From positions 1 through 64,000 of the forward strand of contig JAJYGP010000071.1 of the NCBI GenBank assembly GCA_021785035.1: a stretch of 64,000 bases of DNA, in the 5' to 3' direction. Position numbers and translations under genes: made by a program. Positions 1 to 64,000 of the stretch are shown piece by piece. The stretch is from Pseudomonadota bacterium (GTDB lineage: Bacteria; Pseudomonadota; Gammaproteobacteria; Acidiferrobacterales; Acidiferrobacteraceae). The notes beneath the pieces are model-generated. The model saw only the letters and a list, made by a program, of their open reading frames with translations. It ran no database searches and was not told the origin of the DNA. Position 1 is the first letter of the stretch, and every line of letters begins with the position of its first letter.

Positions 1-2
1 TG

Positions 3-527
3 GACGCAGACGAGTACCTGCCCATTTCGGCCCAAGCCGAAATTCAGCGGGTGCTAGCGGCAGAAGAAAAAGGGATCGATGCCTACCGCATCCCGCGCCT
101 CTCCAGTTACTGTGGCCGGTTCATGGGACATGGGGGGTGGTACCCCGATTACGTCATCCGGCTTTTCCGGCGAGGCCGTGCGCGCTTTAGTGACGACATC
201 GTCCACGAGCGCTTGGTGGTCCAAGGAGCGGTCGGCACCTTGTCCTCGCCGCTTCATCACGAGACTTACCGCGATCTTGAGGAGGTCCTTCACAAAATCG
301 ACAGTTACTCGACAGCCGGTGCTGCGATGGCGGCTAAAAAGGGGCGTCGCGGGTCATTACCTCAAGCTCTTATACACGGCCTCTGGGCATTCATGCGCAC
401 ATACTTTGTGCAGCTGGGTCTGCTCGACGGACCCGAGGGCCTGATGCTCGCGATATCAAACGCCGAGGTAACGTACTATAAGTACATAAAACTGCGCCTT
501 CTGACCAAAACACGAGATCGAACATGA
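3..527 (+). CDS. Glycosyltransferase family 2, LPS core type (5' truncated by window edge)
   Basis: The reading frame is open from the window edge, so the N-terminal half is missing. It begins inside the acidic metal-binding motif (DADEYLP), typical of family 2 glycosyltransferases. It continues with the block HGGWYPDYVIRLFRRG and then FSDDIVHERLVV, which are characteristic of the WaaE/KdtX-like lipopolysaccharide core glucosyltransferases. These enzymes act at the cytoplasmic face of the inner membrane and add a sugar to the inner core. The neighbours waaC and waaA on the same strand support a core-assembly role. The acceptor sugar cannot be told from sequence. Confidence 0.8.
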   Translation, partial: DADEYLPISAQAEIQRVLAAEEKGIDAYRIPRLSSYCGRFMGHGGWYPDYVIRLFRRGRARFSDDIVHERLVVQGAVGTLSSPLHHETYRDLEEVLHKIDSYSTAGAAMAAKKGRRGSLPQALIHGLWAFMRTYFVQLGLLDGPEGLMLAISNAEVTYYKYIKLRLLTKTRDRT

Positions 528-602
528 GCCTAGAGTGGCGCACATTGGCGCAACATTTTCCTTTTTACGGTCCTTTCGGCGATTGGCGGCTTTTCCCCTG
601 AT

Positions 603-1568
603 ATGGAGATTTTGATCATTAAAACCTCGTCGCTTGGCGACGTGGTCCATAACCTGCCCATGGTATCTGACATTCGGGCGCGGTTTCCGTTGGCCCATAT
701 CGACTGGGTGGTCGAAAAGGCGTTTGCCGACATTCCCACCCTGCACCCGGCCATCCGCACGGTGATCCCCGTGGAGTTGCGCCGGTGGCTACGGGCACCT
801 TGGCAAGCCCGGACCTGGGAAGAACTTAAAACATTTCGGAGATCTCTGCGACACACCCGCTATGACCTCGTATTAGATAGCCAAGGGCTTCTGAAAAGCG
901 CGGTCCTCGCGCGGCAGGCCTTAGGTCCCGTTTATGGTCCGGACCGACGATCAGCCCGCGAGTCATGGGCGGCCCACCTCTACCAAAAAGGGATCCCCGT
1001 GGTGTGGGAACAACACGCGGTGTGGCGTAATCGTTCGCTCGCCGCGGGCGCCTTGGGATACCCCATTCCGACAACGGAACCCGATTACGGGCTCGCCCCC
1101 CTTCAACCGAAAACGATCCCGAGCGCAGCACCTTATTGCGTGGCCCTACACGCGACTAGCCGGGCCTCCAAACAGTGGCCTCAAGAATCGTGGGTGATGC
1201 TTGGTAAAGGTTTAGCGAAACATGGGCTTGGTACCCTCTGGCCCTCTGGGAACCCGGAAGAGGAGAGAGTGGCGCACGACATAGCGCGGGCTATAGGGCC
1301 CGAGGCGCAAGCGCTAGCACGTATGGGCGTGCAAGCGCTTGCGACGATCATCGCGACGGCACGTGGCGTGGTCGGGGTCGACACCGGTCTTGTGCACCTG
1401 GCCGCGGCCCTCAAACGACCCACGGTCGGGATCTTCTGCGACAGCGACCCTCAGCAAACCGGAGTCCTCGCCGCGAACGCAGCGAGCTTGGGGGGCTTTG
1501 GCGCGCGGCCTTCGGTGGAGGCAGTCATGCAGGCCTTGGGTAGTGCGGGTGTTTGGGCGGCGTCATGA
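603..1568 (+). CDS. waaC: Lipopolysaccharide heptosyltransferase I
   Basis: A 321-residue glycosyltransferase family 9 protein, close to the usual length for WaaC. It transfers the first L-glycero-D-manno-heptose from ADP-heptose onto Kdo2-lipid A at the inner face of the inner membrane. The N-terminal acceptor-side signature KTSSLGDVVHNLP is at residues 8-20. The nucleotide-sugar side has VGVDTGLVHLAAAL in the last quarter. The ATG start is chosen because the signature begins at the usual distance from the N terminus. The stop overlaps the next start (ATGA), so it is very likely translationally coupled to waaA. Heptosyltransferase II (waaF) is the main alternative, but the KTSSLGDV start favours WaaC. 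Confidence 0.93.
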   Translation: MEILIIKTSSLGDVVHNLPMVSDIRARFPLAHIDWVVEKAFADIPTLHPAIRTVIPVELRRWLRAPWQARTWEELKTFRRSLRHTRYDLVLDSQGLLKSAVLARQALGPVYGPDRRSARESWAAHLYQKGIPVVWEQHAVWRNRSLAAGALGYPIPTTEPDYGLAPLQPKTIPSAAPYCVALHATSRASKQWPQESWVMLGKGLAKHGLGTLWPSGNPEEERVAHDIARAIGPEAQALARMGVQALATIIATARGVVGVDTGLVHLAAALKRPTVGIFCDSDPQQTGVLAANAASLGGFGARPSVEAVMQALGSAGVWAAS

Positions 1569-2845
1569 AGCTTTATACCCTCCTCCTGCGCGCTGTGCTC
1601 CCGTTTGCACTCGCGCGACTGTGGTGGCGTTCGCGCAAACACCCGCACTACGCAGCCCGCTGGGGCGAGCGATTAGGCTACGGACCCCCGTTAGCCGCCG
1701 GCTCTGTATGGGTTCATGCGGTTTCGGTAGGAGAAGTGCGGGCCGGTGCGCCCCTGATGCGGCAGCTGCTGGACGAGCACCCAGACATCCCCTTGCTTGT
1801 CACCACGACCACCCTGACCGGAGCCGCCCAGGTCGAGATGTTATTTGGCCAAAGCGTCCATCATAGATTTGCGCCCTTTGACCTACCGGGCGCCTTAAGG
1901 CGCTTTTTGGAAACCGCGCGGCCACGCACGGCCGTGATCCTTGAGACCGAACTTTGGCCAAACCTGTTTGAGGCCTTACGCCGTGCCGATATTCCTTTAG
2001 TGCTTGCCAACGTTCGGCTTTCGGAGCGGTCCTATCGTCGCTACCGGCATTTTCGGCGCCTGACCGCCCATATGCTGGCGGTACCCGCGGTCATTGCGGT
2101 CCAGTCTTCGGCGGATGCCGGTCGCGTGCAGGCCTTGGGGGCCCCAGCGCAGCGGATCCATGTGACGGGCAATATGAAGTTTGAGATGAACCCAACAGCG
2201 AGTTTGCGCGAGGCAGCGCAAGCCTTGCGCTACGAGTGGGGCGAGCGCCCGGTATGGGTCGCGGCCAGCACCCATCAGGGCGAGGAGGAGATTGTCCTCG
2301 ACGCTTATGTCCGCTTGCGAGCGATATTCCCCACGCTCCTTTTAATCTTGGTGCCGCGTCATCCGGAACGTTTCGAGGCCGTCGGAAAGCTGATAAGGCA
2401 ACGCGGTCTGTCGGTCGTGGAACGCAGTCTCGGCTGGCCGGTAAACCCCGATATCGCGGTGCTTTTTGGGGACACTATGGGTGAGCTCATGCTGTTTTTT
2501 GCGGCCGCCGATTGCGCTTTCATCGGCGGGTCGCTGGTCGAAACTGGGGGCCACAACCCGCTTGAGGCCCTGGCACTTGGCGTCCCCACGGTTTTTGGCC
2601 CCCACATGTTCAACTTCGACGAAATCGGAAAACTGACGCGCGAGGCCGGCGCCGGCATCCAGGTGCGCGACACCCTGAGTTTGACCGAGGCCGTCGGACG
2701 CTACCTCGGAGACCAAGAGGCGCGATTTGCGGCCGGGCGCGCCGGAGAAGAGCTTGTGCTGGCCCACCAAGGGGCTTGCGCCCAGACCTTGGGGCTTTTG
2801 GAGCCCCTTGTTAGGCGCCCGCCATCGTCTTCGGCAGGTCCCTGA
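1565..2845 (+). CDS. waaA: 3-deoxy-D-manno-octulosonic acid (Kdo) transferase
   Basis: A 426-residue Kdo transferase that attaches Kdo from CMP-Kdo to lipid IVA, the step before WaaC. The ATG at 1565 overlaps the waaC stop as ATGA and gives the normal hydrophobic N terminus (MKLYTLLLRAVLPFALARLW). A start 12 bases upstream is less likely. The acceptor-domain motif HAVSVGEVRA is at residues 51-60, with the catalytic Glu of the family in VGE. The donor-domain motif GGSLVETGGHNPLEAL lies near residue 315. Its last 35 bases overlap the convergent isochorismatase-like gene. Whether it is mono- or bifunctional cannot be read from sequence. Confidence 0.95.
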   Translation: MKLYTLLLRAVLPFALARLWWRSRKHPHYAARWGERLGYGPPLAAGSVWVHAVSVGEVRAGAPLMRQLLDEHPDIPLLVTTTTLTGAAQVEMLFGQSVHHRFAPFDLPGALRRFLETARPRTAVILETELWPNLFEALRRADIPLVLANVRLSERSYRRYRHFRRLTAHMLAVPAVIAVQSSADAGRVQALGAPAQRIHVTGNMKFEMNPTASLREAAQALRYEWGERPVWVAASTHQGEEEIVLDAYVRLRAIFPTLLLILVPRHPERFEAVGKLIRQRGLSVVERSLGWPVNPDIAVLFGDTMGELMLFFAAADCAFIGGSLVETGGHNPLEALALGVPTVFGPHMFNFDEIGKLTREAGAGIQVRDTLSLTEAVGRYLGDQEARFAAGRAGEELVLAHQGACAQTLGLLEPLVRRPPSSSAGP

Positions 2846-3383
2846 TCTCGCGCGCAAGCTCCCGAAAGCGGACATGGTCCGCGCCACGCAGCCATTCAAA
2901 CACCGTAGATTCGATCGACGCGATTCGCACCCCCTCACGGCCCAGCCGTTCCAAGGCCTGGGCATGGTGCAGGGGGTCACGACTCGCGCACCCGTCGGCC
3001 AGGACATAGGGGATCTTGCCGCGCGAGGCGAGATCAAAGGCGGTTTGCAGGACACAGACGTGGGTTTCGATGCCCGAGATCAGGATCTGATCACGATCGT
3101 CCGCAAAGACTGGCGCAATGTCGGCGTCAGCACAGCAGGAGAAGGTCATCTTATCGGCTCGATACGCATCGTCGGGAAGGATCTCAGCAAGCTCGGGGAG
3201 GAGCGGACCCAGACCCTGGGGGTACTGCCGAGTCACGACAACGGGGATAGTAAGAAGCCGCGCGGCGCGCACCAGCAGTGTGAGGCGTGGCAGGAGACCT
3301 GGCGGGCTTTGCGTCATGGCCGGAAAAAGCCGCGCCTGAAAATCGACCAACAATAAGCGGCTGCGCTCAGCCTCGATCAGCAT
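2811..3383 (-). CDS. Isochorismatase-family cysteine hydrolase
   Basis: A 190-residue cytoplasmic hydrolase of the isochorismatase-like superfamily. The Asp-Lys-Cys catalytic triad can be placed: D14 in LLVDFQ, K78 in RADKMTFS and C110 in ETHVCVLQ. The general architecture matches YcaC-type enzymes, whose substrates are amides or unknown. There are no entB- or nicotinamidase-specific neighbours, so no substrate is proposed. It is followed 6 bases upstream on the same strand by the rhodanese gene and may be co-transcribed with it. Its 3' end overlaps the end of waaA by 35 bases, an antisense overlap of two well supported genes. Confidence 0.88.
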   Translation of the reverse strand: MLIEAERSRLLLVDFQARLFPAMTQSPPGLLPRLTLLVRAARLLTIPVVVTRQYPQGLGPLLPELAEILPDDAYRADKMTFSCCADADIAPVFADDRDQILISGIETHVCVLQTAFDLASRGKIPYVLADGCASRDPLHHAQALERLGREGVRIASIESTVFEWLRGADHVRFRELAREIRDLPKTMAGA

Positions 3384-3389
3384 ATAAGC

Positions 3390-3707
3390 TCAGTAGCGGG
3401 CCATGGTCGGGTCTACGGTGCGGGCCCAAGCCTCGATCCCACCCTTGAGATTCACGACGTTCTTGAAACCGTTGCGCTCAAGGAACTGGGCGGCATGAAA
3501 GCTCCGCACCCCCGTGTGGCAATAGATCACCATCTCCTTTTCAGGGTCCAAAGTTTCTATCAGGGCCGGCACCTGCTGCATAGGGGCATGGAGGGAATCG
3601 GGTAGGGCACAGAGCTTGCGCTCCCATGGCTCCCGGACATCGAGGACGATCGGTTTATCGCCGGCCTGCAGCCGGGCGTGAAGCTCTTCGGGCGAGATCT
3701 CGCGCAT
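3390..3707 (-). CDS. Single-domain rhodanese (GlpE/PspE-like sulfurtransferase)
   Basis: A 105-residue stand-alone rhodanese domain without signal peptide, so cytoplasmic. The active-site loop is CHTGVRS with the catalytic cysteine at residue 63. The N-terminal part has IVLDVREPWE, the standard rhodanese signature. These proteins carry a persulfide on the cysteine and pass sulfane sulfur to cyanide in vitro or to sulfur relay partners in the cell. The loop of six residues after Cys points to sulfur rather than phosphate (Cdc25-type) substrates. It lies between the Pcm-like gene and the isochorismatase-like gene on the same strand. In an acidophilic sulfur oxidiser it could serve sulfur trafficking, but that is inference. 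Confidence 0.92.
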   Translation of the reverse strand: MREISPEELHARLQAGDKPIVLDVREPWERKLCALPDSLHAPMQQVPALIETLDPEKEMVIYCHTGVRSFHAAQFLERNGFKNVVNLKGGIEAWARTVDPTMARY

Positions 3708-3728
3708 AAGGGTGCTTTATTTCATTTA

Positions 3729-4394
3729 TCAGAAGCGAAAGCGATCCGGTTGGGGGGCATTGATCAGGACCGGCACATCCGTCTCGAATAGCGACCGTTC
3801 GGAATAGCGGTCGGTTTCGTGGCGCGTGATAACACGCACCTCCATGGCGGGCGCGGCCCCCACAATCACGACCAAGCGGCCACCCACGGTCAATGACTCT
3901 CGAAACGCGGGATCGGGCCCCAAGGGCAGGGCCCCGCTCACCAGAATGGCGTCGTAGAGACCATGGCGCGGCCAACCCCGGGCCGCGTCGCCGACCTCGA
4001 GATTGATGTTGTTAACGTACAGGGCGCTCAGGTGGCTGGCCGCGCGGAGCTTGAATTCTGGAACGATCTCGACACTGTAAATGGTGTGTGCAAGACCGGC
4101 CATGACCGCGGTGAGGTAGCCAGTCCCCGTCCCCACCTCGAGAACCCGATCGGAGGCCGAAAGGACCAGGTTGTCGATCAATCGGGCCTCCAGCATCGGG
4201 GAAAACATGACCTGGCCACGACCGAGCGGAATACTCATATCGGCGAAGGCCATAGCACGGTACGCCGCGGGCACGAACTCCTCGCGTGGCACCTCGCGCA
4301 GTCGCGCCAGGAGGCGCTCATCAAGCACCTCGCAGGTACGAATCTGCTGCGCGACCATATTCTGGCGCGCCACATCAAATGATGCTTGCGGCAT
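3729..4394 (-). CDS. pcm: Protein-L-isoaspartate O-methyltransferase family protein
   Basis: A 221-residue SAM-dependent methyltransferase of the Pcm family. The family uses SAM to methylate isoaspartyl residues in aged proteins and so starts their repair. Motif I LEVGTGTGYLTAVMAG lies at about residues 85-100. The N-terminal half keeps the family pattern ARQNMVAQQIR and PREEFVP, and ADMSIPLGRGQVMFSP lies where the substrate loop is expected. The C-terminal part is weaker. Many short Pcm-like proteins next to rhodanese or TolC genes have unproven activity, so the family is certain but isoaspartyl repair is only likely. It is first in a three-gene minus-strand run and divergent from thiC. Confidence 0.85.
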   Translation of the reverse strand: MPQASFDVARQNMVAQQIRTCEVLDERLLARLREVPREEFVPAAYRAMAFADMSIPLGRGQVMFSPMLEARLIDNLVLSASDRVLEVGTGTGYLTAVMAGLAHTIYSVEIVPEFKLRAASHLSALYVNNINLEVGDAARGWPRHGLYDAILVSGALPLGPDPAFRESLTVGGRLVVIVGAAPAMEVRVITRHETDRYSERSLFETDVPVLINAPQPDRFRF

Positions 4395-4502
4395 ACAAAG
4401 GGGGGTCCGAAGCGTGAGTTTTTAGCGTAAGCCTTTTGCCAGAGAGACGCAAGCGGCTCCTTGCAATCGCTCCGAGAATCCATTAGTTTTGATCGCCCAT
4501 AG

Positions 4503-4521
4503 GTCGACCTTACGGGTCGAC
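4503..4521 (+). promoter_or_regulatory. Hairpin in the thiC leader
   Basis: A perfect 7-bp stem (gtcgacc / ggtcgac) with a 5-base loop sits 51 bases before the thiC start. The 178-base gap between pcm and thiC shows no recognisable TPP riboswitch core (no CTGAGA, and no ACCCTTTGAACCTGATC-like block). The hairpin is the only clear structure there. It could be part of a different leader control or have no function. Confidence 0.35.
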
Positions 4522-4560
4522 GACCGGCGCCGTGCGCGCGCCCCCCACTCTTTAGAATAG

Positions 4561-6396
<1,836 letters not shown>

Positions 6397-6834
6397 GTGA
6401 ACGCGCACGCGGGTGTCGGGGGTAGCGAACTGGGGCGCAGAGTGGCGCTCCTCACGGCGTTGCTTGCCAGCTTTGCCGCACTTTTAAGCTATGGAATCAC
6501 AACCAGCCAGAACCACGCCATCGTTCTCAAAAACGAGGCAATGTTCGTGCTTTTGAAATCGACTCAGCTGCGGCTTCAGACCCGCGGAGCCGGATCCCGT
6601 ATGCGCATATCTCGACAGCAGCGGGCCCTGGACCAGAAGGCCAATCGCCTAAACCAAGCGAGCGACCGACTGATGGGGCCGCATGACCATTATGCCCAGG
6701 CGCTTGTGGCCGGGGAAATCGCGATAGCGTTGGCGTCCGTGGCGGCGCTCACCGAAAGACGCTGGCTTTTTCATGGGGCGCTGGCCGCATCGGCATGCGC
6801 TTTTCTGCTGGGCGCCTTTGGACTGATGTCGTGA
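6397..6834 (+). CDS. DUF4337-like membrane protein
   Basis: A 145-residue protein starting with GTG immediately after the thiC stop. It has one N-terminal membrane segment (about residues 15-33), a polar helical middle, and two C-terminal membrane segments (about residues 103-143). The helical middle and C-terminal hairpin resemble DUF4337 proteins, whose function is unknown. Its close spacing to thiC and its GTGA overlap with the following YkgJ-like gene suggest one transcript. Nothing ties it directly to thiamine synthesis. The family assignment is from pattern memory only. Confidence 0.65.
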   Translation: MNAHAGVGGSELGRRVALLTALLASFAALLSYGITTSQNHAIVLKNEAMFVLLKSTQLRLQTRGAGSRMRISRQQRALDQKANRLNQASDRLMGPHDHYAQALVAGEIAIALASVAALTERRWLFHGALAASACAFLLGAFGLMS

Positions 6835-7235
6835 GCCAACCGTTTCCCGTTATGGTGGCAACGGATCGGGGGAAATGCGGTCAGTGCCCCGCAATTTGTT
6901 GCGGCTACATCACTCAGAAGATCCCGACTCCGCGCGCGCGGAGCGACTTTGAGCACCTCCTGTGGCAGGTCAGCCATCGCGGCATTGAGGTCTACAAGGA
7001 CGAGGATGGCTGGTATCTCCTTATGCACACCCGCTGCGAACACCTCCGGGACGACGGGGCCTGCGGAATCTACGAGACACGCCCGCCGATCTGCCGCGAC
7101 TACTCAAACGACTTCTGCGAATGGGATGAGCCGGCCGAGCGTCACTTCGCCTTGCATTTTCGGGACCATGACGCGCTTCTTGACTACTGCCGGGAACGGT
7201 TTCGCAGCTGGCCGCGCTCGGTGTGCGCACCTTAG
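6831..7235 (+). CDS. YkgJ-family cysteine cluster protein
   Basis: A protein of about 134 residues with the cysteine arrangement of the YkgJ/zinc- or iron-binding cluster family. It has CGQCPAICC near the N terminus, then RCEHLRDDGACGIYETRPPICRDY, and a later NDFCEW. Family members are thought to bind a metal or Fe-S centre, but the function is unproven. The GTG at 6831 overlaps the stop of the DUF4337-like gene as GTGA and is preferred. An ATG at 6852 and a more distant ATG at 6795 are alternatives. Its 3' end overlaps the following SRPBCC gene if the latter starts at 7168. Confidence 0.82.
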   Translation: MSQPFPVMVATDRGKCGQCPAICCGYITQKIPTPRARSDFEHLLWQVSHRGIEVYKDEDGWYLLMHTRCEHLRDDGACGIYETRPPICRDYSNDFCEWDEPAERHFALHFRDHDALLDYCRERFRSWPRSVCAP

Positions 7236-7854
7236 GACTCGCGGCCTAAGCCGGCTCGCGGCACTCGTCATCGCAGTGCTTCTGGCCACGCCGGCCCTGG
7301 GCAAGACCGTCCCGCACATCGTCGTATCGACCGAGGGCGGGAGTTACCACATGGAACTTACCCTGGTCCTGAAGACCCCTATAGACCGTGCCTGGCACAT
7401 ATTGACCGACTACGCCGCGATCAAGCGTTTGAACCCGGACGTTCAGCGGAGCGAGGTGATCCGCCATGGCGGACAGACGCTTTTGCGCATGTATATCAAA
7501 AGCTGTGTGCTGTTTATCTGCTTTCCGGTTACCCAGACCGAGGCCATGACCAACCACAAGCCATTCGAGATCAAAGGCACTATCATTCCGGTGCTCTCAA
7601 GCTTTCGGGGAGGCTTCTCGCGCTGGCGCCTGTCCCCCACAAAAGGCGGTACCCGCGTCTCTTTTGAGGCGGTGCTTACACCGTCCTTTTATATCCCGCC
7701 GATCCTCGACTCCTGGCTTATCAAGAGCAAGCTTAAGACCGAAATGCGCACGACCGCCCGTCACCTCGTCGCTTGGGCAAAAAGGTCACATAAAGGCTGG
7801 GGCGTGATGGCCCTCGGTTCACGAAACGTACCGAGAGGCCCGCAGCAGCGATAG
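7168..7854 (+). CDS. Exported SRPBCC/START-like lipid-binding fold protein
   Basis: The supported core begins with a hydrophobic signal-like stretch (LAALVIAVLLATPALGK). It is followed by a START/polyketide-cyclase-like domain with ELTLVLKTPIDRAWHILTDY and a C-terminal amphipathic helix. The fold binds hydrophobic ligands, and the export signal suggests a periplasmic location. The start is uncertain. No ATG, GTG or TTG lies just before the signal peptide; the nearest ATG is 7168 and a TTG is at 7180. Either start overlaps the YkgJ-like gene by more than 50 bases. A start at 7168 gives an unusually long N-region before the hydrophobic core. Function unknown. Confidence 0.7.
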   Translation: MTRFLTTAGNGFAAGRARCAHLRTRGLSRLAALVIAVLLATPALGKTVPHIVVSTEGGSYHMELTLVLKTPIDRAWHILTDYAAIKRLNPDVQRSEVIRHGGQTLLRMYIKSCVLFICFPVTQTEAMTNHKPFEIKGTIIPVLSSFRGGFSRWRLSPTKGGTRVSFEAVLTPSFYIPPILDSWLIKSKLKTEMRTTARHLVAWAKRSHKGWGVMALGSRNVPRGPQQR

Positions 7855-7935
7855 AGCCAGACACCGGGGAAGCGCTAGACTTTTCAGGGCGGGCGTTTGC
7901 TCGGTCGGAAAGCGAGCGGAGCCGCTGGGCGCGCG

Positions 7936-9124
7936 CTACAGAGCCGTGCCGGCGCGGGAAAAGATGTGATCAAGGCGCTCTAGGGCCAAGACGTGAGGAA
8001 ACTGGCACCGCATCCTGTCCAGAACAGGCCTCGTGTTCCGAACGGCGTCTTGGCAACGGTTCAGAATAGGCACCATATCCTGGCGGGACAGGTGACAGGG
8101 CGTTTCACCAAAAACGAGCAAGTCTTCGGTGGTGGGCCAAGAAGCGGGGCGTTCTGGTTAAGGGGGAGGGCGGGCCGATCATCGCGGATCCAGACAACTG
8201 TGCTAACGACATCGTAGGCTGGCGCAAGCCTGGGGTCGGCTGGGTCGTCGTATACCAAGCCAAAATGTTTAAGGTGCGCATCGCCATTGCGCAGGACGGT
8301 ATTCATGACGACCATGGTAAACAAGGTATCTAGCCCCGGCTCCTGACAGTACATCTTCAGAACCCCGGCGAGAGTCGCCATGTTGGACGCGTATTTGGCG
8401 GTTCGCGGCAAACCGGATAGGGCACAGAAATCTTCGAACCCTAGACGCTGCCCCTCTTTCCCCCAATCAAATTGCTTTACAAGAAGAGCGCGCCCGTTAG
8501 CGGCGAGCTTTGAGTCTACTGTGGGGATACCGGCCGCATGGCACGCCAAAAGACAAAGGTGTTCCACGATCGCGATACCGGGGAATTCTGAGGTCTCGAG
8601 TCTGACGATGGTGTCCCCCACAGGAAAAGACAGGGGTCCGTGCAAGGGCGCCGTGGCGAAGGCCTTGGGGAGTATCCCTGATAGCCCAACGTGGATGGCC
8701 AGTTGCTCAATCAACTGCTCTAGCAAAAGCGTCGTTGCGAGGGGTCCCTGAGGAGCTTCGATACCGCATGGCTCGCGCCCACCGCAGAAGCCGTGCTCAG
8801 GCTCTCTCCCCGCGGCAAAATCCGAACCCGGCCGACCGTGTTCTGGCCCACAAGCGTCAAGATGTCGAAATCGTCATCAATCTTGAGGGTCTTTCCCGCG
8901 ATACAATAAATCGCCTCAAGAAGGGCCCCTTCTGGAAAGCCTACCTGCAAGGCGGGAGGGATGATCACAAAGGGATCCGAGTAATCTTCGTTCACGGGCA
9001 TCGTAAGCGACACCGCATCCCCGGGTCGCTTATCGGGCATGTAAGAGAATGCATGCGCGCCGTTACCGAGACGATCGAGGCGTGCGACCTGGGTATCCTG
9101 AACGTAAATATTCAGCCCATCCAT
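7936..9124 (-). pseudogene. hipA: hipA-like serine/threonine kinase toxin, two frameshifts
   Basis: Three consecutive minus-strand reading frames make up one HipA of about 396 residues. The N-terminal HipA couple domain runs 9124-8720. The kinase core, with GLSGILPK and the catalytic-loop block RNGDAHLKHFG, is in a second frame (about 8726-8120). The C-terminal part (TTEDLLVFGETPCHLS onward) is in a third frame down to 7936. The frame changes lie near 8720-8745 and near 8120-8150. HipA kinases phosphorylate glutamyl-tRNA synthetase and trigger dormancy. With two shifts this copy should be inactive. A natural split HipS/HipT arrangement would explain the first break but not the second. Confidence 0.85.
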
Positions 9125-9417
9125 TCAAATAAGGCCCTGTTTGCGCATCACCATAAGTTGATAAACATTCGGGCGCATGGGCAAGCCGCCATCCGGCGCC
9201 CGTTCCACCTTGTGTTCTTGTCGGAGATCCAAGCCAATATCGAGCACTTCAAATACGGCCAAGAGGTTGGCTATGGTGACACGGCCGCTCCCCGCTTCGA
9301 TACTCCGCAAGGTACCGCGGGCGATACCTCCCTCTTGGCAAGATCCCGCTGCGATAGCTTCAGGAATACGCGGCGCTGGATGACTTTGTGCGCAATCTTT
9401 TCGGCAAGGGGATTCGT
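9125..9417 (-). pseudogene. hipB: hipB-like Xre antitoxin, frameshifted
   Basis: The helix-turn-helix region is split over two frames. LAEKIAHKVIQRRVFLKLSQ is in one frame, and RGTLRSIEAGSG through DIGLDLRQEHKVERAPDGGL is in another. The break is near 9326-9334, in a run of G on the minus strand, consistent with loss of one base. The stop at 9125 abuts the hipA start at 9124, as in a working hipBA operon. The expected start codon position (9415-9417) reads ACG where an ATG would give MNPLAEK, so the start may also be lost. HipB normally neutralises HipA and represses the operon. Here it is probably dead. Confidence 0.75.
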
Positions 9418-9426
9418 AGCCAGGTG

Positions 9427-9442
9427 GTACAATTTATTGTAC
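9427..9442. promoter_or_regulatory. 16-bp palindrome, probable hipBA operator
   Basis: The sequence GTACAAT-TT-ATTGTAC (plus strand) is a perfect palindrome with 7-bp arms. It lies 10 bases upstream of the hipB pseudogene. HipB-type antitoxins bind palindromes in their own promoter, and the minus-strand TACAAT inside this site resembles a -10 element. Position and symmetry support an operator; binding is inferred. Confidence 0.55.
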
Positions 9443-9507
9443 GGCGCGACAACTCTGTCAGAGTCGAGGCCCCTTCGTGGGGGATCAGCTGGCTTGGGAG
9501 ACTCAGT

Positions 9508-12500
9508 CTACCGGGTGCCATCTCGCGGCTTAGGCGAAAACGCCACGTACAGCATGGGCCCGACAAAAAGCGAGGCCGCGACCGCCAGAACAAGCCCTCC
9601 CATCACTGCGGTCGCAAGCGGCTTCAAAAGATCCGTACCATGGCCTACGCCGATCGCCAAAGGCAAAAAACCCAAAACATCGGCGGCCATGGTCATAAGG
9701 ATGGGGCGTAAACGACGGCGGGCCGCGAGCTCGACCTCGAGGCGCCCCGGAATCGGGCGGTAATGACGGGCCTGGCCGAAGACCAATATGCCGTTATTGA
9801 CAACAATGGCAAACACCAAAAGGAGGCCCAGAAAAGACGTGCTATCAAGCGGGATGCCGCGAAGCCACAAGGCTACAAGCGCCCCAAAAGCACTCAAAGA
9901 GGTCGCAATTAACACGGCGAGCGCCGCGCGCTGCGTCCGCAGCTGATAACCCACCAAGACCAACAAAACAAGAAGCGCAAAAGCAAGCGTCAACTCCATT
10001 TGCGAAAAGCTTTTCGCCTGCTCCTTGTAGTACCCGCCAATGCTCGCGGTAATTCCGGGCGGAAGATGGGCCGTCGCTATAAGATGCCGAGCTGTCGCGG
10101 CCGCGACGCTTAACCCCATCGCCCGCTTCGGCCGTACCTGAATGTCGGCATAGGGCACGAGGTTTTGGTGGGTGATCACAGCCACCGAGGGGTTCATGTG
10201 CGCATGAGCAAAAGCCGAAAGAGGGGCGTACGCGCCGCCGGGTGCGTGCACGAAAAGATGCGGAAGGAGACGCCTCGTAACAGGCTCCGAGGATCGGAGG
10301 TTGACTGTAATCGGTAAGATTTGGGCGCCGCGCAAAAGAAAGCCAGCGGGCACGCCCCAGTAGCCGGCCTCGATCTGCTCACCCAATAGGGGCGGCGTCA
10401 GCCCGTTTTGGATGGCGCGGGTACGCGGAATAAAGGTGATCGCGGGGCCGGCCGAGGAGGTCGGAAAACTTACGTTGACGAACTTATGGCTCGATTGGAG
10501 AAGATCCTTCACCTTCTGCCCCCAAACCGCAAGGGTGCTCGCGCTGTGGCCAAAGAGATCAACATCGAGCGGCGAGTGGGCGCCCGACAGATTACCGAGC
10601 TGGGTCACGAGCAGCTGGTGGAGTTTCAGCATGGCAAGGCTGGGGTAGGCTTCGCGAAACATGACCCCTAGGTGATGAATGGTGGCGCGAGCCGAGGCCG
10701 TCGACTTTAGCGTAATGACAAGGTCGCCCTTATTCGGCGTGGCGCGTGGATTCCCGAGACTTTGGCCTACGACCACTGACACTGTTTTGACCGCCGGGTC
10801 GTGGGCCGCAATGGCGACCAATCCTCGGCCCACCCTGAGAGTATCGGAGGCCGAGCTCCCGACCGGGGTCCGGAACGGCACCGCAATCACGCCTTCGTTC
10901 CATGCTGGCAGAAAGGCCGTCGGCAAGACCCGAAAGAGGGCAAAGGCCGCCAAGAGCACAAGCCCGCTCGCCAGCACCGCAAAAAACGGACGCTTCAACG
11001 CGGTGCGGAGCGTGCGCGCGTAGCTTACGCGGGCGCGCCGCGCCAGCCGCCAGGATTTGGGCGTTGGTCGTCCGCGGCCCGCCAAAAAGGCCGCCAGCAA
11101 CGGTGTCACGGTCAAGGCCACGCCTTGCGAGACAATCAAGGCCGTGACCAGGGCGATGGCCATCTGGCGAAACAAAATGCCGGTGGTCCCGGACAGAAAA
11201 ATGAGCGGCACAAACACGAGGGCCGAGGTGGCGGTCGCAAAGGTCATCATGGGGAGGACCTCACCTGCGGCCACAAGGGCGCGACGACGCCGGTCCTCGG
11301 GAGTCCCCGAAGGCCGCGCATGCGTCGCCTGCTCAATCACGACGATGGCATGATCGACCAGCGCCCCGATCGCGGCGGTGATGCCGCCCAAGGTCATGAT
11401 GTTGAGGCCGAGATGAAGCAGGTGCAGGATGAGCAGGGTCCCGGCCAGAGACAGGGGCACGACGACCAAGGTCGCAAGGGCGGTATCGAATCGCCGCAGA
11501 AAGAGCAACAAAACCCCGAAGGTGATTAAGGTCCCCAAAACCAGGGCCACCCACACATCGTGGAGACTTGCTACGATCAAGCGTGACAGGTCGTAGTCGC
11601 GCACCAACCGAACCCCCGAAGGAAGGCCCGCGCGTAAAGCCGTGATCGCATGCGCCACGCCGGTCGCGACCTTTTCGACGTTCGCGTTGGCCTGGGCGGC
11701 AATATCGATCAGGAGGCTGTGATGATAATGAGCGACGGCCGAACCGCGCACCCGCGGCGGGGGACCTACGCCGATGCGGGCCAGATCGCCCAAGGGAATG
11801 GTGGCGCCGGTGGCGCCCCCCAGGGGTACGGCCAAGTGCTGCAGATCCGCTACGGTCGCCGGGCGCCCCGCCGCGGTCAAGAGGAAGCTGCTATGAAAAG
11901 CCGCCATCACGCCGCCAAAATAAGGTCCTTGGTGGGTCTTTAAAAGATTCGCGATGCGCGCAAGTCCCAGGTGGGTCGCGATAAGACGTCTGAGCGAGAG
12001 AGCCACATGGACCTGCGGCCAACCGCGGCCGATCGAGGCCACCGTGTAGACTCCGGGCACATCGAGAAGGCGGGGCTTGATGGTGAAGGCGTAGGCCGGC
12101 AAAAGATCGCTGCTCGTCTGGTTTTGCGAGACCAGGGCATACTCCGCAAATGGGTAGATGTTCGGCATCATAAGGCGCACGGTCATATGCGCGCCCGGCG
12201 GCAAGGCCACTTGGCCTAAGCGCGCCTCAAGCCATAAATACGCCTCGTTGGGACTAAGGGCGCTATTAAAAAACACATGGATCTTGCTAAGCCCATTACT
12301 CGTAGTCGAACGCACCAGCGTCACGTTCGGGACCCCTTTCGCTGCCTGCTCCAAGGGTTCGGTCACACGCACCAACATCACGTGGACCGGGAGGTAGCCG
12401 TCACTCACCAATACCGACACGCGCGGGAAGTTGACGTCGGGGAATACGCTTCGGGGAAGCGAGCGGAAGGCGACGAGACCCGCCGCCAGAACGAGCAGCG

Positions 12501-12555
12501 CCACCAAAAGCGTCGTAAAGCGGTTCTCCCAGAGAGCTGTGAGGTAAACCTTCAC
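9508..12555 (-). CDS. RND efflux permease, heavy-metal-efflux-like
   Basis: A 1015-residue inner-membrane RND transporter with the usual layout: a first membrane helix at residues 12-32, a large periplasmic loop, a membrane cluster, then a second half of the same pattern. The TM4 region reads IGALVDHAIVVIEQ. The single Asp followed by a non-acidic residue is closer to CusA/CzcA permeases than to AcrB, which has two Asp. The GTG start overlaps the stop of the adaptor gene (GTGA). With the adaptor and outer-membrane genes upstream it forms a complete tripartite pump driven by proton influx. Substrate is unknown; metal ions are a guess from the TM4 motif. The periplasmic loops look basic. Confidence 0.9.
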   Translation of the reverse strand: MKVYLTALWENRFTTLLVALLVLAAGLVAFRSLPRSVFPDVNFPRVSVLVSDGYLPVHVMLVRVTEPLEQAAKGVPNVTLVRSTTSNGLSKIHVFFNSALSPNEAYLWLEARLGQVALPPGAHMTVRLMMPNIYPFAEYALVSQNQTSSDLLPAYAFTIKPRLLDVPGVYTVASIGRGWPQVHVALSLRRLIATHLGLARIANLLKTHQGPYFGGVMAAFHSSFLLTAAGRPATVADLQHLAVPLGGATGATIPLGDLARIGVGPPPRVRGSAVAHYHHSLLIDIAAQANANVEKVATGVAHAITALRAGLPSGVRLVRDYDLSRLIVASLHDVWVALVLGTLITFGVLLLFLRRFDTALATLVVVPLSLAGTLLILHLLHLGLNIMTLGGITAAIGALVDHAIVVIEQATHARPSGTPEDRRRRALVAAGEVLPMMTFATATSALVFVPLIFLSGTTGILFRQMAIALVTALIVSQGVALTVTPLLAAFLAGRGRPTPKSWRLARRARVSYARTLRTALKRPFFAVLASGLVLLAAFALFRVLPTAFLPAWNEGVIAVPFRTPVGSSASDTLRVGRGLVAIAAHDPAVKTVSVVVGQSLGNPRATPNKGDLVITLKSTASARATIHHLGVMFREAYPSLAMLKLHQLLVTQLGNLSGAHSPLDVDLFGHSASTLAVWGQKVKDLLQSSHKFVNVSFPTSSAGPAITFIPRTRAIQNGLTPPLLGEQIEAGYWGVPAGFLLRGAQILPITVNLRSSEPVTRRLLPHLFVHAPGGAYAPLSAFAHAHMNPSVAVITHQNLVPYADIQVRPKRAMGLSVAAATARHLIATAHLPPGITASIGGYYKEQAKSFSQMELTLAFALLVLLVLVGYQLRTQRAALAVLIATSLSAFGALVALWLRGIPLDSTSFLGLLLVFAIVVNNGILVFGQARHYRPIPGRLEVELAARRRLRPILMTMAADVLGFLPLAIGVGHGTDLLKPLATAVMGGLVLAVAASLFVGPMLYVAFSPKPRDGTR

Positions 12556-13517
12556 CGCACCACCCGAACCGCGGTGCCGGCACGCAGGCGCGATACATGA
12601 GAATCGATCACCAGCGTGCCCGGCGTAAAGCGCGTCTTAATAAAGACCCGATGCACGCCGAGATGCGCGACCTGAACCGTGACAGGGTCAGCATGTCCGG
12701 CCTTCAGGAGATAGATGCGGGCGTGGGCGTGGCGAATAACCAAGGCGTGGCGGGGTACGGACAGGGTCTGTACGCGATGGCCGAACAAGACGAGGCGTAT
12801 GACCTCTCCCGGACGCAGATCGCTTTTAATGCCGCGCACATAGGCGCGCACAAGCCCCAAGCGATCGACCCGTTCCGCCAAGGCGTAGACGCGGCCATCC
12901 TCGGTCGCCGGCTGTCCGGCTATCCCGACGCGCGCGCCCACGAAGAGGCGCTTGGTATCGCGCACGGTCAAGGCCGCGGTTTCATAGAGATGGCCGTTGC
13001 CGGCTAGGGCCGCTACATCCGTTCCCCGAATCAACCAAGCGCCGGGTGCCGCGCGATAGCGAACAGTTCCGGCAAAGGGGGCGCGGACGACGCCGCGCGC
13101 CAGCCGCCGCGCAGCCGCCAAAAAGGCCGCGTTGTCGGCCTTCCATGTGGCCTTCAAGGCCTGGGCTTGGGCGGCGGTAATCAGACCCTGATGCGCCAAA
13201 ACCTCTCCTTGTTGATAGGCCGTGCGGGCCGCCTGTACGCGCGCGCTAAAGGCCCGAACCGTGCCAGCGAGGCTCGTTGGCAAAAGACGCGCGATCACAG
13301 CCCCGGTCGAGACACGACTCCCGGGAGCCACCACATACGGGCCCATCAACGCGTCGTAGGGGGCCTGCACGACCGTTTGGTCGGGGCCGTGAGCCCGGCC
13401 AAAGGCCGTGATCGTAGGCCGATAGGAGGTCAATTGCGCCTGCGTTGCATGGACCAAGAGCGGATGGGCGCAGGCCACACCCGACACCGCGAGAAACCCC
13501 CACACGCTGCCCTTCAT
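12552..13517 (-). CDS. RND efflux periplasmic adaptor (membrane fusion protein)
   Basis: A 321-residue adaptor with an N-terminal export signal (MKGSVWGFLAVSGVACAHP). It then has a short lipoyl/hairpin region: YVVAPGSRVSTGAVIARL and VVRAPFAGTVRYRAAPGAW, the two lipoyl half-motifs flanking a helical hairpin. Beta-barrel and membrane-proximal regions follow (VPRHALVIR, then a C-terminal block ending TAVRVVR). The ATG at 13517 overlaps the stop of the upstream OMF gene (ATGA); a start 18 bases earlier is less likely. Adaptors bridge the RND permease and the TolC-like channel. It is rather short, with a compact hairpin, as in some metal-efflux systems. Confidence 0.88.
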   Translation of the reverse strand: MKGSVWGFLAVSGVACAHPLLVHATQAQLTSYRPTITAFGRAHGPDQTVVQAPYDALMGPYVVAPGSRVSTGAVIARLLPTSLAGTVRAFSARVQAARTAYQQGEVLAHQGLITAAQAQALKATWKADNAAFLAAARRLARGVVRAPFAGTVRYRAAPGAWLIRGTDVAALAGNGHLYETAALTVRDTKRLFVGARVGIAGQPATEDGRVYALAERVDRLGLVRAYVRGIKSDLRPGEVIRLVLFGHRVQTLSVPRHALVIRHAHARIYLLKAGHADPVTVQVAHLGVHRVFIKTRFTPGTLVIDSHVSRLRAGTAVRVVR

Positions 13518-14866
13518 GAGCGCCCGCCCGACCACGGTGTCGCGGTTGCGGTTTGGAGAGCAATGGCGGCGGAGGCCTGGGACAAGCGCAAAGCGGTCAA
13601 TTGAAGACGCACCGTAAGAAGCTCCTTCATCAAGGTGAGATAAGGGAAGAGGCCAAGGGCGCCCGCCTTGTAAGATACGACCGCCGCATGGGCAAGCCTG
13701 CCGAGGTCTCGCCGGCGACCGCGCAAGTCTCGGATTTCGCGACCAAGGCTCTGATCGCGGGCCCGCAGTTGATAGATTTGTGCCCGCGCCGCAGCGAGCC
13801 GTGCGACATAACCCTTAAAGAGGGCGCGACGGCGCGCCCGAGCGACCGCCACCGCTCCGCGATTGCCGTTGAAAATGGGGAGCACGAGACTTAACTGGAT
13901 GCCGGCCTGACTGACGCCCGAGGTATTCCGGGCCCCTGCGAAACCGACACTCAAACGCGGATACTGATCGAGCACGGCCCGCAAAAGGGCATGATCGGCG
14001 CTGTGGTAGGCGGCCACCAGAGCGACCAAATCCAGGCGCCTATGCAAAGCCGTTTGAAAAAGCGTTTGGGCTGATGCCTTCGGCAATACCGCGGCCGAAG
14101 GGCGCGCGATCGCGAACCGTGCCCCCGGCGGCAAGCCCAACTGCTGATTTAAGCTGAGCCTGGCGCTTTGCACAGAACGCTGCAAGAGCGCGGTCTTAAG
14201 GCGTAGGGCGTCCAGCGCAGTCTCCCAGGCCAGCGCCTTGGGCGCGGCAATGAGGCGGCGGTGCGCATCGATTTCTAAAAACCTCACGCGTCGTCCCCAA
14301 AGAGTCGCGGCTCGGCGTGCGGTTTGCCGCTCCTGATCGAGCCAATAGAGGCGACGGGCCGTTAAGCGGGCGTCATTGGCCGCGACCCACTCGCGCCACG
14401 CGATTTCGTAATCGATAGCCGCGGCGTGCTCCTTGGCGAGTCGGATATCGGTCTTGCGGGTCAAAAGCCGCGAGAGGTCCCATAAAAACCCGTCCGTGAG
14501 CGAGGCGCTTCGTCCCCTGGACCCCGCGCCATAAGGCCTAAGAACGCTGAATTGAACCACCGGGTCAGGCAAAAGTCCGGCCGCGAACACCTGGGCACGC
14601 GCGATGCGGGCCCGGGCGCGTAACGCCTTCAGCTGGGGATTGGCCAGCACCGCGATGACGCCGAGCTCTTTTCCAGTGAGAGGTTTACGAAAATTGAGCG
14701 TAAGCGGCGGCATGCCCGGTACCCGCAGGCTGCGGGCCGCCTGGGCGAGCGCCTTTTGGGTCGGGGCCGCCAAATCCGCGAGCGCCGGACCGCGTAAAGG
14801 TTTCGCCTCGTAACTGGCGCATCCGGCCAGCGCCAAAAGCGTCACGGCGACCCCGACGAGACGCAT
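13514..14866 (-). CDS. TolC-family outer membrane efflux lipoprotein
   Basis: A 450-residue outer membrane factor. The N terminus is a lipoprotein signal with lipobox LAGC (Cys at residue 16 of MRLVGVAVTLLALAGCAS). Two repeats of long alpha-helical, Ala/Arg-rich segments follow, typical of the TolC/OEP fold that forms a trans-periplasmic channel. SVGFAGARNTSGVSQAGIQL and LVLPIFNGNRG in the second half are OEP signature-like blocks. It is first in the order OMF-adaptor-permease, all overlapping by about 4 bases, so the three are translated as one operon. It begins 3 bases after the end of the yrfG-like gene. Confidence 0.9.
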   Translation of the reverse strand: MRLVGVAVTLLALAGCASYEAKPLRGPALADLAAPTQKALAQAARSLRVPGMPPLTLNFRKPLTGKELGVIAVLANPQLKALRARARIARAQVFAAGLLPDPVVQFSVLRPYGAGSRGRSASLTDGFLWDLSRLLTRKTDIRLAKEHAAAIDYEIAWREWVAANDARLTARRLYWLDQERQTARRAATLWGRRVRFLEIDAHRRLIAAPKALAWETALDALRLKTALLQRSVQSARLSLNQQLGLPPGARFAIARPSAAVLPKASAQTLFQTALHRRLDLVALVAAYHSADHALLRAVLDQYPRLSVGFAGARNTSGVSQAGIQLSLVLPIFNGNRGAVAVARARRRALFKGYVARLAAARAQIYQLRARDQSLGREIRDLRGRRRDLGRLAHAAVVSYKAGALGLFPYLTLMKELLTVRLQLTALRLSQASAAIALQTATATPWSGGRS

Positions 14867-14868
14867 CC

Positions 14869-15525
14869 CTAGCCAACCGGCAACAGCGAACGAAACGAGT
14901 CGACGGCTGAAAACTCGGCGCAGTCTTTATCCGGCCCGCGTAGATCCGGCTTACGCACAGCCAGGAGATGGCGAATACCGTAGTCGCGCGCACAGCGCAA
15001 AACGGGCAAGCTGTCGTCGATCAAGAGAGTGGATGCGGGGTCGAACGGCTCCAAGGCCTGCAGTTGGCCCCAAAACGGGGCGTGCTCTTTAGCCAAGCCG
15101 AGATCATGGGCGCACACGACGGCGTCCATATACCTATCTATTCGGGTCTTTCGAAACTTCAGGCTGACCGTCTTCCCGTGGGCGTTCGTCACGAGGACTA
15201 GGCGCTTGCCGGCCGCACGCATCGCCTGCAGGAACTCTTCGACGTAGGGGCGAATGCTGATTCTGTTGGCCACTTCCTCTTTGAGTTGGGCGATATCAAG
15301 CGCGAGCTCGTCGCTCCAGTAGTCGACGCTGTACCAGTTCAGGGTGCCCTGGGCACGCTCGAAGCGTCGGGACAGAAGGGCCTTGGCCTCACTGACAGGA
15401 AGGCCATTGCATTCCGCATAGCGGAGCGGGACGTGCTCTTGCCAAAAATGGTTATCGAAATGTAGATCGAGCAACGTGCCGTCCATGTCCAGGAACGTAG
15501 TTTCTACCGAATTCCAGTCGATCAT
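14869..15525 (-). CDS. yrfG: HAD-family GMP/IMP nucleotidase
   Basis: A 218-residue haloacid dehalogenase-type phosphatase. Motif I is FLDMDGTLLDL with the nucleophile Asp13 and acid Asp15. Motif II is LVLVTNAHG (about residue 110), and motif IV is LLIDDSLPVL (about residue 177). The arrangement and length match YrfG, the E. coli phosphatase of GMP and IMP. The N-terminal block DLHFDNHFWQEHVPLRYAE is typical of this subgroup. The next gene on the strand, the OMF, begins 3 bases downstream, but a functional link with the efflux pump is not evident. Cytoplasmic. Confidence 0.88.
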   Translation of the reverse strand: MIDWNSVETTFLDMDGTLLDLHFDNHFWQEHVPLRYAECNGLPVSEAKALLSRRFERAQGTLNWYSVDYWSDELALDIAQLKEEVANRISIRPYVEEFLQAMRAAGKRLVLVTNAHGKTVSLKFRKTRIDRYMDAVVCAHDLGLAKEHAPFWGQLQALEPFDPASTLLIDDSLPVLRCARDYGIRHLLAVRKPDLRGPDKDCAEFSAVDSFRSLLPVG

Positions 15526-15607
15526 GGCGCGCCCTCAAAGCGTCATTATAGGGAGGAAGGGCGGATGAGGCTAGCGGACGAAACAGACCGCGTGCTAGTC
15601 TCGTTTT

Positions 15608-16045
15608 GTGTCCGAACCGGAAAACTGTCCCCTCTGCCAGCTTGCGCCGACCAGCCTATTGTGGTCGGACGCCTATTGCTTGGTCATTCCGGCGCAGATC
15701 CCCGGAATAGGGGACTTTTGCCGGGTGGTTTGGCGGGCGCACGTCCGCGAGATCACAGACCTCGTGGATGCTGATCGCCATCGGCTGCTCAATGTGGTGA
15801 TGGGGGTGGAGGAGGTATTACGGGACCTCTTAAGACCGGTAAAAATGAACGTGGCGTCGCTTGGGAACCAAGTCCCTCACCTTCACTGGCACGTCATTCC
15901 ACGGTTTCAGGACGACCCCTTTTTCCCCGATAGCGTATGGGCCGCCGAACGCCGTCCACCAGGCGTGCGTCAGGCCCTCTCCGAGGACGTCTTGCGCACC
16001 GCCCTGGAAAAGAGACTGAGCAGCGTGACGAAAACGCCTCTATAA
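15608..16045 (+). CDS. HIT-family nucleotide hydrolase/transferase
   Basis: A 145-residue HIT protein with the histidine triad HLHWHV (H91, H93, H95), the catalytic motif for hydrolysis of nucleoside phosphoramidates or dinucleoside polyphosphates. The N terminus has a Cys pair (CPLC) that could bind zinc, as in some HIT proteins. The start is GTG at 15608; no better ATG exists nearby. It is divergent from yrfG and followed 36 bases downstream by the FGGY kinase. Substrate unknown. Confidence 0.9.
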   Translation: MSEPENCPLCQLAPTSLLWSDAYCLVIPAQIPGIGDFCRVVWRAHVREITDLVDADRHRLLNVVMGVEEVLRDLLRPVKMNVASLGNQVPHLHWHVIPRFQDDPFFPDSVWAAERRPPGVRQALSEDVLRTALEKRLSSVTKTPL

Positions 16046-16081
16046 TCTCGACAAGGCCCGAAGATGGCCAGGGAGGGAACC

Positions 16082-17518
16082 ATGAGCGAGCCGCTGTATT
16101 TGGCCTTAGACCAGGGGGGACATGCGACCCGCGCGACCATCTTTGACGAACAAGGGATCGCGGTCGCCCGCAGCCAAGTCGCGGTAGGCCACCAAAGCCA
16201 CGCGCCCGATATCCTAGAACAAAGCCCGGAGGAGGTCGTAGGGTCGCTCGGCCGAGCCATAGAAGGGGTCTTGCGGATCTTGGGGACCGCGACCGCGCTT
16301 AATATCGTGAGCGCGGGGCTCGCAACCCAAAGGGCGAGCCTCGTCTGTTGGGATAGCCGCACAGGACAAGCGCTATCGCCGGTGCTGAGCTGGCAAGACC
16401 GACGCGCAAGCCCGTTTATAGCGGACTATGCCTCGCAGGCGTTCACCATCCGCGAACGGACCGGACTCATGTTGTCCCCCCATTACGGGGCGCTCAAGAT
16501 GCGTTGGTGCCTTGAGCACCTCCCGGCGGTGCGCGCGGCGGCCAAGGCCGGCCACCTCATTATGGGGCCCTTGGCCAGCTTTCTCGCGTTTCGTTCCGTG
16601 GTACCGCAGCCTTTGGTCGCCGACCCCGCCAACGCCGCACGTACACTACTCTGGGGTTGGCGACGCAAAGACTGGGACCCCGAGCTTTTGCGGCTATTTG
16701 GTATTTCGGAGCAGACCTTGCCGACCTGCACCCCCAGCCGCTATCCCTTTGGTGGACTAAGAGCCGGCGGCGCCCAGGTCCCGCTCACCGTCATGATGGG
16801 CGATCAAGGGGCGGCCCTTTTTAGCGAGGGGACTCCGCACTCGGATACGATCTACATCAATATGGGGACCGGGGCCTTTCTGCAACGGCCGATCGCTCAT
16901 GCGACAGTCGATTGGGGGCCGCTGCTTTGGAGCATAGCCCTTCAGGACGGTCATGACAGCCTACACGTCCTGGAGGGGGCAATTAATGGCGCGGGCGCGG
17001 CCCTGGCTTGGGGGAGCGAGGCTTTGCCTTACCGCGATCTGGCTCGGCACTGTGAATCGCTTTTGGAAGGCCACGATTCGCGTCCGCTGTTTTTAAACAC
17101 CATAGCGGGCCTTGGGTCTCCCTACTGGCGCCCAGACTTGGCGCCGCGCTTCGAGGGCGAGGGGACTACGGCTGCGAAGGCGGCAGCCATTATTGAGAGC
17201 GTCGTCTTTCTCGTGAACGAAAACATCCGCGCGATACAGGCCCAAACCGGTCCGTGCGCGGGACTTGTCGTCACGGGCGGCATGAGCGCCTGTGACGGGG
17301 TGTGCCAAGCGCTCGCCAACCTAAGCGGTCTTAGCGTACGTCGTCCCGGCGAACACGAGGCGACTTCGAGGGGACTGGCCTTCCTGGTGGCCGGGGCGCC
17401 TGCAAAATGGCCCAAAAGTTCGGGCGAAAGAACGTTCGGGCCAGCCACAGACGAGGCGCAAAACGACCGCTACCAGAGATGGTGCGCGCTCATGCCCTCA
17501 TGGCACCGAGAGAATTAA
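16082..17518 (+). CDS. FGGY-family carbohydrate kinase, divergent glycerol-kinase-like
   Basis: A 478-residue two-domain sugar kinase. The phosphate loop is ALDQGGHATRATIF at the N terminus. The probable catalytic base is Asp241 in MMGDQGAALF, and INMGTGAFLQ and VTGGMSACDGVCQALA follow. The ATG at 16082 is chosen because GGGAGGGAACC just before it is a good ribosome site. Glycerol kinases have Arg-Glu, Trp and Tyr contacts to glycerol. Here the Arg is kept (R84) but Glu is Ala (A85), Trp is kept (W104), and the Tyr position appears to be His (H134). It is therefore like GlpK but may use another polyol. It faces a GlpD-like gene and overlaps it by 21 bases. Confidence 0.85.
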   Translation: MSEPLYLALDQGGHATRATIFDEQGIAVARSQVAVGHQSHAPDILEQSPEEVVGSLGRAIEGVLRILGTATALNIVSAGLATQRASLVCWDSRTGQALSPVLSWQDRRASPFIADYASQAFTIRERTGLMLSPHYGALKMRWCLEHLPAVRAAAKAGHLIMGPLASFLAFRSVVPQPLVADPANAARTLLWGWRRKDWDPELLRLFGISEQTLPTCTPSRYPFGGLRAGGAQVPLTVMMGDQGAALFSEGTPHSDTIYINMGTGAFLQRPIAHATVDWGPLLWSIALQDGHDSLHVLEGAINGAGAALAWGSEALPYRDLARHCESLLEGHDSRPLFLNTIAGLGSPYWRPDLAPRFEGEGTTAAKAAAIIESVVFLVNENIRAIQAQTGPCAGLVVTGGMSACDGVCQALANLSGLSVRRPGEHEATSRGLAFLVAGAPAKWPKSSGERTFGPATDEAQNDRYQRWCALMPSWHREN

Positions 17519-18661
17519 GCGGCGGGTGTCGCCGCGGGCGGCGCGTTCCGGCAAAACGCCCTTGAAACGCCCCATGACCTCATCTGCGGTATGCCGGTAA
17601 GCGGTCAGCTTGCCGCCAAAAATGCTGATGAGACGGGGCACGGGTCCGTCTGCCAAAAGCACGGCCTCGCGCGCCCGGGCGCTGAATCCTTGCGGGGTTC
17701 TCGGAAGCACCCTGAGCCCCGCGAAACTGTCTTCCACGGTCGGCGATAGATCCGGGAAATAGCTGGTCAGCACCTCCTGCAGGTAGGCGATCTCGTCCCG
17801 GGTCGCCGCCGAGAACGCCGGGTCGCCGACGTAGGCGGTCTCGGTCGTGCCGGTCAGTATGCGGCCGCGCCAGGGCATTACGAAAACGGCTCGGCCATCG
17901 CGTGGGGCTTCTGTATAGTAGAGTCCTTCGTGGAGGGTACCGGGGGTGATAATGTGGGCCCCTTGGACGAGATCGTGACGGAGTCGCGGTGGACCCGGCA
18001 AGATTCGACTCAGGACCTGTCCTACCCAGGGACCGGTCGCATTCACGAGCGCCTGGGCCGAACAAGACGTCACCGATCCCGCGCTCACGAAGCGAACCTC
18101 GTAGCGTGGACCCACGCGCTCAGCACCAATAAACCGCGCCCCGATGCGTATCTCGGCACCGAACTCCTGGGCCGAACGGGCCACAGCGCGGGTGAGCGCT
18201 GCATCGTCAGTCTGAGCATCGTAGTAACGAAACACGGCTTTGAGCCCTGCCGTCTTTAGCCCATCGAGCTTATCCCAGTCACGGGGCGCCAAGCGCTGAA
18301 ATCCGCCGTGGGGGCCATGGGCTAGGGCCCGGTACAAGAGGAGGCCGGCCGCGATGCGCGCGGGACTTCGTCGCGAATGGGCGTACACCGGGATGTAGAA
18401 GGCCTTGCGCTCGACCAGGGGGGCTGCGATCTTCAGCAAGGTCTCGCGCTCACGCAAAGACTCACGCACGAGACCAAACTGTCGGGACTCGAGGTAGCGC
18501 AGGCCTCCATGAATCAGTTTCGAGGATCGGCTCGAGGTGCCGGCGGCAAGGTCCTCCTGCTCAAGAAGCAAGGTGCTGTATCCCCGCACCGCCGCGGCCT
18601 GGGCCACGCCGACCCCCTGAATGCCGCCTCCGATCACGACCACATCAAAACGCGCGCTCAC
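17498..18661 (-). CDS. glpD: FAD-dependent glycerol-3-phosphate dehydrogenase, C-terminally short
   Basis: A 387-residue FAD oxidoreductase of the DAO/GlpD family. The FAD-binding motif VVIGGGIQGVGVAQAAA is at residues 8-24, followed by the GlpD block SSRSSKLIHGGLRYLE. The end reads ISIFGGKLTAYRHTADEVMG, which is where the catalytic domain of GlpD finishes. The C-terminal helical domain of about 110 residues found in E. coli GlpD is absent. It is downstream of the phosphodiesterase gene and overlaps it by 4 bases (ATGA). The likely reaction is glycerol 3-phosphate to dihydroxyacetone phosphate, with electrons to quinone, but the short form may differ. Confidence 0.85.
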   Translation of the reverse strand: MSARFDVVVIGGGIQGVGVAQAAAVRGYSTLLLEQEDLAAGTSSRSSKLIHGGLRYLESRQFGLVRESLRERETLLKIAAPLVERKAFYIPVYAHSRRSPARIAAGLLLYRALAHGPHGGFQRLAPRDWDKLDGLKTAGLKAVFRYYDAQTDDAALTRAVARSAQEFGAEIRIGARFIGAERVGPRYEVRFVSAGSVTSCSAQALVNATGPWVGQVLSRILPGPPRLRHDLVQGAHIITPGTLHEGLYYTEAPRDGRAVFVMPWRGRILTGTTETAYVGDPAFSAATRDEIAYLQEVLTSYFPDLSPTVEDSFAGLRVLPRTPQGFSARAREAVLLADGPVPRLISIFGGKLTAYRHTADEVMGRFKGVLPERAARGDTRRLILSVP

Positions 18662-19389
18662 GACGCCCCGGCTCCTAAAGCGGAGGCCAACTCCGCGATC
18701 GCAAAGGTCTCAACCATGGCTACCCCGCGAAGCGCAAGCGCGCGCGCAAAGGCTGCGTCATCGACCTCGTACACCACGAGCGCGCTGCCCTCGTGCCCCA
18801 AGGGACCGCGCGCCGGTAGCCCGTCTTTGTCACAAAAATGGTATTCGGGAGCCAAGGACTGCACGCCCGCATTCATAAACTGCCGATAGCGCGTGGTCAC
18901 CACCCCGATCCGTGGCCAGAGTCCGCGCGCCGCGCGCAGCGCGGGAAGGGAAAAGGAGATCAACACGGTCTGGGCTAGGACCGGCTGCAAAACGCTGTAG
19001 GCGGCGGCAAGGACGGTCTTCGCACCAAAGCGCTTCACCGCTTGACGTTTGATTTCGACAAAGGCTGTGACCTGCGGGTGTCGGGCCAAAAAGGCGGCAA
19101 GATCGGCAAGGCTCGCCAAGGGATTGTCCTGGAAGCGGAGGCCGAAACGCTCCGGCCACGAGGCGCCGAGAGTCCGAATCGCCGCGTAGGGACGCTCATC
19201 TATCGTGCCGGGGACGCCGCATAAACGCAGGCAATCGTGGTCGTGGAACAAAATTGGCACTCGGTCGGACGTCAACTGGACATCGACTTCGACATAGCGC
19301 GCGCCCGCCGCAACCGCGGCCTCTAAAGCAGCGAGGGTGTTTTCGGGGTAGCGATGGGCATAGCCGCGATGGGCAACCAGTTCGACCAT
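18658..19389 (-). CDS. Glycerophosphodiester phosphodiesterase
   Basis: A 243-residue GDPD-family protein without signal peptide, so UgpQ-like and cytoplasmic. The N terminus has VAHRGYAHRYPENTLAAL, the first catalytic block. VEVDVQLTSDRVPILFHD, with the metal-binding Glu/Asp and a His, comes next. VTAFVEIKRQ supplies another metal ligand. The ATG at 19389 is chosen because it puts the catalytic HRG at the usual distance; an upstream start adds an unconserved tail. The enzyme would hydrolyse glycerophosphodiesters from lipid turnover to glycerol 3-phosphate, the substrate of the overlapping GlpD-like enzyme. The two form an obvious pathway pair. Confidence 0.9.
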   Translation of the reverse strand: MVELVAHRGYAHRYPENTLAALEAAVAAGARYVEVDVQLTSDRVPILFHDHDCLRLCGVPGTIDERPYAAIRTLGASWPERFGLRFQDNPLASLADLAAFLARHPQVTAFVEIKRQAVKRFGAKTVLAAAYSVLQPVLAQTVLISFSLPALRAARGLWPRIGVVTTRYRQFMNAGVQSLAPEYHFCDKDGLPARGPLGHEGSALVVYEVDDAAFARALALRGVAMVETFAIAELASALGAGAS

Positions 19390-20083
19390 TAATGCCTTAC
19401 CTATGGTCCACAATACACTCTCACCACCGAAGGCGGGGGCCTGCGGGCGAGCCGTACGCTACACCCAAGGTGCGGTTCTTTTCAATCAAAAACCCCTCCG
19501 CTAGTCTGAAAACGCCGCTGGCCGGATCCAGGAGCGACATCGGCGGCGAAGGGTTCCGCCCCGCCGGCCTCGGAAGGCGGTCTTTCAGGAACAAGATGAA
19601 GCCTGTCACCGAATCCGGCCAAAGAATGATTATTTATATCGTTGAGGTTGAGCGGCTTCGAGTTCAGAAAATTTGAAAATACCGCTATCAGGTCGCTTCT
19701 CAGGATAGGCTTGACTATCACAACGTTGATTTTATCTACTCAATTGAGCAGATGCGGGATGGTCACTATTACGTAGGTACAAGTGAATCAAAACATGGAT
19801 TTTCCGCAAGTGTTGGACGGAGTGGGGGAAATCGATGTCAAAGAATTGACAGCCTAATCTGTAAAATCTTATTGAATACGGGCGCGGCTCGTCGCAAACG
19901 AATCACGGTTTCTGTCGGATTCTGGGTAGCTTGTGTCTTCACCAGGCCAATCGGAATGACATGCTTCGCAATTCATCGGTTCTCTAGCTATGTCGTTAAA
20001 AAAATTGAAACCATAAAGCTTCAGTTACTGAAGACTTATGGTTCAAATGACATGCGGGAAGTGGCGTAACCCATTGATTTCTT
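19390..20083. other. Gene-free stretch, AT-richer part near tRNA-Phe
   Basis: No well supported gene. The part from about 19620 to 20080 is clearly lower in GC than the flanks. A plus-strand frame around 19714-19800 reads FIYSIEQMRDGHYYVGTSE, which resembles the N terminus of GIY-YIG nuclease domains. It then loses any similarity. This may be a decayed gene. It lies at the 3' side of tRNA-Phe, a common integration position, but no duplicated tRNA end was found. Confidence 0.4.
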
Positions 20084-20159
<76 letters not shown>

Positions 20160-20168
20160 GAAGCGCGC

Positions 20169-20197
20169 ATTAAAGCCGCTCGTCTCGGCCGCGTCAA
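20169..20197 (-). promoter_or_regulatory. Promoter of tRNA-Phe
   Basis: On the minus strand, TTGACG (-35, positions 20197-20192) and TTTAAT (-10, positions 20174-20169) are 17 bases apart. The -10 ends 9 bases before the tRNA 5' end. Both hexamers are one to two bases from consensus and the spacing is ideal, so this is a credible sigma-70 promoter. Confidence 0.75.
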
Positions 20198-20428
20198 GGC
20201 TCGCCCGGCCCGGGCTCGTCCGTTGCGTCGCTTTTTGGCGTTTCGCGGGCTTCCGGGGGGACGCCCACCAAGAGATGCTCGCGCGCCCCCTTATAAGACC
20301 TGGGTAATGTGCGGGACCGCAGTTTCCTGCGCAAGATGGTCTTCGCTGATCGCGATGAGGTGTAGCCGATCTCCCGTGTCCCCATGCGCCCTCGGCCTCT
20401 CTCGAGAAGAGGCGGGGCCCGCAAAGCT

Positions 20429-20458
20429 AAACTTGTGCTCGACAAACTTGTGCTCGAC
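20429..20458. repeat. Perfect 15-bp tandem duplication
   Basis: The unit aaacttgtgctcgac occurs twice in direct succession (20429-20443 and 20444-20458). It lies in the gap of about 350 bases between tRNA-Phe and the radical SAM gene, about 50 bases before that gene's start. The rest of this gap (20198-20428 and 20459-20509) holds no gene I can support. The repeat may be a slippage product. Confidence 0.7.
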
Positions 20459-20509
20459 AGGAGGATGGCGTTGGCGCACAGAAGACCCTAATTGCCGTAT
20501 GATGACGGG

Positions 20510-21886
20510 ATGCGCATTCTTCTCATTAGCCCGTACGAACTCGGTCGTCAGCCATTTTCTTTGGCACATCCAGCGGCGCTTCTGCGGGCCTGCGGACACA
20601 GTGTGGTCCTGGCCGACCTCACCTTGCGATCGATGCCATGGGAAACCCTGGCCCAGTTTGATCTTATCGGCATCGCGCTTGGTATGCATACCGCGACCCG
20701 CATTGCGATCAGTCTTTTGCCTAGAATGCGCACCAAGGCCCCCGCCGCTCGGCTTGTATGTTACGGCCTTTATGGGCCCCCAAACGCCGAAACCCTAAAA
20801 AATTACGGCGTGGATGAGGTGCTGGGCCCCGAGTTTGAAAGCGAACTGTTGGGGCTTTTGGCCCACCCCGAAACGCCTGCGGGGGTATCTGCGCGGGTCC
20901 GGTTCGTGGTTCCGGATCGCGCCGGATTGCCGGCCTTAAGCGGTTATGCCCACCTCATACTTCCTGGAGGCGCGCGCAAAACGGTAGGCTTTGTCGAGGC
21001 CTCGCGGGGCTGTAAGTACCTCTGCCGCCACTGCCCCATTGTGCCGGTATACGAAGGCCGCTTCCGCGCCGTCCCGCCCGAGGTCGTCATTGCTGACGCC
21101 GCACAACAGATTGCGCAGGGGGCCACCCACCTATCGTTTGGGGATCCGGATTTTTTGAACGGGCCGACCCACGCCCTCAGGATACTGAAGGCCGTACACG
21201 AAAACTGGCCGACCGTAACCTTCGACGCCACAGTCAAGATATCGCACATCCTGGCCTACGAAGACCTCATGCCGCGCCTCTCTAAGTACGGCTGCCTGTT
21301 TCTTACAAGCGCTGCGGAATCATTTGACGACAGGGTGCTCGGGCTTCTCGACAAAGGACATACCGCCCAAGATATCGCCCGGGCCGTACATATTACCCGG
21401 GCATCCGGCATAGCGCTCACCCCCACCTTCGTACCCTTCACCCCGTGGACAACGCTCGAGACCTACCTTGAACTTCTGATCCGTGTACGCGACCTCGCCT
21501 TGATCAGTAGCATCACGCCGATCCAGCTCGTCATTCGCCTGCTCGTGCCAGAGGGGTCCTATCTTTTTCGGATTCCTGGTTTTCGAGAACGGGTCGGCGG
21601 ATTTTCGGGGGAGATGTTGGGGTATCCGTGGACCCATACCGACCCGCGCGTCGACGCCCTACAAAACCAAGCCCAACGCTGGGTCGAGAAGAGCGAGGCC
21701 GAAGGGCGAGGGCGCTTTGAGACATTCAGCGGGCTTTGGTCGTTGGCGCACGAGTCGCTAGGACGAGAGGCGCCGGCACTCACAGGCGAGCAGGCCGGGC
21801 CGACAAGCCCGCACCTTTCGGAGCCCTGGTATTGTTGCGCGGAACCCACCGCGGCCCAGCTTGCGGGCTGCGCCGTAGGCGGCTAA
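20510..21886 (+). CDS. CUAEP/CCAEP-tail radical SAM protein (cysteine form)
   Basis: A 458-residue radical SAM protein with an N-terminal B12-binding-like alpha/beta domain (MRILLISPYELG onward). The cluster motif is CKYLCRHC (CX3CX2C) at residues 168-175. The C terminus carries EPWYCCAEPT, the tail that defines the CUAEP/CCAEP family. In some members the first Cys of that tail is selenocysteine. Here it is a TGT codon, so this is the cysteine form. The ATG at 20510 is chosen because the B12-like fold begins directly there. Function of the family is not known to me. A dienelactone hydrolase gene follows after 42 bases and may be linked. Confidence 0.85.
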   Translation: MRILLISPYELGRQPFSLAHPAALLRACGHSVVLADLTLRSMPWETLAQFDLIGIALGMHTATRIAISLLPRMRTKAPAARLVCYGLYGPPNAETLKNYGVDEVLGPEFESELLGLLAHPETPAGVSARVRFVVPDRAGLPALSGYAHLILPGGARKTVGFVEASRGCKYLCRHCPIVPVYEGRFRAVPPEVVIADAAQQIAQGATHLSFGDPDFLNGPTHALRILKAVHENWPTVTFDATVKISHILAYEDLMPRLSKYGCLFLTSAAESFDDRVLGLLDKGHTAQDIARAVHITRASGIALTPTFVPFTPWTTLETYLELLIRVRDLALISSITPIQLVIRLLVPEGSYLFRIPGFRERVGGFSGEMLGYPWTHTDPRVDALQNQAQRWVEKSEAEGRGRFETFSGLWSLAHESLGREAPALTGEQAGPTSPHLSEPWYCCAEPTAAQLAGCAVGG

Positions 21887-21928
21887 AGAGAGCGTTTTCT
21901 TAAAACACCACACCATCAAGGAGGGAGC

Positions 21929-22651
21929 GTGGACAATAAGAAGAGCGGCACCTTTATCGACGAGTCCGGAGTCAAAGGATATTTGGCGAAGCCGGCAGGC
22001 ACGCCGGCCCCCGTTGTTATCGTTTTTATGGAGATCTGGGGCATAAACGACCATATCCAGTACGTGTGCGAACACCTTGCCAAGATAGGCTTTGCGGCGT
22101 TCGGGCTCGACTTTTATGACGGGGCTGTTTTTTCGCCTAGCGACATAGAGGGGGCTATCGCGAAACTCAAATCGCTTGGCGATCAGGCGATTATGGCCTC
22201 CCTGGGGCGGGCCGTGGATCACCTAAAGACACGGACGGACGTGAGAGGACAGGGGATTGGCGTCATGGGCTTTTGTAATGGCGGGCGCCTCGCCTTCCTC
22301 GCCGCCAGCAGCTACCCGCGGGACATACGCGCGGCGGCCTGCTTTTACGGTGGGGGCATAGACAACCCTCAGGATCGCTTGGGGCGGACGTCCCTATTGG
22401 CCACAATCCCCCGGATCGAGGCCCCACTGCTGCTCTGTTACGGGGCCAAGGACGCCTCGATCACGCCCGAGGAGCATGGACGCATCAGCGCGGCCCTCAG
22501 CCAAGCGAACAAGCGCTACACGCTGAGCGTCTTCCCCAACGTGGGTCATGCGTTTATGGATCGGCCGGATCCCGCCGAAAAGGTGGCAACGGAGGAGGCC
22601 TGGCAGATGACAAGCCGCCTGTTCGCCGGTCTCAGGAGCGGGGGGCGCTAG
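21929..22651 (+). CDS. Dienelactone hydrolase family protein
   Basis: A 240-residue alpha/beta hydrolase of the DLH family. The nucleophile Cys is in MGFCNGGRLAF in place of the usual Ser motif. An acid is expected in CYGAKDASITP and the His is in NVGHAFMDRP, completing the Cys-Asp-His triad. The start is GTG, preceded by AAGGAGGGAGC, a very strong ribosome site that decides it. Family members open dienelactones in chloroaromatic degradation, but many act on other esters or lactones, and no aromatic pathway is nearby. The intergenic spacing of 42 bases from the CCAEP radical SAM gene allows co-transcription. It converges on yggX. Confidence 0.9.
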   Translation: MDNKKSGTFIDESGVKGYLAKPAGTPAPVVIVFMEIWGINDHIQYVCEHLAKIGFAAFGLDFYDGAVFSPSDIEGAIAKLKSLGDQAIMASLGRAVDHLKTRTDVRGQGIGVMGFCNGGRLAFLAASSYPRDIRAAACFYGGGIDNPQDRLGRTSLLATIPRIEAPLLLCYGAKDASITPEEHGRISAALSQANKRYTLSVFPNVGHAFMDRPDPAEKVATEEAWQMTSRLFAGLRSGGR

Positions 22652-22667
22652 GCGCGATATTATGATG

Positions 22668-22943
22668 TTATTTGGTTCCCGGGGGCTTGAAGCCCTCGGG
22701 AATAGCCGAGCCCTCGCCGAAGAAGTAGCCCTCCATCTCCTTTTCCAAAAACTTGCGCGCTTTCGGGTCCATGGGGCTTAAGCGGTATTCGTTTATGAGC
22801 ATCGTTTGGTGGGCCAACCACTGTTGCCATGCCTCTTTGGAAACGCCCTCGTAAATGCGTTTGCCGAGCTCGCCCGGGTAGGTCGGGTAATCGAGGCCTT
22901 CGGCTTCCTTTTTGAGCTTCACACACAACACGGTTCGACTCAT
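22668..22943 (-). CDS. yggX: Fe(2+)-trafficking / oxidative damage protection protein
   Basis: A 91-residue YggX. The start [20 protein letters not shown] is the invariant N terminus of the family, with Cys7 conserved. Later blocks [29 protein letters not shown] and EMEGYFFG complete the domain. YggX protects Fe-S proteins such as aconitase and MutY from oxidative damage and is thought to move iron. It is the standard downstream partner of mutY, as here (4-base ATGA overlap), which ties cluster protection to an Fe-S glycosylase. A longer upstream reading of the frame is not conserved. Confidence 0.96.
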
Positions 22944-23950
22944 GTGGTCTCCAAGAACTGGTTGACAAGGCGCCTGACCGGGGCCGGCATGCCGGGCTCG
23001 GCCGCGCACCGCTGATACCACATCATATCGCGGTTCTCGGATGCGCAGGTACCTATGTTCGTGAGAAGCACCGGCACCGGGGTGATAGATAGGGCGAAAT
23101 GGGTAAAGACATGACGCAGAACTGCGCCGGGCGCGCCGGGCGCGGCCTCAAAACCGAGCGATGCCAAATAAGGGGTAAGGTCGGGGAGGGTGGGACACTC
23201 CGGGAGGCTCCAGAGACCACCCCACACCCCGCTCGCTGGGCGGCGCAGAAGAAGCAGGCCAGCGTTCGCTTGGTAGATAAGGGCCATGACGACCGAACGC
23301 TCGGGCCGTGCGCGCCGGGCCGGCGGCGGCTCCTCGCCTTTAAACGAGCAAGCTGAGACCAACGGGCAGATGGAACACTGGGGGGCCTTTCGGCAAACGA
23401 GCGCACCAAGGTCCATGATCGCTTGGGTGTAGTCGGCCACATCGTGGGTCGGCGTATAGGCGCGGGCATGTTCCCACAGACGGCGTGTGGCCTTGGCGTC
23501 CCGGTCCGTGATGCCGTGATAGCGACTCAAGACCCGGCGGACATTGGCGTCGAGAATGGAGGCTGGTATCCCGAAGGCAAAAGCCAGGATCGCCCCGGCT
23601 GTGGATAAACCGATCCCCGGTAAGGCCAAGAGCTCGGGAAGAGTCTGCGGGAATCGCCCTTGATGCCTATCCATCACAAGCCGCGCGCTCGCATGGAGAT
23701 TGCGGGCGCGCGCGTAATAACCGAGACCGGACCAGAGCGCCAGGACATCGTCGAGCGGAGCCTGCGCCAGGGTCTCGAGGGTGGGAAAGCGCGCTCGGAA
23801 GCGTTCGAAATAGGGGCGCGCGGCGGTCACGGTCGTCTGCTGGAGCATGATTTCCGCAAGCCATCGCAGGTAGGGATCCGGAACCTGCCAGGGGAGATCA
23901 TGACGGCCATGACGCTGATACCAGGCGAGCACGCGACCGGTGAAATCCAT
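22940..23950 (-). CDS. mutY: A/G-specific adenine glycosylase
   Basis: A 336-residue MutY that removes adenine mispaired with 8-oxoguanine. HhH motif [19 protein letters not shown], then [13 protein letters not shown] with the catalytic Asp, are present. The C-terminal domain is the MutT-like recognition part. The ATG at 23950 gives the usual [20 protein letters not shown] start; a TTG six bases earlier is less likely. The Fe-S motif reads [16 protein letters not shown], that is CX5CX2CX5C, where the family pattern as I know it is CX6CX2CX5C. It follows the asmA-like gene after 2 bases and overlaps yggX. Confidence 0.95.
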
Positions 23951-23952
23951 GA

Positions 23953-25848
23953 TCAATGGATTCCGAGAAAACTTTTGAGGCGCCCACCCAGACTTTTAAA
24001 CGCCGAGCCTAGGCCTTTATTGGAGCCGCTTAAGAGCCGGTTCAAGGAGATGGCGAAATGCACGTGGCCGATCGGCCCGCGGACGCGCACCGGCACCGTC
24101 AAACCACTCGGGAGGGTGACCTTCAAGAGGGTGTTCACCGTCTTCGTGGGAAGCAGCGTCAGGGTGCCCTGGCCGTGAACGGCCGCGCGCGAGGTATACA
24201 GCGAAAGCGCCTGGAGAGTCACGAGGCTATTCGCGATCGTCGCTTGGGCGTGCAAGCGAGTAAAGGCGGTGCCCGCTACCTTCTTCAGGCGATGCGGGCC
24301 CACGATTGCCTTCGGGTCTTTGGCGATAAAGTCGATGTCCAGGCCGCGCAAGGCACCGCGCGGCATATCGGCGGTGAGCCTTCCTGACGCGCTTTGTTCG
24401 ATCGGCAAGAGCGTGATGCCGGAGCCACGAAGATCGGTACGGGCATTTAGTAGCCCGGAAAACTCCGGGAACATATGAAGCGCGCGCAAGAGCGCGCCTA
24501 CGTGCACCTGAGAAATCCGGGCCGAAAGCCGCCAGGACAGCGGGCGGGCCGCCCTGAGCGCAAATCGCCCGGCGAAGGCCCCTCCATAGAGGTCCATCGT
24601 GAGCGGCTGTAACCGGATATGCCCAGCGTGTCCGCGCAGACCGGCGGAGACGCGAGTCAGGGTGAGACCGTGGGCCACTAGCCGGCCGATCGTCACGGTA
24701 CCAATGACAGGTAGGCTAAGGAAAGGCGAGGGGGTCTTGGTACCCGCGTGCGGGCGGCGTGGCCCCGGGAGCGGCCGGGGCGCCGGGGGCGCGGAGGGCT
24801 TCTGGGGAAGATAGGGCGCGAGGACCAAGGAGCTGATCGCGAGATGCGCTCGGTAGAGAAGCGGGTGCGCCAGGCGCACGACTTGGCCGGTGACGAGGGT
24901 TTGGTCGAAACGAATCGTGAACGGCGCCAAGGACAACTGACCGGGGCTCAGCGTGAAAGCAACTCGGCCAGAGGCGGTCCGCAGGGCCTTCGGGTCACTG
25001 GGCCTATAGGACAGCCCGAGCGCTGCGATGAGGGGCCGGGGGGCAAATGTGGGAACGCGCAGATGCCCGTGGGCCTTAAGCCCGGACCGGGTCTCCGTAG
25101 CCTGCACCGTACCCAAGGCCTTCAGGGTCGCGATCGAGATCCGAAACGGGTTCAGAAGAAGGCCTTTGTGCTGACGGATGGCGCGCGCTGAAAGTCGAAA
25201 CGGGAAGGGCCCGTGACCGGCTGTCTGGAGCGTGCCAGCGAGATGTATGGCCACCGGGCGTCCCGGCCGGATTTCCCCCAAACGAACATCGAAGTGACTG
25301 AGGATATCGCGGGCCCCGGTGTGTGCGTTGCGGTAAGTGACCGAGGCGTTTGTGACCGTAAGACCGGCCGCCCGGAGCAGGGCGAAGGCCGGGGCTTCGT
25401 GGGCCTCGGCGCGCGAGGCCTTTGTAGGCAAAGGCGACGTCTTCGGGGGCCGGATCAGAGAGGCCCAGTTTGTGTAACCAGCGGCATTCTCACGCAAATT
25501 CAGCTTAAGGCCGGTCACGACCACGCGCCGCAGAACGATGTGACCGGCTAGGAGCGGGAGGACGCGCACCTCGACTATCGCATCGTCGACCTGGGCGAGC
25601 GGTGTCTTGCCAAAGGTCGGGGCGTTTGCGAGCTCCGCACCATCGAGCCGAATACCGAGCCAAGGATAGAGGGACAAGCTGAGTCGGCCGATGGTCACGG
25701 GGCGGCCGCTTGCCTGAGAGAGAGTCTCCGCAATCTCGTTTTTGACCTTATTGAGGGCCACGATTCCAGGAAGCGCAGCGACAATCGCCAGGACCAAGAC
25801 GGTGGTGAGACTCAGCGCGAGGACAACGGTGCGGGTCTGTTTTTTCAC
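23953..25848 (-). CDS. AsmA-family protein
   Basis: A 631-residue AsmA-like protein. The N-terminal membrane anchor (TVVLALSLTTVLVLAIVAALPG) is followed by the AsmA signature SGRPVTIGRLSLSLYPWLGI. Then comes a long beta-rich periplasmic region with repeated short strands, and an AsmA C-terminal domain with VTLQALSLYTSRAAVHGQG. AsmA proteins help move phospholipids to, or maintain, the outer membrane. The GTG at 25848 is preferred because GGAAAGG lies 7 bases upstream of it. A TTG at 25902 would add a polar N-region. It is followed by mutY with a 2-base gap, so a shared transcript is likely. Confidence 0.88.
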   Translation of the reverse strand: MKKQTRTVVLALSLTTVLVLAIVAALPGIVALNKVKNEIAETLSQASGRPVTIGRLSLSLYPWLGIRLDGAELANAPTFGKTPLAQVDDAIVEVRVLPLLAGHIVLRRVVVTGLKLNLRENAAGYTNWASLIRPPKTSPLPTKASRAEAHEAPAFALLRAAGLTVTNASVTYRNAHTGARDILSHFDVRLGEIRPGRPVAIHLAGTLQTAGHGPFPFRLSARAIRQHKGLLLNPFRISIATLKALGTVQATETRSGLKAHGHLRVPTFAPRPLIAALGLSYRPSDPKALRTASGRVAFTLSPGQLSLAPFTIRFDQTLVTGQVVRLAHPLLYRAHLAISSLVLAPYLPQKPSAPPAPRPLPGPRRPHAGTKTPSPFLSLPVIGTVTIGRLVAHGLTLTRVSAGLRGHAGHIRLQPLTMDLYGGAFAGRFALRAARPLSWRLSARISQVHVGALLRALHMFPEFSGLLNARTDLRGSGITLLPIEQSASGRLTADMPRGALRGLDIDFIAKDPKAIVGPHRLKKVAGTAFTRLHAQATIANSLVTLQALSLYTSRAAVHGQGTLTLLPTKTVNTLLKVTLPSGLTVPVRVRGPIGHVHFAISLNRLLSGSNKGLGSAFKSLGGRLKSFLGIH

Positions 25849-25934
25849 GAGCCAGCCTTTCCGAAAAAGGCTGAGTGTAGGGTTCGATCGGGCGCTCTGC
25901 AATCGGACCGGGTGCGGGTCATCGAAGAGGGGGG

Positions 25935-26008
25935 TGGAGCGGGTGAAGGGAATCGAACCCTCGCTATCAGCTTGGGAAGCTGAAGTTCTACCATTGAACT
26001 ACACCCGC
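25935..26008 (-). tRNA. tRNA-Gly (CCC)
   Basis: A 74-nt minus-strand tRNA. Acceptor stem GCGGGTG pairs with CACCCGC, followed by T-CCA that is genome-encoded. The anticodon loop is TTCCCAA, so the anticodon is CCC (glycine). The T arm is GGTTCGATTCC. The D arm GTTCAATGGTAGAAC is standard. It sits upstream of the AsmA-like gene on the same strand and divergent from thiS. Confidence 0.95.
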
Positions 26009-26070
26009 ATAGCACATGGCGCAAAGAGGCCATACAATATACAACCATCTGAGGGATTGCACCATTACTT

Positions 26071-26271
26071 ATGATTATCTACGTGAACGGGGCGGAGCAA
26101 GCCTTGAACGGGCCCGTGGCGCTGACCGCCTTGCTGGGCGACATGGGCCTTGGCGGAAAGCGGGTGGCGGTCGAGGTCAATCGCGAGATCGTTCCGCGCG
26201 CACAACACGACAGCTATCTTTTGCAAGACGGGGACCGCGTTGAAATCGTTCAGGCCATCGGAGGCGGGTGA
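26071..26271 (+). CDS. thiS: Thiamine sulfur carrier protein
   Basis: A 66-residue ubiquitin-like protein ending in IGGG, so with the terminal Gly-Gly that is adenylated by ThiF and becomes a thiocarboxylate. It begins MIIYVNG and includes the [12 protein letters not shown] strand typical of ThiS. Its start follows tRNA-Gly by about 60 bases on the opposite strand. It donates sulfur to ThiG for thiazole formation. The next gene, thiG, starts on the last base of its stop, giving translational coupling. Confidence 0.96.
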
Positions 26272-27062
26272 TGCAGAAAGACAAACTTGACCGCTGGCAG
26301 GTCGCCGGTCTGACATTCTCGTCACGGCTGCTGGTCGGGACCGGTAAGTACAAGGATACGACCGAAACTCAGCAGGCCATAGAGGCAAGCGGCGCCGAGA
26401 TCGTGACGGTTGCGGTGCGGCGGACGAATATTGGGCAAAATCCTGGGGAACCGAATCTGCTCGATATTTTGTCGCCGGAGCGTTACACCATTCTTCCCAA
26501 TACCGCCGGCTGCTATTCGGCGGAAGAGGCGGTGCGGACGTGCCGCTTGGCGCGTGAACTGCTAGATGGGCGCGCGCTTGTAAAGCTTGAGGTTATAGGC
26601 GATCGGACTAGTCTTTTCCCCGACATGGTGGAGACCCTTAAAGCAGCGGAAACTTTAGTTTCTGAGGGTTTCGCGGTTATGGTCTATACGACCGACGATC
26701 CGGTGGCCGCGAAGCGCCTCGAGGCGATCGGTTGTGTCGCGATCATGCCCCTGGCCGCCCCCATCGGCTCTGGGCTCGGTATCCGTAACCCGCTCAATAT
26801 TCGCCTTATCGTCGAACAGGCCCGAGTGCCAATACTTGTAGACGCCGGGGTGGGTACGGCCTCAGATGCCGCCATCGCTATGGAGCTCGGTTGCGATGGC
26901 GTACTTATGAACACGGCAATCGCCGGGGCGGGCGACCCGGTGTTGATGGCAAGAGCCATGCGCAAGGCCGTCGAGGCTGGGCGGGACGCGTTTTTAGCGC
27001 AGCGCATGGCCCGCAAATGGGGCGCTGACCCCTCATCGCCCCTGACTGGCCTGATCACATGA
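26271..27062 (+). CDS. thiG: Thiazole synthase
   Basis: A 263-residue TIM-barrel thiazole synthase. It condenses DXP, dehydroglycine (or equivalent) and ThiS-borne sulfur into the thiazole phosphate of thiamine. Clear signatures are [37 protein letters not shown] with the Schiff-base Lys, and [21 protein letters not shown]-like text near the end (here [20 protein letters not shown]). The ATG at 26271 overlaps the thiS stop (TGATG). A GTG three bases earlier is possible. Together with thiC it marks a thiamine prototroph. trmB follows with an ATGA overlap, a frequent proteobacterial order. Confidence 0.97.
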
Positions 27063-27709
27063 CAGTCGAGCTCGCGCCGCGGCGGCGGGTACGCAGTTTT
27101 GTGCGTCGCGAGCGCCCCTTGAAAGCGGGGGCTATAGCGGCCTATGACCGGTTGTGGCCGCGCTTCGGGCTTTCTGAAGCCACATGGGCCGATCTCGGGC
27201 GGGATCAAGAGGTGGTTCTTGATATCGGATTTGGTGATGGTGAGGCCTTACTTACCATGGCCAAGGCCGATCCGAGGCGACACTATGTTGGGGTCGAGAT
27301 GTACCGCACGGGGATCGTGAAGGTCATGCGCGCCCTGGAAGAGCAGAGCGTAAGCAATGTTGGCTTGATCGAAGGTGACGCTCAGGCGGTCGTAGCCGGG
27401 ATCGCGGACGCGCGGATTGATATGGTCTTGATCTTTTACCCCGACCCGTGGCCGAAGGCCCGCCATCATAAGCGGCGCTTGGTGCGCAGCCCCTTCCTGG
27501 CGGAGATCGCGCGCATCCTGCGGCCCGGCGGACTTTTACACTTCGCAACCGACTGGGCACCCTACGCCGAGGAGGTCGCAAGCCTGGTCGGCCAGCACCC
27601 CGACTTCCGGGAAAACAGCGAGGGGCGAGGGGACCGGCCGGTAACTCGATTCGAGCGACGCGGACAGAAGCTCGGGCACGACGCCCGCGATTTGCGCTTT
27701 CAGCGCCGA

Positions 27710-30413
<2,704 letters not shown>

Positions 30414-31463
30414 TCAGGAGGCGTTGCTGCGACTTTGTTCCACGTGGAACACAGAGGCCGAAGAAGCGGGGGTCTCGACATCAAGAGCCGTCACGAAGGC
30501 CTGTGACCCTGCGGCCACCAAGACTTCGTAAAAGGCCTTTTGGCGCACGCCATCGAGCTCCGCCGCGAGATCATCAACCAACAAAACCGGTGGTCTGCCC
30601 GCTTGCTCGGCACATAGGGCAAGCGCCAGGCGCCAAGCACTTACGACCACCTTCTGCTGACCATGGGAGCCCACTTGGGTAAGGGGGTGGTCGGCCAGCA
30701 CAAATTGAATGTCAGCTCTATGGGGACCAACTTGCGTATAACCCAACCGTTCGTCCCCCTCCTCAGACCGCAACAAAGCGGTCTCTAACGAGTCTTCGCC
30801 CCAGCCGGGGCGCAGCCTCATGGCCACCGGCCATTGTAACTGTAGGCGCTCCGCCAGCTCTTGAAAGGGGGCCTGTAATCGGTCCTGAGCGCGCAGCCAA
30901 AAATTCGCCAAGGTCTCGCCGGTTTGAGCAAGGCCTGGGTTAAACATACGATACAACCCCCGCCCCTCGCGCAAGGCCGCGTTCCGTTGCCGCAGCACCC
31001 GCTGATAGCGTCGCCAGGTCTCCAAAAACAAAGGTTCCACGTGGAACAATAGCCACGACATGGCTGCCCGTCGTACCTGGGCGTCTTGAAGCGTGGCGTA
31101 GTGGGTTTCCGGGCTAAACACGAGAACGGGAAGTCGCTCATAAGCCGTCACCGCCGACTTAAGAGGTTCCCCATCCAATCGCCAAGACCGCAGCACACGC
31201 CCCCGCTCGTAGCGCAATTCGCCCGCATAAAGCGATTCGCCGAATTTTAAACCGACCAGAAGTCGCTCGGCACCATGTCGAATAGCACCCCGTGCACTCC
31301 CGGGGCGCAAAGCCTTACTGGTCGCGGCTAAAGTAATGGCCTCCAAAAGACTGGTTTTCCCGGCCCCATTTCGCCCAACAATCAGATTAAGGCCTGCCGC
31401 CGGCTGCCAGCTCAGTTGCCCTAAGCTCCGAAGATTTTCGACCTCTAAGTTGGTAATAGCCAC
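30414..31463 (-). CDS. recF: DNA replication and repair protein RecF
   Basis: A 349-residue SMC-like ATPase that loads RecA at gaps with RecO and RecR. Walker A is IVGRNGAGKTSLLEAITLA (about residues 28-46). The signature motif lies near VGSHGQQKVVVSAWRLAL, and Walker B is LLVDDLAAELDGVR. It starts 1 base before the end of the dnaN frame spacing, so coupled. The most striking thing is the peptide FHVE, which occurs twice (positions encoded by 31034-31047 and 30436-30451). Each is the translation of a ParB-binding palindrome, see the parS entries. The C-terminal one lies in a poorly conserved tail. Confidence 0.97.
   Translation of the reverse strand: MAITNLEVENLRSLGQLSWQPAAGLNLIVGRNGAGKTSLLEAITLAATSKALRPGSARGAIRHGAERLLVGLKFGESLYAGELRYERGRVLRSWRLDGEPLKSAVTAYERLPVLVFSPETHYATLQDAQVRRAAMSWLLFHVEPLFLETWRRYQRVLRQRNAALREGRGLYRMFNPGLAQTGETLANFWLRAQDRLQAPFQELAERLQLQWPVAMRLRPGWGEDSLETALLRSEEGDERLGYTQVGPHRADIQFVLADHPLTQVGSHGQQKVVVSAWRLALALCAEQAGRPPVLLVDDLAAELDGVRQKAFYEVLVAAGSQAFVTALDVETPASSASVFHVEQSRSNAS
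30436..30451. promoter_or_regulatory. parS centromere site 1 (inside recF)
   Basis: TGTTCCACGTGGAACA is a perfect 16-bp palindrome and matches the ParB-binding parS consensus of the gammaproteobacterial type known from Pseudomonas. It is within the last 30 codons of recF and reads V-F-H-V-E-Q. ParB (48630) would nucleate here and spread. Position about 2.3 kb from the putative origin fits. Confidence 0.92.
31034..31047. promoter_or_regulatory. parS centromere site 2 (inside recF)
   Basis: GTTCCACGTGGAAC is a 14-bp perfect palindrome with the same core as site 1, about 590 bases away. Here the outer base on one side (G33) is not paired with the flanking A. It is in the middle of recF and reads F-H-V-E in frame. 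Two close copies near the origin are normal for chromosomal parS clusters. Confidence 0.88.
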
Positions 31464-31464
31464 G

Positions 31465-32568
31465 CTACAAACGCATGGGCATTACCACATACACTTGGCT
31501 ACCCACGTCGCCCGAGGACCGAATCCGACAACCGCTATTGCTATCATTCCAGCCAAACTCTACCTGTGGTCCGCTTAAAGCCCCTAACGCCTCAATCACA
31601 TACCCAACGTTAAAACCCACCTCAAACTCCGGTAGCGTGGCCTCCACATCCAGTTCTTCTGTTGCCTCGTCATGCTCGGGATTGCTGGCACTTGCAACCA
31701 CCAACTGACCAGTGAACTGAAGCCTAATACCCCGAAACTTCTCGGTCGATACAATCCCCACCCGACTTAACATCTCGCGCAAAGACTCGCGCGGCAAAAC
31801 CACCGTTTCCCGCACGCTAGCCGGGACCACTCGGTTATAATCAGGGAACCGCCCATCAATTAATTTTGAGGTAAATACAAGTTGATCCTGCCGCACCCGG
31901 ATATGGTTAGTCGACAGGTTAATCTCCACAGGTCCTTCGTCGCTCCCCAGTAAGCGCCCCAGCTCCGCCACCCCTTTACGCGGCACTATAACTTGTTTCT
32001 CCGTGAGATCCTGACCCTCGATAAACACAGTACACATCGCAAGCCTGTGTCCATCCGCCGCTACCGCCTTTAAACTCCCTGGTAAAGTCTCAAACATCAA
32101 TCCGTTCAAGTAATAGCGCACATCCTGTTGAGCCATACAAAACTGGGTCTTATCGATAAGCTTCTTTAAATCCGACCGCGCGATCATAAAACCCATGTCC
32201 CACTGGAATTCCTTAAGGCTCGGAAAATCCTCGACCGGTAACGTGCTTAAGGTAAACCGACTCCGCCCCGCACTGATACGCACCCGATCCTGCTCTTTCT
32301 GGCAACGAACCGTACTGCCCGCGGGGAGGGTGCGCACTATATCCAAAAACTTCCGTCCGGGAACAGTCACGGCCCCTTGTTCTCCCACCTCGGCCATCGC
32401 CTTCGAGACCATCTCGATCTCGAGATCTGTTCCCGTGAAAGTCACTGCGTCCTTATCACAGGTCACCAATACATGAGACAAAATAGGTTTTGACTGGCGT
32501 TTCTCTACGACTCCCGCCGCCAAACCCAAAGCCTTTAGAAGCTCGTCTCTTGGCATCGACCATTGCAT
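31465..32568 (-). CDS. dnaN: DNA polymerase III beta sliding clamp
   Basis: A 367-residue beta clamp, the usual length. It begins MQWSMPRDELLKALGLAAGVV and carries TFTGTDLEIEMVSKAM, RRYYLNGLMFE-like text (here VRYYLNGLMFET) and the C-terminal end YVVMPMRL. The clamp encircles DNA and tethers the polymerase III core and many other replication factors. It is downstream of the putative origin and coupled to recF with a 1-base gap. No oddity seen. Confidence 0.98.
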   Translation of the reverse strand: MQWSMPRDELLKALGLAAGVVEKRQSKPILSHVLVTCDKDAVTFTGTDLEIEMVSKAMAEVGEQGAVTVPGRKFLDIVRTLPAGSTVRCQKEQDRVRISAGRSRFTLSTLPVEDFPSLKEFQWDMGFMIARSDLKKLIDKTQFCMAQQDVRYYLNGLMFETLPGSLKAVAADGHRLAMCTVFIEGQDLTEKQVIVPRKGVAELGRLLGSDEGPVEINLSTNHIRVRQDQLVFTSKLIDGRFPDYNRVVPASVRETVVLPRESLREMLSRVGIVSTEKFRGIRLQFTGQLVVASASNPEHDEATEELDVEATLPEFEVGFNVGYVIEALGALSGPQVEFGWNDSNSGCRIRSSGDVGSQVYVVMPMRL

Positions 32569-32808
32569 ATACGCCCCTTTATCTTGCCCGTAAGTATTAA
32601 AGGTTTTTAATAATTCTTTTTAGTTGTAGTTATTACTATAGGTGCGCTTTTCTGTGTATAAGTGTTTTTCTCGCTTGTTTTACCGTCTAAAACGGTCTCG
32701 CATAAGGTCTGTATAAATGCCTTGGACCCTGTGTGTAAGACTGTGGACAAATGTGCATAAGAAACGGCTTTCTTAAAAAACCAACTATTACCCTTTTTTA
32801 TCCACACC
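32569..32808. other. Putative chromosomal replication origin oriC
   Basis: The 240-base gap between dnaA and dnaN is the strongest origin candidate. It holds an AT-rich tract (about 32591-32640) that could be the unwinding element. DnaA boxes are at 32653-32661 (TGTGTATAA, perfect on the minus strand), 32742-32750 (TGTGGACAA, one mismatch), 32752-32760 (TGTGCATAA, perfect) and 32798-32806 (TTATCCACA, perfect). A second, smaller candidate is the dnaA-rpmH gap with one perfect box at 34217. Strand skew was not computed. Confidence 0.8.
32732..32760 (-). repeat. Three DnaA-box-like 9-mers in 10-bp phase
   Basis: Three 9-mers in the same orientation begin at 32732 (TGTGTAAGA, weak), 32742 (TGTGGACAA, one mismatch) and 32752 (TGTGCATAA, perfect). 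Each is separated by one base, so they repeat every 10 bp, about one helical turn. This would put bound DnaA on one face of the DNA and favour cooperative filament growth toward the AT-rich tract. Confidence 0.65.
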
Positions 32809-34164
32809 TTATGTCGTCAGTATCCGAGTTAAATTCGCGTAGTCCTCTTTAATCCGTGGATCGGTCTCTATCAGCTCGCTTACCTTACGACAGGCATGAA
32901 TCACGGTCGAATGATCACGGCCCCCGAATTCCTTTCCAATCTCGGGAAGGCTGTGATGGGTCAGTTCTTTTGCCAAGGCCATCGCGATTTGGCGCGGTCT
33001 TGTCACTTGCCGCGAGCGACTCTTAGCACTCAAATCCGAAACACGTATTTTAAAATATTCAGCCACCATCTTTTGAATATTGGTGATTGTCACCAGCCGT
33101 TCCTGAAATGCCAGAAGATCTTTCAGGCTCTCGGCGGCTAAAGCGATATCGATAGGGCGGCCCGTGAAGTTAGCGCTCGCTATCACTCGCCGAAGCGCAC
33201 CCTCCAACTCCCGTACGTTTGAACGGACTCGTTTTGCAATAAAAAACGCTACCTCATCACCTAAAACGATACCTTCTTGTTGTGTCTTTTTAATCAAAAT
33301 CGCCACCCGGGTTTCGAGCTCGGGGGGTTCTATCGAGACCGTAAGGCCCGACCCAAATCGCGAGACCAAGCGCTCCTCGACGCCAACAAACTCTTTAGGG
33401 AAGCGGTCCGCGGTAATAATGACTTGGCGCTGACCTTCCAGTAGGGCGTTAAAGGTGTGAAAAAACTCCTCTTGGGAGCGTTCCTTGCCGGCGAAAAATT
33501 GAATATCGTCGATCAATAAGGCGTCGAGCGAACGGTAATACTTTTTAAAATCGTTGATGGCGTTGTGCTGTAGAGCCTTCACCATGTCCGCGACGAAGCG
33601 CTCGGAATGAATATAAGCCACCTTCGCATCACGCTTATGGGTTACGAGCAAATTTCCGGCGGCCTGCATAAGGTGGGTTTTACCAAGACCGACACCGCCA
33701 TAAATAAAAAGCGGGTTATACGCACCGCCGGGGTTCTCACCGACTTGGCGCGCGGCGGCCCGCGCCAATTGATTCGATTTGCCCTCGATATGGGTTTCAA
33801 ACGTAAAGTCGGGATTGAGCCGCGACCCTGGGGTGGCGGGCTCGCGACGCGTCATATTCCCGCCACTCATCCCGGTCCCGTTGACTGCTTTTTTGGCACC
33901 CGTCTCCTTGGCCGCATAGCTCCCGACCTGGACTGTGACCGTAATCGCGGCGGTTCCCCCCTGATATTGCGCGGCAAGTTCTGCTATCCGATCAACGAAG
34001 CGATCCTTGACCCATTCGGTCACAAAGCGGTTGGGGGCAAGAAGCCGCAGGCAATTTTTCTCCCACTCCGCCTGTAATGGCCGAATCCAGGTATTGAACT
34101 GTTGCGCCGAAAGCTCCTCTTCGAGCCGATCTAAGCATTTCTTCCAAATAACGGGTTGGCTCAC
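32809..34164 (-). CDS. dnaA: Chromosomal replication initiator DnaA
   Basis: A 451-residue DnaA. Domain I is at the N terminus ([20 protein letters not shown]), then a short linker. The AAA+ domain starts at [15 protein letters not shown] with Walker [16 protein letters not shown] and Walker [14 protein letters not shown]. The C-terminal DNA-binding domain has [20 protein letters not shown] and the DnaA signature [14 protein letters not shown]. Length and layout are normal. It lies between two DnaA-box-bearing gaps, and its promoter is probably in the dnaA-rpmH gap, where a box at 34217 could provide autoregulation. Confidence 0.98.
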
Positions 34165-34216
34165 GTTGCCTAAACTACAAAGAGGGGAGGAACCGCTAGT
34201 CTAGGGGCACGCCAAT

Positions 34217-34225
34217 TTATCCACA
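34217..34225 (+). promoter_or_regulatory. DnaA box between dnaA and rpmH
   Basis: A perfect TTATCCACA box in the gap between the divergent dnaA and rpmH genes. It could mediate DnaA autoregulation or belong to a second origin module. It is 34 bases from the -35 of the rpmH promoter. Confidence 0.75.
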
Positions 34226-34259
34226 AGATGCCTATTCACCGCTGACCATTCCCGCGCCG

Positions 34260-34288
34260 TTGACAAAGCCGCTGCAAGGCCGTAGTGT
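34260..34288 (+). promoter_or_regulatory. Promoter of rpmH
   Basis: TTGACA (34260-34265, perfect) and TAGTGT (34283-34288) with a 17-base spacer. It lies 36 bases before the rpmH start. The -35 is consensus and the -10 is two mismatches off, good for a gene with high expression. Confidence 0.7.
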
Positions 34289-34323
34289 TCCCGCCCTTTG
34301 GCAGACTTTATTAAGGATGTCCC

Positions 34324-34458
34324 ATGAAAAGAACGTTCCAGCCCAGTGTCCTTAAGCGTAAACGCACTCACGGTTTTCGCGCTCGCATGAGTACGCCCGG
34401 GGGCCGCGCCATCCTCAACGCGCGCCGCGCCAAGGGCCGCACCCGGCTTAGCGCCTAA
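34324..34458 (+). CDS. rpmH: 50S ribosomal protein L34
   Basis: A 44-residue, very basic protein, [19 protein letters not shown] at its start and [10 protein letters not shown] at its end, the whole L34 family sequence. It is part of the large ribosomal subunit and binds 23S rRNA near the exit tunnel. The gene is the conserved first member of the rpmH-rnpA-yidD-yidC-mnmE cluster next to dnaA. A consensus promoter sits just upstream. It is followed by rnpA 8 bases after its stop. Confidence 0.98.
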
Positions 34459-34466
34459 GTTATCGC

Positions 34467-34832
34467 GTGGTTTTGGGGCCGGAGAGTTTCCCGCGCCGCG
34501 CGCGCCTGACGGACCCCAGCCACTACCAGCACGCTTTTAAGACCGGGCGCCGCGGACGCCACCCCTTGATCGGCGTGGTGGCTTTGACGAACAATGTGGG
34601 ATACCCCCGTCTCGGACTCGCCGTTTCTCGTAAGGTCTCGCGCAAGGCCGTGATCCGCAACCGGATAAAGCGGGTGCTACGCGAGACCTTTAGGCACGAA
34701 CAAAAGGGCCTCGCGGCCGTGGATTTTGTGGTTGTCGCGTACCCTGAGGCGGCCTTGGCAAGCCATGAAGAACTGACCAGCGCGTTCCTGCAGTTGTCAA
34801 AAAAAATGTGTCGAATATGCGCAAAATCATAG
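34467..34832 (+). CDS. rnpA: Ribonuclease P protein component
   Basis: A 121-residue basic RNase P protein subunit. The RNR signature [15 protein letters not shown] is present. It binds the RNase P RNA and helps mature tRNA 5' ends. The start is GTG at 34467; no ATG fits better. The 3' end overlaps the start of yidD by 16 bases in a different frame, which is common for this gene pair. The RNase P RNA gene is not in the window. Confidence 0.95.
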
Positions 34833-35029
34833 TCCTGATCATCCGCTTTTATCAGTACTTCCTGAGCCCGTGGCTCGGTTCGCGCTGTCGCTATTATCCC
34901 ACATGCTCGCAGTATGCGATCGAGGCCGTGACTCTCCACGGACCCATCCGCGGGCTGTGGTTTGCGCTCAAACGTATCGGCCGTTGTCATCCTTGGCATG
35001 ACGGCGGACACGATCCCGTTCCTCGCTAA
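34817..35029 (+). CDS. yidD: Membrane protein insertion efficiency factor YidD
   Basis: A 70-residue YidD. The ATG at 34817 gives [20 protein letters not shown], the family N terminus, with the conserved [11 protein letters not shown] Cys block and [12 protein letters not shown] near the end. It is thought to assist YidC-dependent insertion of membrane proteins at the inner membrane. It overlaps the end of rnpA and precedes yidC by 19 bases. A GTG nine bases earlier is an alternative start. Confidence 0.95.
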
Positions 35030-35048
35030 GGGGTTTTGATATTATCCT

Positions 35049-36680
35049 ATGAATAATCTGCGTCCCGCGCTTTACGCCCTACTGGTCGTCATCCTGTTCT
35101 TTTTGTGGACCGACTGGGAACATCGGGTGCCTACACCCGCGGCGCCTCCGGCGGCCAGCAACCCACTCATTCCCTCAACGCCCGGGACCGTCCCGCGCCT
35201 TCGGATCGCGCCGCCTTTGGCCGCGGCCCCCAGCGTGGCGCCGATCGCGAAGACGGTTCCCATGACACGCACGGTCACAGTTCGTACCGACACCATGATC
35301 GCGACCCTGGGGAGTCGCGGCGCGGATATCACACGCCTCCTCTTGCGTCACTACTCGGCCAAGAATAGCCATGGCCAACGCCGCTACGTTCTTCTGCGGC
35401 CCACCCTAGCTCACGAATTCATAGACGAGAACGGACTCCTCGGGCATTCCGTCTATCCGAACCAGAACAGCCTCTATACCGTAGCCCACCGCCATTACCG
35501 GATGGTGGCCGGCCACAAACACCTGCGCGTGCGCTTTAACTGGATTAAGGGGCCGCTCCAGATCACAAAGACCTATGTCTTTACGCGCGGCAGCTACTTG
35601 GTCCGGGTCCGTTACCACATTCACAACCTGGGGCCGGTGGCGCGTCACGTCTACCTCTACAATCAGTTTATCCATGGGCCGCCCCCCAAGACCCACTTTT
35701 ATCACTCGGCCCCAATTTATATCGGGGCGGCGGCGTACACGCCGGCCCACAAATATCACAAGTTGCCGTTTTCGCGGATGGCCAAGCACCCATACCATCG
35801 GGTGGCCACTGGCGGCTGGGTCGCTGTGTCGCAACACTATTTTCTGGGGGCCGCCATACCTCCGCCTCGGGCCCGCGCCATCTTCTATAGCGCCGCCTTG
35901 CCGGGCCCGCGTTACCTTATAGGTTACAAGACCGCCCGGGCCCTAGTGGTTGCACCTAGCGCTACGGCGACCGTAAGCACGCGCCTTTTTCTCGGACCAA
36001 AGAAACCCTCGCTCTTGAAGACCGTGGCCCCTGGCCTACCCCTGACCGTCGATTACGGCTGGCTCACGATTTTAGCGCAGCCGCTTTATTGGACCCTCGC
36101 GCACATCGAGAGGCTCACCGGCAACTGGGGGCTTGCGATCATCCTGCTGACCGTGCTGATCAAGATCGTGTTTTTCCCGCTCTCGGCCACCAGCTTTAAG
36201 TCCATGGCGAAAATGCGCAAGCTTCAGCCGCGCATGGCGGCCCTCAAGGAACGTCACGGCTCGGATAAGGGCGCCTTACAACAAGCGATGATGGATCTCT
36301 ATAAGCAGGAGAAAATGAACCCGCTCGGCGGGTGTCTGCCGATGGTGGTGCAAATACCGGTCTTTATCGCCCTCTACTGGGTCCTTTTAGACAGCGTTGC
36401 GTTGCGTGATGCCCCGTTCATCCTGTGGATACACAACCTCGCGGCCCCGGATCCTTATTTCGTATTGCCGATCCTGATGGGCATCTCGATGATGCTCCAG
36501 CAGATGCTGAACCCGGCCATGATGGATCCTACCCAGCGCAAGATCATGATGGCGATGCCGGTAATCTTCACCGTTTTCTTTCTGTTCTTTCCGGCTGGCC
36601 TTGTGCTCTATTGGGTCATCAATAACCTCCTATCGATTCTCCAGCAATGGTGGGTCATGAGCCGGATGGAGAAGGCCTAG
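35049..36680 (+). CDS. yidC: Membrane protein insertase YidC
   Basis: A 543-residue YidC. It inserts and folds inner membrane proteins, with or without SecYEG. There is an N-terminal membrane helix (residues 7-22), a large periplasmic domain (about 70-330), then the five-helix core with the conserved block LSATSFKSMAKMRKLQPRM and NPLGGCLPMVVQIPVF. The periplasmic domain has very few acidic residues (about six Asp/Glu in roughly 270) and many His, Lys and Arg, unlike the neutral-pH homologues I know. I read this as adaptation to an acidic periplasm. An overlapping upstream frame of mnmE (from 36647) is not the real mnmE start. Confidence 0.97.
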   Translation: MNNLRPALYALLVVILFFLWTDWEHRVPTPAAPPAASNPLIPSTPGTVPRLRIAPPLAAAPSVAPIAKTVPMTRTVTVRTDTMIATLGSRGADITRLLLRHYSAKNSHGQRRYVLLRPTLAHEFIDENGLLGHSVYPNQNSLYTVAHRHYRMVAGHKHLRVRFNWIKGPLQITKTYVFTRGSYLVRVRYHIHNLGPVARHVYLYNQFIHGPPPKTHFYHSAPIYIGAAAYTPAHKYHKLPFSRMAKHPYHRVATGGWVAVSQHYFLGAAIPPPRARAIFYSAALPGPRYLIGYKTARALVVAPSATATVSTRLFLGPKKPSLLKTVAPGLPLTVDYGWLTILAQPLYWTLAHIERLTGNWGLAIILLTVLIKIVFFPLSATSFKSMAKMRKLQPRMAALKERHGSDKGALQQAMMDLYKQEKMNPLGGCLPMVVQIPVFIALYWVLLDSVALRDAPFILWIHNLAAPDPYFVLPILMGISMMLQQMLNPAMMDPTQRKIMMAMPVIFTVFFLFFPAGLVLYWVINNLLSILQQWWVMSRMEKA

Positions 36681-36688
36681 CGAGGCTT

Positions 36689-38014
36689 ATGGACACCGAT
36701 ACCATTTGCGCCATCGCCACACCCGCCGGGGCGGGCGGGCTTGGCGTGATCCGGGTATCGGGCCCCGACGCCGGGGCCCTTGCGCACGCTGTCCTCGGTA
36801 GGGTACCGCAGCCCCGATTCGCAACACTTGCGCGCTTTCGCGACGAGGCCGGCCAGGCGCTCGATGAGGGTATCGCGCTTTATTTTCCGGGACCGGCCTC
36901 CTTTACCGGCGAAGACGTTCTGGAGCTTCAGGGGCACGGCAGCCCCGTGGTGCTCGATAGACTCCTCAAGTCCTTGGTCGCGCTCGGCGCGCGTCTCGCC
37001 CGCCCTGGCGAGTTCACAGAACGCGCCTTCCTAAACGGTAAGATCGACCTGGTGCAGGCCGAGGCGGTTGCGGACTTGATCGCAAGCGCCAACGAGGCCG
37101 CAGCCCGGGCGGCCTTTCGCACCCTCCAAGGGGCGTTCTCCGAGACTTTGGAGGGCCTCCACCAACGCCTTGTCGTTTTGCGCACCCACGTCGAAGCGGC
37201 CTTCGATTTTCCGGACGAATCGTTGGACACCACCGCTGACTCCGCGGTCGGGTCTGCGCTTCAAGCGATCCGTGCCCTAGTCGCTGAGGCCCTGCGGCGC
37301 GGACGCGAAGGGCGGCTTTTGCGCGAGGGCGCCCATGTCGTGATCGTAGGCGCTCCGAATGCTGGAAAATCGACTCTCTTAAACGCCTTGGTGGGACACG
37401 AGGCGGCAATTGTGAGCCCCTATCCGGGGACCACTCGAGATCTTGTTCGCGAGACCGTTGTCTTAGACGGTCTCGCCCTGCGCTTGACCGACACTGCCGG
37501 ACTGAGGGTCAGCGATGACCCAATCGAGCGCGAGGGCGTGCGGCGCGCAGAAGACGCTTTGGCTCACGCCGATTGTGCTCTCTGGGTGGTCGACGACACC
37601 GAGGACGAGTCCTCCCGCGTTCCTGTTCCGACCACCATTCCTACCCTGACTGTGTATACCAAGATCGATCGCAGCGGCCGCCCCCCGGGCGCGTGCCCCG
37701 GGGGCTTTGCCGTGTCGGCTCCGACTGCGGTCGGCCTAGCCGAGCTGCGGCGCGGTATTCGCACGCTTATTCTCAAGCCCGAAAGCAGATCTTGCGAAGA
37801 GGGGGCCTTTACCGCCCGCCGTCGCCATGTCGAGGCCCTTCAGTATGTCGCAACGGCCTTGGCCGCGGCCGAGGTTCGCCACCAGGAAGGTCAGATGGAG
37901 CTCGTCGCAGAAGAGCTGAGGCGTGCCCACGACCGCTTAGGCGAGATCACCGGGCGGTTTACAAGCGACGATTTACTCGGGCGAATCTTCGCTGACTTTT
38001 GCATCGGCAAGTGA
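36689..38014 (+). CDS. mnmE: tRNA modification GTPase MnmE
   Basis: A 441-residue MnmE. With MnmG it makes the cmnm5 group on U34 of several tRNAs. The start ATG at 36689 gives MDTDTICAIATPAGAGGLGV, the standard N terminus. The formyl-THF domain is first, then helical regions. The G domain has GAPNAGKSTLLNAL and DTAGLRVSDDPIEREG, and the protein ends in the Cys motif FCIGK. A longer N terminus from 36647 is unlikely. In many relatives mnmG follows directly; here about 7.3 kb of other genes are inserted between them. Confidence 0.97.
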   Translation: MDTDTICAIATPAGAGGLGVIRVSGPDAGALAHAVLGRVPQPRFATLARFRDEAGQALDEGIALYFPGPASFTGEDVLELQGHGSPVVLDRLLKSLVALGARLARPGEFTERAFLNGKIDLVQAEAVADLIASANEAAARAAFRTLQGAFSETLEGLHQRLVVLRTHVEAAFDFPDESLDTTADSAVGSALQAIRALVAEALRRGREGRLLREGAHVVIVGAPNAGKSTLLNALVGHEAAIVSPYPGTTRDLVRETVVLDGLALRLTDTAGLRVSDDPIEREGVRRAEDALAHADCALWVVDDTEDESSRVPVPTTIPTLTVYTKIDRSGRPPGACPGGFAVSAPTAVGLAELRRGIRTLILKPESRSCEEGAFTARRRHVEALQYVATALAAAEVRHQEGQMELVAEELRRAHDRLGEITGRFTSDDLLGRIFADFCIGK

Positions 38015-38024
38015 CTGCCCCCGC

Positions 38025-39845
38025 TCACCATGCCAAGTGGTAGCGCGCGGCCAGAAGGGCCGTCAGGGTTGCTGCCAGCAGCAACACCAAGGGGACCCCG
38101 GCGCGGACAAAGTCCCGGAAGCGATAGCCCCCGGCGGCCATGACCAAAAGGTTGGTTTGAAACGACATCGGGGTCGCGAAGCACAAGTTGGCCCCAAAAA
38201 GTACCGCCAACACAAAGGGTATCGGCACGACATGAAGGCTGTGGGCGAGGTCGATGGCGACCGGCGTGCCAATGACCGCCGCCACGACATGCGAGGCGGT
38301 GTTGGCTATGAGCCCCGTGAGAAGAATCAGCAACCCTACCATGAGCGCAGGTGGAAGTCCGTGTCCCAAGCCGTGAAGCACGGCCGCGAGATAAGAGGCG
38401 CCACCCGTGACGGTCAGTGCGAGACTCAGGGCCAAGCTTGCCACGATAATCAAAACCACGTCCGCGCGCAGGGCCTGCGCGAAATCGGCCCAGGTCAGGC
38501 ATCCGGTCAAAAGCATAAGCAGCACGCCAACGACCGCACTGATGGCGATCGGCACAAGATTGAGGGCCGCCACTAGCACCACAAGCCCCATGATGGCGAG
38601 AGCATAGGGCGCTTTATGATTCCGGGGCAGATCGGTCGTCGCGTCCAGCAACAACAAACGACCGTTCCGCCGAATCTCGTCAAGACGGGCGCGAGTCCCA
38701 TCGACCAACACCACATCGCCCGGCGCCAACACCACCTCATCAAGCGCCTGCTCGCCCGAGTAGGGCGCGCCCCGCCGGTAAAGCCCGATCGGCGAAAGAC
38801 CGTAGCGCACCTCGAAAAAACTTCCAGCGAGCGTATCACCGGCCAATCGAGAGGCCGGCGTCACGACGACCTCGGCGAGCTGCCGGTCGGCCTTCGGCTC
38901 CTCGGCCGCGCCGTGACTCTCGCCCGCTGTCAGTACCGCCCCGAGCGCCGCTTCGTGCTCCTTAATCCGCTCAGGCCTGTCATGGATCACCAGGATGTCG
39001 TTCGCGCGCAGGCGCAGGTCCGGAAGCAAGGCAAGTTCGGGCCCGTCTCCGCGAAACACAGCGAGTAAGCGCGCCCCGGCCAAAAGCCCGCGCGCCGCAG
39101 CCAAGGTCTTGCCGGCAGCGAGGCTCGTATCGAGGAGCTGAAGACGGGCAGAAAAGGTGCGCGGCGATCCGTTCGCCACCGTCCGGGTCGTCGCCGGAAG
39201 CAGGTGCGGCATGATAAGCCACAAGTAGGCGATACCAACGATGGAGGCCCAGGCAGCGATTGCCGAGAATGCAAACATGCCCATGGGGGCCAGACCTTGC
39301 TGCTGCGCGAGGCTCATGACGATGAGGTTTGTGGACGTTCCTATGGTGGTGCCCATGCCGCCTATGAGGGTCGCAAAGCCCATCGGCATCAGAAGTCGGG
39401 AGGCGCTCCCTTGGGTGCGGGCCGCGATCCCGCTTAAAAGCGGAAGAAGCAAAATTACGATCGGAGTGTTGTTTACAAACGCGCTCAGAAACGCCGCGGA
39501 TACCAGGGTCACGAGGATCGCAAACCGGGGGCTTACCGGCCATAGGCGGGCGAGCAGTCGCCCTAAGGGCTCAAGCCCCCCGCTGCTTACGACGCCGGCC
39601 CCCACGGCCATAAGTGCGACCACGGCAATAAGCGCTGGGTCGCTGAAGCCCGAAAATAAGCGCAGCGCCGAAAACGCGTGCCCCGCGACCACCAGCGGGC
39701 GCACGCTGAAATACAAGACAAGTGTTGCCAACACAAGCAAGGCCGAGGTTTCAAGTGCGATCCGTTCGTTACTAAATAACACCAAGGTCACGACCACAAG
39801 TCCGAGCACGAACAGGGCATGCTGATTGGGGATGGCCGGAAACAT
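38025..39845 (-). CDS. SLC13-type anion permease with TrkA-C (RCK_C) domains
   Basis: A 606-residue membrane protein with two clusters of hydrophobic helices and, between them (about residues 215-385), a soluble region with two RCK_C/TrkA-C-like modules (ARLLAVFRGDGPEL and LVDGTRARLDEI type text). The helices carry the SLC13 signature FVNNTPIVILLLP and GTSTNLIV, and near the end VFGANLCFATPM-like text (here LFGANLCFATPMSF). SLC13 members move divalent anions such as sulfate or dicarboxylates. The substrate is not deducible. It is convergent with mnmE and divergent from nhaA. Confidence 0.9.
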   Translation of the reverse strand: MFPAIPNQHALFVLGLVVVTLVLFSNERIALETSALLVLATLVLYFSVRPLVVAGHAFSALRLFSGFSDPALIAVVALMAVGAGVVSSGGLEPLGRLLARLWPVSPRFAILVTLVSAAFLSAFVNNTPIVILLLPLLSGIAARTQGSASRLLMPMGFATLIGGMGTTIGTSTNLIVMSLAQQQGLAPMGMFAFSAIAAWASIVGIAYLWLIMPHLLPATTRTVANGSPRTFSARLQLLDTSLAAGKTLAAARGLLAGARLLAVFRGDGPELALLPDLRLRANDILVIHDRPERIKEHEAALGAVLTAGESHGAAEEPKADRQLAEVVVTPASRLAGDTLAGSFFEVRYGLSPIGLYRRGAPYSGEQALDEVVLAPGDVVLVDGTRARLDEIRRNGRLLLLDATTDLPRNHKAPYALAIMGLVVLVAALNLVPIAISAVVGVLLMLLTGCLTWADFAQALRADVVLIIVASLALSLALTVTGGASYLAAVLHGLGHGLPPALMVGLLILLTGLIANTASHVVAAVIGTPVAIDLAHSLHVVPIPFVLAVLFGANLCFATPMSFQTNLLVMAAGGYRFRDFVRAGVPLVLLLAATLTALLAARYHLAW

Positions 39846-39941
39846 GCGGGGTTTCTCCTGGGGTCGTGGTCTTCGGTATACTCAAAATATCCTACCCGAA
39901 CCGGTGACCCGTTTTCATGTCCGTTTTTTCCGGAAGGCTCC

Positions 39942-41180
39942 GTGTCAGACGTTGAAGGCCTTACCGCCGCGCGGCCGGTCCGGGCCGCGCTCGTGCTCCT
40001 GGGAGCGGCCATCCTCGCCTTAGTGTTGGCCAACTCCTCCTTCGGTCCCCAGTACACCGAATTTTGGCGCACAGTCTACCTGCTCCCCGGGGGGGTTGCC
40101 GTGACCGCCCAAGCCGTGGTCGACAAAGGCCTTATGACTTTCTTTTTTCTGGCCGTAGGCCTTGAGCTTAAGCGTGAACTGACCCATGGCGCTCTGCGTC
40201 ACCCTAAAGCCATGGCCCTGCCGTTCGTCTCAGCGGTCGGCGGGATGGTGGCCCCGGCGCTCCTCTATTACAGCGTGAACCACGGCGGTCACGCTGTCCA
40301 GGGTTGGGCCATCCCGATGAGCACGGACATTGCGTTTGCGGTGGGCGCGCTTGCCCTCCTTGGTCGCCGGGTGCCACGCAACCTCATGATCTTTTTGCTG
40401 GCGCTCGCGATCGTCGACGATTTGGGGGCGATTCTCATTATCGCCTTTTACTACACTCGTACGCCGCGTCTTATTCCGCTGCTTGCAGCCCTGGGTCTCG
40501 TGGGCGCCCTTGTTTTTCTCAACCGCCGCCAAGTCCGCGGCCTTGGTCCCTTTCTCGCTCTGGGCACGCTCTTGTGGTTGGCCTTGGGGTTAGCGGGTGT
40601 CGACCCGCCGCTCGCTGGGGTTTTGGTTGCGGCGAGCATTCCCGCAAGCGGCCCTGCGCGCCAGTCGGGGGCGCCGCCGTTTGTATTGGCGAAGCGCCTC
40701 GAGCGCTGGCTTGCGCCCCCCATTACTTTCGGGATCATGCCTCTTTTCGCGCTCGCCAACGCCGGTTTGGCGATTTCCATCCAGGCCTTGACCGCAAAGG
40801 CCGCGATCACTGTCGGCATCTTTCTCGGGCTCCTCTTCGGTAAGTTTCTCGGAATCGCCGGCGCGGCTTGGCTCGCGCTTCGCGTCCGCCTCGCCCGCCT
40901 TCCGACGGGCGTCAGTTACCGCCATATCCTGGGCGTAGCTTGGCTTGGCGGGATCGGGTTTACGATGGCGCTTTTTCTTAACACCCTAGCGTTTGCCTCG
41001 GGAGCGGATCGGGTCGCGGGCAAAGTTGGTATCCTTGCCGCTTCGCCGCTTGCCGCGGCCCTGGGTGCAATCTGGCTTTTTTGGAGCCCGCCCGAGCGCC
41101 TATCCTTACCGAAGAAGTCAGGGGCGCACCGATCGGGGAGGCTGCGCACGCGGCCGAAAGGACCGCACCCGAAGCCTTAA
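39942..41180 (+). CDS. nhaA: Na+/H+ antiporter NhaA
   Basis: A 412-residue NhaA with about 12 membrane segments. The paired Asp of the transport site are in LAIVDDLGAILIIAFYY. SMSTDIAFAVGAL-like text (here PMSTDIAFAVGALALLG) and GIGFTMALFLNTLAF are further family blocks. The start is GTG at 39942, six bases after GGAAGG, a good ribosome site. The frame continues upstream but without family similarity. It exchanges Na+ for H+ and keeps cytoplasmic pH and salt in balance. The last 63 bases overlap the convergent tgpA-like gene. Confidence 0.94.
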   Translation: MSDVEGLTAARPVRAALVLLGAAILALVLANSSFGPQYTEFWRTVYLLPGGVAVTAQAVVDKGLMTFFFLAVGLELKRELTHGALRHPKAMALPFVSAVGGMVAPALLYYSVNHGGHAVQGWAIPMSTDIAFAVGALALLGRRVPRNLMIFLLALAIVDDLGAILIIAFYYTRTPRLIPLLAALGLVGALVFLNRRQVRGLGPFLALGTLLWLALGLAGVDPPLAGVLVAASIPASGPARQSGAPPFVLAKRLERWLAPPITFGIMPLFALANAGLAISIQALTAKAAITVGIFLGLLFGKFLGIAGAAWLALRVRLARLPTGVSYRHILGVAWLGGIGFTMALFLNTLAFASGADRVAGKVGILAASPLAAALGAIWLFWSPPERLSLPKKSGAHRSGRLRTRPKGPHPKP

Positions 41181-43085
41181 GCGCGCCAAGGCCGCCGATC
41201 TCTGAGCATAGCGAGCCTCGATATAGGCGGCGGTGATCGCCGTCATCTGAAGATCGAGATCCGGGCGCGCGGCAACGGCCCGGGCGAGATAATCCCGTGG
41301 CCCTTCCGAGTCCCGGCGGGCAAGACCGATTCGGGCGAGGCGCCCGCAGTAAAGGCCGTAGGCGCGCAAGGCTGGATCCTGGGGTCTGCGCGTCCGCCCT
41401 CCCAGCGTTTTGAGCAGCGACGCGACGAGGACTCCAAGGGTCAGCGTAACGATCCCGAGCGAGGCAAGACCTGCATTCTTCCAGCCCAGGCGCCGCAGGA
41501 GCGCCGCTTGGCGTCGGGCATTGTAGTCTATGACCCAGTTGTCCCAGTTGGTCGTGGCCGCGTCCTGCCAAAGCCTGAGTTGGTGACGGAACGTCCCCCA
41601 CCACGAGCGGTAGGACCCAGATTGACCGGCCCGCTCCTCCAGTAAGCGCCGCAGGGCGCCGACCCCTTCATGAAGGGCGCCCGGGGCCACGACCGCGGTC
41701 GGGTCCACGCGCCGCCATACCCCGCCTATCCAGACCTCGGTCCAGGAGTGGGCATCCCATTCGCGCACGATGACATCCCCTCCATCCGGATTGAATTCGC
41801 CGCCGAAGAACCCGACCACCACCCGGGTCGGGAGGCCTGCGGCACGCATCAGGGTCGCGAAGGCCGCCGCGTAGTCCTCGCAATACCCAGCGCGAACGTG
41901 AAACAGAAACCGGCGCACCGGGTCGCGGCCCATGGCGGGCGGGGTCAGTGTGTACACGAAATGGTGGCGTACGAAATAGGCGAGCGCGCGGTGCACGATC
42001 GTCGCGGGGCTTGCGCCCCGGCTTGCAAATCGTCGCGCCAAGGCGACGATCCTGGGATCAAGGTCGGACGGCAAGGCCAGGTCTTCCCGGCGCTCCGCGG
42101 GCGCAAGCGACCCGCGACGAACGGGGGCCGACTCAAGGCGATAGCGAAGAATGTGGCGGATCCTGTGTTGGGCGCGCACGACACCGCCGGCCATGATGGT
42201 GGCATGGCGTGGCGCGTCAACCGGCCAGTCCAAGGCCGGCAAAACGCGATTGCCTGTCGGGTTTAAGAGCACTGTGTAACGGCGCCGCGGCTGGCCTCGA
42301 GAGCGCCCGACCTTCCCTTCCGGCGGTCCCTCGCGCCAGACCCGCCCGTTCGTGGCGGCCAGCACATAGGCGCGAAAGTAACGCTGGCTCTTGGGGGGCG
42401 GGGTCCCGTGGAATATGACCCGCATGGCCACCTTGCGTGACGACAAAAGATCGCTCAAAGAGCCGGGGCGCAACACCGCGGTGAGCCCCGTCTGTCCTAT
42501 GGGCACAGGCGCGCTGCGCCAAAGTCCTCCGGCGATACGCGGAAACACAACATAGGCAATCAAAGCCAGCGGGATGGCTTGCAACAACAATATGAAGGCC
42601 TGACGCCAGCGCCGCCGCATGGACAGGCCGACCGGCTGCGAAATGACCGACAGGGTCACAAAGGACGCCACCAGGAAGGCCAGCGCATACAAGCCTATAA
42701 ACAGGCTTGGGTGCACCAGGAGGCTGCCTAAAAGGGCGATATAGCTTAAAAGCACCAATATGACCGAGTCCCGCTGCGACCGCGCCTCAAGCGCCTTTAG
42801 TCCCACCAACAAGACCAGAAGGCTCATGCCCGGACGTTCCCCGAGCAGCGTGTGGAAACGCCTGTAGACGAGGGCTGTGACTCCAAGCACCAAGACCCAG
42901 CGGAGCGTGCGTGACGGTAAACGAAGCCATAAGCCGCCGGCCCGCCAGGCCACAAACAGCGCGGCCGCAGCCCAGGTCCACCACGGCAGGTGGGTGATGA
43001 GCGGAACGAAGGAGCATGCGATCAGTGCGACGAGAATCGCCGGGAGCGCCTGCGGTCCGGCCTCCCTAGCGGACGGTGTCTTCAT
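41118..43085 (-). CDS. DUF3488/transglutaminase-like membrane protein (TgpA family)
   Basis: A 655-residue protein with several N-terminal membrane helices (about residues 15-190), a periplasmic transglutaminase-like domain and a C-terminal DUF4129-like tail with one more helix (about 525). The triad is visible: Cys in GYCEDYAAAF (about 402), His in DAHSW (about 447) and Asp in RVDPT (about 461). TgpA in Pseudomonas is essential and its substrate is unknown. The ATG at 43085 overlaps the DUF58 gene's end and is preferred. It is third in the moxR-DUF58-tgpA order. The 3' end overlaps nhaA by 63 bases. Confidence 0.9.
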   Translation of the reverse strand: MKTPSAREAGPQALPAILVALIACSFVPLITHLPWWTWAAAALFVAWRAGGLWLRLPSRTLRWVLVLGVTALVYRRFHTLLGERPGMSLLVLLVGLKALEARSQRDSVILVLLSYIALLGSLLVHPSLFIGLYALAFLVASFVTLSVISQPVGLSMRRRWRQAFILLLQAIPLALIAYVVFPRIAGGLWRSAPVPIGQTGLTAVLRPGSLSDLLSSRKVAMRVIFHGTPPPKSQRYFRAYVLAATNGRVWREGPPEGKVGRSRGQPRRRYTVLLNPTGNRVLPALDWPVDAPRHATIMAGGVVRAQHRIRHILRYRLESAPVRRGSLAPAERREDLALPSDLDPRIVALARRFASRGASPATIVHRALAYFVRHHFVYTLTPPAMGRDPVRRFLFHVRAGYCEDYAAAFATLMRAAGLPTRVVVGFFGGEFNPDGGDVIVREWDAHSWTEVWIGGVWRRVDPTAVVAPGALHEGVGALRRLLEERAGQSGSYRSWWGTFRHQLRLWQDAATTNWDNWVIDYNARRQAALLRRLGWKNAGLASLGIVTLTLGVLVASLLKTLGGRTRRPQDPALRAYGLYCGRLARIGLARRDSEGPRDYLARAVAARPDLDLQMTAITAAYIEARYAQRSAALARLRLRVRSFRPRAQPPRSVRP

Positions 43086-43977
43086 ACAGGGCAAGCGTGC
43101 TGAGACAGGCCTCGAGATGCAGAGGTCCGGCGTTCGGAACAAGCGGTGGCCCATCGACCGTTAGGCCATAGCGGTAGCCCTGCTGTTCGGCATCAAGCAC
43201 CTGCCGGCAAAGGCGGCTGAGCCGCTCCTCGATATCGCCAACCGGTGGAAGCGTCAGCCACACCTCCCGCTCCGCAAGCCCAGCGAAGCGCTTGACCATG
43301 AGGCCGCGCCCGGCGGCCACGGCCTTCCAGTGGATATGGCGTGGGCTCTCCCCGGGCCTCAGGGCCGAAAGACCCACAAAATCGCCGCCCCCCTCGGCGC
43401 TCACCCCGAGGGCTTCTTGCTCGCTGTCGGGGCTCGGGCGGCCGCTCGGCAGGGGGGCATGCGGGGCGGGTGCCGGATAGGCGATGGCCGGGTCCTCGAG
43501 CGGAATGTGTCGCGAAAACGCTCGCAGTAGGCCAAACGGATAGCGGCTGGAAAGGCGTACGCGGGGCGGTGTTACCGGGCCCCGCCGCCGGGTTTGCCAA
43601 GGGATATCGACCGTCCGATGTTCATGGGCCGCGAGGTCGAAGGTGCGGCCCGACCCGCGCTCTGGGGTTATCGTGATACCAAAGCGGGGAAGGGCGCTCG
43701 GGTTGACGATGATCACCCGGAAGGTTACGGGAGAGCCGACAAAATTCGCCCGCGGCAGGCCCTCGTGCACACTGAGCCCCAAAAGATTGCGCTGGGCGGC
43801 AGTTGAGGACAGGGTCGCCAAGGAGGCCAGCAAAAACGTGATGGCGTAAGCGAGCCCGTTACCGTAGTTGATAGCCGCCAACAACAGCACCAGCAACGTT
43901 GCCCCAAACCACAGCCCCTCGCGCGTCGGCAGTAGGTACACGGATCGGCGCCCGAGGGTCTGTGCGGGAAAGCTCAT
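43066..43977 (-). CDS. DUF58 domain protein
   Basis: A 303-residue protein with two N-terminal membrane helices (about residues 24-60) and a DUF58 core. GLSALRPGESPRHIHWKAVA is the family signature. The ATG at 43977 overlaps the moxR stop by 4 bases, and an upstream frame is unlikely. DUF58 proteins are always next to MoxR ATPases and may pass substrates or act in stress or envelope protein assembly. In this operon it sits between moxR and the transglutaminase gene, the usual order. Confidence 0.92.
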   Translation of the reverse strand: MSFPAQTLGRRSVYLLPTREGLWFGATLLVLLLAAINYGNGLAYAITFLLASLATLSSTAAQRNLLGLSVHEGLPRANFVGSPVTFRVIIVNPSALPRFGITITPERGSGRTFDLAAHEHRTVDIPWQTRRRGPVTPPRVRLSSRYPFGLLRAFSRHIPLEDPAIAYPAPAPHAPLPSGRPSPDSEQEALGVSAEGGGDFVGLSALRPGESPRHIHWKAVAAGRGLMVKRFAGLAEREVWLTLPPVGDIEERLSRLCRQVLDAEQQGYRYGLTVDGPPLVPNAGPLHLEACLSTLALYEDTVR

Positions 43978-44891
43978 GGCACGGCCACGGTCTCGAGTAA
44001 ATGGCGGATCTCGCGGTCCGGGTCGCCTACGTTCAACCTGTGGGCCAGCACCGCCGAGGCCACCGCTTGGATGTCTTCCGGCAGGGCATAACCACGGCCA
44101 TCGAGCAAGGCGAAGGCGCGCGTCGCGGCCAAAAGGCCAAGGCCCGCCCGGGGCGAGAAGCCGCCGCCCCATTCCGGGACGGCGCGACTCGCGGCCAGCA
44201 GATCCTGAATGTAGTCGAGCAGTGGGCCTGCTACCCGTACCCGCCCGACTAGTTTGCGGATCGCTAAGACATCGGTCGGAGCCAAAAGGGGTGGCTGCGA
44301 GCGCGCCAAGGCTTGGCGGTCGCCGCCGACTAGGATCTCGCGCTCCGCCGCCCGGTCCGGAAAGCCCAGGGTCAATCGCATCAAGAATCGGTCAAGCTGG
44401 GACTCTGGCAAGGCAAAAGTCCCGATTTGATGGTGCGGGTTCTGGGTGGCCACCACGCAAAAGGGTCGCGGAAGGCGATGGAGGACGCCGTCTACGGTCA
44501 CCTGCCCCTCGGCCAGGGCCTCAAGCAGGGCGCTTTGTGTCTTGGGAGTCGCCCGATTGATCTCGTCTGCGAGCAGCAATTGAGTAAACACCGGGCCTTT
44601 GTGGAAGGCAAAGACCCGCTTCTCCGGATCAAAAATCGACACCCCGAGAACGTCCGCGGGTAAGAGGTCGGCGGTAAACTGAAGACGTTTGAAGTCGAGC
44701 CCGAGAACTGCATGTAGGCCATAGGCCAGGGTGGTCTTTCCGACCCCGGGGATATCTTCGAGCAAAAGGTGGCCGCCTGCGAAGAGGCAGCAAAGCGCTA
44801 AGCAAATTTGTTGTTTCTTGCCGACCAAAATCTTCTCGAGCGCAACCCGAGCCGGCGCTATGAGGGCGAAAGGTGAGATAGGGGCGTCCAC
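43974..44891 (-). CDS. MoxR-family AAA+ ATPase
   Basis: A 305-residue AAA+ ATPase. Walker A is LEDIPGVGKTTLAYGL (about residues 44-59), Walker B is LLLADEINRATPKTQSALLE (about 105-124). The sensor 1 region is CVVATQNPHHQIGTFALPE. MoxR proteins act as chaperones for the assembly or activation of partners, here probably the DUF58 and transglutaminase proteins encoded next with ATGA overlap. The start MDAPISPFALIAP fits the usual N-terminal length. The gap to the divergent small secreted gene is about 130 bases and shows no clear signal. Confidence 0.94.
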   Translation of the reverse strand: MDAPISPFALIAPARVALEKILVGKKQQICLALCCLFAGGHLLLEDIPGVGKTTLAYGLHAVLGLDFKRLQFTADLLPADVLGVSIFDPEKRVFAFHKGPVFTQLLLADEINRATPKTQSALLEALAEGQVTVDGVLHRLPRPFCVVATQNPHHQIGTFALPESQLDRFLMRLTLGFPDRAAEREILVGGDRQALARSQPPLLAPTDVLAIRKLVGRVRVAGPLLDYIQDLLAASRAVPEWGGGFSPRAGLGLLAATRAFALLDGRGYALPEDIQAVASAVLAHRLNVGDPDREIRHLLETVAVP

Positions 44892-45022
44892 TAGGGCAGT
44901 ATAGCGGGGCCCAGGCCCGCCTGCCTATAAAGCTCCCGGTCGCCGCGGTCCGACCCGAGGTCTCTCGCGCGCGCTCCGCCGTGGGCCCATGCTCATAGGC
45001 CCTTTTTCTGCCGGAGATCTCG

Positions 45023-45244
45023 ATGCGCATCGCGTCTTTGTTGTTGGCGGCCCTATGGCCTTTGCTGCTGGGCCCGGTAGCGCTTGCCGGTAATGGCATT
45101 CCTCCCGAGCGCCACCAAGCCCGCCCGAAGAAACCCTTTATAAAGCACCACCGACGAATGCCCTCGGAGGGCGACCTGGGCCGGCCGCGCCGCCACTACG
45201 TCTCGCCCGAACGCATCCCGTTTCGCAATAGCCGCCATGTGTGA
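45023..45244 (+). CDS. Small secreted basic protein
   Basis: A 73-residue open frame with GGAGA seven bases before the ATG. The first 22 residues ([20 protein letters not shown], then LAG) look like a Sec signal peptide. The mature part is very basic and Pro/Arg/His-rich, with [13 protein letters not shown] and [16 protein letters not shown] do not recognise a family. Its basic mature part resembles the other exported parts of this genome. It is 95 bases before mnmG. Being small and without known homologue, it could also be spurious. Confidence 0.5.
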
Positions 45245-45339
45245 GGACTAGGGGTGGCCTGCCCTGGCCGCCGCCGGGTGCCCTCCCCACCGCTCTTTCG
45301 GCGCTCATGCTATCATTTGGGCGTGACGGAGAGGGGCGA

Positions 45340-47199
<1,860 letters not shown>

Positions 47200-47200
47200 C

Positions 47201-47854
47201 ATGGAAGTACTCGATGCCGCCTCATGGCGCCGCGCCGCGCTTCGTTTAGAGGAGGGCAGTCAAGCGCTCGGCCTGTCCTTGGACGCCGAGGTTCGCCTGC
47301 GGCTCATGACCTACCTCGAGATCATGGGCCGTTGGAACCGGGTGTTTAACCTCACCGCCATTCGCGATCCCGAGGAGATGGTAACGCGCCACGTGTTAGA
47401 CAGCCTCGCGGTTTTCCCGCACCTCCCGGCGGGGACGGTCTTAGATGTGGGCAGCGGCGCGGGTCTCCCCGGTATCCCGCTCGCCCTGGTCGCACCCGAG
47501 CGCGGCGTGACCTTGTTGGACCGGTCCCATAAGCGGATCGACTTTCTTACCGAGGTGGCGGCCCAATTGCGGCTTTCAAACGTGGAGCTCGTGTGCCAGC
47601 GCGTCGAGGACCATAAGCCCGCCGCGCCCTATGACGTGGTCATGGCACGGGCCTTCGCGAGCCTCTACGACATCGTTATGGCCACCGATCATCTCTTGGC
47701 CCCGCAGGGTGTCGTGGTTGCCATGAAGGGCGCGTTTCCGAGCGAAGAGCTCGCCACGATCGTCCCCCCTTATCGGGTCGAGGCGGTCCACGCCCTTTTC
47801 GTGCCCGGTCTGTCAGCGAAACGCCACCTCGTCGTCTTGGCGCGCCACGCATGA
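47201..47854 (+). CDS. rsmG: 16S rRNA (guanine-N7)-methyltransferase
   Basis: A 217-residue RsmG (GidB) that methylates G527 of 16S rRNA. The motif LDVGSGAGLPGIPLALVAPE is motif I at about residue 80. RWNRVFNLTAIRDPEEMVTRH is the N-terminal family block. It follows mnmG by 1 base and overlaps parA with ATGA. Loss of this enzyme gives low-level streptomycin resistance in several bacteria. No oddities seen. Confidence 0.96.
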   Translation: MEVLDAASWRRAALRLEEGSQALGLSLDAEVRLRLMTYLEIMGRWNRVFNLTAIRDPEEMVTRHVLDSLAVFPHLPAGTVLDVGSGAGLPGIPLALVAPERGVTLLDRSHKRIDFLTEVAAQLRLSNVELVCQRVEDHKPAAPYDVVMARAFASLYDIVMATDHLLAPQGVVVAMKGAFPSEELATIVPPYRVEAVHALFVPGLSAKRHLVVLARHA

Positions 47855-48633
47855 CGCGCATTATCGCGGTAGCCAATCAAAAGGGCGGCGTGGGCAAAAC
47901 CACGACCAGCATCAATCTTGCGGCCTCCCTTGGCGAGCAGGGCCGGCGGGTGCTTTTGATTGATCTCGATCCCCAGGGTAATGCCACGATGGGGAGCGGG
48001 GTGACCGAGACCGAGGCGGGGGTCTATGATGTCTTGCTCGCGGATGCCGAAGCCGCGAGCGCCACCGTACACCTTTCCTGCGGCTACGACCTCTTGGCGG
48101 CCCACGCGGATCTCTCCGGCGCCGAACTGGAGTTGGCCTCGGTAGCACAGCGCGAAAGGCGGCTTGCCCTGGCTTTGCAGCCGCTGCACGATGCCTACGA
48201 TTATATTTATATCGATTGTCCCCCGGCGCTCAGTCTGCTCACCGTCAATGCCCTGGTGGCGGCCCACGCGGTCCTGATTCCCATGCAGTGTGAGTACTAC
48301 GCACTCGAGGGCTTGACCGCCCTGCTTGCCACCATCCGGCGGGTGCGCTCCTCGTTCAACGCCGGGCTCATGATCGAGGGCCTATTGCGGACCATGTTCG
48401 ATGTCCGCAATAGCCTGGCAGTCGAGGTGTCGGACCAACTCGTGCGCCATTTCGGCGCGCAGCTCTTTCAGACCGTCATCCCGCGTAACGTGCGCTTGGC
48501 GGAGGCCCCGAGCCACGGCCAGCCCGTGCTTCAGTACGATCGGGCATCGAAGGGGGCCCAGGCCTATCTGGCTCTGGCTGGCGAAATTTTGGCGCGGGAA
48601 TCGCCCTATCCCCGAGGAGATATTGGTTCATGA
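47851..48633 (+). CDS. parA: Chromosome partitioning ATPase ParA/Soj
   Basis: A 260-residue ParA/Soj. The deviant Walker A is NQKGGVGKTTTSINLAASL, with DLDPQGNATMGSG (Walker A') next and YIYIDCPPALSLLTVNAL (Walker B). ParA binds the nucleoid and its ATP cycle, driven by ParB at parS, moves origins apart. The ATG overlaps the rsmG stop and parB starts at its stop, so rsmG-parA-parB is one coupled run. The two parS sites are in recF, about 17 kb away. Confidence 0.97.
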   Translation: MTRIIAVANQKGGVGKTTTSINLAASLGEQGRRVLLIDLDPQGNATMGSGVTETEAGVYDVLLADAEAASATVHLSCGYDLLAAHADLSGAELELASVAQRERRLALALQPLHDAYDYIYIDCPPALSLLTVNALVAAHAVLIPMQCEYYALEGLTALLATIRRVRSSFNAGLMIEGLLRTMFDVRNSLAVEVSDQLVRHFGAQLFQTVIPRNVRLAEAPSHGQPVLQYDRASKGAQAYLALAGEILARESPYPRGDIGS

Positions 48634-49472
48634 AAGAGAAAAAGCCGCGTCTTGGACGCGGACTCGACGCGCTCTTCGGCGATCAAGCTCCGGCCAGTCC
48701 GGCCGCCGAAATTTTTAGGGTCCTGCCGCTAGAGCGATTGCAGCGCGGCCGTTATCAACCGCGCACCCACATGGCCCCCGAGGCCTTGAACGAACTGGCC
48801 GAATCGATACGGGCCCAGGGGGTGGTGCAGCCGATTCTCGTGCGGCCGCTCAAGGAGGGCTTCGAAATCATCGCGGGCGAGCGCCGGTGGCGAGCGGCGC
48901 AGATCGCCGGTCTAAGCGAGGTCCCGGTTATCGTGCGGGACATCCCCGATCAGGCGGCCATGGCCGTGGCTTTGATCGAGAACATCCAGCGTGAAGGATT
49001 GAGCCCGATCGAAGAGGCCGCGGGCCTCAAGCGTCTACAGGATGAGTTCCACCTGACCCACCAGGAGATCGCTACCCATATCGGCCGGTCGCGGACCGCG
49101 GTGACTAATCTTTTACGGCTCCTGGGTCTTGAGGGCGAGGTGCGCGAGCTGCTCGAAAAGGGGCAGCTCGAGATGGGGCACGCCCGCGCCTTGCTCACCC
49201 TACCGCGTGCCGCTCAGCTGGCTCTGGCGCGGGACATCGTGGCTCGTGGCTTGACTGTGCGCGAGACCGAGCGCCGCGTCCAGCAGCATGACCGCGGCCC
49301 AGCGCCGAAGCTAGCCACGGCGGACCCAGATGTTGTGGCCCTGGAGCAGCGCCTGAGTGAGACGCTCGGGGCCCGGGTCCGTATCCAGGCCAAACGCACG
49401 GGCGCTGGGCGCATTACCATCGACTATCATAGTATGGACGAGCTTGAAGGATTGCTCGGCCGGATTTCCTAG
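48630..49472 (+). CDS. parB: Chromosome partitioning protein ParB
   Basis: A 280-residue ParB/Spo0J. It begins with the basic N terminus RLGRGLDALFGDQ, the ParA-contact region. The CTPase/box region has IIAGERRWRAAQIAGL and ALIENIQREGLSPIEEA. The HTH is in LTHQEIATHIGRSRTAVTNLL, and the C-terminal dimer part ends near LEGLLGRIS. It binds parS, clamps and spreads over DNA with CTP. Overlaps parA by 4 bases. Confidence 0.97.
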   Translation: MKEKKPRLGRGLDALFGDQAPASPAAEIFRVLPLERLQRGRYQPRTHMAPEALNELAESIRAQGVVQPILVRPLKEGFEIIAGERRWRAAQIAGLSEVPVIVRDIPDQAAMAVALIENIQREGLSPIEEAAGLKRLQDEFHLTHQEIATHIGRSRTAVTNLLRLLGLEGEVRELLEKGQLEMGHARALLTLPRAAQLALARDIVARGLTVRETERRVQQHDRGPAPKLATADPDVVALEQRLSETLGARVRIQAKRTGAGRITIDYHSMDELEGLLGRIS

Positions 49473-49485
49473 AAGGGAGGTATTC

Positions 49486-49800
49486 ATGAAGCCGTGGATC
49501 GCAGTCGCTGTCGTTCTGGTCCTAGGAGGCCTCACCTGCGGGGCCCATGCGGGACTCAAGGCCTTGCGCCGCCAAGCGGAAAAGGGCAGTCCCCAGGCCG
49601 AATTCCAGCTCGGGGAGCTTTATCAATACGGCGTAGGCCGGCCCGATCACCTGATCCGCGCCCTTGTCTGGTACGATCGCGCGGCGCCGCATGTGCCGCG
49701 GGCCGCGGTGCTTGCCAAACGCATTGCGGCTCGTCTCACGCCTTCGGAGCGTCGCCAGGTTGCAGCCTTGGCCTCGCCGCGCCTTGGCCCGCCGCGGTGA
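49486..49800 (+). CDS. Small exported protein with a Sel1-like repeat
   Basis: A 104-residue protein. AGGGAGG six bases upstream of the ATG is a strong ribosome site. The N-terminal 23 residues are a signal peptide (MKPWIAVAVVLVLGGLTCGA then HAG). One Sel1-like repeat follows, QAEFQLGELYQYGVGRPDHL then IRALVWYDRAA. A basic C terminus follows. Sel1 repeats bind proteins; single-repeat proteins are of unknown role. It sits between parB and the atp promoter. Confidence 0.78.
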   Translation: MKPWIAVAVVLVLGGLTCGAHAGLKALRRQAEKGSPQAEFQLGELYQYGVGRPDHLIRALVWYDRAAPHVPRAAVLAKRIAARLTPSERRQVAALASPRLGPPR

Positions 49801-49852
49801 GCGGCCCCGGGACGTATCCACAAAACCCCACCCCTGGGCTAAACTGATAACG

Positions 49853-49882
49853 TTGACCACGACATAAGAGAACCCTTATACT
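49853..49882 (+). promoter_or_regulatory. Promoter of the atp operon
   Basis: TTGACC (49853-49858) and TATACT (49877-49882, or TTATAC one base earlier) with 17-18 bases between them, 34 bases before the atpI start. Both hexamers are one mismatch from consensus, as expected for a strong housekeeping operon. Confidence 0.75.
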
Positions 49883-49915
49883 GCGCGGCCTTTTAAGCAC
49901 CCCCGAATAGGGACA

Positions 49916-51075
<1,160 letters not shown>

Positions 51076-51112
51076 GTTTCCGTTCTTTCATTTTGACTTT
51101 GAGGAGTTGTTT

Positions 51113-51418
51113 ATGGTGGATCCGCAGCTGGTCTCGGTAATAGGCATGGTCTATTCGTATACGGCCGTGGCTGTAGGCATCATCTTCGCGGGCGGCGCGA
51201 TCGGCTCGGCCTTGGGCTGGGGCCTCATATGCTCCAAGTATATCGAAGGGATAGCGCGCCAGCCCGAGATGTTGCCCACGCTGCGTGTGCAAATGTTTAT
51301 CACGGCCGGACTCATGGAGTCGTTCCCGTTTATCGCGGCGGCGTTCGCCATGTACTTCACCTTCGTGAACCCGTTTGAGAGCGCGGCGGTCGCGGCTATC
51401 AAACAGCTCGCCCACTAA
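51113..51418 (+). CDS. atpE: F1F0 ATP synthase subunit c
   Basis: A 101-residue subunit c, longer than the about 79 of E. coli, with an N-terminal extension. Two hydrophobic helices are joined by the polar loop ARQPE. The ion-binding carboxylate is Glu in GLMESFPFI, not the Asp of E. coli. The position equivalent to the Na+-ligand Gln of sodium-type rings is Trp in GWGLICSK, so protons are the likely ion. The ATG at 51113 with GAGGAG upstream is preferred over a TTG at 51107. Confidence 0.95.
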   Translation: MVDPQLVSVIGMVYSYTAVAVGIIFAGGAIGSALGWGLICSKYIEGIARQPEMLPTLRVQMFITAGLMESFPFIAAAFAMYFTFVNPFESAAVAAIKQLAH

Positions 51419-51443
51419 GCTGTCTGCCGGAAACCATTAACCC

Positions 51444-51914
51444 ATGCCTATATCCGTGACCCTCATTGTCCAGATGGTCACCTTCGCGGTGCTCATCGTT
51501 TTCATCAACCGTTATTTGTGGAGGCCCTTGACCGCCATCATGGCCCAGCGCCAAAAACGCATAGCGGATGGTCTCGCAGCGGCTGAGGCTGGTCAAAGGG
51601 CGCTCGCCGAGGTGGCCGAGCGCCAGGAAGAGGTTCTCGCCCTCGCGCGTGAACGCGCGGCGGAGATTCTCGAGCACGCCGAGCGTAGGTCCCGGGAGAT
51701 TATCGAGGAGGCGCGCGAACGTGCCCACCAAGAGGGCGAGCAAATGCTGGCCATGATACGCGCTGAGGCCGCCGCCGAGACCAGCAAGCTACGCGAGCAG
51801 TTGCGTCAAGATGTGGCGCGGCTCGCCTTGGTCGGCGCCGAACGGATAGTCGAGCGCGAGATCGATGAGCGCCTCCACGAACGCTTGCTGCAAGAGGTCA
51901 CGGAAAGACTGTGA
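51444..51914 (+). CDS. atpF: F1F0 ATP synthase subunit b
   Basis: A 156-residue b subunit. One N-terminal membrane helix (VTLIVQMVTFAVLIVFI) and a long charged helical stalk (EAGQRALAEVAERQEEVLAL and beyond) match the family. It forms the peripheral stalk that holds the F1 hexamer against rotation. The stop overlaps the atpH GTG start (GTGA). Length is the usual one. Confidence 0.95.
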   Translation: MPISVTLIVQMVTFAVLIVFINRYLWRPLTAIMAQRQKRIADGLAAAEAGQRALAEVAERQEEVLALARERAAEILEHAERRSREIIEEARERAHQEGEQMLAMIRAEAAAETSKLREQLRQDVARLALVGAERIVEREIDERLHERLLQEVTERL

Positions 51915-52441
51915 CGCATGATCAAAGCGAAGCCGTAGCGCGTCCCTACGCCAGAGCCCTTATGGCGGCGTCTGCGGGGAACAAAACCGCGGTCCAGGAG
52001 TGCCTAACGGCGGCCGTCCGCGCCTTGTCGGACCCCGGCGTTGCCTTGGCGATCGCCAATCCGCTGGTTGCGCGGGATGCGCTGGCCTTAGCGCTTACGT
52101 TTGATGCCCCGTGTGCGTCGGTGAATGGGCTCATTCGGCTTCTTTTGGAAAACCGCCGACTGAGCTGTCTTCCCAGCATCGCTACGATGTTCGCGGAATT
52201 GAAAGACGCGTCTGACAATGTGGCGCGGGCTACGATCACAAGCGCGTTTGCGCTGTCGGAGCGACAAGTCGATGATTTGCGCGCGGCGCTTGCGCGGCGC
52301 ACGCAACGTCACGTGCAGCTCACCCTGGAAATCGACGCCAGCCTTATGGCCGGCATCATTGTTCAGCAAGGCGATATGGTGCTCGACGGGTCGGCTCGCG
52401 GCCGGCTCGAAGCGTTAGCCCATGCCTTAAGCCCCTTTTAG
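51911..52441 (+). CDS. atpH: F1F0 ATP synthase subunit delta
   Basis: A 176-residue delta subunit. [11 protein letters not shown] at the N terminus is the family start, and [19 protein letters not shown] near the end is the family C-terminal signature. It joins the peripheral stalk to F1. The start is GTG, overlapping the atpF stop. 10 bases separate it from atpA. Confidence 0.95.
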
Positions 52442-52451
52442 AGGAATACCC

Positions 52452-53983
52452 ATGGCCCTTAAACCCAGCGAGATTTCGGACCTCATAAAGCAGAGGATCG
52501 AACAGCTAGCGCCCCCGACGCCGACCCTGACCGGAACCATCGTCAGCCTGAGCGACGGCATCGCCCGGATCTACGGATTAGCCGACGTCATGCAAGGCGA
52601 GATGTTGGAGTTTCCCGGTAACACCTATGGTCTGGCGCTCAATCTCGAACGGGACGCCGTGGGCGCCGTCGTTCTTGGGAGCTACGAGCACTTAGCCGAA
52701 GGCGATACAGTACGCGGAACAGGACGCATCTTGGAGGTCCCCGTGGGGCCGGAGTTGCTGGGTCGGGTGGTTGACGCCTTGGGCCAGCCTTTGGATGGCC
52801 GCGGCGACATCAATGCCAAGGCCGCTTCGCCGGTCGAAAAAGTGGCCCCGGGTGTTTTGGCGCGCCGTTCGGTCACGCAAGCGCTTCAGACGGGGATTAA
52901 GGCCATCGACGCCATGGTCCCCATAGGCCGCGGGCAACGCGAGCTCATCATCGGCGACCGCCAGACCGGGAAGACCGCGCTCGCGCTGGATGCGATCCTC
53001 GCGCAACGCGGCACCGGGGTCATGTGTATTTATGTCGCGATCGGCCAGAAAGCCTCGAGCGTCGCCGCCGTGGTCCATCGCCTGACCGAGATGGGCGCCA
53101 TGGAGCATACCATCGTGGTGGCGGCGACCGCCGCCGACTCGGCCGCCATGCAATATCTCGCGCCCTACACGGGCTGCGCCATGGGTGAGTACTTCCGTGA
53201 TCGCGGCCAGGATGCCCTTATCGTCTACGACGATCTGACGAAGCAGGCCTGGGCCTATCGCCAGATCTCGCTTCTCTTACGCAGGCCCCCTGGCCGCGAG
53301 GCCTACCCGGGGGACGTGTTTTACCTGCACTCGCGGTTGCTTGAGCGTGCCGCGCGCGTGAACGAGGCCTATGTCGAGAAGCAGTCGGGCGTCCAAGGCC
53401 GCACGGGCTCGCTCACCGCCCTGCCCATCATTGAAACCCAGGCCGGGGATGTCTCGGCATTCGTGCCGACCAACGTCATTTCCATTACCGACGGGCAGAT
53501 TTTTCTCGAGACCGATCTCTTTAATGCCGGCATTCGGCCAGCGATCAACGCCGGCCTCTCGGTGTCGCGGGTCGGCGGCGCCGCTCAAACCAAGATCATG
53601 AAGCGCATGGGGGGCGGCGTGCGTCTTGCGCTGGCCCAGTACCGGGAGCTTGCGGCCTTCGCGCAGTTCGCCTCGGACCTTGATCCGGCGACTCGTAAGC
53701 AGATCGATCGCGGACGCCGGGTGACCGAGCTCATGAAGCAGACCCAGTACAATCCTTTGTCGGTCGCCGACATGGCGCTTTCGCTATTGGCGGCCAATAG
53801 CGGCGCGCTGGACGACTTGCCGGTCGAGAAGGTAGGCGCTTTTGATGGCGCCTTGCGCGCCGCTGCCCGTGCCGAGCATGCCGATATATTCGCGCGTATC
53901 AACGAGACCGGGGATTATAACGATAGCGTCATCGCCCATCTCACGCGCTTTATCGAGACGTTCAAAACCAAGGGCGCCTACTG

Positions 53984-53984
<1 letters not shown>
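52452..53984 (+). CDS. atpA: F1F0 ATP synthase subunit alpha
   Basis: A 510-residue alpha subunit. The P-loop is [16 protein letters not shown], and the signature is [17 protein letters not shown]. It forms three of the six sites of the F1 hexamer, non-catalytic. The stop overlaps the atpG start by 1 base. No oddities seen. Confidence 0.98.
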
Positions 53985-56229
<2,245 letters not shown>

Positions 56230-56232
56230 ATC

Positions 56233-56676
56233 ATGGAGACCTTTCGTCTGGATATCGTCAGTGCTGATCGCTCGCTCTTTACGGGCGCGGCCGCGTTCGT
56301 GGCGGCACCCTTGGCCGAGGGCGAGGCCGGGTTTTTGCCGGGTCACTCGCCGCTGCTTGGGAGGCTGAAGGCCGGCGCCTTGCGAGTTCGCGACGAAGCG
56401 GGCGTCGAGCAGGCGTTTTATGTGAGCGGGGGCTTTGTTGAAGTGCAGCCGGATCGGGTGATTGTTTTGGCGGACAGCAGCGAGCGTGCTGCCGACATCG
56501 ATGAGGCGCTGGCTTTAAAGGCCGTTGAAGACGCCAAGCAGGCGCTCCAAGACCGTTTGGAAAAGGTTGAGTATGCGCGCGCCGAGAGCGAGCTTGCCGA
56601 GGCGGTCGCGCGATTGCGTGTAGCGCGCGTCCACAAGGGCTACAGCACGCGGCTGCCGCCCGATCATGTGGGGTAA
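56233..56676 (+). CDS. atpC: F1F0 ATP synthase subunit epsilon
   Basis: A 147-residue epsilon subunit. The N-terminal beta sandwich starts FRLDIVSADRSLFTG and contains GHSPLLGRLKAG. The C-terminal helical hairpin is the regulatory part (VEYARAESELAEAVARL). It closes the rotor and can inhibit ATP hydrolysis. Last gene of the atp operon. A broken slyD-like gene follows after 6 bases. Confidence 0.96.
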   Translation: METFRLDIVSADRSLFTGAAAFVAAPLAEGEAGFLPGHSPLLGRLKAGALRVRDEAGVEQAFYVSGGFVEVQPDRVIVLADSSERAADIDEALALKAVEDAKQALQDRLEKVEYARAESELAEAVARLRVARVHKGYSTRLPPDHVG

Positions 56677-56682
56677 GGAGGC

Positions 56683-57186
56683 ATGATCATCACGACGGGC
56701 AGAGTCGTTTCCTTAACCTATGCGCTGCGCGATAGGCGCGGCGAGATTTTCGAGCGCGCGGACGCGCCCATCTCCTACCTTCATGGTTCCGGCCAGGACC
56801 TGTTCGATAAGATCAAGTGGGCGCTCGAGGGCCGGTCGGCGGGGGATTGGGCCGAAGTCAAACCCTCGCCCGCCGAAAGCTTCGGCTAACACGATCCCGG
56901 CCTCATCTTTACCGACGACATCGAGAACGCGCCCCGAGTTCCGGCGACCGAAGCTGAGGTCGAGGCCGAGAACGCCCAGGGTGAAGCCATCCATTTCATG
57001 GTCACTTCCCTGGAAGATGGTAAGTTCACCCGAGATACCAAACATCCGCTTGCCAATGAGCTGACCCGTTTCGATGTCACCATCGGGCCCATCCGTGATG
57101 CCACGCAAGACGAGCGCCGCCTGGGCAGGCCAGCACAGGCTATGCATGAGCGCTTCCGTCCTTCGGGCATTGCCTTTAGCCCGTAA
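56683..57186 (+). pseudogene. slyD-like FKBP-type peptidyl-prolyl isomerase, in-frame stop
   Basis: The frame reads as a whole SlyD-like protein of about 167 residues if one TAA at 56887-56889 (codon 69) is passed. Before it: GRVVSLTYALRDRRGEIFER and SYLHGSGQDL, the FKBP part. After it, in the same frame: HDPGLIFTDDI and FMVTSLEDGKFTRDTKHPL, the insert-in-flap and C-terminal FKBP parts. E. coli SlyD has Gln at the stop position (YGQYDE), so a single CAA to TAA change could explain it. The remainder has no other lesion. It is most likely a recent nonsense mutation, or a sequencing error. SlyD folds proteins and can insert nickel. Confidence 0.85.
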
Positions 57187-57206
57187 GACCGCTCTAATAA
57201 GCCCCT

Positions 57207-58577
57207 ATGCAGGGCTCGCTTTCGTCTCTTGAGGTGGTTATTTTGGCGGCTGGCCAAGGTCGGCGCATGGCCTCTGCCCGCCCTAAGGTTCTGCACACGC
57301 TTGCCGGCCAACCCTTGCTGGCCCATGTTTTGAAGGCTGCCCAGAATCTAAAACCCCGGGCGATTCATGTCGTCTACGGCCACGGCGGGGATGCGGTACG
57401 TGCGGCCTTCCCGCAAGCGCCGGTCAACTGGGTGTTGCAAGCGACCCAGCGCGGCACGGGCGATGCCGTGAGCTGCGCCTTGGCGCAGCTCGGGGCTGAG
57501 GCTCGGGTGCTGGTGTTGTTGGGCGATGTTCCGCTCATAACGCAGGCGACCCTCGAGGGGCTGTGCGCCCGATCCGCTTCGGGGCTCGCGCTTCTCACCT
57601 TCCATGCCCCGGGCCCCAACCAGTACGGGCGCATAGTCCGCAATAGCCAGGGTTTGGTGGAACGTATAGTCGAATGGCGCGACGCGAGCCCAGCCGAACG
57701 GGCCTTAACCGAGGTGAACAGCGGAATCCTGGCAGCGTCCGCCGAAAATCTCCGGCGGTGGTTGCCGCGACTGACCTCGGCCAACGCCCAAGGTGAACTC
57801 TACCTCACCGATATTGTAGCGCTCGCGCGGGCCGACAAGGTCGCAGTCGAGGCCATTCAGCCGACGACCTTGTACGAGGTCCAAGGGGTCAATTCCCGCA
57901 GCGACCTCGCCGGGCTTGAGCGAGCCTTTCAATACGAGTCGGCGCAAGCCCTTATGGCTGCCGGTGTTCAGCTTATGGACCCGAGCCGCGTTGATGTGCG
58001 TGGTACGCTGACTGCTGGCCGTGATGTCTTGATCGACGTCGATTGTGTCTTTGAGGGCGATGTCACGTTGGGCGACGGGGTGACCGTAGGCCCCCATTGT
58101 TTTGTTCGCAATAGCTGCTTAGGCGAGGGCGCGCAGATCGAGTCCCATAGCGTTATCGATGGGGCGCATATTGGGTCGCGCGCCCATGTCGGTCCTTTTG
58201 CCCGTCTACGCCCCGGTACCCGTCTCGATCAAGAGACCCGTGTCGGGAACTTCGTTGAAGTGAAGGCCTCGTCGGTGGGCGCCCATTCCAAGGTAAACCA
58301 TCTTAGCTATATAGGGGATGCCACCATCGGCGAGCACGTGAATGTCGGGGCGGGGGTTATCACGTGTAATTACGACGGTGCCCGCAAGCATCGGACGATC
58401 ATAGGCGACAAGGCTTTTATCGGATCGGACAGCCAGCTCGTGGCCCCGGTCGAAATAGGACAAGGTGCCACCATAGGCGCGGGATCGACGGTTACCAAGG
58501 ACGCGCCAGCAGGCGAACTGACCTTAAGCCGCACGGCCCAAAAGACGGTCAGCGGTTGGCGCCGTCCGGAAAAATAG
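57207..58577 (+). CDS. glmU: Bifunctional UDP-GlcNAc pyrophosphorylase / glucosamine-1-phosphate acetyltransferase
   Basis: A 456-residue GlmU. The N-terminal uridyltransferase has VVILAAGQGRRMASARPKVL, and the C-terminal left-handed beta helix has hexapeptide repeats and VGNFVEVKAS, HLSYIGDATIGEHVNVGAG. It makes UDP-GlcNAc for peptidoglycan and LPS. It precedes glmS by 26 bases, and together they are the amino-sugar pair usually downstream of atp genes in gammaproteobacteria. Confidence 0.97.
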   Translation: MQGSLSSLEVVILAAGQGRRMASARPKVLHTLAGQPLLAHVLKAAQNLKPRAIHVVYGHGGDAVRAAFPQAPVNWVLQATQRGTGDAVSCALAQLGAEARVLVLLGDVPLITQATLEGLCARSASGLALLTFHAPGPNQYGRIVRNSQGLVERIVEWRDASPAERALTEVNSGILAASAENLRRWLPRLTSANAQGELYLTDIVALARADKVAVEAIQPTTLYEVQGVNSRSDLAGLERAFQYESAQALMAAGVQLMDPSRVDVRGTLTAGRDVLIDVDCVFEGDVTLGDGVTVGPHCFVRNSCLGEGAQIESHSVIDGAHIGSRAHVGPFARLRPGTRLDQETRVGNFVEVKASSVGAHSKVNHLSYIGDATIGEHVNVGAGVITCNYDGARKHRTIIGDKAFIGSDSQLVAPVEIGQGATIGAGSTVTKDAPAGELTLSRTAQKTVSGWRRPEK

Positions 58578-58603
58578 GCACCTGGGTCATCAAGGAGTGA
58601 TTT

Positions 58604-60433
58604 ATGTGTGGAATTGTCGGTGCCGTGGCTCAACGCAATGTCGTCCCTATCCTCATGGAGGGGCTGCGGCGCCTTGAATATCGGGGCTACGACTCCGCGG
58701 GCGTTGCGATCATCGATCGTAACCACTGCCTCGCTCGCACTCGCTCGGTTGGCAAGGTGCGGGACCTCGAGGCGCGCCTCGATGCCCAGATGGATGGTGT
58801 CACTGGCATTGCCCATACCCGCTGGGCGACTCACGGCCGCCCCGCCACCGAAAACGCCCACCCGCACGTCTGTCGCAAGACGGTTGCCCTCGTCCACAAC
58901 GGCATTATCGAGAACCACGAGGCGCTCCGTAAGGAGCAGCTGAAGCTGGGTTACGAGTTCACCTCGGAAACCGATACCGAGGTCGTGGTCCACGAAATCT
59001 ACCGCCGGCTCGAAGAGACCGGGGATTTGCTGGCGGCTGTGCGTGCAGCCCTGCCGGCTTTGCGCGGGGCTTACGCCCTCGGTGTTATCACAAACCATGA
59101 ACCCAACCGGCTTGTGGCGGCGCGGCGCGGCAGCCCTTTGGTCATCGGCATCGGCATCGGCGAGCACTTCATTGCCTCTGATGTAGCCGCGCTTCTGCCG
59201 GTTACCCAACGGTTTGTTTTTTTGGAGGAGGGTGATATCGCCGATATCACTCGCGACGCGGTCACGATTTATAACGCCCAAGGCGAGCGCGTGGAGCGCC
59301 CCGTAAAGCAAAGCGAGCTGTCGTCGGATGCCGTCGCGCGCGGTGAATACCGGCACTACATGTTAAAAGAGATCTATGAGCAACCGCGCGCGATCGCCGA
59401 CACTCTTGAGAATCGAATCGGGCTTCATCACGTCTATGACGAGGCCTTCGGGCATGGTGCACCGGCGATCTTCGAGTCGGTAGAGGCGGTGCAGATCGTG
59501 GCTTGCGGAACGAGCTATCACGCGGGCCTGATCGGAAAATATTGGCTGGAGGGCTTGGCCGGAATCCCCTGTTCGGTCGAGGTCGCAAGCGAGTTTCGTT
59601 ATCGTAAGCCTCAAGTCGCTCGCCACACGCTCTTTGTGACCCTGTCTCAATCGGGCGAGACCGCCGATACCTTGGCGGCCCTGGCCCATGCCCAAGAGTT
59701 GGGCTTTGCCCACACCCTCAGTATCTGCAATGTCCCAGAAAGCTCGCTTGTGCGGGGTTCCCAGTTGACCCTTATGACCCAGGCAGGCCCGGAGATCGGG
59801 GTGGCATCGACCAAGGCCTTTACCACCCAACTTGTGGCCCTGCTCTTGCTAGTGGCGGTGCTTGGTCGTCGTCGCGGTCTTGGGTCGGACGGGGAGGCGC
59901 GCATCGTTGGACTCCTGCGGACCTTGCCGGGCTTGGTCGAGCAGGTCCTGGCCCTTGATGCCGATGTTCAGGCATGGGTGCCGTTTTTTGCGAATAAGCA
60001 GCATGCCTTATTCTTGGGGCGCGGCACTCAGTATCCGGTGGCGATGGAGGGGGCCCTGAAGTTGAAGGAGATTTCCTACATCCATGCCGAGGCCTATCCG
60101 GCCGGGGAATTGAAGCACGGACCGCTCGCGCTCGTGGATGCGGATATGCCGGTGGTGGCGGTTGCCCCCAATAACGAGCTTCTGGAAAAGCTCCAGTCCA
60201 ATCTTCAGGAGGTGCGCGCGCGCGGCGGGGAGCTCTTCGTGTTCGCCGACGCCGATAACGGCATTCGTGAGGAAACCCAAACCCATGTAATCGTGGTGCC
60301 CCCAACCAACGATCTTCTGGCGCCTATTATTTATACCGTCCTTTTGCAACTTTTGGCCTATCACGTCGCAGTCTCCAAGGGAGCCGATATCGACCAGCCG
60401 CGCAATCTCGCCAAATCGGTCACCGTCGAGTAA
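58604..60433 (+). CDS. glmS: Glutamine--fructose-6-phosphate aminotransferase
   Basis: A 609-residue GlmS. Cys2 in MCGIVGAVAQRN is the glutaminase nucleophile. The two SIS domains follow, with VACGTSYHAGLIGKYWLE and SQSGETADTLAAL. The protein ends LAKSVTVE, the standard C terminus. It forms glucosamine 6-phosphate, the first step of amino-sugar synthesis. No glmS ribozyme or small RNA target was seen in the 26-base gap upstream. Confidence 0.97.
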   Translation: MCGIVGAVAQRNVVPILMEGLRRLEYRGYDSAGVAIIDRNHCLARTRSVGKVRDLEARLDAQMDGVTGIAHTRWATHGRPATENAHPHVCRKTVALVHNGIIENHEALRKEQLKLGYEFTSETDTEVVVHEIYRRLEETGDLLAAVRAALPALRGAYALGVITNHEPNRLVAARRGSPLVIGIGIGEHFIASDVAALLPVTQRFVFLEEGDIADITRDAVTIYNAQGERVERPVKQSELSSDAVARGEYRHYMLKEIYEQPRAIADTLENRIGLHHVYDEAFGHGAPAIFESVEAVQIVACGTSYHAGLIGKYWLEGLAGIPCSVEVASEFRYRKPQVARHTLFVTLSQSGETADTLAALAHAQELGFAHTLSICNVPESSLVRGSQLTLMTQAGPEIGVASTKAFTTQLVALLLLVAVLGRRRGLGSDGEARIVGLLRTLPGLVEQVLALDADVQAWVPFFANKQHALFLGRGTQYPVAMEGALKLKEISYIHAEAYPAGELKHGPLALVDADMPVVAVAPNNELLEKLQSNLQEVRARGGELFVFADADNGIREETQTHVIVVPPTNDLLAPIIYTVLLQLLAYHVAVSKGADIDQPRNLAKSVTVE

Positions 60434-61106
60434 GAATAAGGCCTGGCGACTCATGCGTGGTGGGATGAAAATAAAGTTGGCAACCAGCCAATAAAGATAA
60501 TTCACGGTGGCAACTTTTCCGCATGTCCCAGAACCGACAGTGTCCAATGAGTACGGAGTGTGGCCACTCCCAGCCTTGATGCCTGTTCCGAAAGGCGGAT
60601 AAAAGAAGGTCGCGGAACCGGCACGGGAAAAGATTACCGGCCGTGGCTGACAGTCAGGGACTTGCCTTCCGCAGGCCAATCTCACCGGGTCTGAGGATTT
60701 CAGACACGACGGACGCACCAGTTGCTCTCCGATCTCAAGCTCGCCGCGTTCTTTTTGACGCGAAATACTCAAGGTAGGAGCCGGATGCGTTAGCAGCGCC
60801 TGTCCGGATCTGTGCGGGGGGTGCCGAGAAATCGGCATTCCTACCGCGACCAGTTTTTTGCCCCGAAACCCCAGGCGACTCCTGTTTTCGGCCACTGCGC
60901 ACAATGTGGGTGCCCCTGTGGGGTTTTTGTACGGCAAAAGACTCTCGGAGCCGACCGTCCGCAGCGCCTGTGTTCCCTCCTGTTAATGATCATGTGAATC
61001 CGCGCTTTGTGTCAAAAAAGCCCACATTTACATGATCATGGACACGTAACCCAAACCTTTGTGATTTTAACCCCGCACCCTGCTGCCGGTGCCGCTTAGC
61101 GTGCCT
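60434..61106. other. Gene-free stretch after glmS, possible repeat remnant
   Basis: No gene is supported. A minus-strand open frame covers most of 60460-60937 with text such as VGMPISRHPPHRSGQALL. Such peptides remind me of widespread, poorly defined hypothetical ORFs near mobile elements, but the frame then runs antisense into glmS and is not a credible gene. An inverted repeat lies at its right end. It marks the transition to the mobile-element region. Confidence 0.4.
60986..61039. repeat. Inverted repeat with 14-bp arms
   Basis: ATGATCATGTGAAT (60986-60999) and ATTTACATGATCAT (61026-61039) are inverted copies with one mismatch, around a 26-base centre. Each arm contains TGATCA. It could be a terminator-like hairpin for glmS, a protein-binding site or the end of a decayed element. 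There is no T-run to make it a classic terminator. Confidence 0.55.
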
Positions 61107-62309
61107 TCAGGACCAGGACAGAGAAGGAAAAACCAACCCCAGCGACCGCCAAAGCGCTCGTACCGAAGCCACAGCTGCATCGCCTTCGATCAGGCACTCA
61201 GGCGGCACGGTGCCTGACTTGTCGTGAATAAAAAAAGACTCCGCAGGCCGCTGGGAACCGTAGTGTGTACGGTATTGGTTCACAACCCCCTCGAGAGCTT
61301 CCCGGCCATAGGGGATGAACCGAATTTCGTCGCGGTCGCCCAGAAAAAGACCGGAACTTGCCATCCGTGTATAAAAAGCCGTCCAACTGATTTCCACGGC
61401 ACGGAAATACTTCATTCGGGCAATTTCGTCCAAAGAATACCCAATCCAGACTAGGTCGTCCCGAACCCAAAGCTCGATGGCGCTGCGGGGCTTGGCGGCA
61501 GGGAAAAGCCCGTCCGATGGCAGGCCCCCAGATTTCTCGTAGATGGACACGGCCGTAGGGACCGGATGACGGACAGTCACCAGATAGTCAGCCGCGCCCT
61601 TGCCAAGCAGCATCTTAAAGCTCCCGGCCCAATACACCAGTTTGTGCATCTTCTTAGGGATCAGCCAGGTACCGTTAGGTTGACACACGCTCTTGTGACG
61701 GTAATAGAGGTGAGCAATGACCAAAAATTCGGCAACCTGGAACACGGCGTCCTGCAAATGAAAGTATGGCTGCGGACCATTGGGGATGTACCAATGATCG
61801 CGCATCTGCGGAAATCCGTCGTGAGCCAAGGCCTCCGATACACGAGTGTGGTCCAGGCCGATGGTACGCAAAAGCTCCTTTGTAAGATAACTGCCGCCAC
61901 TGCGTGGGTAACCGATGACCAAAACGAAATGGCTGTGCTGCAGATAGTTGCGCACAGCGAGATACTCCCCCGACAACAGCGCGATCGCCAACTGCAAAAG
62001 ATCGCGCAAGGCACGTTGGCTCAAAGGTGTCCGCAAAAACGCCTCTCCGAAATCTGGTAGCGGCTTTTTCGAATGCAAAAAATCTACCGTTTGGTCGGCC
62101 CAGTCGTAACTGCCATCCGTCCAGTCCGAAAACTGGGCGTTCATCTCAGCGAGGATACCCAGAAAGGCGACCGACGGCCGAAAGCGTAGGTGGATGCTCA
62201 GCGTCGGTGGCCAAACCGGTTGCGCGGCTTTCTCCGTCTGTGGCCGGGGATCAACTGCCACGATTCCGTCCTCCGACCTTTCCCCAACCCCTCTCGCTAC
62301 ACGATGCAT
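61107..62309 (-). CDS. Sulfotransferase-like protein
   Basis: A protein of up to 400 residues. FVLVIGYPRSGGSYLTKELL (about residues 127-146) resembles the PAPS 5'-phosphosulfate loop and YLVTVRHPVPTAVSIYEKSG the 3'-phosphate motif (RHP...S) of sulfotransferases. These move a sulfo group from PAPS to sugars, lipids or proteins. The start is uncertain: ATG at 62309 or the internal ATG at 62147, neither with a good ribosome site. It stands alone between non-coding DNA and insertion-sequence remnants, so it may be horizontally acquired. Substrate unknown. Confidence 0.75.
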   Translation of the reverse strand: MHRVARGVGERSEDGIVAVDPRPQTEKAAQPVWPPTLSIHLRFRPSVAFLGILAEMNAQFSDWTDGSYDWADQTVDFLHSKKPLPDFGEAFLRTPLSQRALRDLLQLAIALLSGEYLAVRNYLQHSHFVLVIGYPRSGGSYLTKELLRTIGLDHTRVSEALAHDGFPQMRDHWYIPNGPQPYFHLQDAVFQVAEFLVIAHLYYRHKSVCQPNGTWLIPKKMHKLVYWAGSFKMLLGKGAADYLVTVRHPVPTAVSIYEKSGGLPSDGLFPAAKPRSAIELWVRDDLVWIGYSLDEIARMKYFRAVEISWTAFYTRMASSGLFLGDRDEIRFIPYGREALEGVVNQYRTHYGSQRPAESFFIHDKSGTVPPECLIEGDAAVASVRALWRSLGLVFPSLSWS

Positions 62310-62826
62310 TCAGTGCATCCGCCGCATGACGGTCAATCAAATTAACCGCACGCTTTGGTGCCCGAACCCTTAAGAAAGCTACGCCAAACAACGTAAACTT
62401 AAGGGGCCGTCGCAACATAAATTGGGTTTTGTAAGTGTATCCGTTTTTGCAAGGCCCCAGCATGGGTAGTCTCTCCCAGAATAAAAATAAAACCATCACG
62501 AATGACGCGCATATTAAGCCCTTAGACGAAATGCGGCTAGTCCTTGCGGAAATGGGAACCCGTAAACCGTAACTGCTCCACAAACCTTTCAATTGCCCAC
62601 AACTTTATGTGCGTTGTTTCATAGTTATGAAAATATCTTGCGCTGATGAACGGACTTATGTGTAAATTCTTGGACTACGGAAGCGGTCATGATCACGAAG
62701 CGTGCAAGGCCATAAGCACGACTGTAAACAGTAAAAGACTGAAACTATGCATGGCGCCACCCCAATCGACCTCAAAGCTCTGGTGACAGGAGACCGAAAT
62801 GTTCTGAAAACACTGATGAAAAAGAC
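62310..62826. other. Gene-free AT-richer stretch upstream of the sulfotransferase gene
   Basis: No supported gene. GC is lower than in the core region. A minus-strand frame at 62251-62592 has no similarity I recognise and overlaps the sulfotransferase start. The stretch probably holds the promoter of that gene, but I cannot pick it with confidence. Confidence 0.4.
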
Positions 62827-63051
62827 CTAATCTTGCCCCAGTTCCGTGAACACCGTATGTCCAAAAAACACTGTCCTCAAACGTCGTTGGGTCATGTACC
62901 CAAACGCCAAGTAAAAACGTTGCCGATTGTAAAACACCTCGCTGTATTCAAAAATAGCACGCCGCGCTTCCTCACGGGCGGCATAGTGGGTGCGGTAAAT
63001 AAGCTCTTGCTTCAGGCTGCCAAAAAACGCCCCGAACAGGCATCGACGATC
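62827..63051 (-). mobile_element. IS3-type transposase C-terminal remnant
   Basis: A minus-strand frame of 74 residues between stops. It includes FFGSLKQELIYRTHYAAREE, then EYSEVFYNRQRFYLAFGYM. This is the end of the IS3 (OrfB) DDE integrase, where the catalytic Glu region and the YNRQR-type tail lie. No upstream catalytic part remains. It abuts the IS110 remnant. Confidence 0.82.
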
Positions 63052-63056
63052 CTATG

Positions 63057-63414
63057 TCAGGCGCCGAGTGTCGCCTGTCGTAAATCGGCCAGAAACAGAG
63101 AATACAGTTTCCTCACAATATAGCGTTTCAGGCAGCGATGAATTTCCTTGCAGGACATGCCTTCCTTGGTGCGACGTTCAACGTACGCCCGTGTCCTGAA
63201 ATGAGCGCGCATACGAATCATCGCAATGGTCCACAAGGCGTTGTTCGCAGACCGGTTGCCGCCCCACCCGGTTCAGGCGATGCCGTGTCGTCTTGCTAGA
63301 CGATGCTGGCAGGCTGTTTGTCCCGCATAATGCCGCCAGCGCCGCCTCGCTTCGCAAGCACCCGGGATTATCGCCGGCGACAGTCACCAGGACGGCTGCT
63401 GTCTAAGGCCCGAC
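63057..63414 (-). mobile_element. IS110-family transposase remnant, frameshifted and interrupted
   Basis: On the minus strand the C-terminal Transposase_20 part is visible. VTVAGDNPGCLRSEAALAAL and SSSKTTRHRLNRVG are in one frame. NRSANNALWTIAMIRMR and TRAYVERRTKEGMSCKEIHR continue in another frame, so a frameshift lies around 63255-63270. A TAG at 63403-63405 interrupts the upstream part (GVGP then TAAVL). The N-terminal catalytic domain is missing. It lies between two IS3-type remnants. Confidence 0.8.
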
Positions 63415-63432
63415 ACCGAACTCATCACGCAG

Positions 63433-64000
63433 ATGCCGAGTATGCTGACTGGTCAGGCGCTCCAGCGCTGGCAGGCCTCCGAAGGGGAAATCCGCGCAGA
63501 CGCTCGCCCTCACGCCAGGCGCGCAACGCCGGCCCATGCCCTGTCCCCGGCCGAGCGCCAAGCAGTGCTCACGGTCGCAAATGAGCCGCGCTTTGCAGCC
63601 ATGCCGCCAGCACGCATCGTGCCGAAGCTCGCCGATGAAGGCGTGTATCTCGCCAGTGAATCGACCTTCAGCCGGGTCTTGCGCTCGGCAAGGCAGACTT
63701 ACCATCGCGGCCGAGCGAAGACCCCGCGGCCTGTCCGTCCCCCCACGACCCACATCGCCACCGCCCCTCGCCAGGTCTGGTGTTGGGATATGACGTATTG
63801 ACCGGCCGAGGTCGCGGGACGCGGGTTTACTCTCCATCTCATTCCCGATTTCTACCGCCGCAAGGTCGTGGGCACCACGGTCGCCGACACCGATGGTTCT
63901 GACCACGCAGCGCCTCTCGCCCGGCGTACGGCGCCCGCGAAAGGGATCCACGGTCTGAGAGACAAGCCCGTGCTCCACGGCGACAATGGGGCAACGCTCA
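63433..64000 (+). pseudogene. IS3-type transposase (OrfB-like) with in-frame stop, cut by window edge
   Basis: A plus-strand frame of IS3-like transposase: TPAHALSPAERQAVLTVANE, RIVPKLADEGVYLASESTF, then THIATAPRQVWCWDMTY with the first catalytic Asp in WDMTY. A TGA stops it at 63799-63801, but the same frame continues with PDFYRRKVVGTTVADTDGSD and VLHGDNGATL up to the window edge, including the second Asp (HGDNG). So it is a single in-frame nonsense. The N-terminal part has a helix rich in Arg and Ala. Whether the right end is intact cannot be seen. Confidence 0.8.

What the first reader, a model, noticed from the sequence alone, without database searches (positions are those of the whole stretch)
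20510..22651. CCAEP-tail radical SAM protein beside a dienelactone hydrolase
The protein has a B12-like N-terminal domain, CX3CX2C cluster and EPWYCCAEPT near the C terminus. Relatives use selenocysteine at the first tail Cys, which suggests a redox or metal role for that tail. I know no reaction for this family. The closely spaced dienelactone hydrolase with a very strong ribosome site may act on its product.
Basis: partly seen in the sequence, partly recalled or inferred. Interest (0 to 1): 0.55.

Follow-up and report, generated by a model that had tools for sequence, protein, structure and literature searches.

The report
ArsL-like radical SAM enzyme, cysteine tail
A bacterium's radical enzyme of an already named but unexplained family turns out to be the closest cousin of the enzyme that builds an arsenic antibiotic, and in many other bacteria it is inherited together with an amino-acid-joining enzyme rather than with the hydrolase that happens to sit beside it here.

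Summary
The 458-aa protein (20510-21886, +) is a member of NCBIfam NF040546, "CUAEP/CCAEP-tail radical SAM (seleno)protein" (551 bits, cut-off 500), with CX3CX2C and the tail WYCCAEPT. Its sister family is ArsL, the arsinothricin enzyme, reported to move the aminocarboxypropyl (ACP) group of SAM onto arsenite. One correction: in the one Sec form I read, selenocysteine is at the second tail position, not the first.

The dienelactone hydrolase (DLH) is a genus-level neighbour: adjacent in 10 of 12 same-genus loci, 0 of 9 loci of other genera, and 0 of 73 named loci outside the genus. The recurrent partner elsewhere is an ATP-grasp ligase close to L-amino acid ligases. In 300 genomes of one betaproteobacterial order it occurs in 22 of 23 with the radical SAM gene and 0 of 277 without. 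No such ligase was found in the window's own draft genome, and in its own order there is no association.

Most likely mechanism (inferred): ArsL-type ACP transfer to a soft acceptor at the Cys-Cys/Cys-Sec tail, giving an amino acid that the ligase, where present, joins to another. No arsenic context supports arsenite as acceptor.

The parts
20510..21886 (+). CCAEP-tail radical SAM protein, 458 aa (ATG start; an in-frame TTG at 20492 would add 6 aa)
   Evidence: NF040546 1.6e-165, 551.4 bits against cut-off 500; PF04055 2.8e-11; only copy over the cut-off in the genome
20510..20878 (+). B12-domain-like Rossmann N-terminal domain (about residues 1-123)
   Evidence: predicted fold aligned to AprD4, OxsB, TsrM and, for residues 1-123, to 2-hydroxyisobutyryl-CoA mutase chain 4r3u_C; no Pfam B12-binding hit
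21011..21034 (+). CX3CX2C radical SAM cluster motif, C168/C172/C175
   Evidence: invariant in A1 and A2
21818..21850 (+). C-terminal tail motif SEPWYCCAEPT, residues 437-447, vicinal C442/C443
   Evidence: TGA at the C443 position in Thermomicrobium
21918..21928 (+). Shine-Dalgarno stretch AAGGAGGGAGC before the GTG of the hydrolase
21929..22651 (+). dienelactone hydrolase family protein, 240 aa, Cys116/Asp175/His207
   Evidence: PF01738 3.6e-45; best solved chain 3f67 7.5e-21; the three motifs kept in 9 of 9 same-genus copies read

Best explanation
The protein is a CUAEP/CCAEP-tail radical SAM enzyme, a sister of ArsL. Shown: family, sister relation, Fe-S motif, B12-domain-like N-terminal fold (predicted model), invariant Cys-Cys in the tail with Sec at the second Cys in one relative, and in one betaproteobacterial order near-perfect co-inheritance with an L-amino-acid-ligase-like ATP-grasp enzyme. 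[quoted passage not shown] The product would be a non-protein alpha-amino acid, which would explain why a dipeptide-type ligase is the usual partner. No such ligase was found in the window's draft genome, so there the amino acid may be used free or by another enzyme; the DLH is an accessory gained in this genus, perhaps for a lineage-specific ester or lactone step.
For: CUAEP and ArsL are each other's second-best curated family: window protein to NF040542 5.9e-68, 230 bits, next family 32 bits; ArsL of P. amygdali to NF040546 3.8e-100; T. roseum CUAEP to NF040542 7.5e-94. They share residues beyond the radical SAM core up to W374-x-H-x-D378-x3-D382-x-L384 and end near a Cys-Cys pair. ArsL's ACP chemistry: PMC8552651 (abstract and passages), restated in PMC12159101 (passages). 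Ligase partner: within 1.5 kb in 46 of 80 named loci; in 42 downstream on the same strand, in 39 of these 12-113 bases away, in several flanking contexts. Present in 22 of 23 genomes with the gene and 0 of 277 without in one order, the 23rd copy being cut by a contig end. The ligase profile is closest to L-amino acid ligase BL00235, 3e-61 over profile positions 49-405. ArsL clusters also carry an ATP-grasp gene in 9 of 10 plasmid loci read and in the one ArsL locus met in the order sample. Y441, C442 and C443 never vary in 60 rows.
Against: No chemistry was tested. The score against the ArsL model is far below its cut-off. Of 101 loci (some genomes twice, many with short flanks) searched with ten ArsL-cluster proteins only one (L097) hit, an ArsM-like gene. 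ArsM above cut-off is in 0 of 23 carriers against 14 of 277 others, and at 1e-30 in 4 of 23 against 37 of 277. In the window's own order the ligase is in 15 of 20 genomes with the gene and 16 of 21 without, so there is no association there (four of the 21 may be carriers with gaps: G003, G012, G017, G035); the window's genome and four other carriers lack it. The ligases beside ArsL are only 23-27% identical to those beside CUAEP and two from Pantoea show no LAL_C2 domain. The tail's place relative to the active site is unknown (no coordinates were returned).
Confidence: 0.38

Rival explanations
1. Ordinary 5'-deoxyadenosyl-radical enzyme of the AprD4 kind: it takes a hydrogen atom from a small substrate, and the Cys-Cys/Cys-Sec tail gives the hydrogen atom or electron back and is re-reduced through a disulfide or selenenylsulfide.
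For: Best solved fold is AprD4, Z 27.4, tied with OxsB at 27.1, and AprD4 is the closest solved sequence too. A vicinal Cys-Sec tail recalls the thioredoxin reductase tail (recalled, no call).
Against: By sequence ArsL is far closer than AprD4: 230 against 32 bits. A ligase partner for amino acids is not predicted by it.
Confidence: 0.3
2. Cobalamin-dependent radical SAM enzyme (methylase or like OxsB/TsrM) that uses the N-terminal domain to bind B12.
For: Z 24-27 to OxsB, TsrM and MgmA; weak matches to HpnR and other B12-type models.
Against: No B12-binding Pfam domain; AprD4 and MiaB-type enzymes, which I recall as B12-free, match too; the passages read on ArsL speak of a [4Fe-4S] cluster and not of B12.
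Confidence: 0.12
3. An arsenic enzyme: a second kind of ArsL that makes an organoarsenical.
For: Sister of ArsL with a Cys-Cys tail.
Against: ArsL-cluster genes almost never nearby (1 of 101 loci); no ArsM link in the order sample.
Confidence: 0.1
4. One reading: radical SAM enzyme and DLH form one pathway, the DLH acting on the enzyme's product.
For: Same strand, 42-base gap, strong ribosome site, no promoter- or terminator-like site in the gap; pair kept in 10 of 12 loci of the genus.
Against: DLH beside the gene in 0 of 9 and 0 of 73 loci outside the genus; two same-genus carriers, G004 and G013, have no DLH at E 1e-20; much of the region is syntenic anyway; a 44-46% identical DLH occurs in G015, which has no gene of the family.
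Confidence: 0.08

Closest known systems
NF040546 CUAEP/CCAEP-tail radical SAM (seleno)protein
   Same: Above the curated cut-off over nearly the whole length, conserved tail
   Different: Cys form, not Sec; the chain runs on past the end seen in 70 of 73 named proteins outside the genus; the ligase found in the betaproteobacterial order was not found in this genome
ArsL (NF040542, RCCLKC tail), arsinothricin biosynthesis
   Same: Sister family by score and alignment, CX3CX2C, C-terminal Cys-Cys; ATP-grasp gene in 9 of 10 plasmid clusters read
   Different: 229.9 bits against cut-off 450; tail WYCCAEPT not RCCLKC; no ArsL-cluster genes found in the window
AprD4 radical SAM diol dehydratase (6fd2)
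   Same: Same overall fold incl. B12-like N-terminal domain, Z 27.4, rmsd 3.4 over 396 residues
   Different: 19% identity; 32 bits against cut-off 500
L-amino acid ligase BL00235 (3vot), for the partner ligase
   Same: Nearly full-length profile match, 3e-61; ATP-grasp_4 and LAL_C2 domains
   Different: Partner was not found in the window's genome; substrate unknown
Dienelactone hydrolase family PF01738
   Same: 3.6e-45; Cys/Asp/His motifs present
   Different: Best solved relatives are proteins named only as dienelactone hydrolase or uncharacterized; substrate unknown

Membership tests
NF040546 CUAEP/CCAEP-tail radical SAM | whole-protein score above curated cut-off (500 bits) | tested here: met
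   551.4 bits, residues 3-452 on 1-467 of 468
NF040546 CUAEP/CCAEP-tail radical SAM | C[CU]AEP near the C terminus | tested here: met
   EPWYCCAEPT, residues 438-447
NF040546 CUAEP/CCAEP-tail radical SAM | CX3CX2C cluster motif | tested here: met
   C168, C172, C175
ArsL (NF040542) | score above curated cut-off (450 bits) | tested here: not met
   229.9 bits
ArsL (NF040542) | RCCLKC C terminus | tested here: not met
   tail is WYCCAEPT and ends CAVGG
ArsL (NF040542) | arsQ/arsM neighbourhood | tested here: not met
   no hit of ten ArsL-cluster proteins in the window
ArsL-like chemistry | ACP transfer from SAM | not testable with these tools
   needs an enzyme assay
Cobalamin radical SAM enzymes | B12-binding N-terminal domain | tested here: inconclusive
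   fold matches OxsB/TsrM and also AprD4; no Pfam B12 domain
AprD4 (NF033070) | score above curated cut-off (500 bits) | tested here: not met
   32.4 bits
Dienelactone hydrolase PF01738 | family score and Cys/Asp/His motifs (triad recalled) | tested here: met
   154.7 bits against 21; C116, D175, H207
L-amino acid ligase (partner in other genomes) | ATP-grasp_4 plus LAL_C2 domains | tested here: met
   both over cut-off in the two proteins scanned, L075 and L100; profile to BL00235 3e-61

The most novel reading that the evidence does not exclude
The CUAEP radical SAM enzyme and its ATP-grasp ligase are an undescribed two-gene pathway, mainly in Beta- and Gammaproteobacteria, that makes a dipeptide-like small molecule containing an ACP-derived non-protein amino acid with a carbon-heteroatom bond other than carbon-arsenic, the acceptor being held on a vicinal Cys-Cys or Cys-Sec tail; the window's genus keeps the first enzyme and mostly sets a hydrolase beside it instead.
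Probability: 0.25. Interest if true: 0.75.

Novelty: new variant of a known kind. Interest (0 to 1): 0.5.

Why it matters
The family has a curated name but no reaction that my searches could find. Placing it beside ArsL gives a testable reaction (ACP transfer), and the ligase that is co-inherited with it in one order gives a second enzyme to put in the same tube. Radical SAM enzymes that transfer ACP are few in the passages read: Dph2 and ArsL (PMC8552651; PMC11048331). A third such family, with 519 relatives among the stretches matched in one scan of 84,980 species genomes, would widen that chemistry.

Tried and rejected
DLH as family-wide partner: rejected as above. Co-loss of DLH and radical SAM gene in G003 and G012: not usable, because mutY, which is in the same block, rings in neither at 1e-40 (the tool warns that an empty answer without a control shows nothing), so the block may be missing from these drafts (85% and 77% complete). 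Selenium as substrate in this organism: SelD is below cut-off in all 14 genomes of the genus, the window's included, so no selenophosphate route is apparent. A SECIS-like hairpin after the TGA of the T. roseum gene: fold z-score -0.34, not supported; Rfam gave one match, a microRNA family far below its gathering score; Sec there rests on the alignment. Phylum-wide sample: 0 of 298 other genomes had the family at 1e-40, too sparse to test co-occurrence; hence the order sample. GDPD/GlpD as partner: behind the gene in some Gammaproteobacteria, divergent upstream in the window, not seen beside the gene in loci that have the gene-ligase pair. Conserved DUF971 neighbour (39 of 80 loci within 1.5 kb): probably a standing DUF971/ubiE pair into which the two genes were set (inference from L073, L084, L094, L116). 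Tail position in the model: could not be read, the tool gives no coordinates. The second structure job was not used.

Papers: PMC8552651, PMC13188914, PMC9312934, PMC11048331 and PMC12159101 were seen as passages only. Yao et al. 2024 on ArsL and the two Haft selenoprotein papers were seen only as reference entries; their look-ups failed, so I cannot say that they do not discuss this family.

Full report
What is there. The window (a 2.28 Mb draft genome, contig C84) holds a 458-aa radical SAM protein at 20510-21886 (+) and, 42 bases further, a 240-aa DLH-family protein at 21929-22651 (+). The first scores 551 bits against NCBIfam NF040546, cut-off 500, an existing curated family named for exactly this tail. 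It is the only gene over that cut-off in the genome. C168/C172/C175 form CX3CX2C; residues 437-447 read SEPWYCCAEPT. The genes around it (a Fe2+-trafficking protein here called yggX, mutY, an AsmA-family gene, thiG; upstream a GDPD-family gene and relatives of glpD and glpK) are ordinary (short names, and trmB, partly recalled).

The tail. In 60 aligned rows tail positions 438, 440-443 and 445-447 never vary. All 80 named loci kept by the scan have WYCC[AS]EPT; the scan pattern EPWYCCA biases this. Outside the genus, 70 of 73 named proteins end exactly 15 residues from that Trp and 67 of 73 end in Phe; the window's genus runs on a few residues. The only Sec member I could read, on the Thermomicrobium roseum plasmid, is annotated as ending at WFC, and the DNA goes on TGA GCG GAG CCG, that is C-U-A-E-P. 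So Sec takes the second Cys place there. No SECIS-like hairpin was supported, and the organism's Sec machinery was not checked. SelD is below cut-off in all 14 genomes of the window's genus, so the Cys form should work without selenium.

Fold. AlphaFold2 on 60 aligned sequences gave pLDDT 91.6, with the block 441-450 at 71. The best solved matches are AprD4 (Z 27.4), OxsB (27.1), MgmA (25.1) and TsrM (24.6). The N-terminal domain is thus B12-domain-like, but AprD4, which I recall as B12-free, shares it, so B12 binding is open.

Sister family. ArsL (NF040542) is second best for the window protein at 5.9e-68, and the relation is mutual. Alignment shows shared blocks beyond the radical SAM core and a Cys-Cys pair near the end of both, although over the tail itself the alignment is loose. 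For B. gladioli ArsL, expression in E. coli makes hydroxyarsinothricin from arsenite, and ACP transfer is proposed (PMC8552651, abstract and passages); later papers cite it as shown (passages). The window protein is not an ArsL: score, tail and neighbourhood all fail.

Neighbourhood. Within the genus, 12 loci hold the gene and 10 have the DLH 39-58 bases behind it (tblastn distances). None of 9 loci from other genera in the relatives search has it, nor any of 73 named loci outside the genus; 7 of these have under 800 bases downstream, and one (L103) has a 29% identical DLH 3.4 kb away. Seven of the 80 named loci (L061-L067) are from the same genus, and some others repeat genomes already counted. 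Among the 80 named loci an ATP-grasp gene lies within 1.5 kb in 46, or in 33 of the 48 with at least 2 kb on both sides; in 42 it is downstream on the same strand, in 39 of these 12-113 bases away. Of these 42, 32 stand behind a DUF971 gene, 3 behind a ubiE-like gene, 5 behind a thioredoxin-like gene and 2 behind none of these; in 3 more loci the order is erpA - ligase - radical SAM (ubiE, thioredoxin and erpA are labels by eye). In the tree of 59 ligases, 39 that stand beside the gene form one group with 100/100 support, apart from the erpA-linked ones, of which three (L070, L071, L075) also touch the gene. Distances and tree cover loci found through the radical SAM gene, and the unlinked ligases come from one order; the next test does not have that bias.

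Co-inheritance. In 300 genomes of the order of Thiobacillus denitrificans (G340), 24 match NF040546 at 1e-40, 23 above cut-off. The 24th, G553, is an ArsL: 56% identical to ArsL, RCCLKC tail, an ArsM relative next to it. The ligase query P0004 at 1e-40 rings in 22 genomes, all among the 23; at that limit the erpA-type ligase would ring too (1e-89 or better in four genomes). The 23rd (G597) has its gene cut by a contig end. 0 of 277 others ring. Fisher p is about 2e-32, not corrected for kinship. In 21 of the 22 the two genes are on one contig. In the window's own order this fails: with hits of E at most 1e-60 to the erpA-type ligase P0003, 15 of 20 carriers and 16 of 21 non-carriers have it, and the window's genome has none. 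So the ligase is a firm partner in that betaproteobacterial order, not in the window's lineage.

What the ligase is. ATP-grasp_4 and LAL_C2 domains; the profile finds L-amino acid ligase BL00235 at 3e-61 and BacD at 2.5e-21. ATP-grasp genes also stand within about 2.5 kb of ArsL in 9 of 10 plasmid loci read, of 16 ArsL plasmid hits; P. amygdali is the exception. G553 has one about 3.3 kb away. They are distant relatives (23-27% identity in the pairs compared), with LAL_C2 just below cut-off in two and not seen in two from Pantoea; the G553 one was scanned without its C-terminal part. An enzyme that puts ACP on an acceptor makes an alpha-amino acid, so an amino acid ligase is a natural follower in both cases. 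This is the main reason, besides sequence, to carry ArsL's chemistry over; it is inference.

Arsenic. Ten proteins of ArsL clusters found one hit in 101 loci. ArsM above cut-off is in 0 of 23 carriers against 14 of 277 others (Fisher p 0.61); at 1e-30 it is 4 of 23 against 37 of 277, a limit that does catch the ArsM relative beside G553's ArsL. The acceptor is therefore probably not arsenite, and remains unknown.

Verdict.

Noticed in passing
L153:8360-8380 (Thermomicrobium roseum plasmid NC_011961.1): The annotated CUAEP gene stops at WFC; the DNA continues TGA then AEP, so the record's protein seems cut short at a Sec codon.
   Followed up: partly
L155, L156, L160-L166 and L158 (ArsL clusters): ArsL clusters of Bacillota and Enterobacterales plasmids and of one genome of the order sample carry an ATP-grasp gene; arsinothricin may be built into a peptide.
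   Followed up: partly
L081, L133, L134 (and L109, L119, L135 with an ORF between): In some Gammaproteobacteria the radical SAM gene is followed on the same strand by gdpd and mostly glpD, the genes that lie upstream of it in the window.
   Followed up: no
L070, L071, L075, L042, L112, L136: A second ATP-grasp group stands next to an erpA-like gene, with or without the radical SAM gene nearby.
   Followed up: partly
L101 and L131, behind the radical SAM gene: The ATP-grasp gene gives two separate tblastn pieces, as if frame-shifted or split.
   Followed up: no
G598, G571, G514, G629: ArsM-like genes above cut-off with one in-frame TGA, possibly selenoprotein forms.
   Followed up: no
C termini of 73 named loci outside the genus: 70 of 73 proteins end exactly 15 residues from the tail Trp and 67 of 73 end in Phe, as if the free C terminus mattered; the window's genus has a longer end.
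   Followed up: partly

Follow-up and report, generated by a model that had tools for sequence, protein, structure and literature searches.

The window, as we call the whole 64,000-nucleotide stretch of DNA analysed here, contains the gene order dnaA-dnaN-recF-gyrB, as expected for recF, together with a parA-parB gene pair (Table 1). The exact 14-mer GTTCCACGTGGAAC occurs at 30437-30450 and again at 31034-31047, both times within recF, and the two palindromes are spaced by 597 nt, that is, 199 codons. A first-pass annotation of this DNA had described near-identical palindromes in recF, and this description holds, the 14-mers being exact copies that are both read in frame as FHVE. We refer to the C-terminal copy as site C and to the middle copy as site M. 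Against the 16 bp parS consensus TGTTNCACGTGNAACA, site C matches at 16/16 positions and site M at 15/16, the last base of the latter, C, being the commonest alternative at M (71/177).

Table 1. Genes and putative parS sites of the origin region and the parAB locus in the window
Feature	Position	Strand	Evidence and remarks
gyrB, downstream of recF	27951..30368	minus	NF011501 and TIGR01059
recF, host of both sites	30414..31463	minus	TIGR00611, 271 bits (cut-off 172)
parS site C	30436..30451	minus	TGTTCCACGTGGAACA, read FHVE, RecF residues 339-342; exact palindrome at the aligned site in 167/224 recF-bearing Gammaproteobacteria
parS site M	31033..31048	minus	TGTTCCACGTGGAACC on the minus strand, read FHVE, RecF residues 140-143; exact palindrome at the aligned site in 177/224
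dnaN	31465..32568	minus	TIGR00663
dnaA, origin-region marker	32809..34164	minus	TIGR00362
parA	47851..48633	plus	ParA-type ATPase, directly upstream of parB
parB, predicted binder of both sites	48630..49472	plus	TIGR00180, 190 bits (cut-off 58)

The parA and parB genes are located 17 kb from the recF palindromes and adjoin mnmG-rsmG. The presence of a parB gene in the window, already claimed in the first-pass annotation, is confirmed by the profile match in Table 1, and relatives of this ParB were detected in 34 of 37 genomes searched. An assignment to Noc and its binding site (NBS) was considered and rejected, given that the protein reached only 212 bits against TIGR04285 (cut-off 315) and passed TIGR00180 (parB_part) instead.

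Elsewhere in the window, no further match to GTTCCACGTGGAAC with up to two mismatches was found; shuffled versions of the window gave a mean of 0.19 such matches. The scan of the whole 2.28 Mb assembly that the annotation had proposed yielded three exact copies, of which two lie in the dnaN-gyrB interval, and no copy with one mismatch. Copies with 2–3 mismatches were at background level (76 versus 75 for a reversed-pattern control), and the control had no exact copy in the genome. The third exact copy is found on a 5.8 kb contig (C52:1033-1046), near a YgjP-like gene. In a congeneric genome whose RecF is 57% identical, the palindromes occupy the same two positions, and the congeneric genome G185 contains only the two recF copies. 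Sequence, number of copies, closeness to the origin and the parA and parB genes in the vicinity all fit the proposed match to the parS of Pseudomonas.

In Pseudomonas aeruginosa, recF harbours the parS sites nearest to the origin (PMC3909081), and parS1 and parS2 have been described as intragenic, in this same gene (PMC5521831). ParB binding and a role in segregation were shown for the origin-near sites, one of parS1-4 being necessary and sufficient for segregation, and the recF sites were disabled by mutations that preserve the amino acid sequence (PMC4368675). This species resembles the window in having the same palindrome, both copies in recF and near the origin, and parAB nearby (PMC3909081, PMC5521831), but differs in that it has ten parS sites, four of them origin-near (PMC4368675), whereas three exact copies, including the recF pair, are present in the window genome. 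Other Pseudomonas genomes carry the sites at the same two positions, read as FHVEP and FHVE(H/Q)G. Xanthomonas citri likewise has the same palindrome beside the origin, although its reported parS is at the 3' end of dnaN, and recF is not mentioned in the text of that paper (PMC3937727). In a related Xanthomonas (L352), both recF sites are present. Vibrio chromosome I has a ParABS system with the same parS core sequence; unlike the window, Vibrio variabilis has a one-base change at site C (TGTTTCATGTGGAACA) and has lost site M. Considering that parS1 and parS2 were already reported in recF of P. aeruginosa, a recF location of parS is in itself no novelty and the window locus is a further case of a known arrangement, while the comparison across the class goes beyond what was known.

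For this comparison, 276 Gammaproteobacteria genomes, one per species, evenly drawn and not fully independent, were searched for recF and GTTYCACGTGRAAC. The modal parS count was two per genome, and the reversed control was almost always zero. The recF region was taken from the 224 recF-bearing genomes and the RecF proteins were aligned. At least one parS was found inside recF in 196 of these genomes, with an exact palindrome at M in 177, at C in 167 and at both in 150. Of the 431 parS sites detected in the 224 genomes, 349 fall within recF, and all except four of these (345) use one frame, FHV(E/K). When a single genome per family was considered (n=115), M was present in 94, C in 89, both in 80 and at least one site in recF in 104. 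No parS was detected in the recF genes of 14 genomes from other classes of the phylum. The arrangement of a parS pair in recF is common to most sampled Gammaproteobacteria. In a RecF tree built with the site columns masked, which is noisy, both sites were reconstructed at the root, followed by many losses, and the arrangement may thus date back to the base of most Gammaproteobacteria. A statement of the class-wide location of parS in recF was not found in the searchable literature, whose reach does not extend to the 2007 parS survey (PMC2168934).

The relationship between palindrome and protein was analysed at the codon level. At M, FHVE or FHVK is encoded in 182 genomes, and in 177 of these by the exact palindrome, against a prediction of about 1.4 from the codon usage of the individual genes; the remaining five differ from the palindrome by a single base. 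At C, the corresponding figures are 167 of 175 motif genomes versus 1.5. In genomes without the palindrome at M, Phe stays and the rest varies (FYLD, FYRE, FHSE, FYAQ, FQTN and others), and the suggestion that an alignment of relatives would show FHVE conserved only where the DNA palindrome is proved clearly right at this site. FHVK, encoded at M in 26 genomes, occurs together with the GTGAAAC form of parS. Of 150 genomes, 92 have the same parS sub-type at both sites, versus 57 expected after shuffling, a statistic that ignores kinship. Some constraints belong to the protein itself, as the Val and the following Gly of the C site are partly intrinsic to RecF. Family f158, probably the Enterobacteriaceae, which is without any parS, shows FHN(E/T) at the middle position and F(T/R)VE at the C-terminal one. 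Furthermore, FHVE outlasts the DNA site via synonymous codons at M in some Pseudomonas and at C in Vibrio variabilis, which indicates that RecF tolerates or mildly favours FHVE and loses it slowly.

Since parS is written in recF codons, part of the RecF sequence is dictated by a segregation signal. The claim, made from the sequence of the window alone, that a centromere partly shapes RecF is supported by the codon test, by the change from Glu to Lys that follows the parS sub-types, by matched changes at the two sites and by the survival of parS after recF loss. Overall, the data suggest that it is the DNA signal that shapes the RecF protein, not the reverse.

In a confident predicted model of RecF (pLDDT 90.6), M covers the end of a helix (128-142, the next being 146-166) and the loop that follows, and C falls in the final strand (337-340), a part modelled with lower confidence. 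The initial placement of one site in a helical middle region and of the other in a poorly conserved C-terminal tail needs minor correction: in the model M spans a helix end and loop, and C occupies the last beta strand and not a featureless tail. Almost all RecFs of Gammaproteobacteria have the Phe at M, and RecF relatives with a solved structure exist.

Genomes that have lost recF separate the constraints on DNA and on protein and provide a natural experiment. In 21 recF-less genomes, 34 exact palindromes were found in 3,845 bp of dnaN-gyrB gaps, where only about 0.00006 would be expected, and the genomes with gap parS include two from the window's own order (G071 and G274). Intermediates were also identified. 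Where M is lost and C is kept, a second site lies just past the recF stop codon in 7 of 17 genomes, compared with 7 of the 150 genomes that have both (Fisher p 7e-5, which ignores kinship), and G114, in which recF is present, has two sites 38 bp apart, the same spacing as in the recF-less G071. The persistence of parS in recF-less genomes, along with these intermediates, indicates that the centromere is independent of recF. A search for recF remnants in the dnaN-gyrB gaps revealed no clear relic, only weak matches (E about 1e-4), some of them over the palindrome, and no recF was seen in the 865-bp gap of G174. In G093, an apparent decaying recF, of which only the C-terminal part matches, is located between dnaN and gyrB (L086, 521-1483), and the gap contains a parS-like site with one mismatch. 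The recF-less G100 has about 15 parS-like palindromes, 12 of them exact, spaced by 43 bp just upstream of gyrB (L093, 813-1428).

As a rule, parS is regarded as almost invariant. Ten genomes that have recF but no canonical parS carry a near-parS sequence in recF, and a ParB relative was detected in eight of them. The same altered sequence is often present at both recF sites: TGTTCCACATGGAACA, read as FHME, in G022; TGTTTCATATGAAACA, read as FHMK, in G084; TGTTCCACGTAGAACA in G148; and a CATGTG form in G162. G003 has one asymmetric sequence at both sites, in opposite orientations, while G029 combines TGTTCTACGTAGAACA (FYVE) at one site with TGTTCCACGTAGAACA at the other. Genome searches with a relaxed pattern returned only the two recF copies in G022, G148, G162, G003 and G029, and two further copies, of another form, in G084. 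Within genus g28, the two sites of G155 and G249, which are without detectable ParB, no longer match each other, whereas G025 has ParB and two canonical sites, which suggests that the sites decayed after ParB loss; the ParB-less G222 has no parS. In the other variant lineages, the altered palindromes suggest that the preference of ParB may have shifted. Taken together, these observations slightly favour a scenario in which the centromere pair goes back to the base of most Gammaproteobacteria and persists beyond recF, and in which natural changes of ParB preference in several ParB-bearing lineages shifted both sites together (CACATG, CATATG or ACGTAG cores) and thereby rewrote the FHVE of RecF to FHME, FHMK or FYVE.

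In its putative DNA-reading region, ParB has GHAK in place of GHAR in four of the seven aligned variant-parS genomes (G148, locus L288; G196, L295; G029, L301; and G022, L284) and, among genomes with canonical sites, only in G014 (L294), a genus-mate of G148. As a tracker of variant palindromes this change was rejected, considering the small number of cases and that G014, with canonical sites, has GHAK too.

We therefore regard it as highly probable that the recF palindromes are a functional and ancient pair of ParB-loading sites, the main chromosomal parS, and that they constrain RecF rather than the reverse. The alternative that FHVE is a protein motif needed for RecF function, with the palindrome as a by-product, would agree with the conservation of Phe at both positions beyond the palindrome and with FHVE being written in different codons in some Vibrio and Pseudomonas. 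However, agreement of the codons with the palindrome is about 100-fold above the prediction from codon use, palindrome-less genomes are without His-Val-Glu, and Glu is replaced by Lys, of opposite charge, in 26 genomes exactly as the parS sub-types predict; this alternative is largely refuted by the recF-less genomes, which keep the palindromes, and appears very unlikely. The location of the sites in an operon-like cluster of replication genes might instead point to another binding protein, a regulator of dnaN-recF-gyrB transcription, but the sites have the exact parS consensus, their counterparts in P. aeruginosa recF function as ParB sites (PMC4368675, PMC5521831), and among ParB-less genomes, G155 and G249, which share a genus, have decayed sites and G222 has none, leaving such a regulator with very little probability. 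No point was found to support chance or an assembly artefact, which is hardly credible given the expectation of 0.19 matches with up to two mismatches in the window, the absence of exact copies of the reversed control from the genome and the same two positions in the congeneric genome at 57% RecF identity.

According to the favoured explanation, that of a ParB-loading pair constraining RecF, ParB would load at both recF sites of this bacterium and then spread along the adjacent DNA, and ParA and ParB together would separate newly copied origin regions. We propose that the pair lies in recF because it was already present there in the ancestor of most sampled Gammaproteobacteria, each site having been fitted onto a RecF position that needs Phe, at a helix end and in the last strand, with tolerant residues next to it. 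Given the required Phe and the tolerance of the following residues, selection on DNA would fix His-Val-Glu/Lys at both places. Upon ParB loss, the sites would decay and RecF would drift; upon recF loss, the sites would remain in the dnaN-gyrB gap; and with a shift in ParB preference, both sites would take the same new palindrome and the RecF residues would follow.

A segregation signal in codons, at the same two places across a class and outliving the gene, provides a clear example of a protein shaped by a DNA signal. The ParB-less genomes show RecF freed from the parS constraint, and the altered palindromes point to lineages in which ParB specificity may have changed in nature. Counting against the favoured explanation, eight recF-bearing genomes with a ParB relative have neither canonical parS nor a recF site (G141, G239, G228, G231, G269, G045, G168 and G257). 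In five of these (G141, G239, G228, G269 and G231; loci L292, L293, L290, L283 and L300), the ParB relative is clear, yet canonical parS is absent from the whole genome. CACATG-type sites are located on the recF contig of G141, G239 and G269, outside recF, the nearest about 2.5 kb away.
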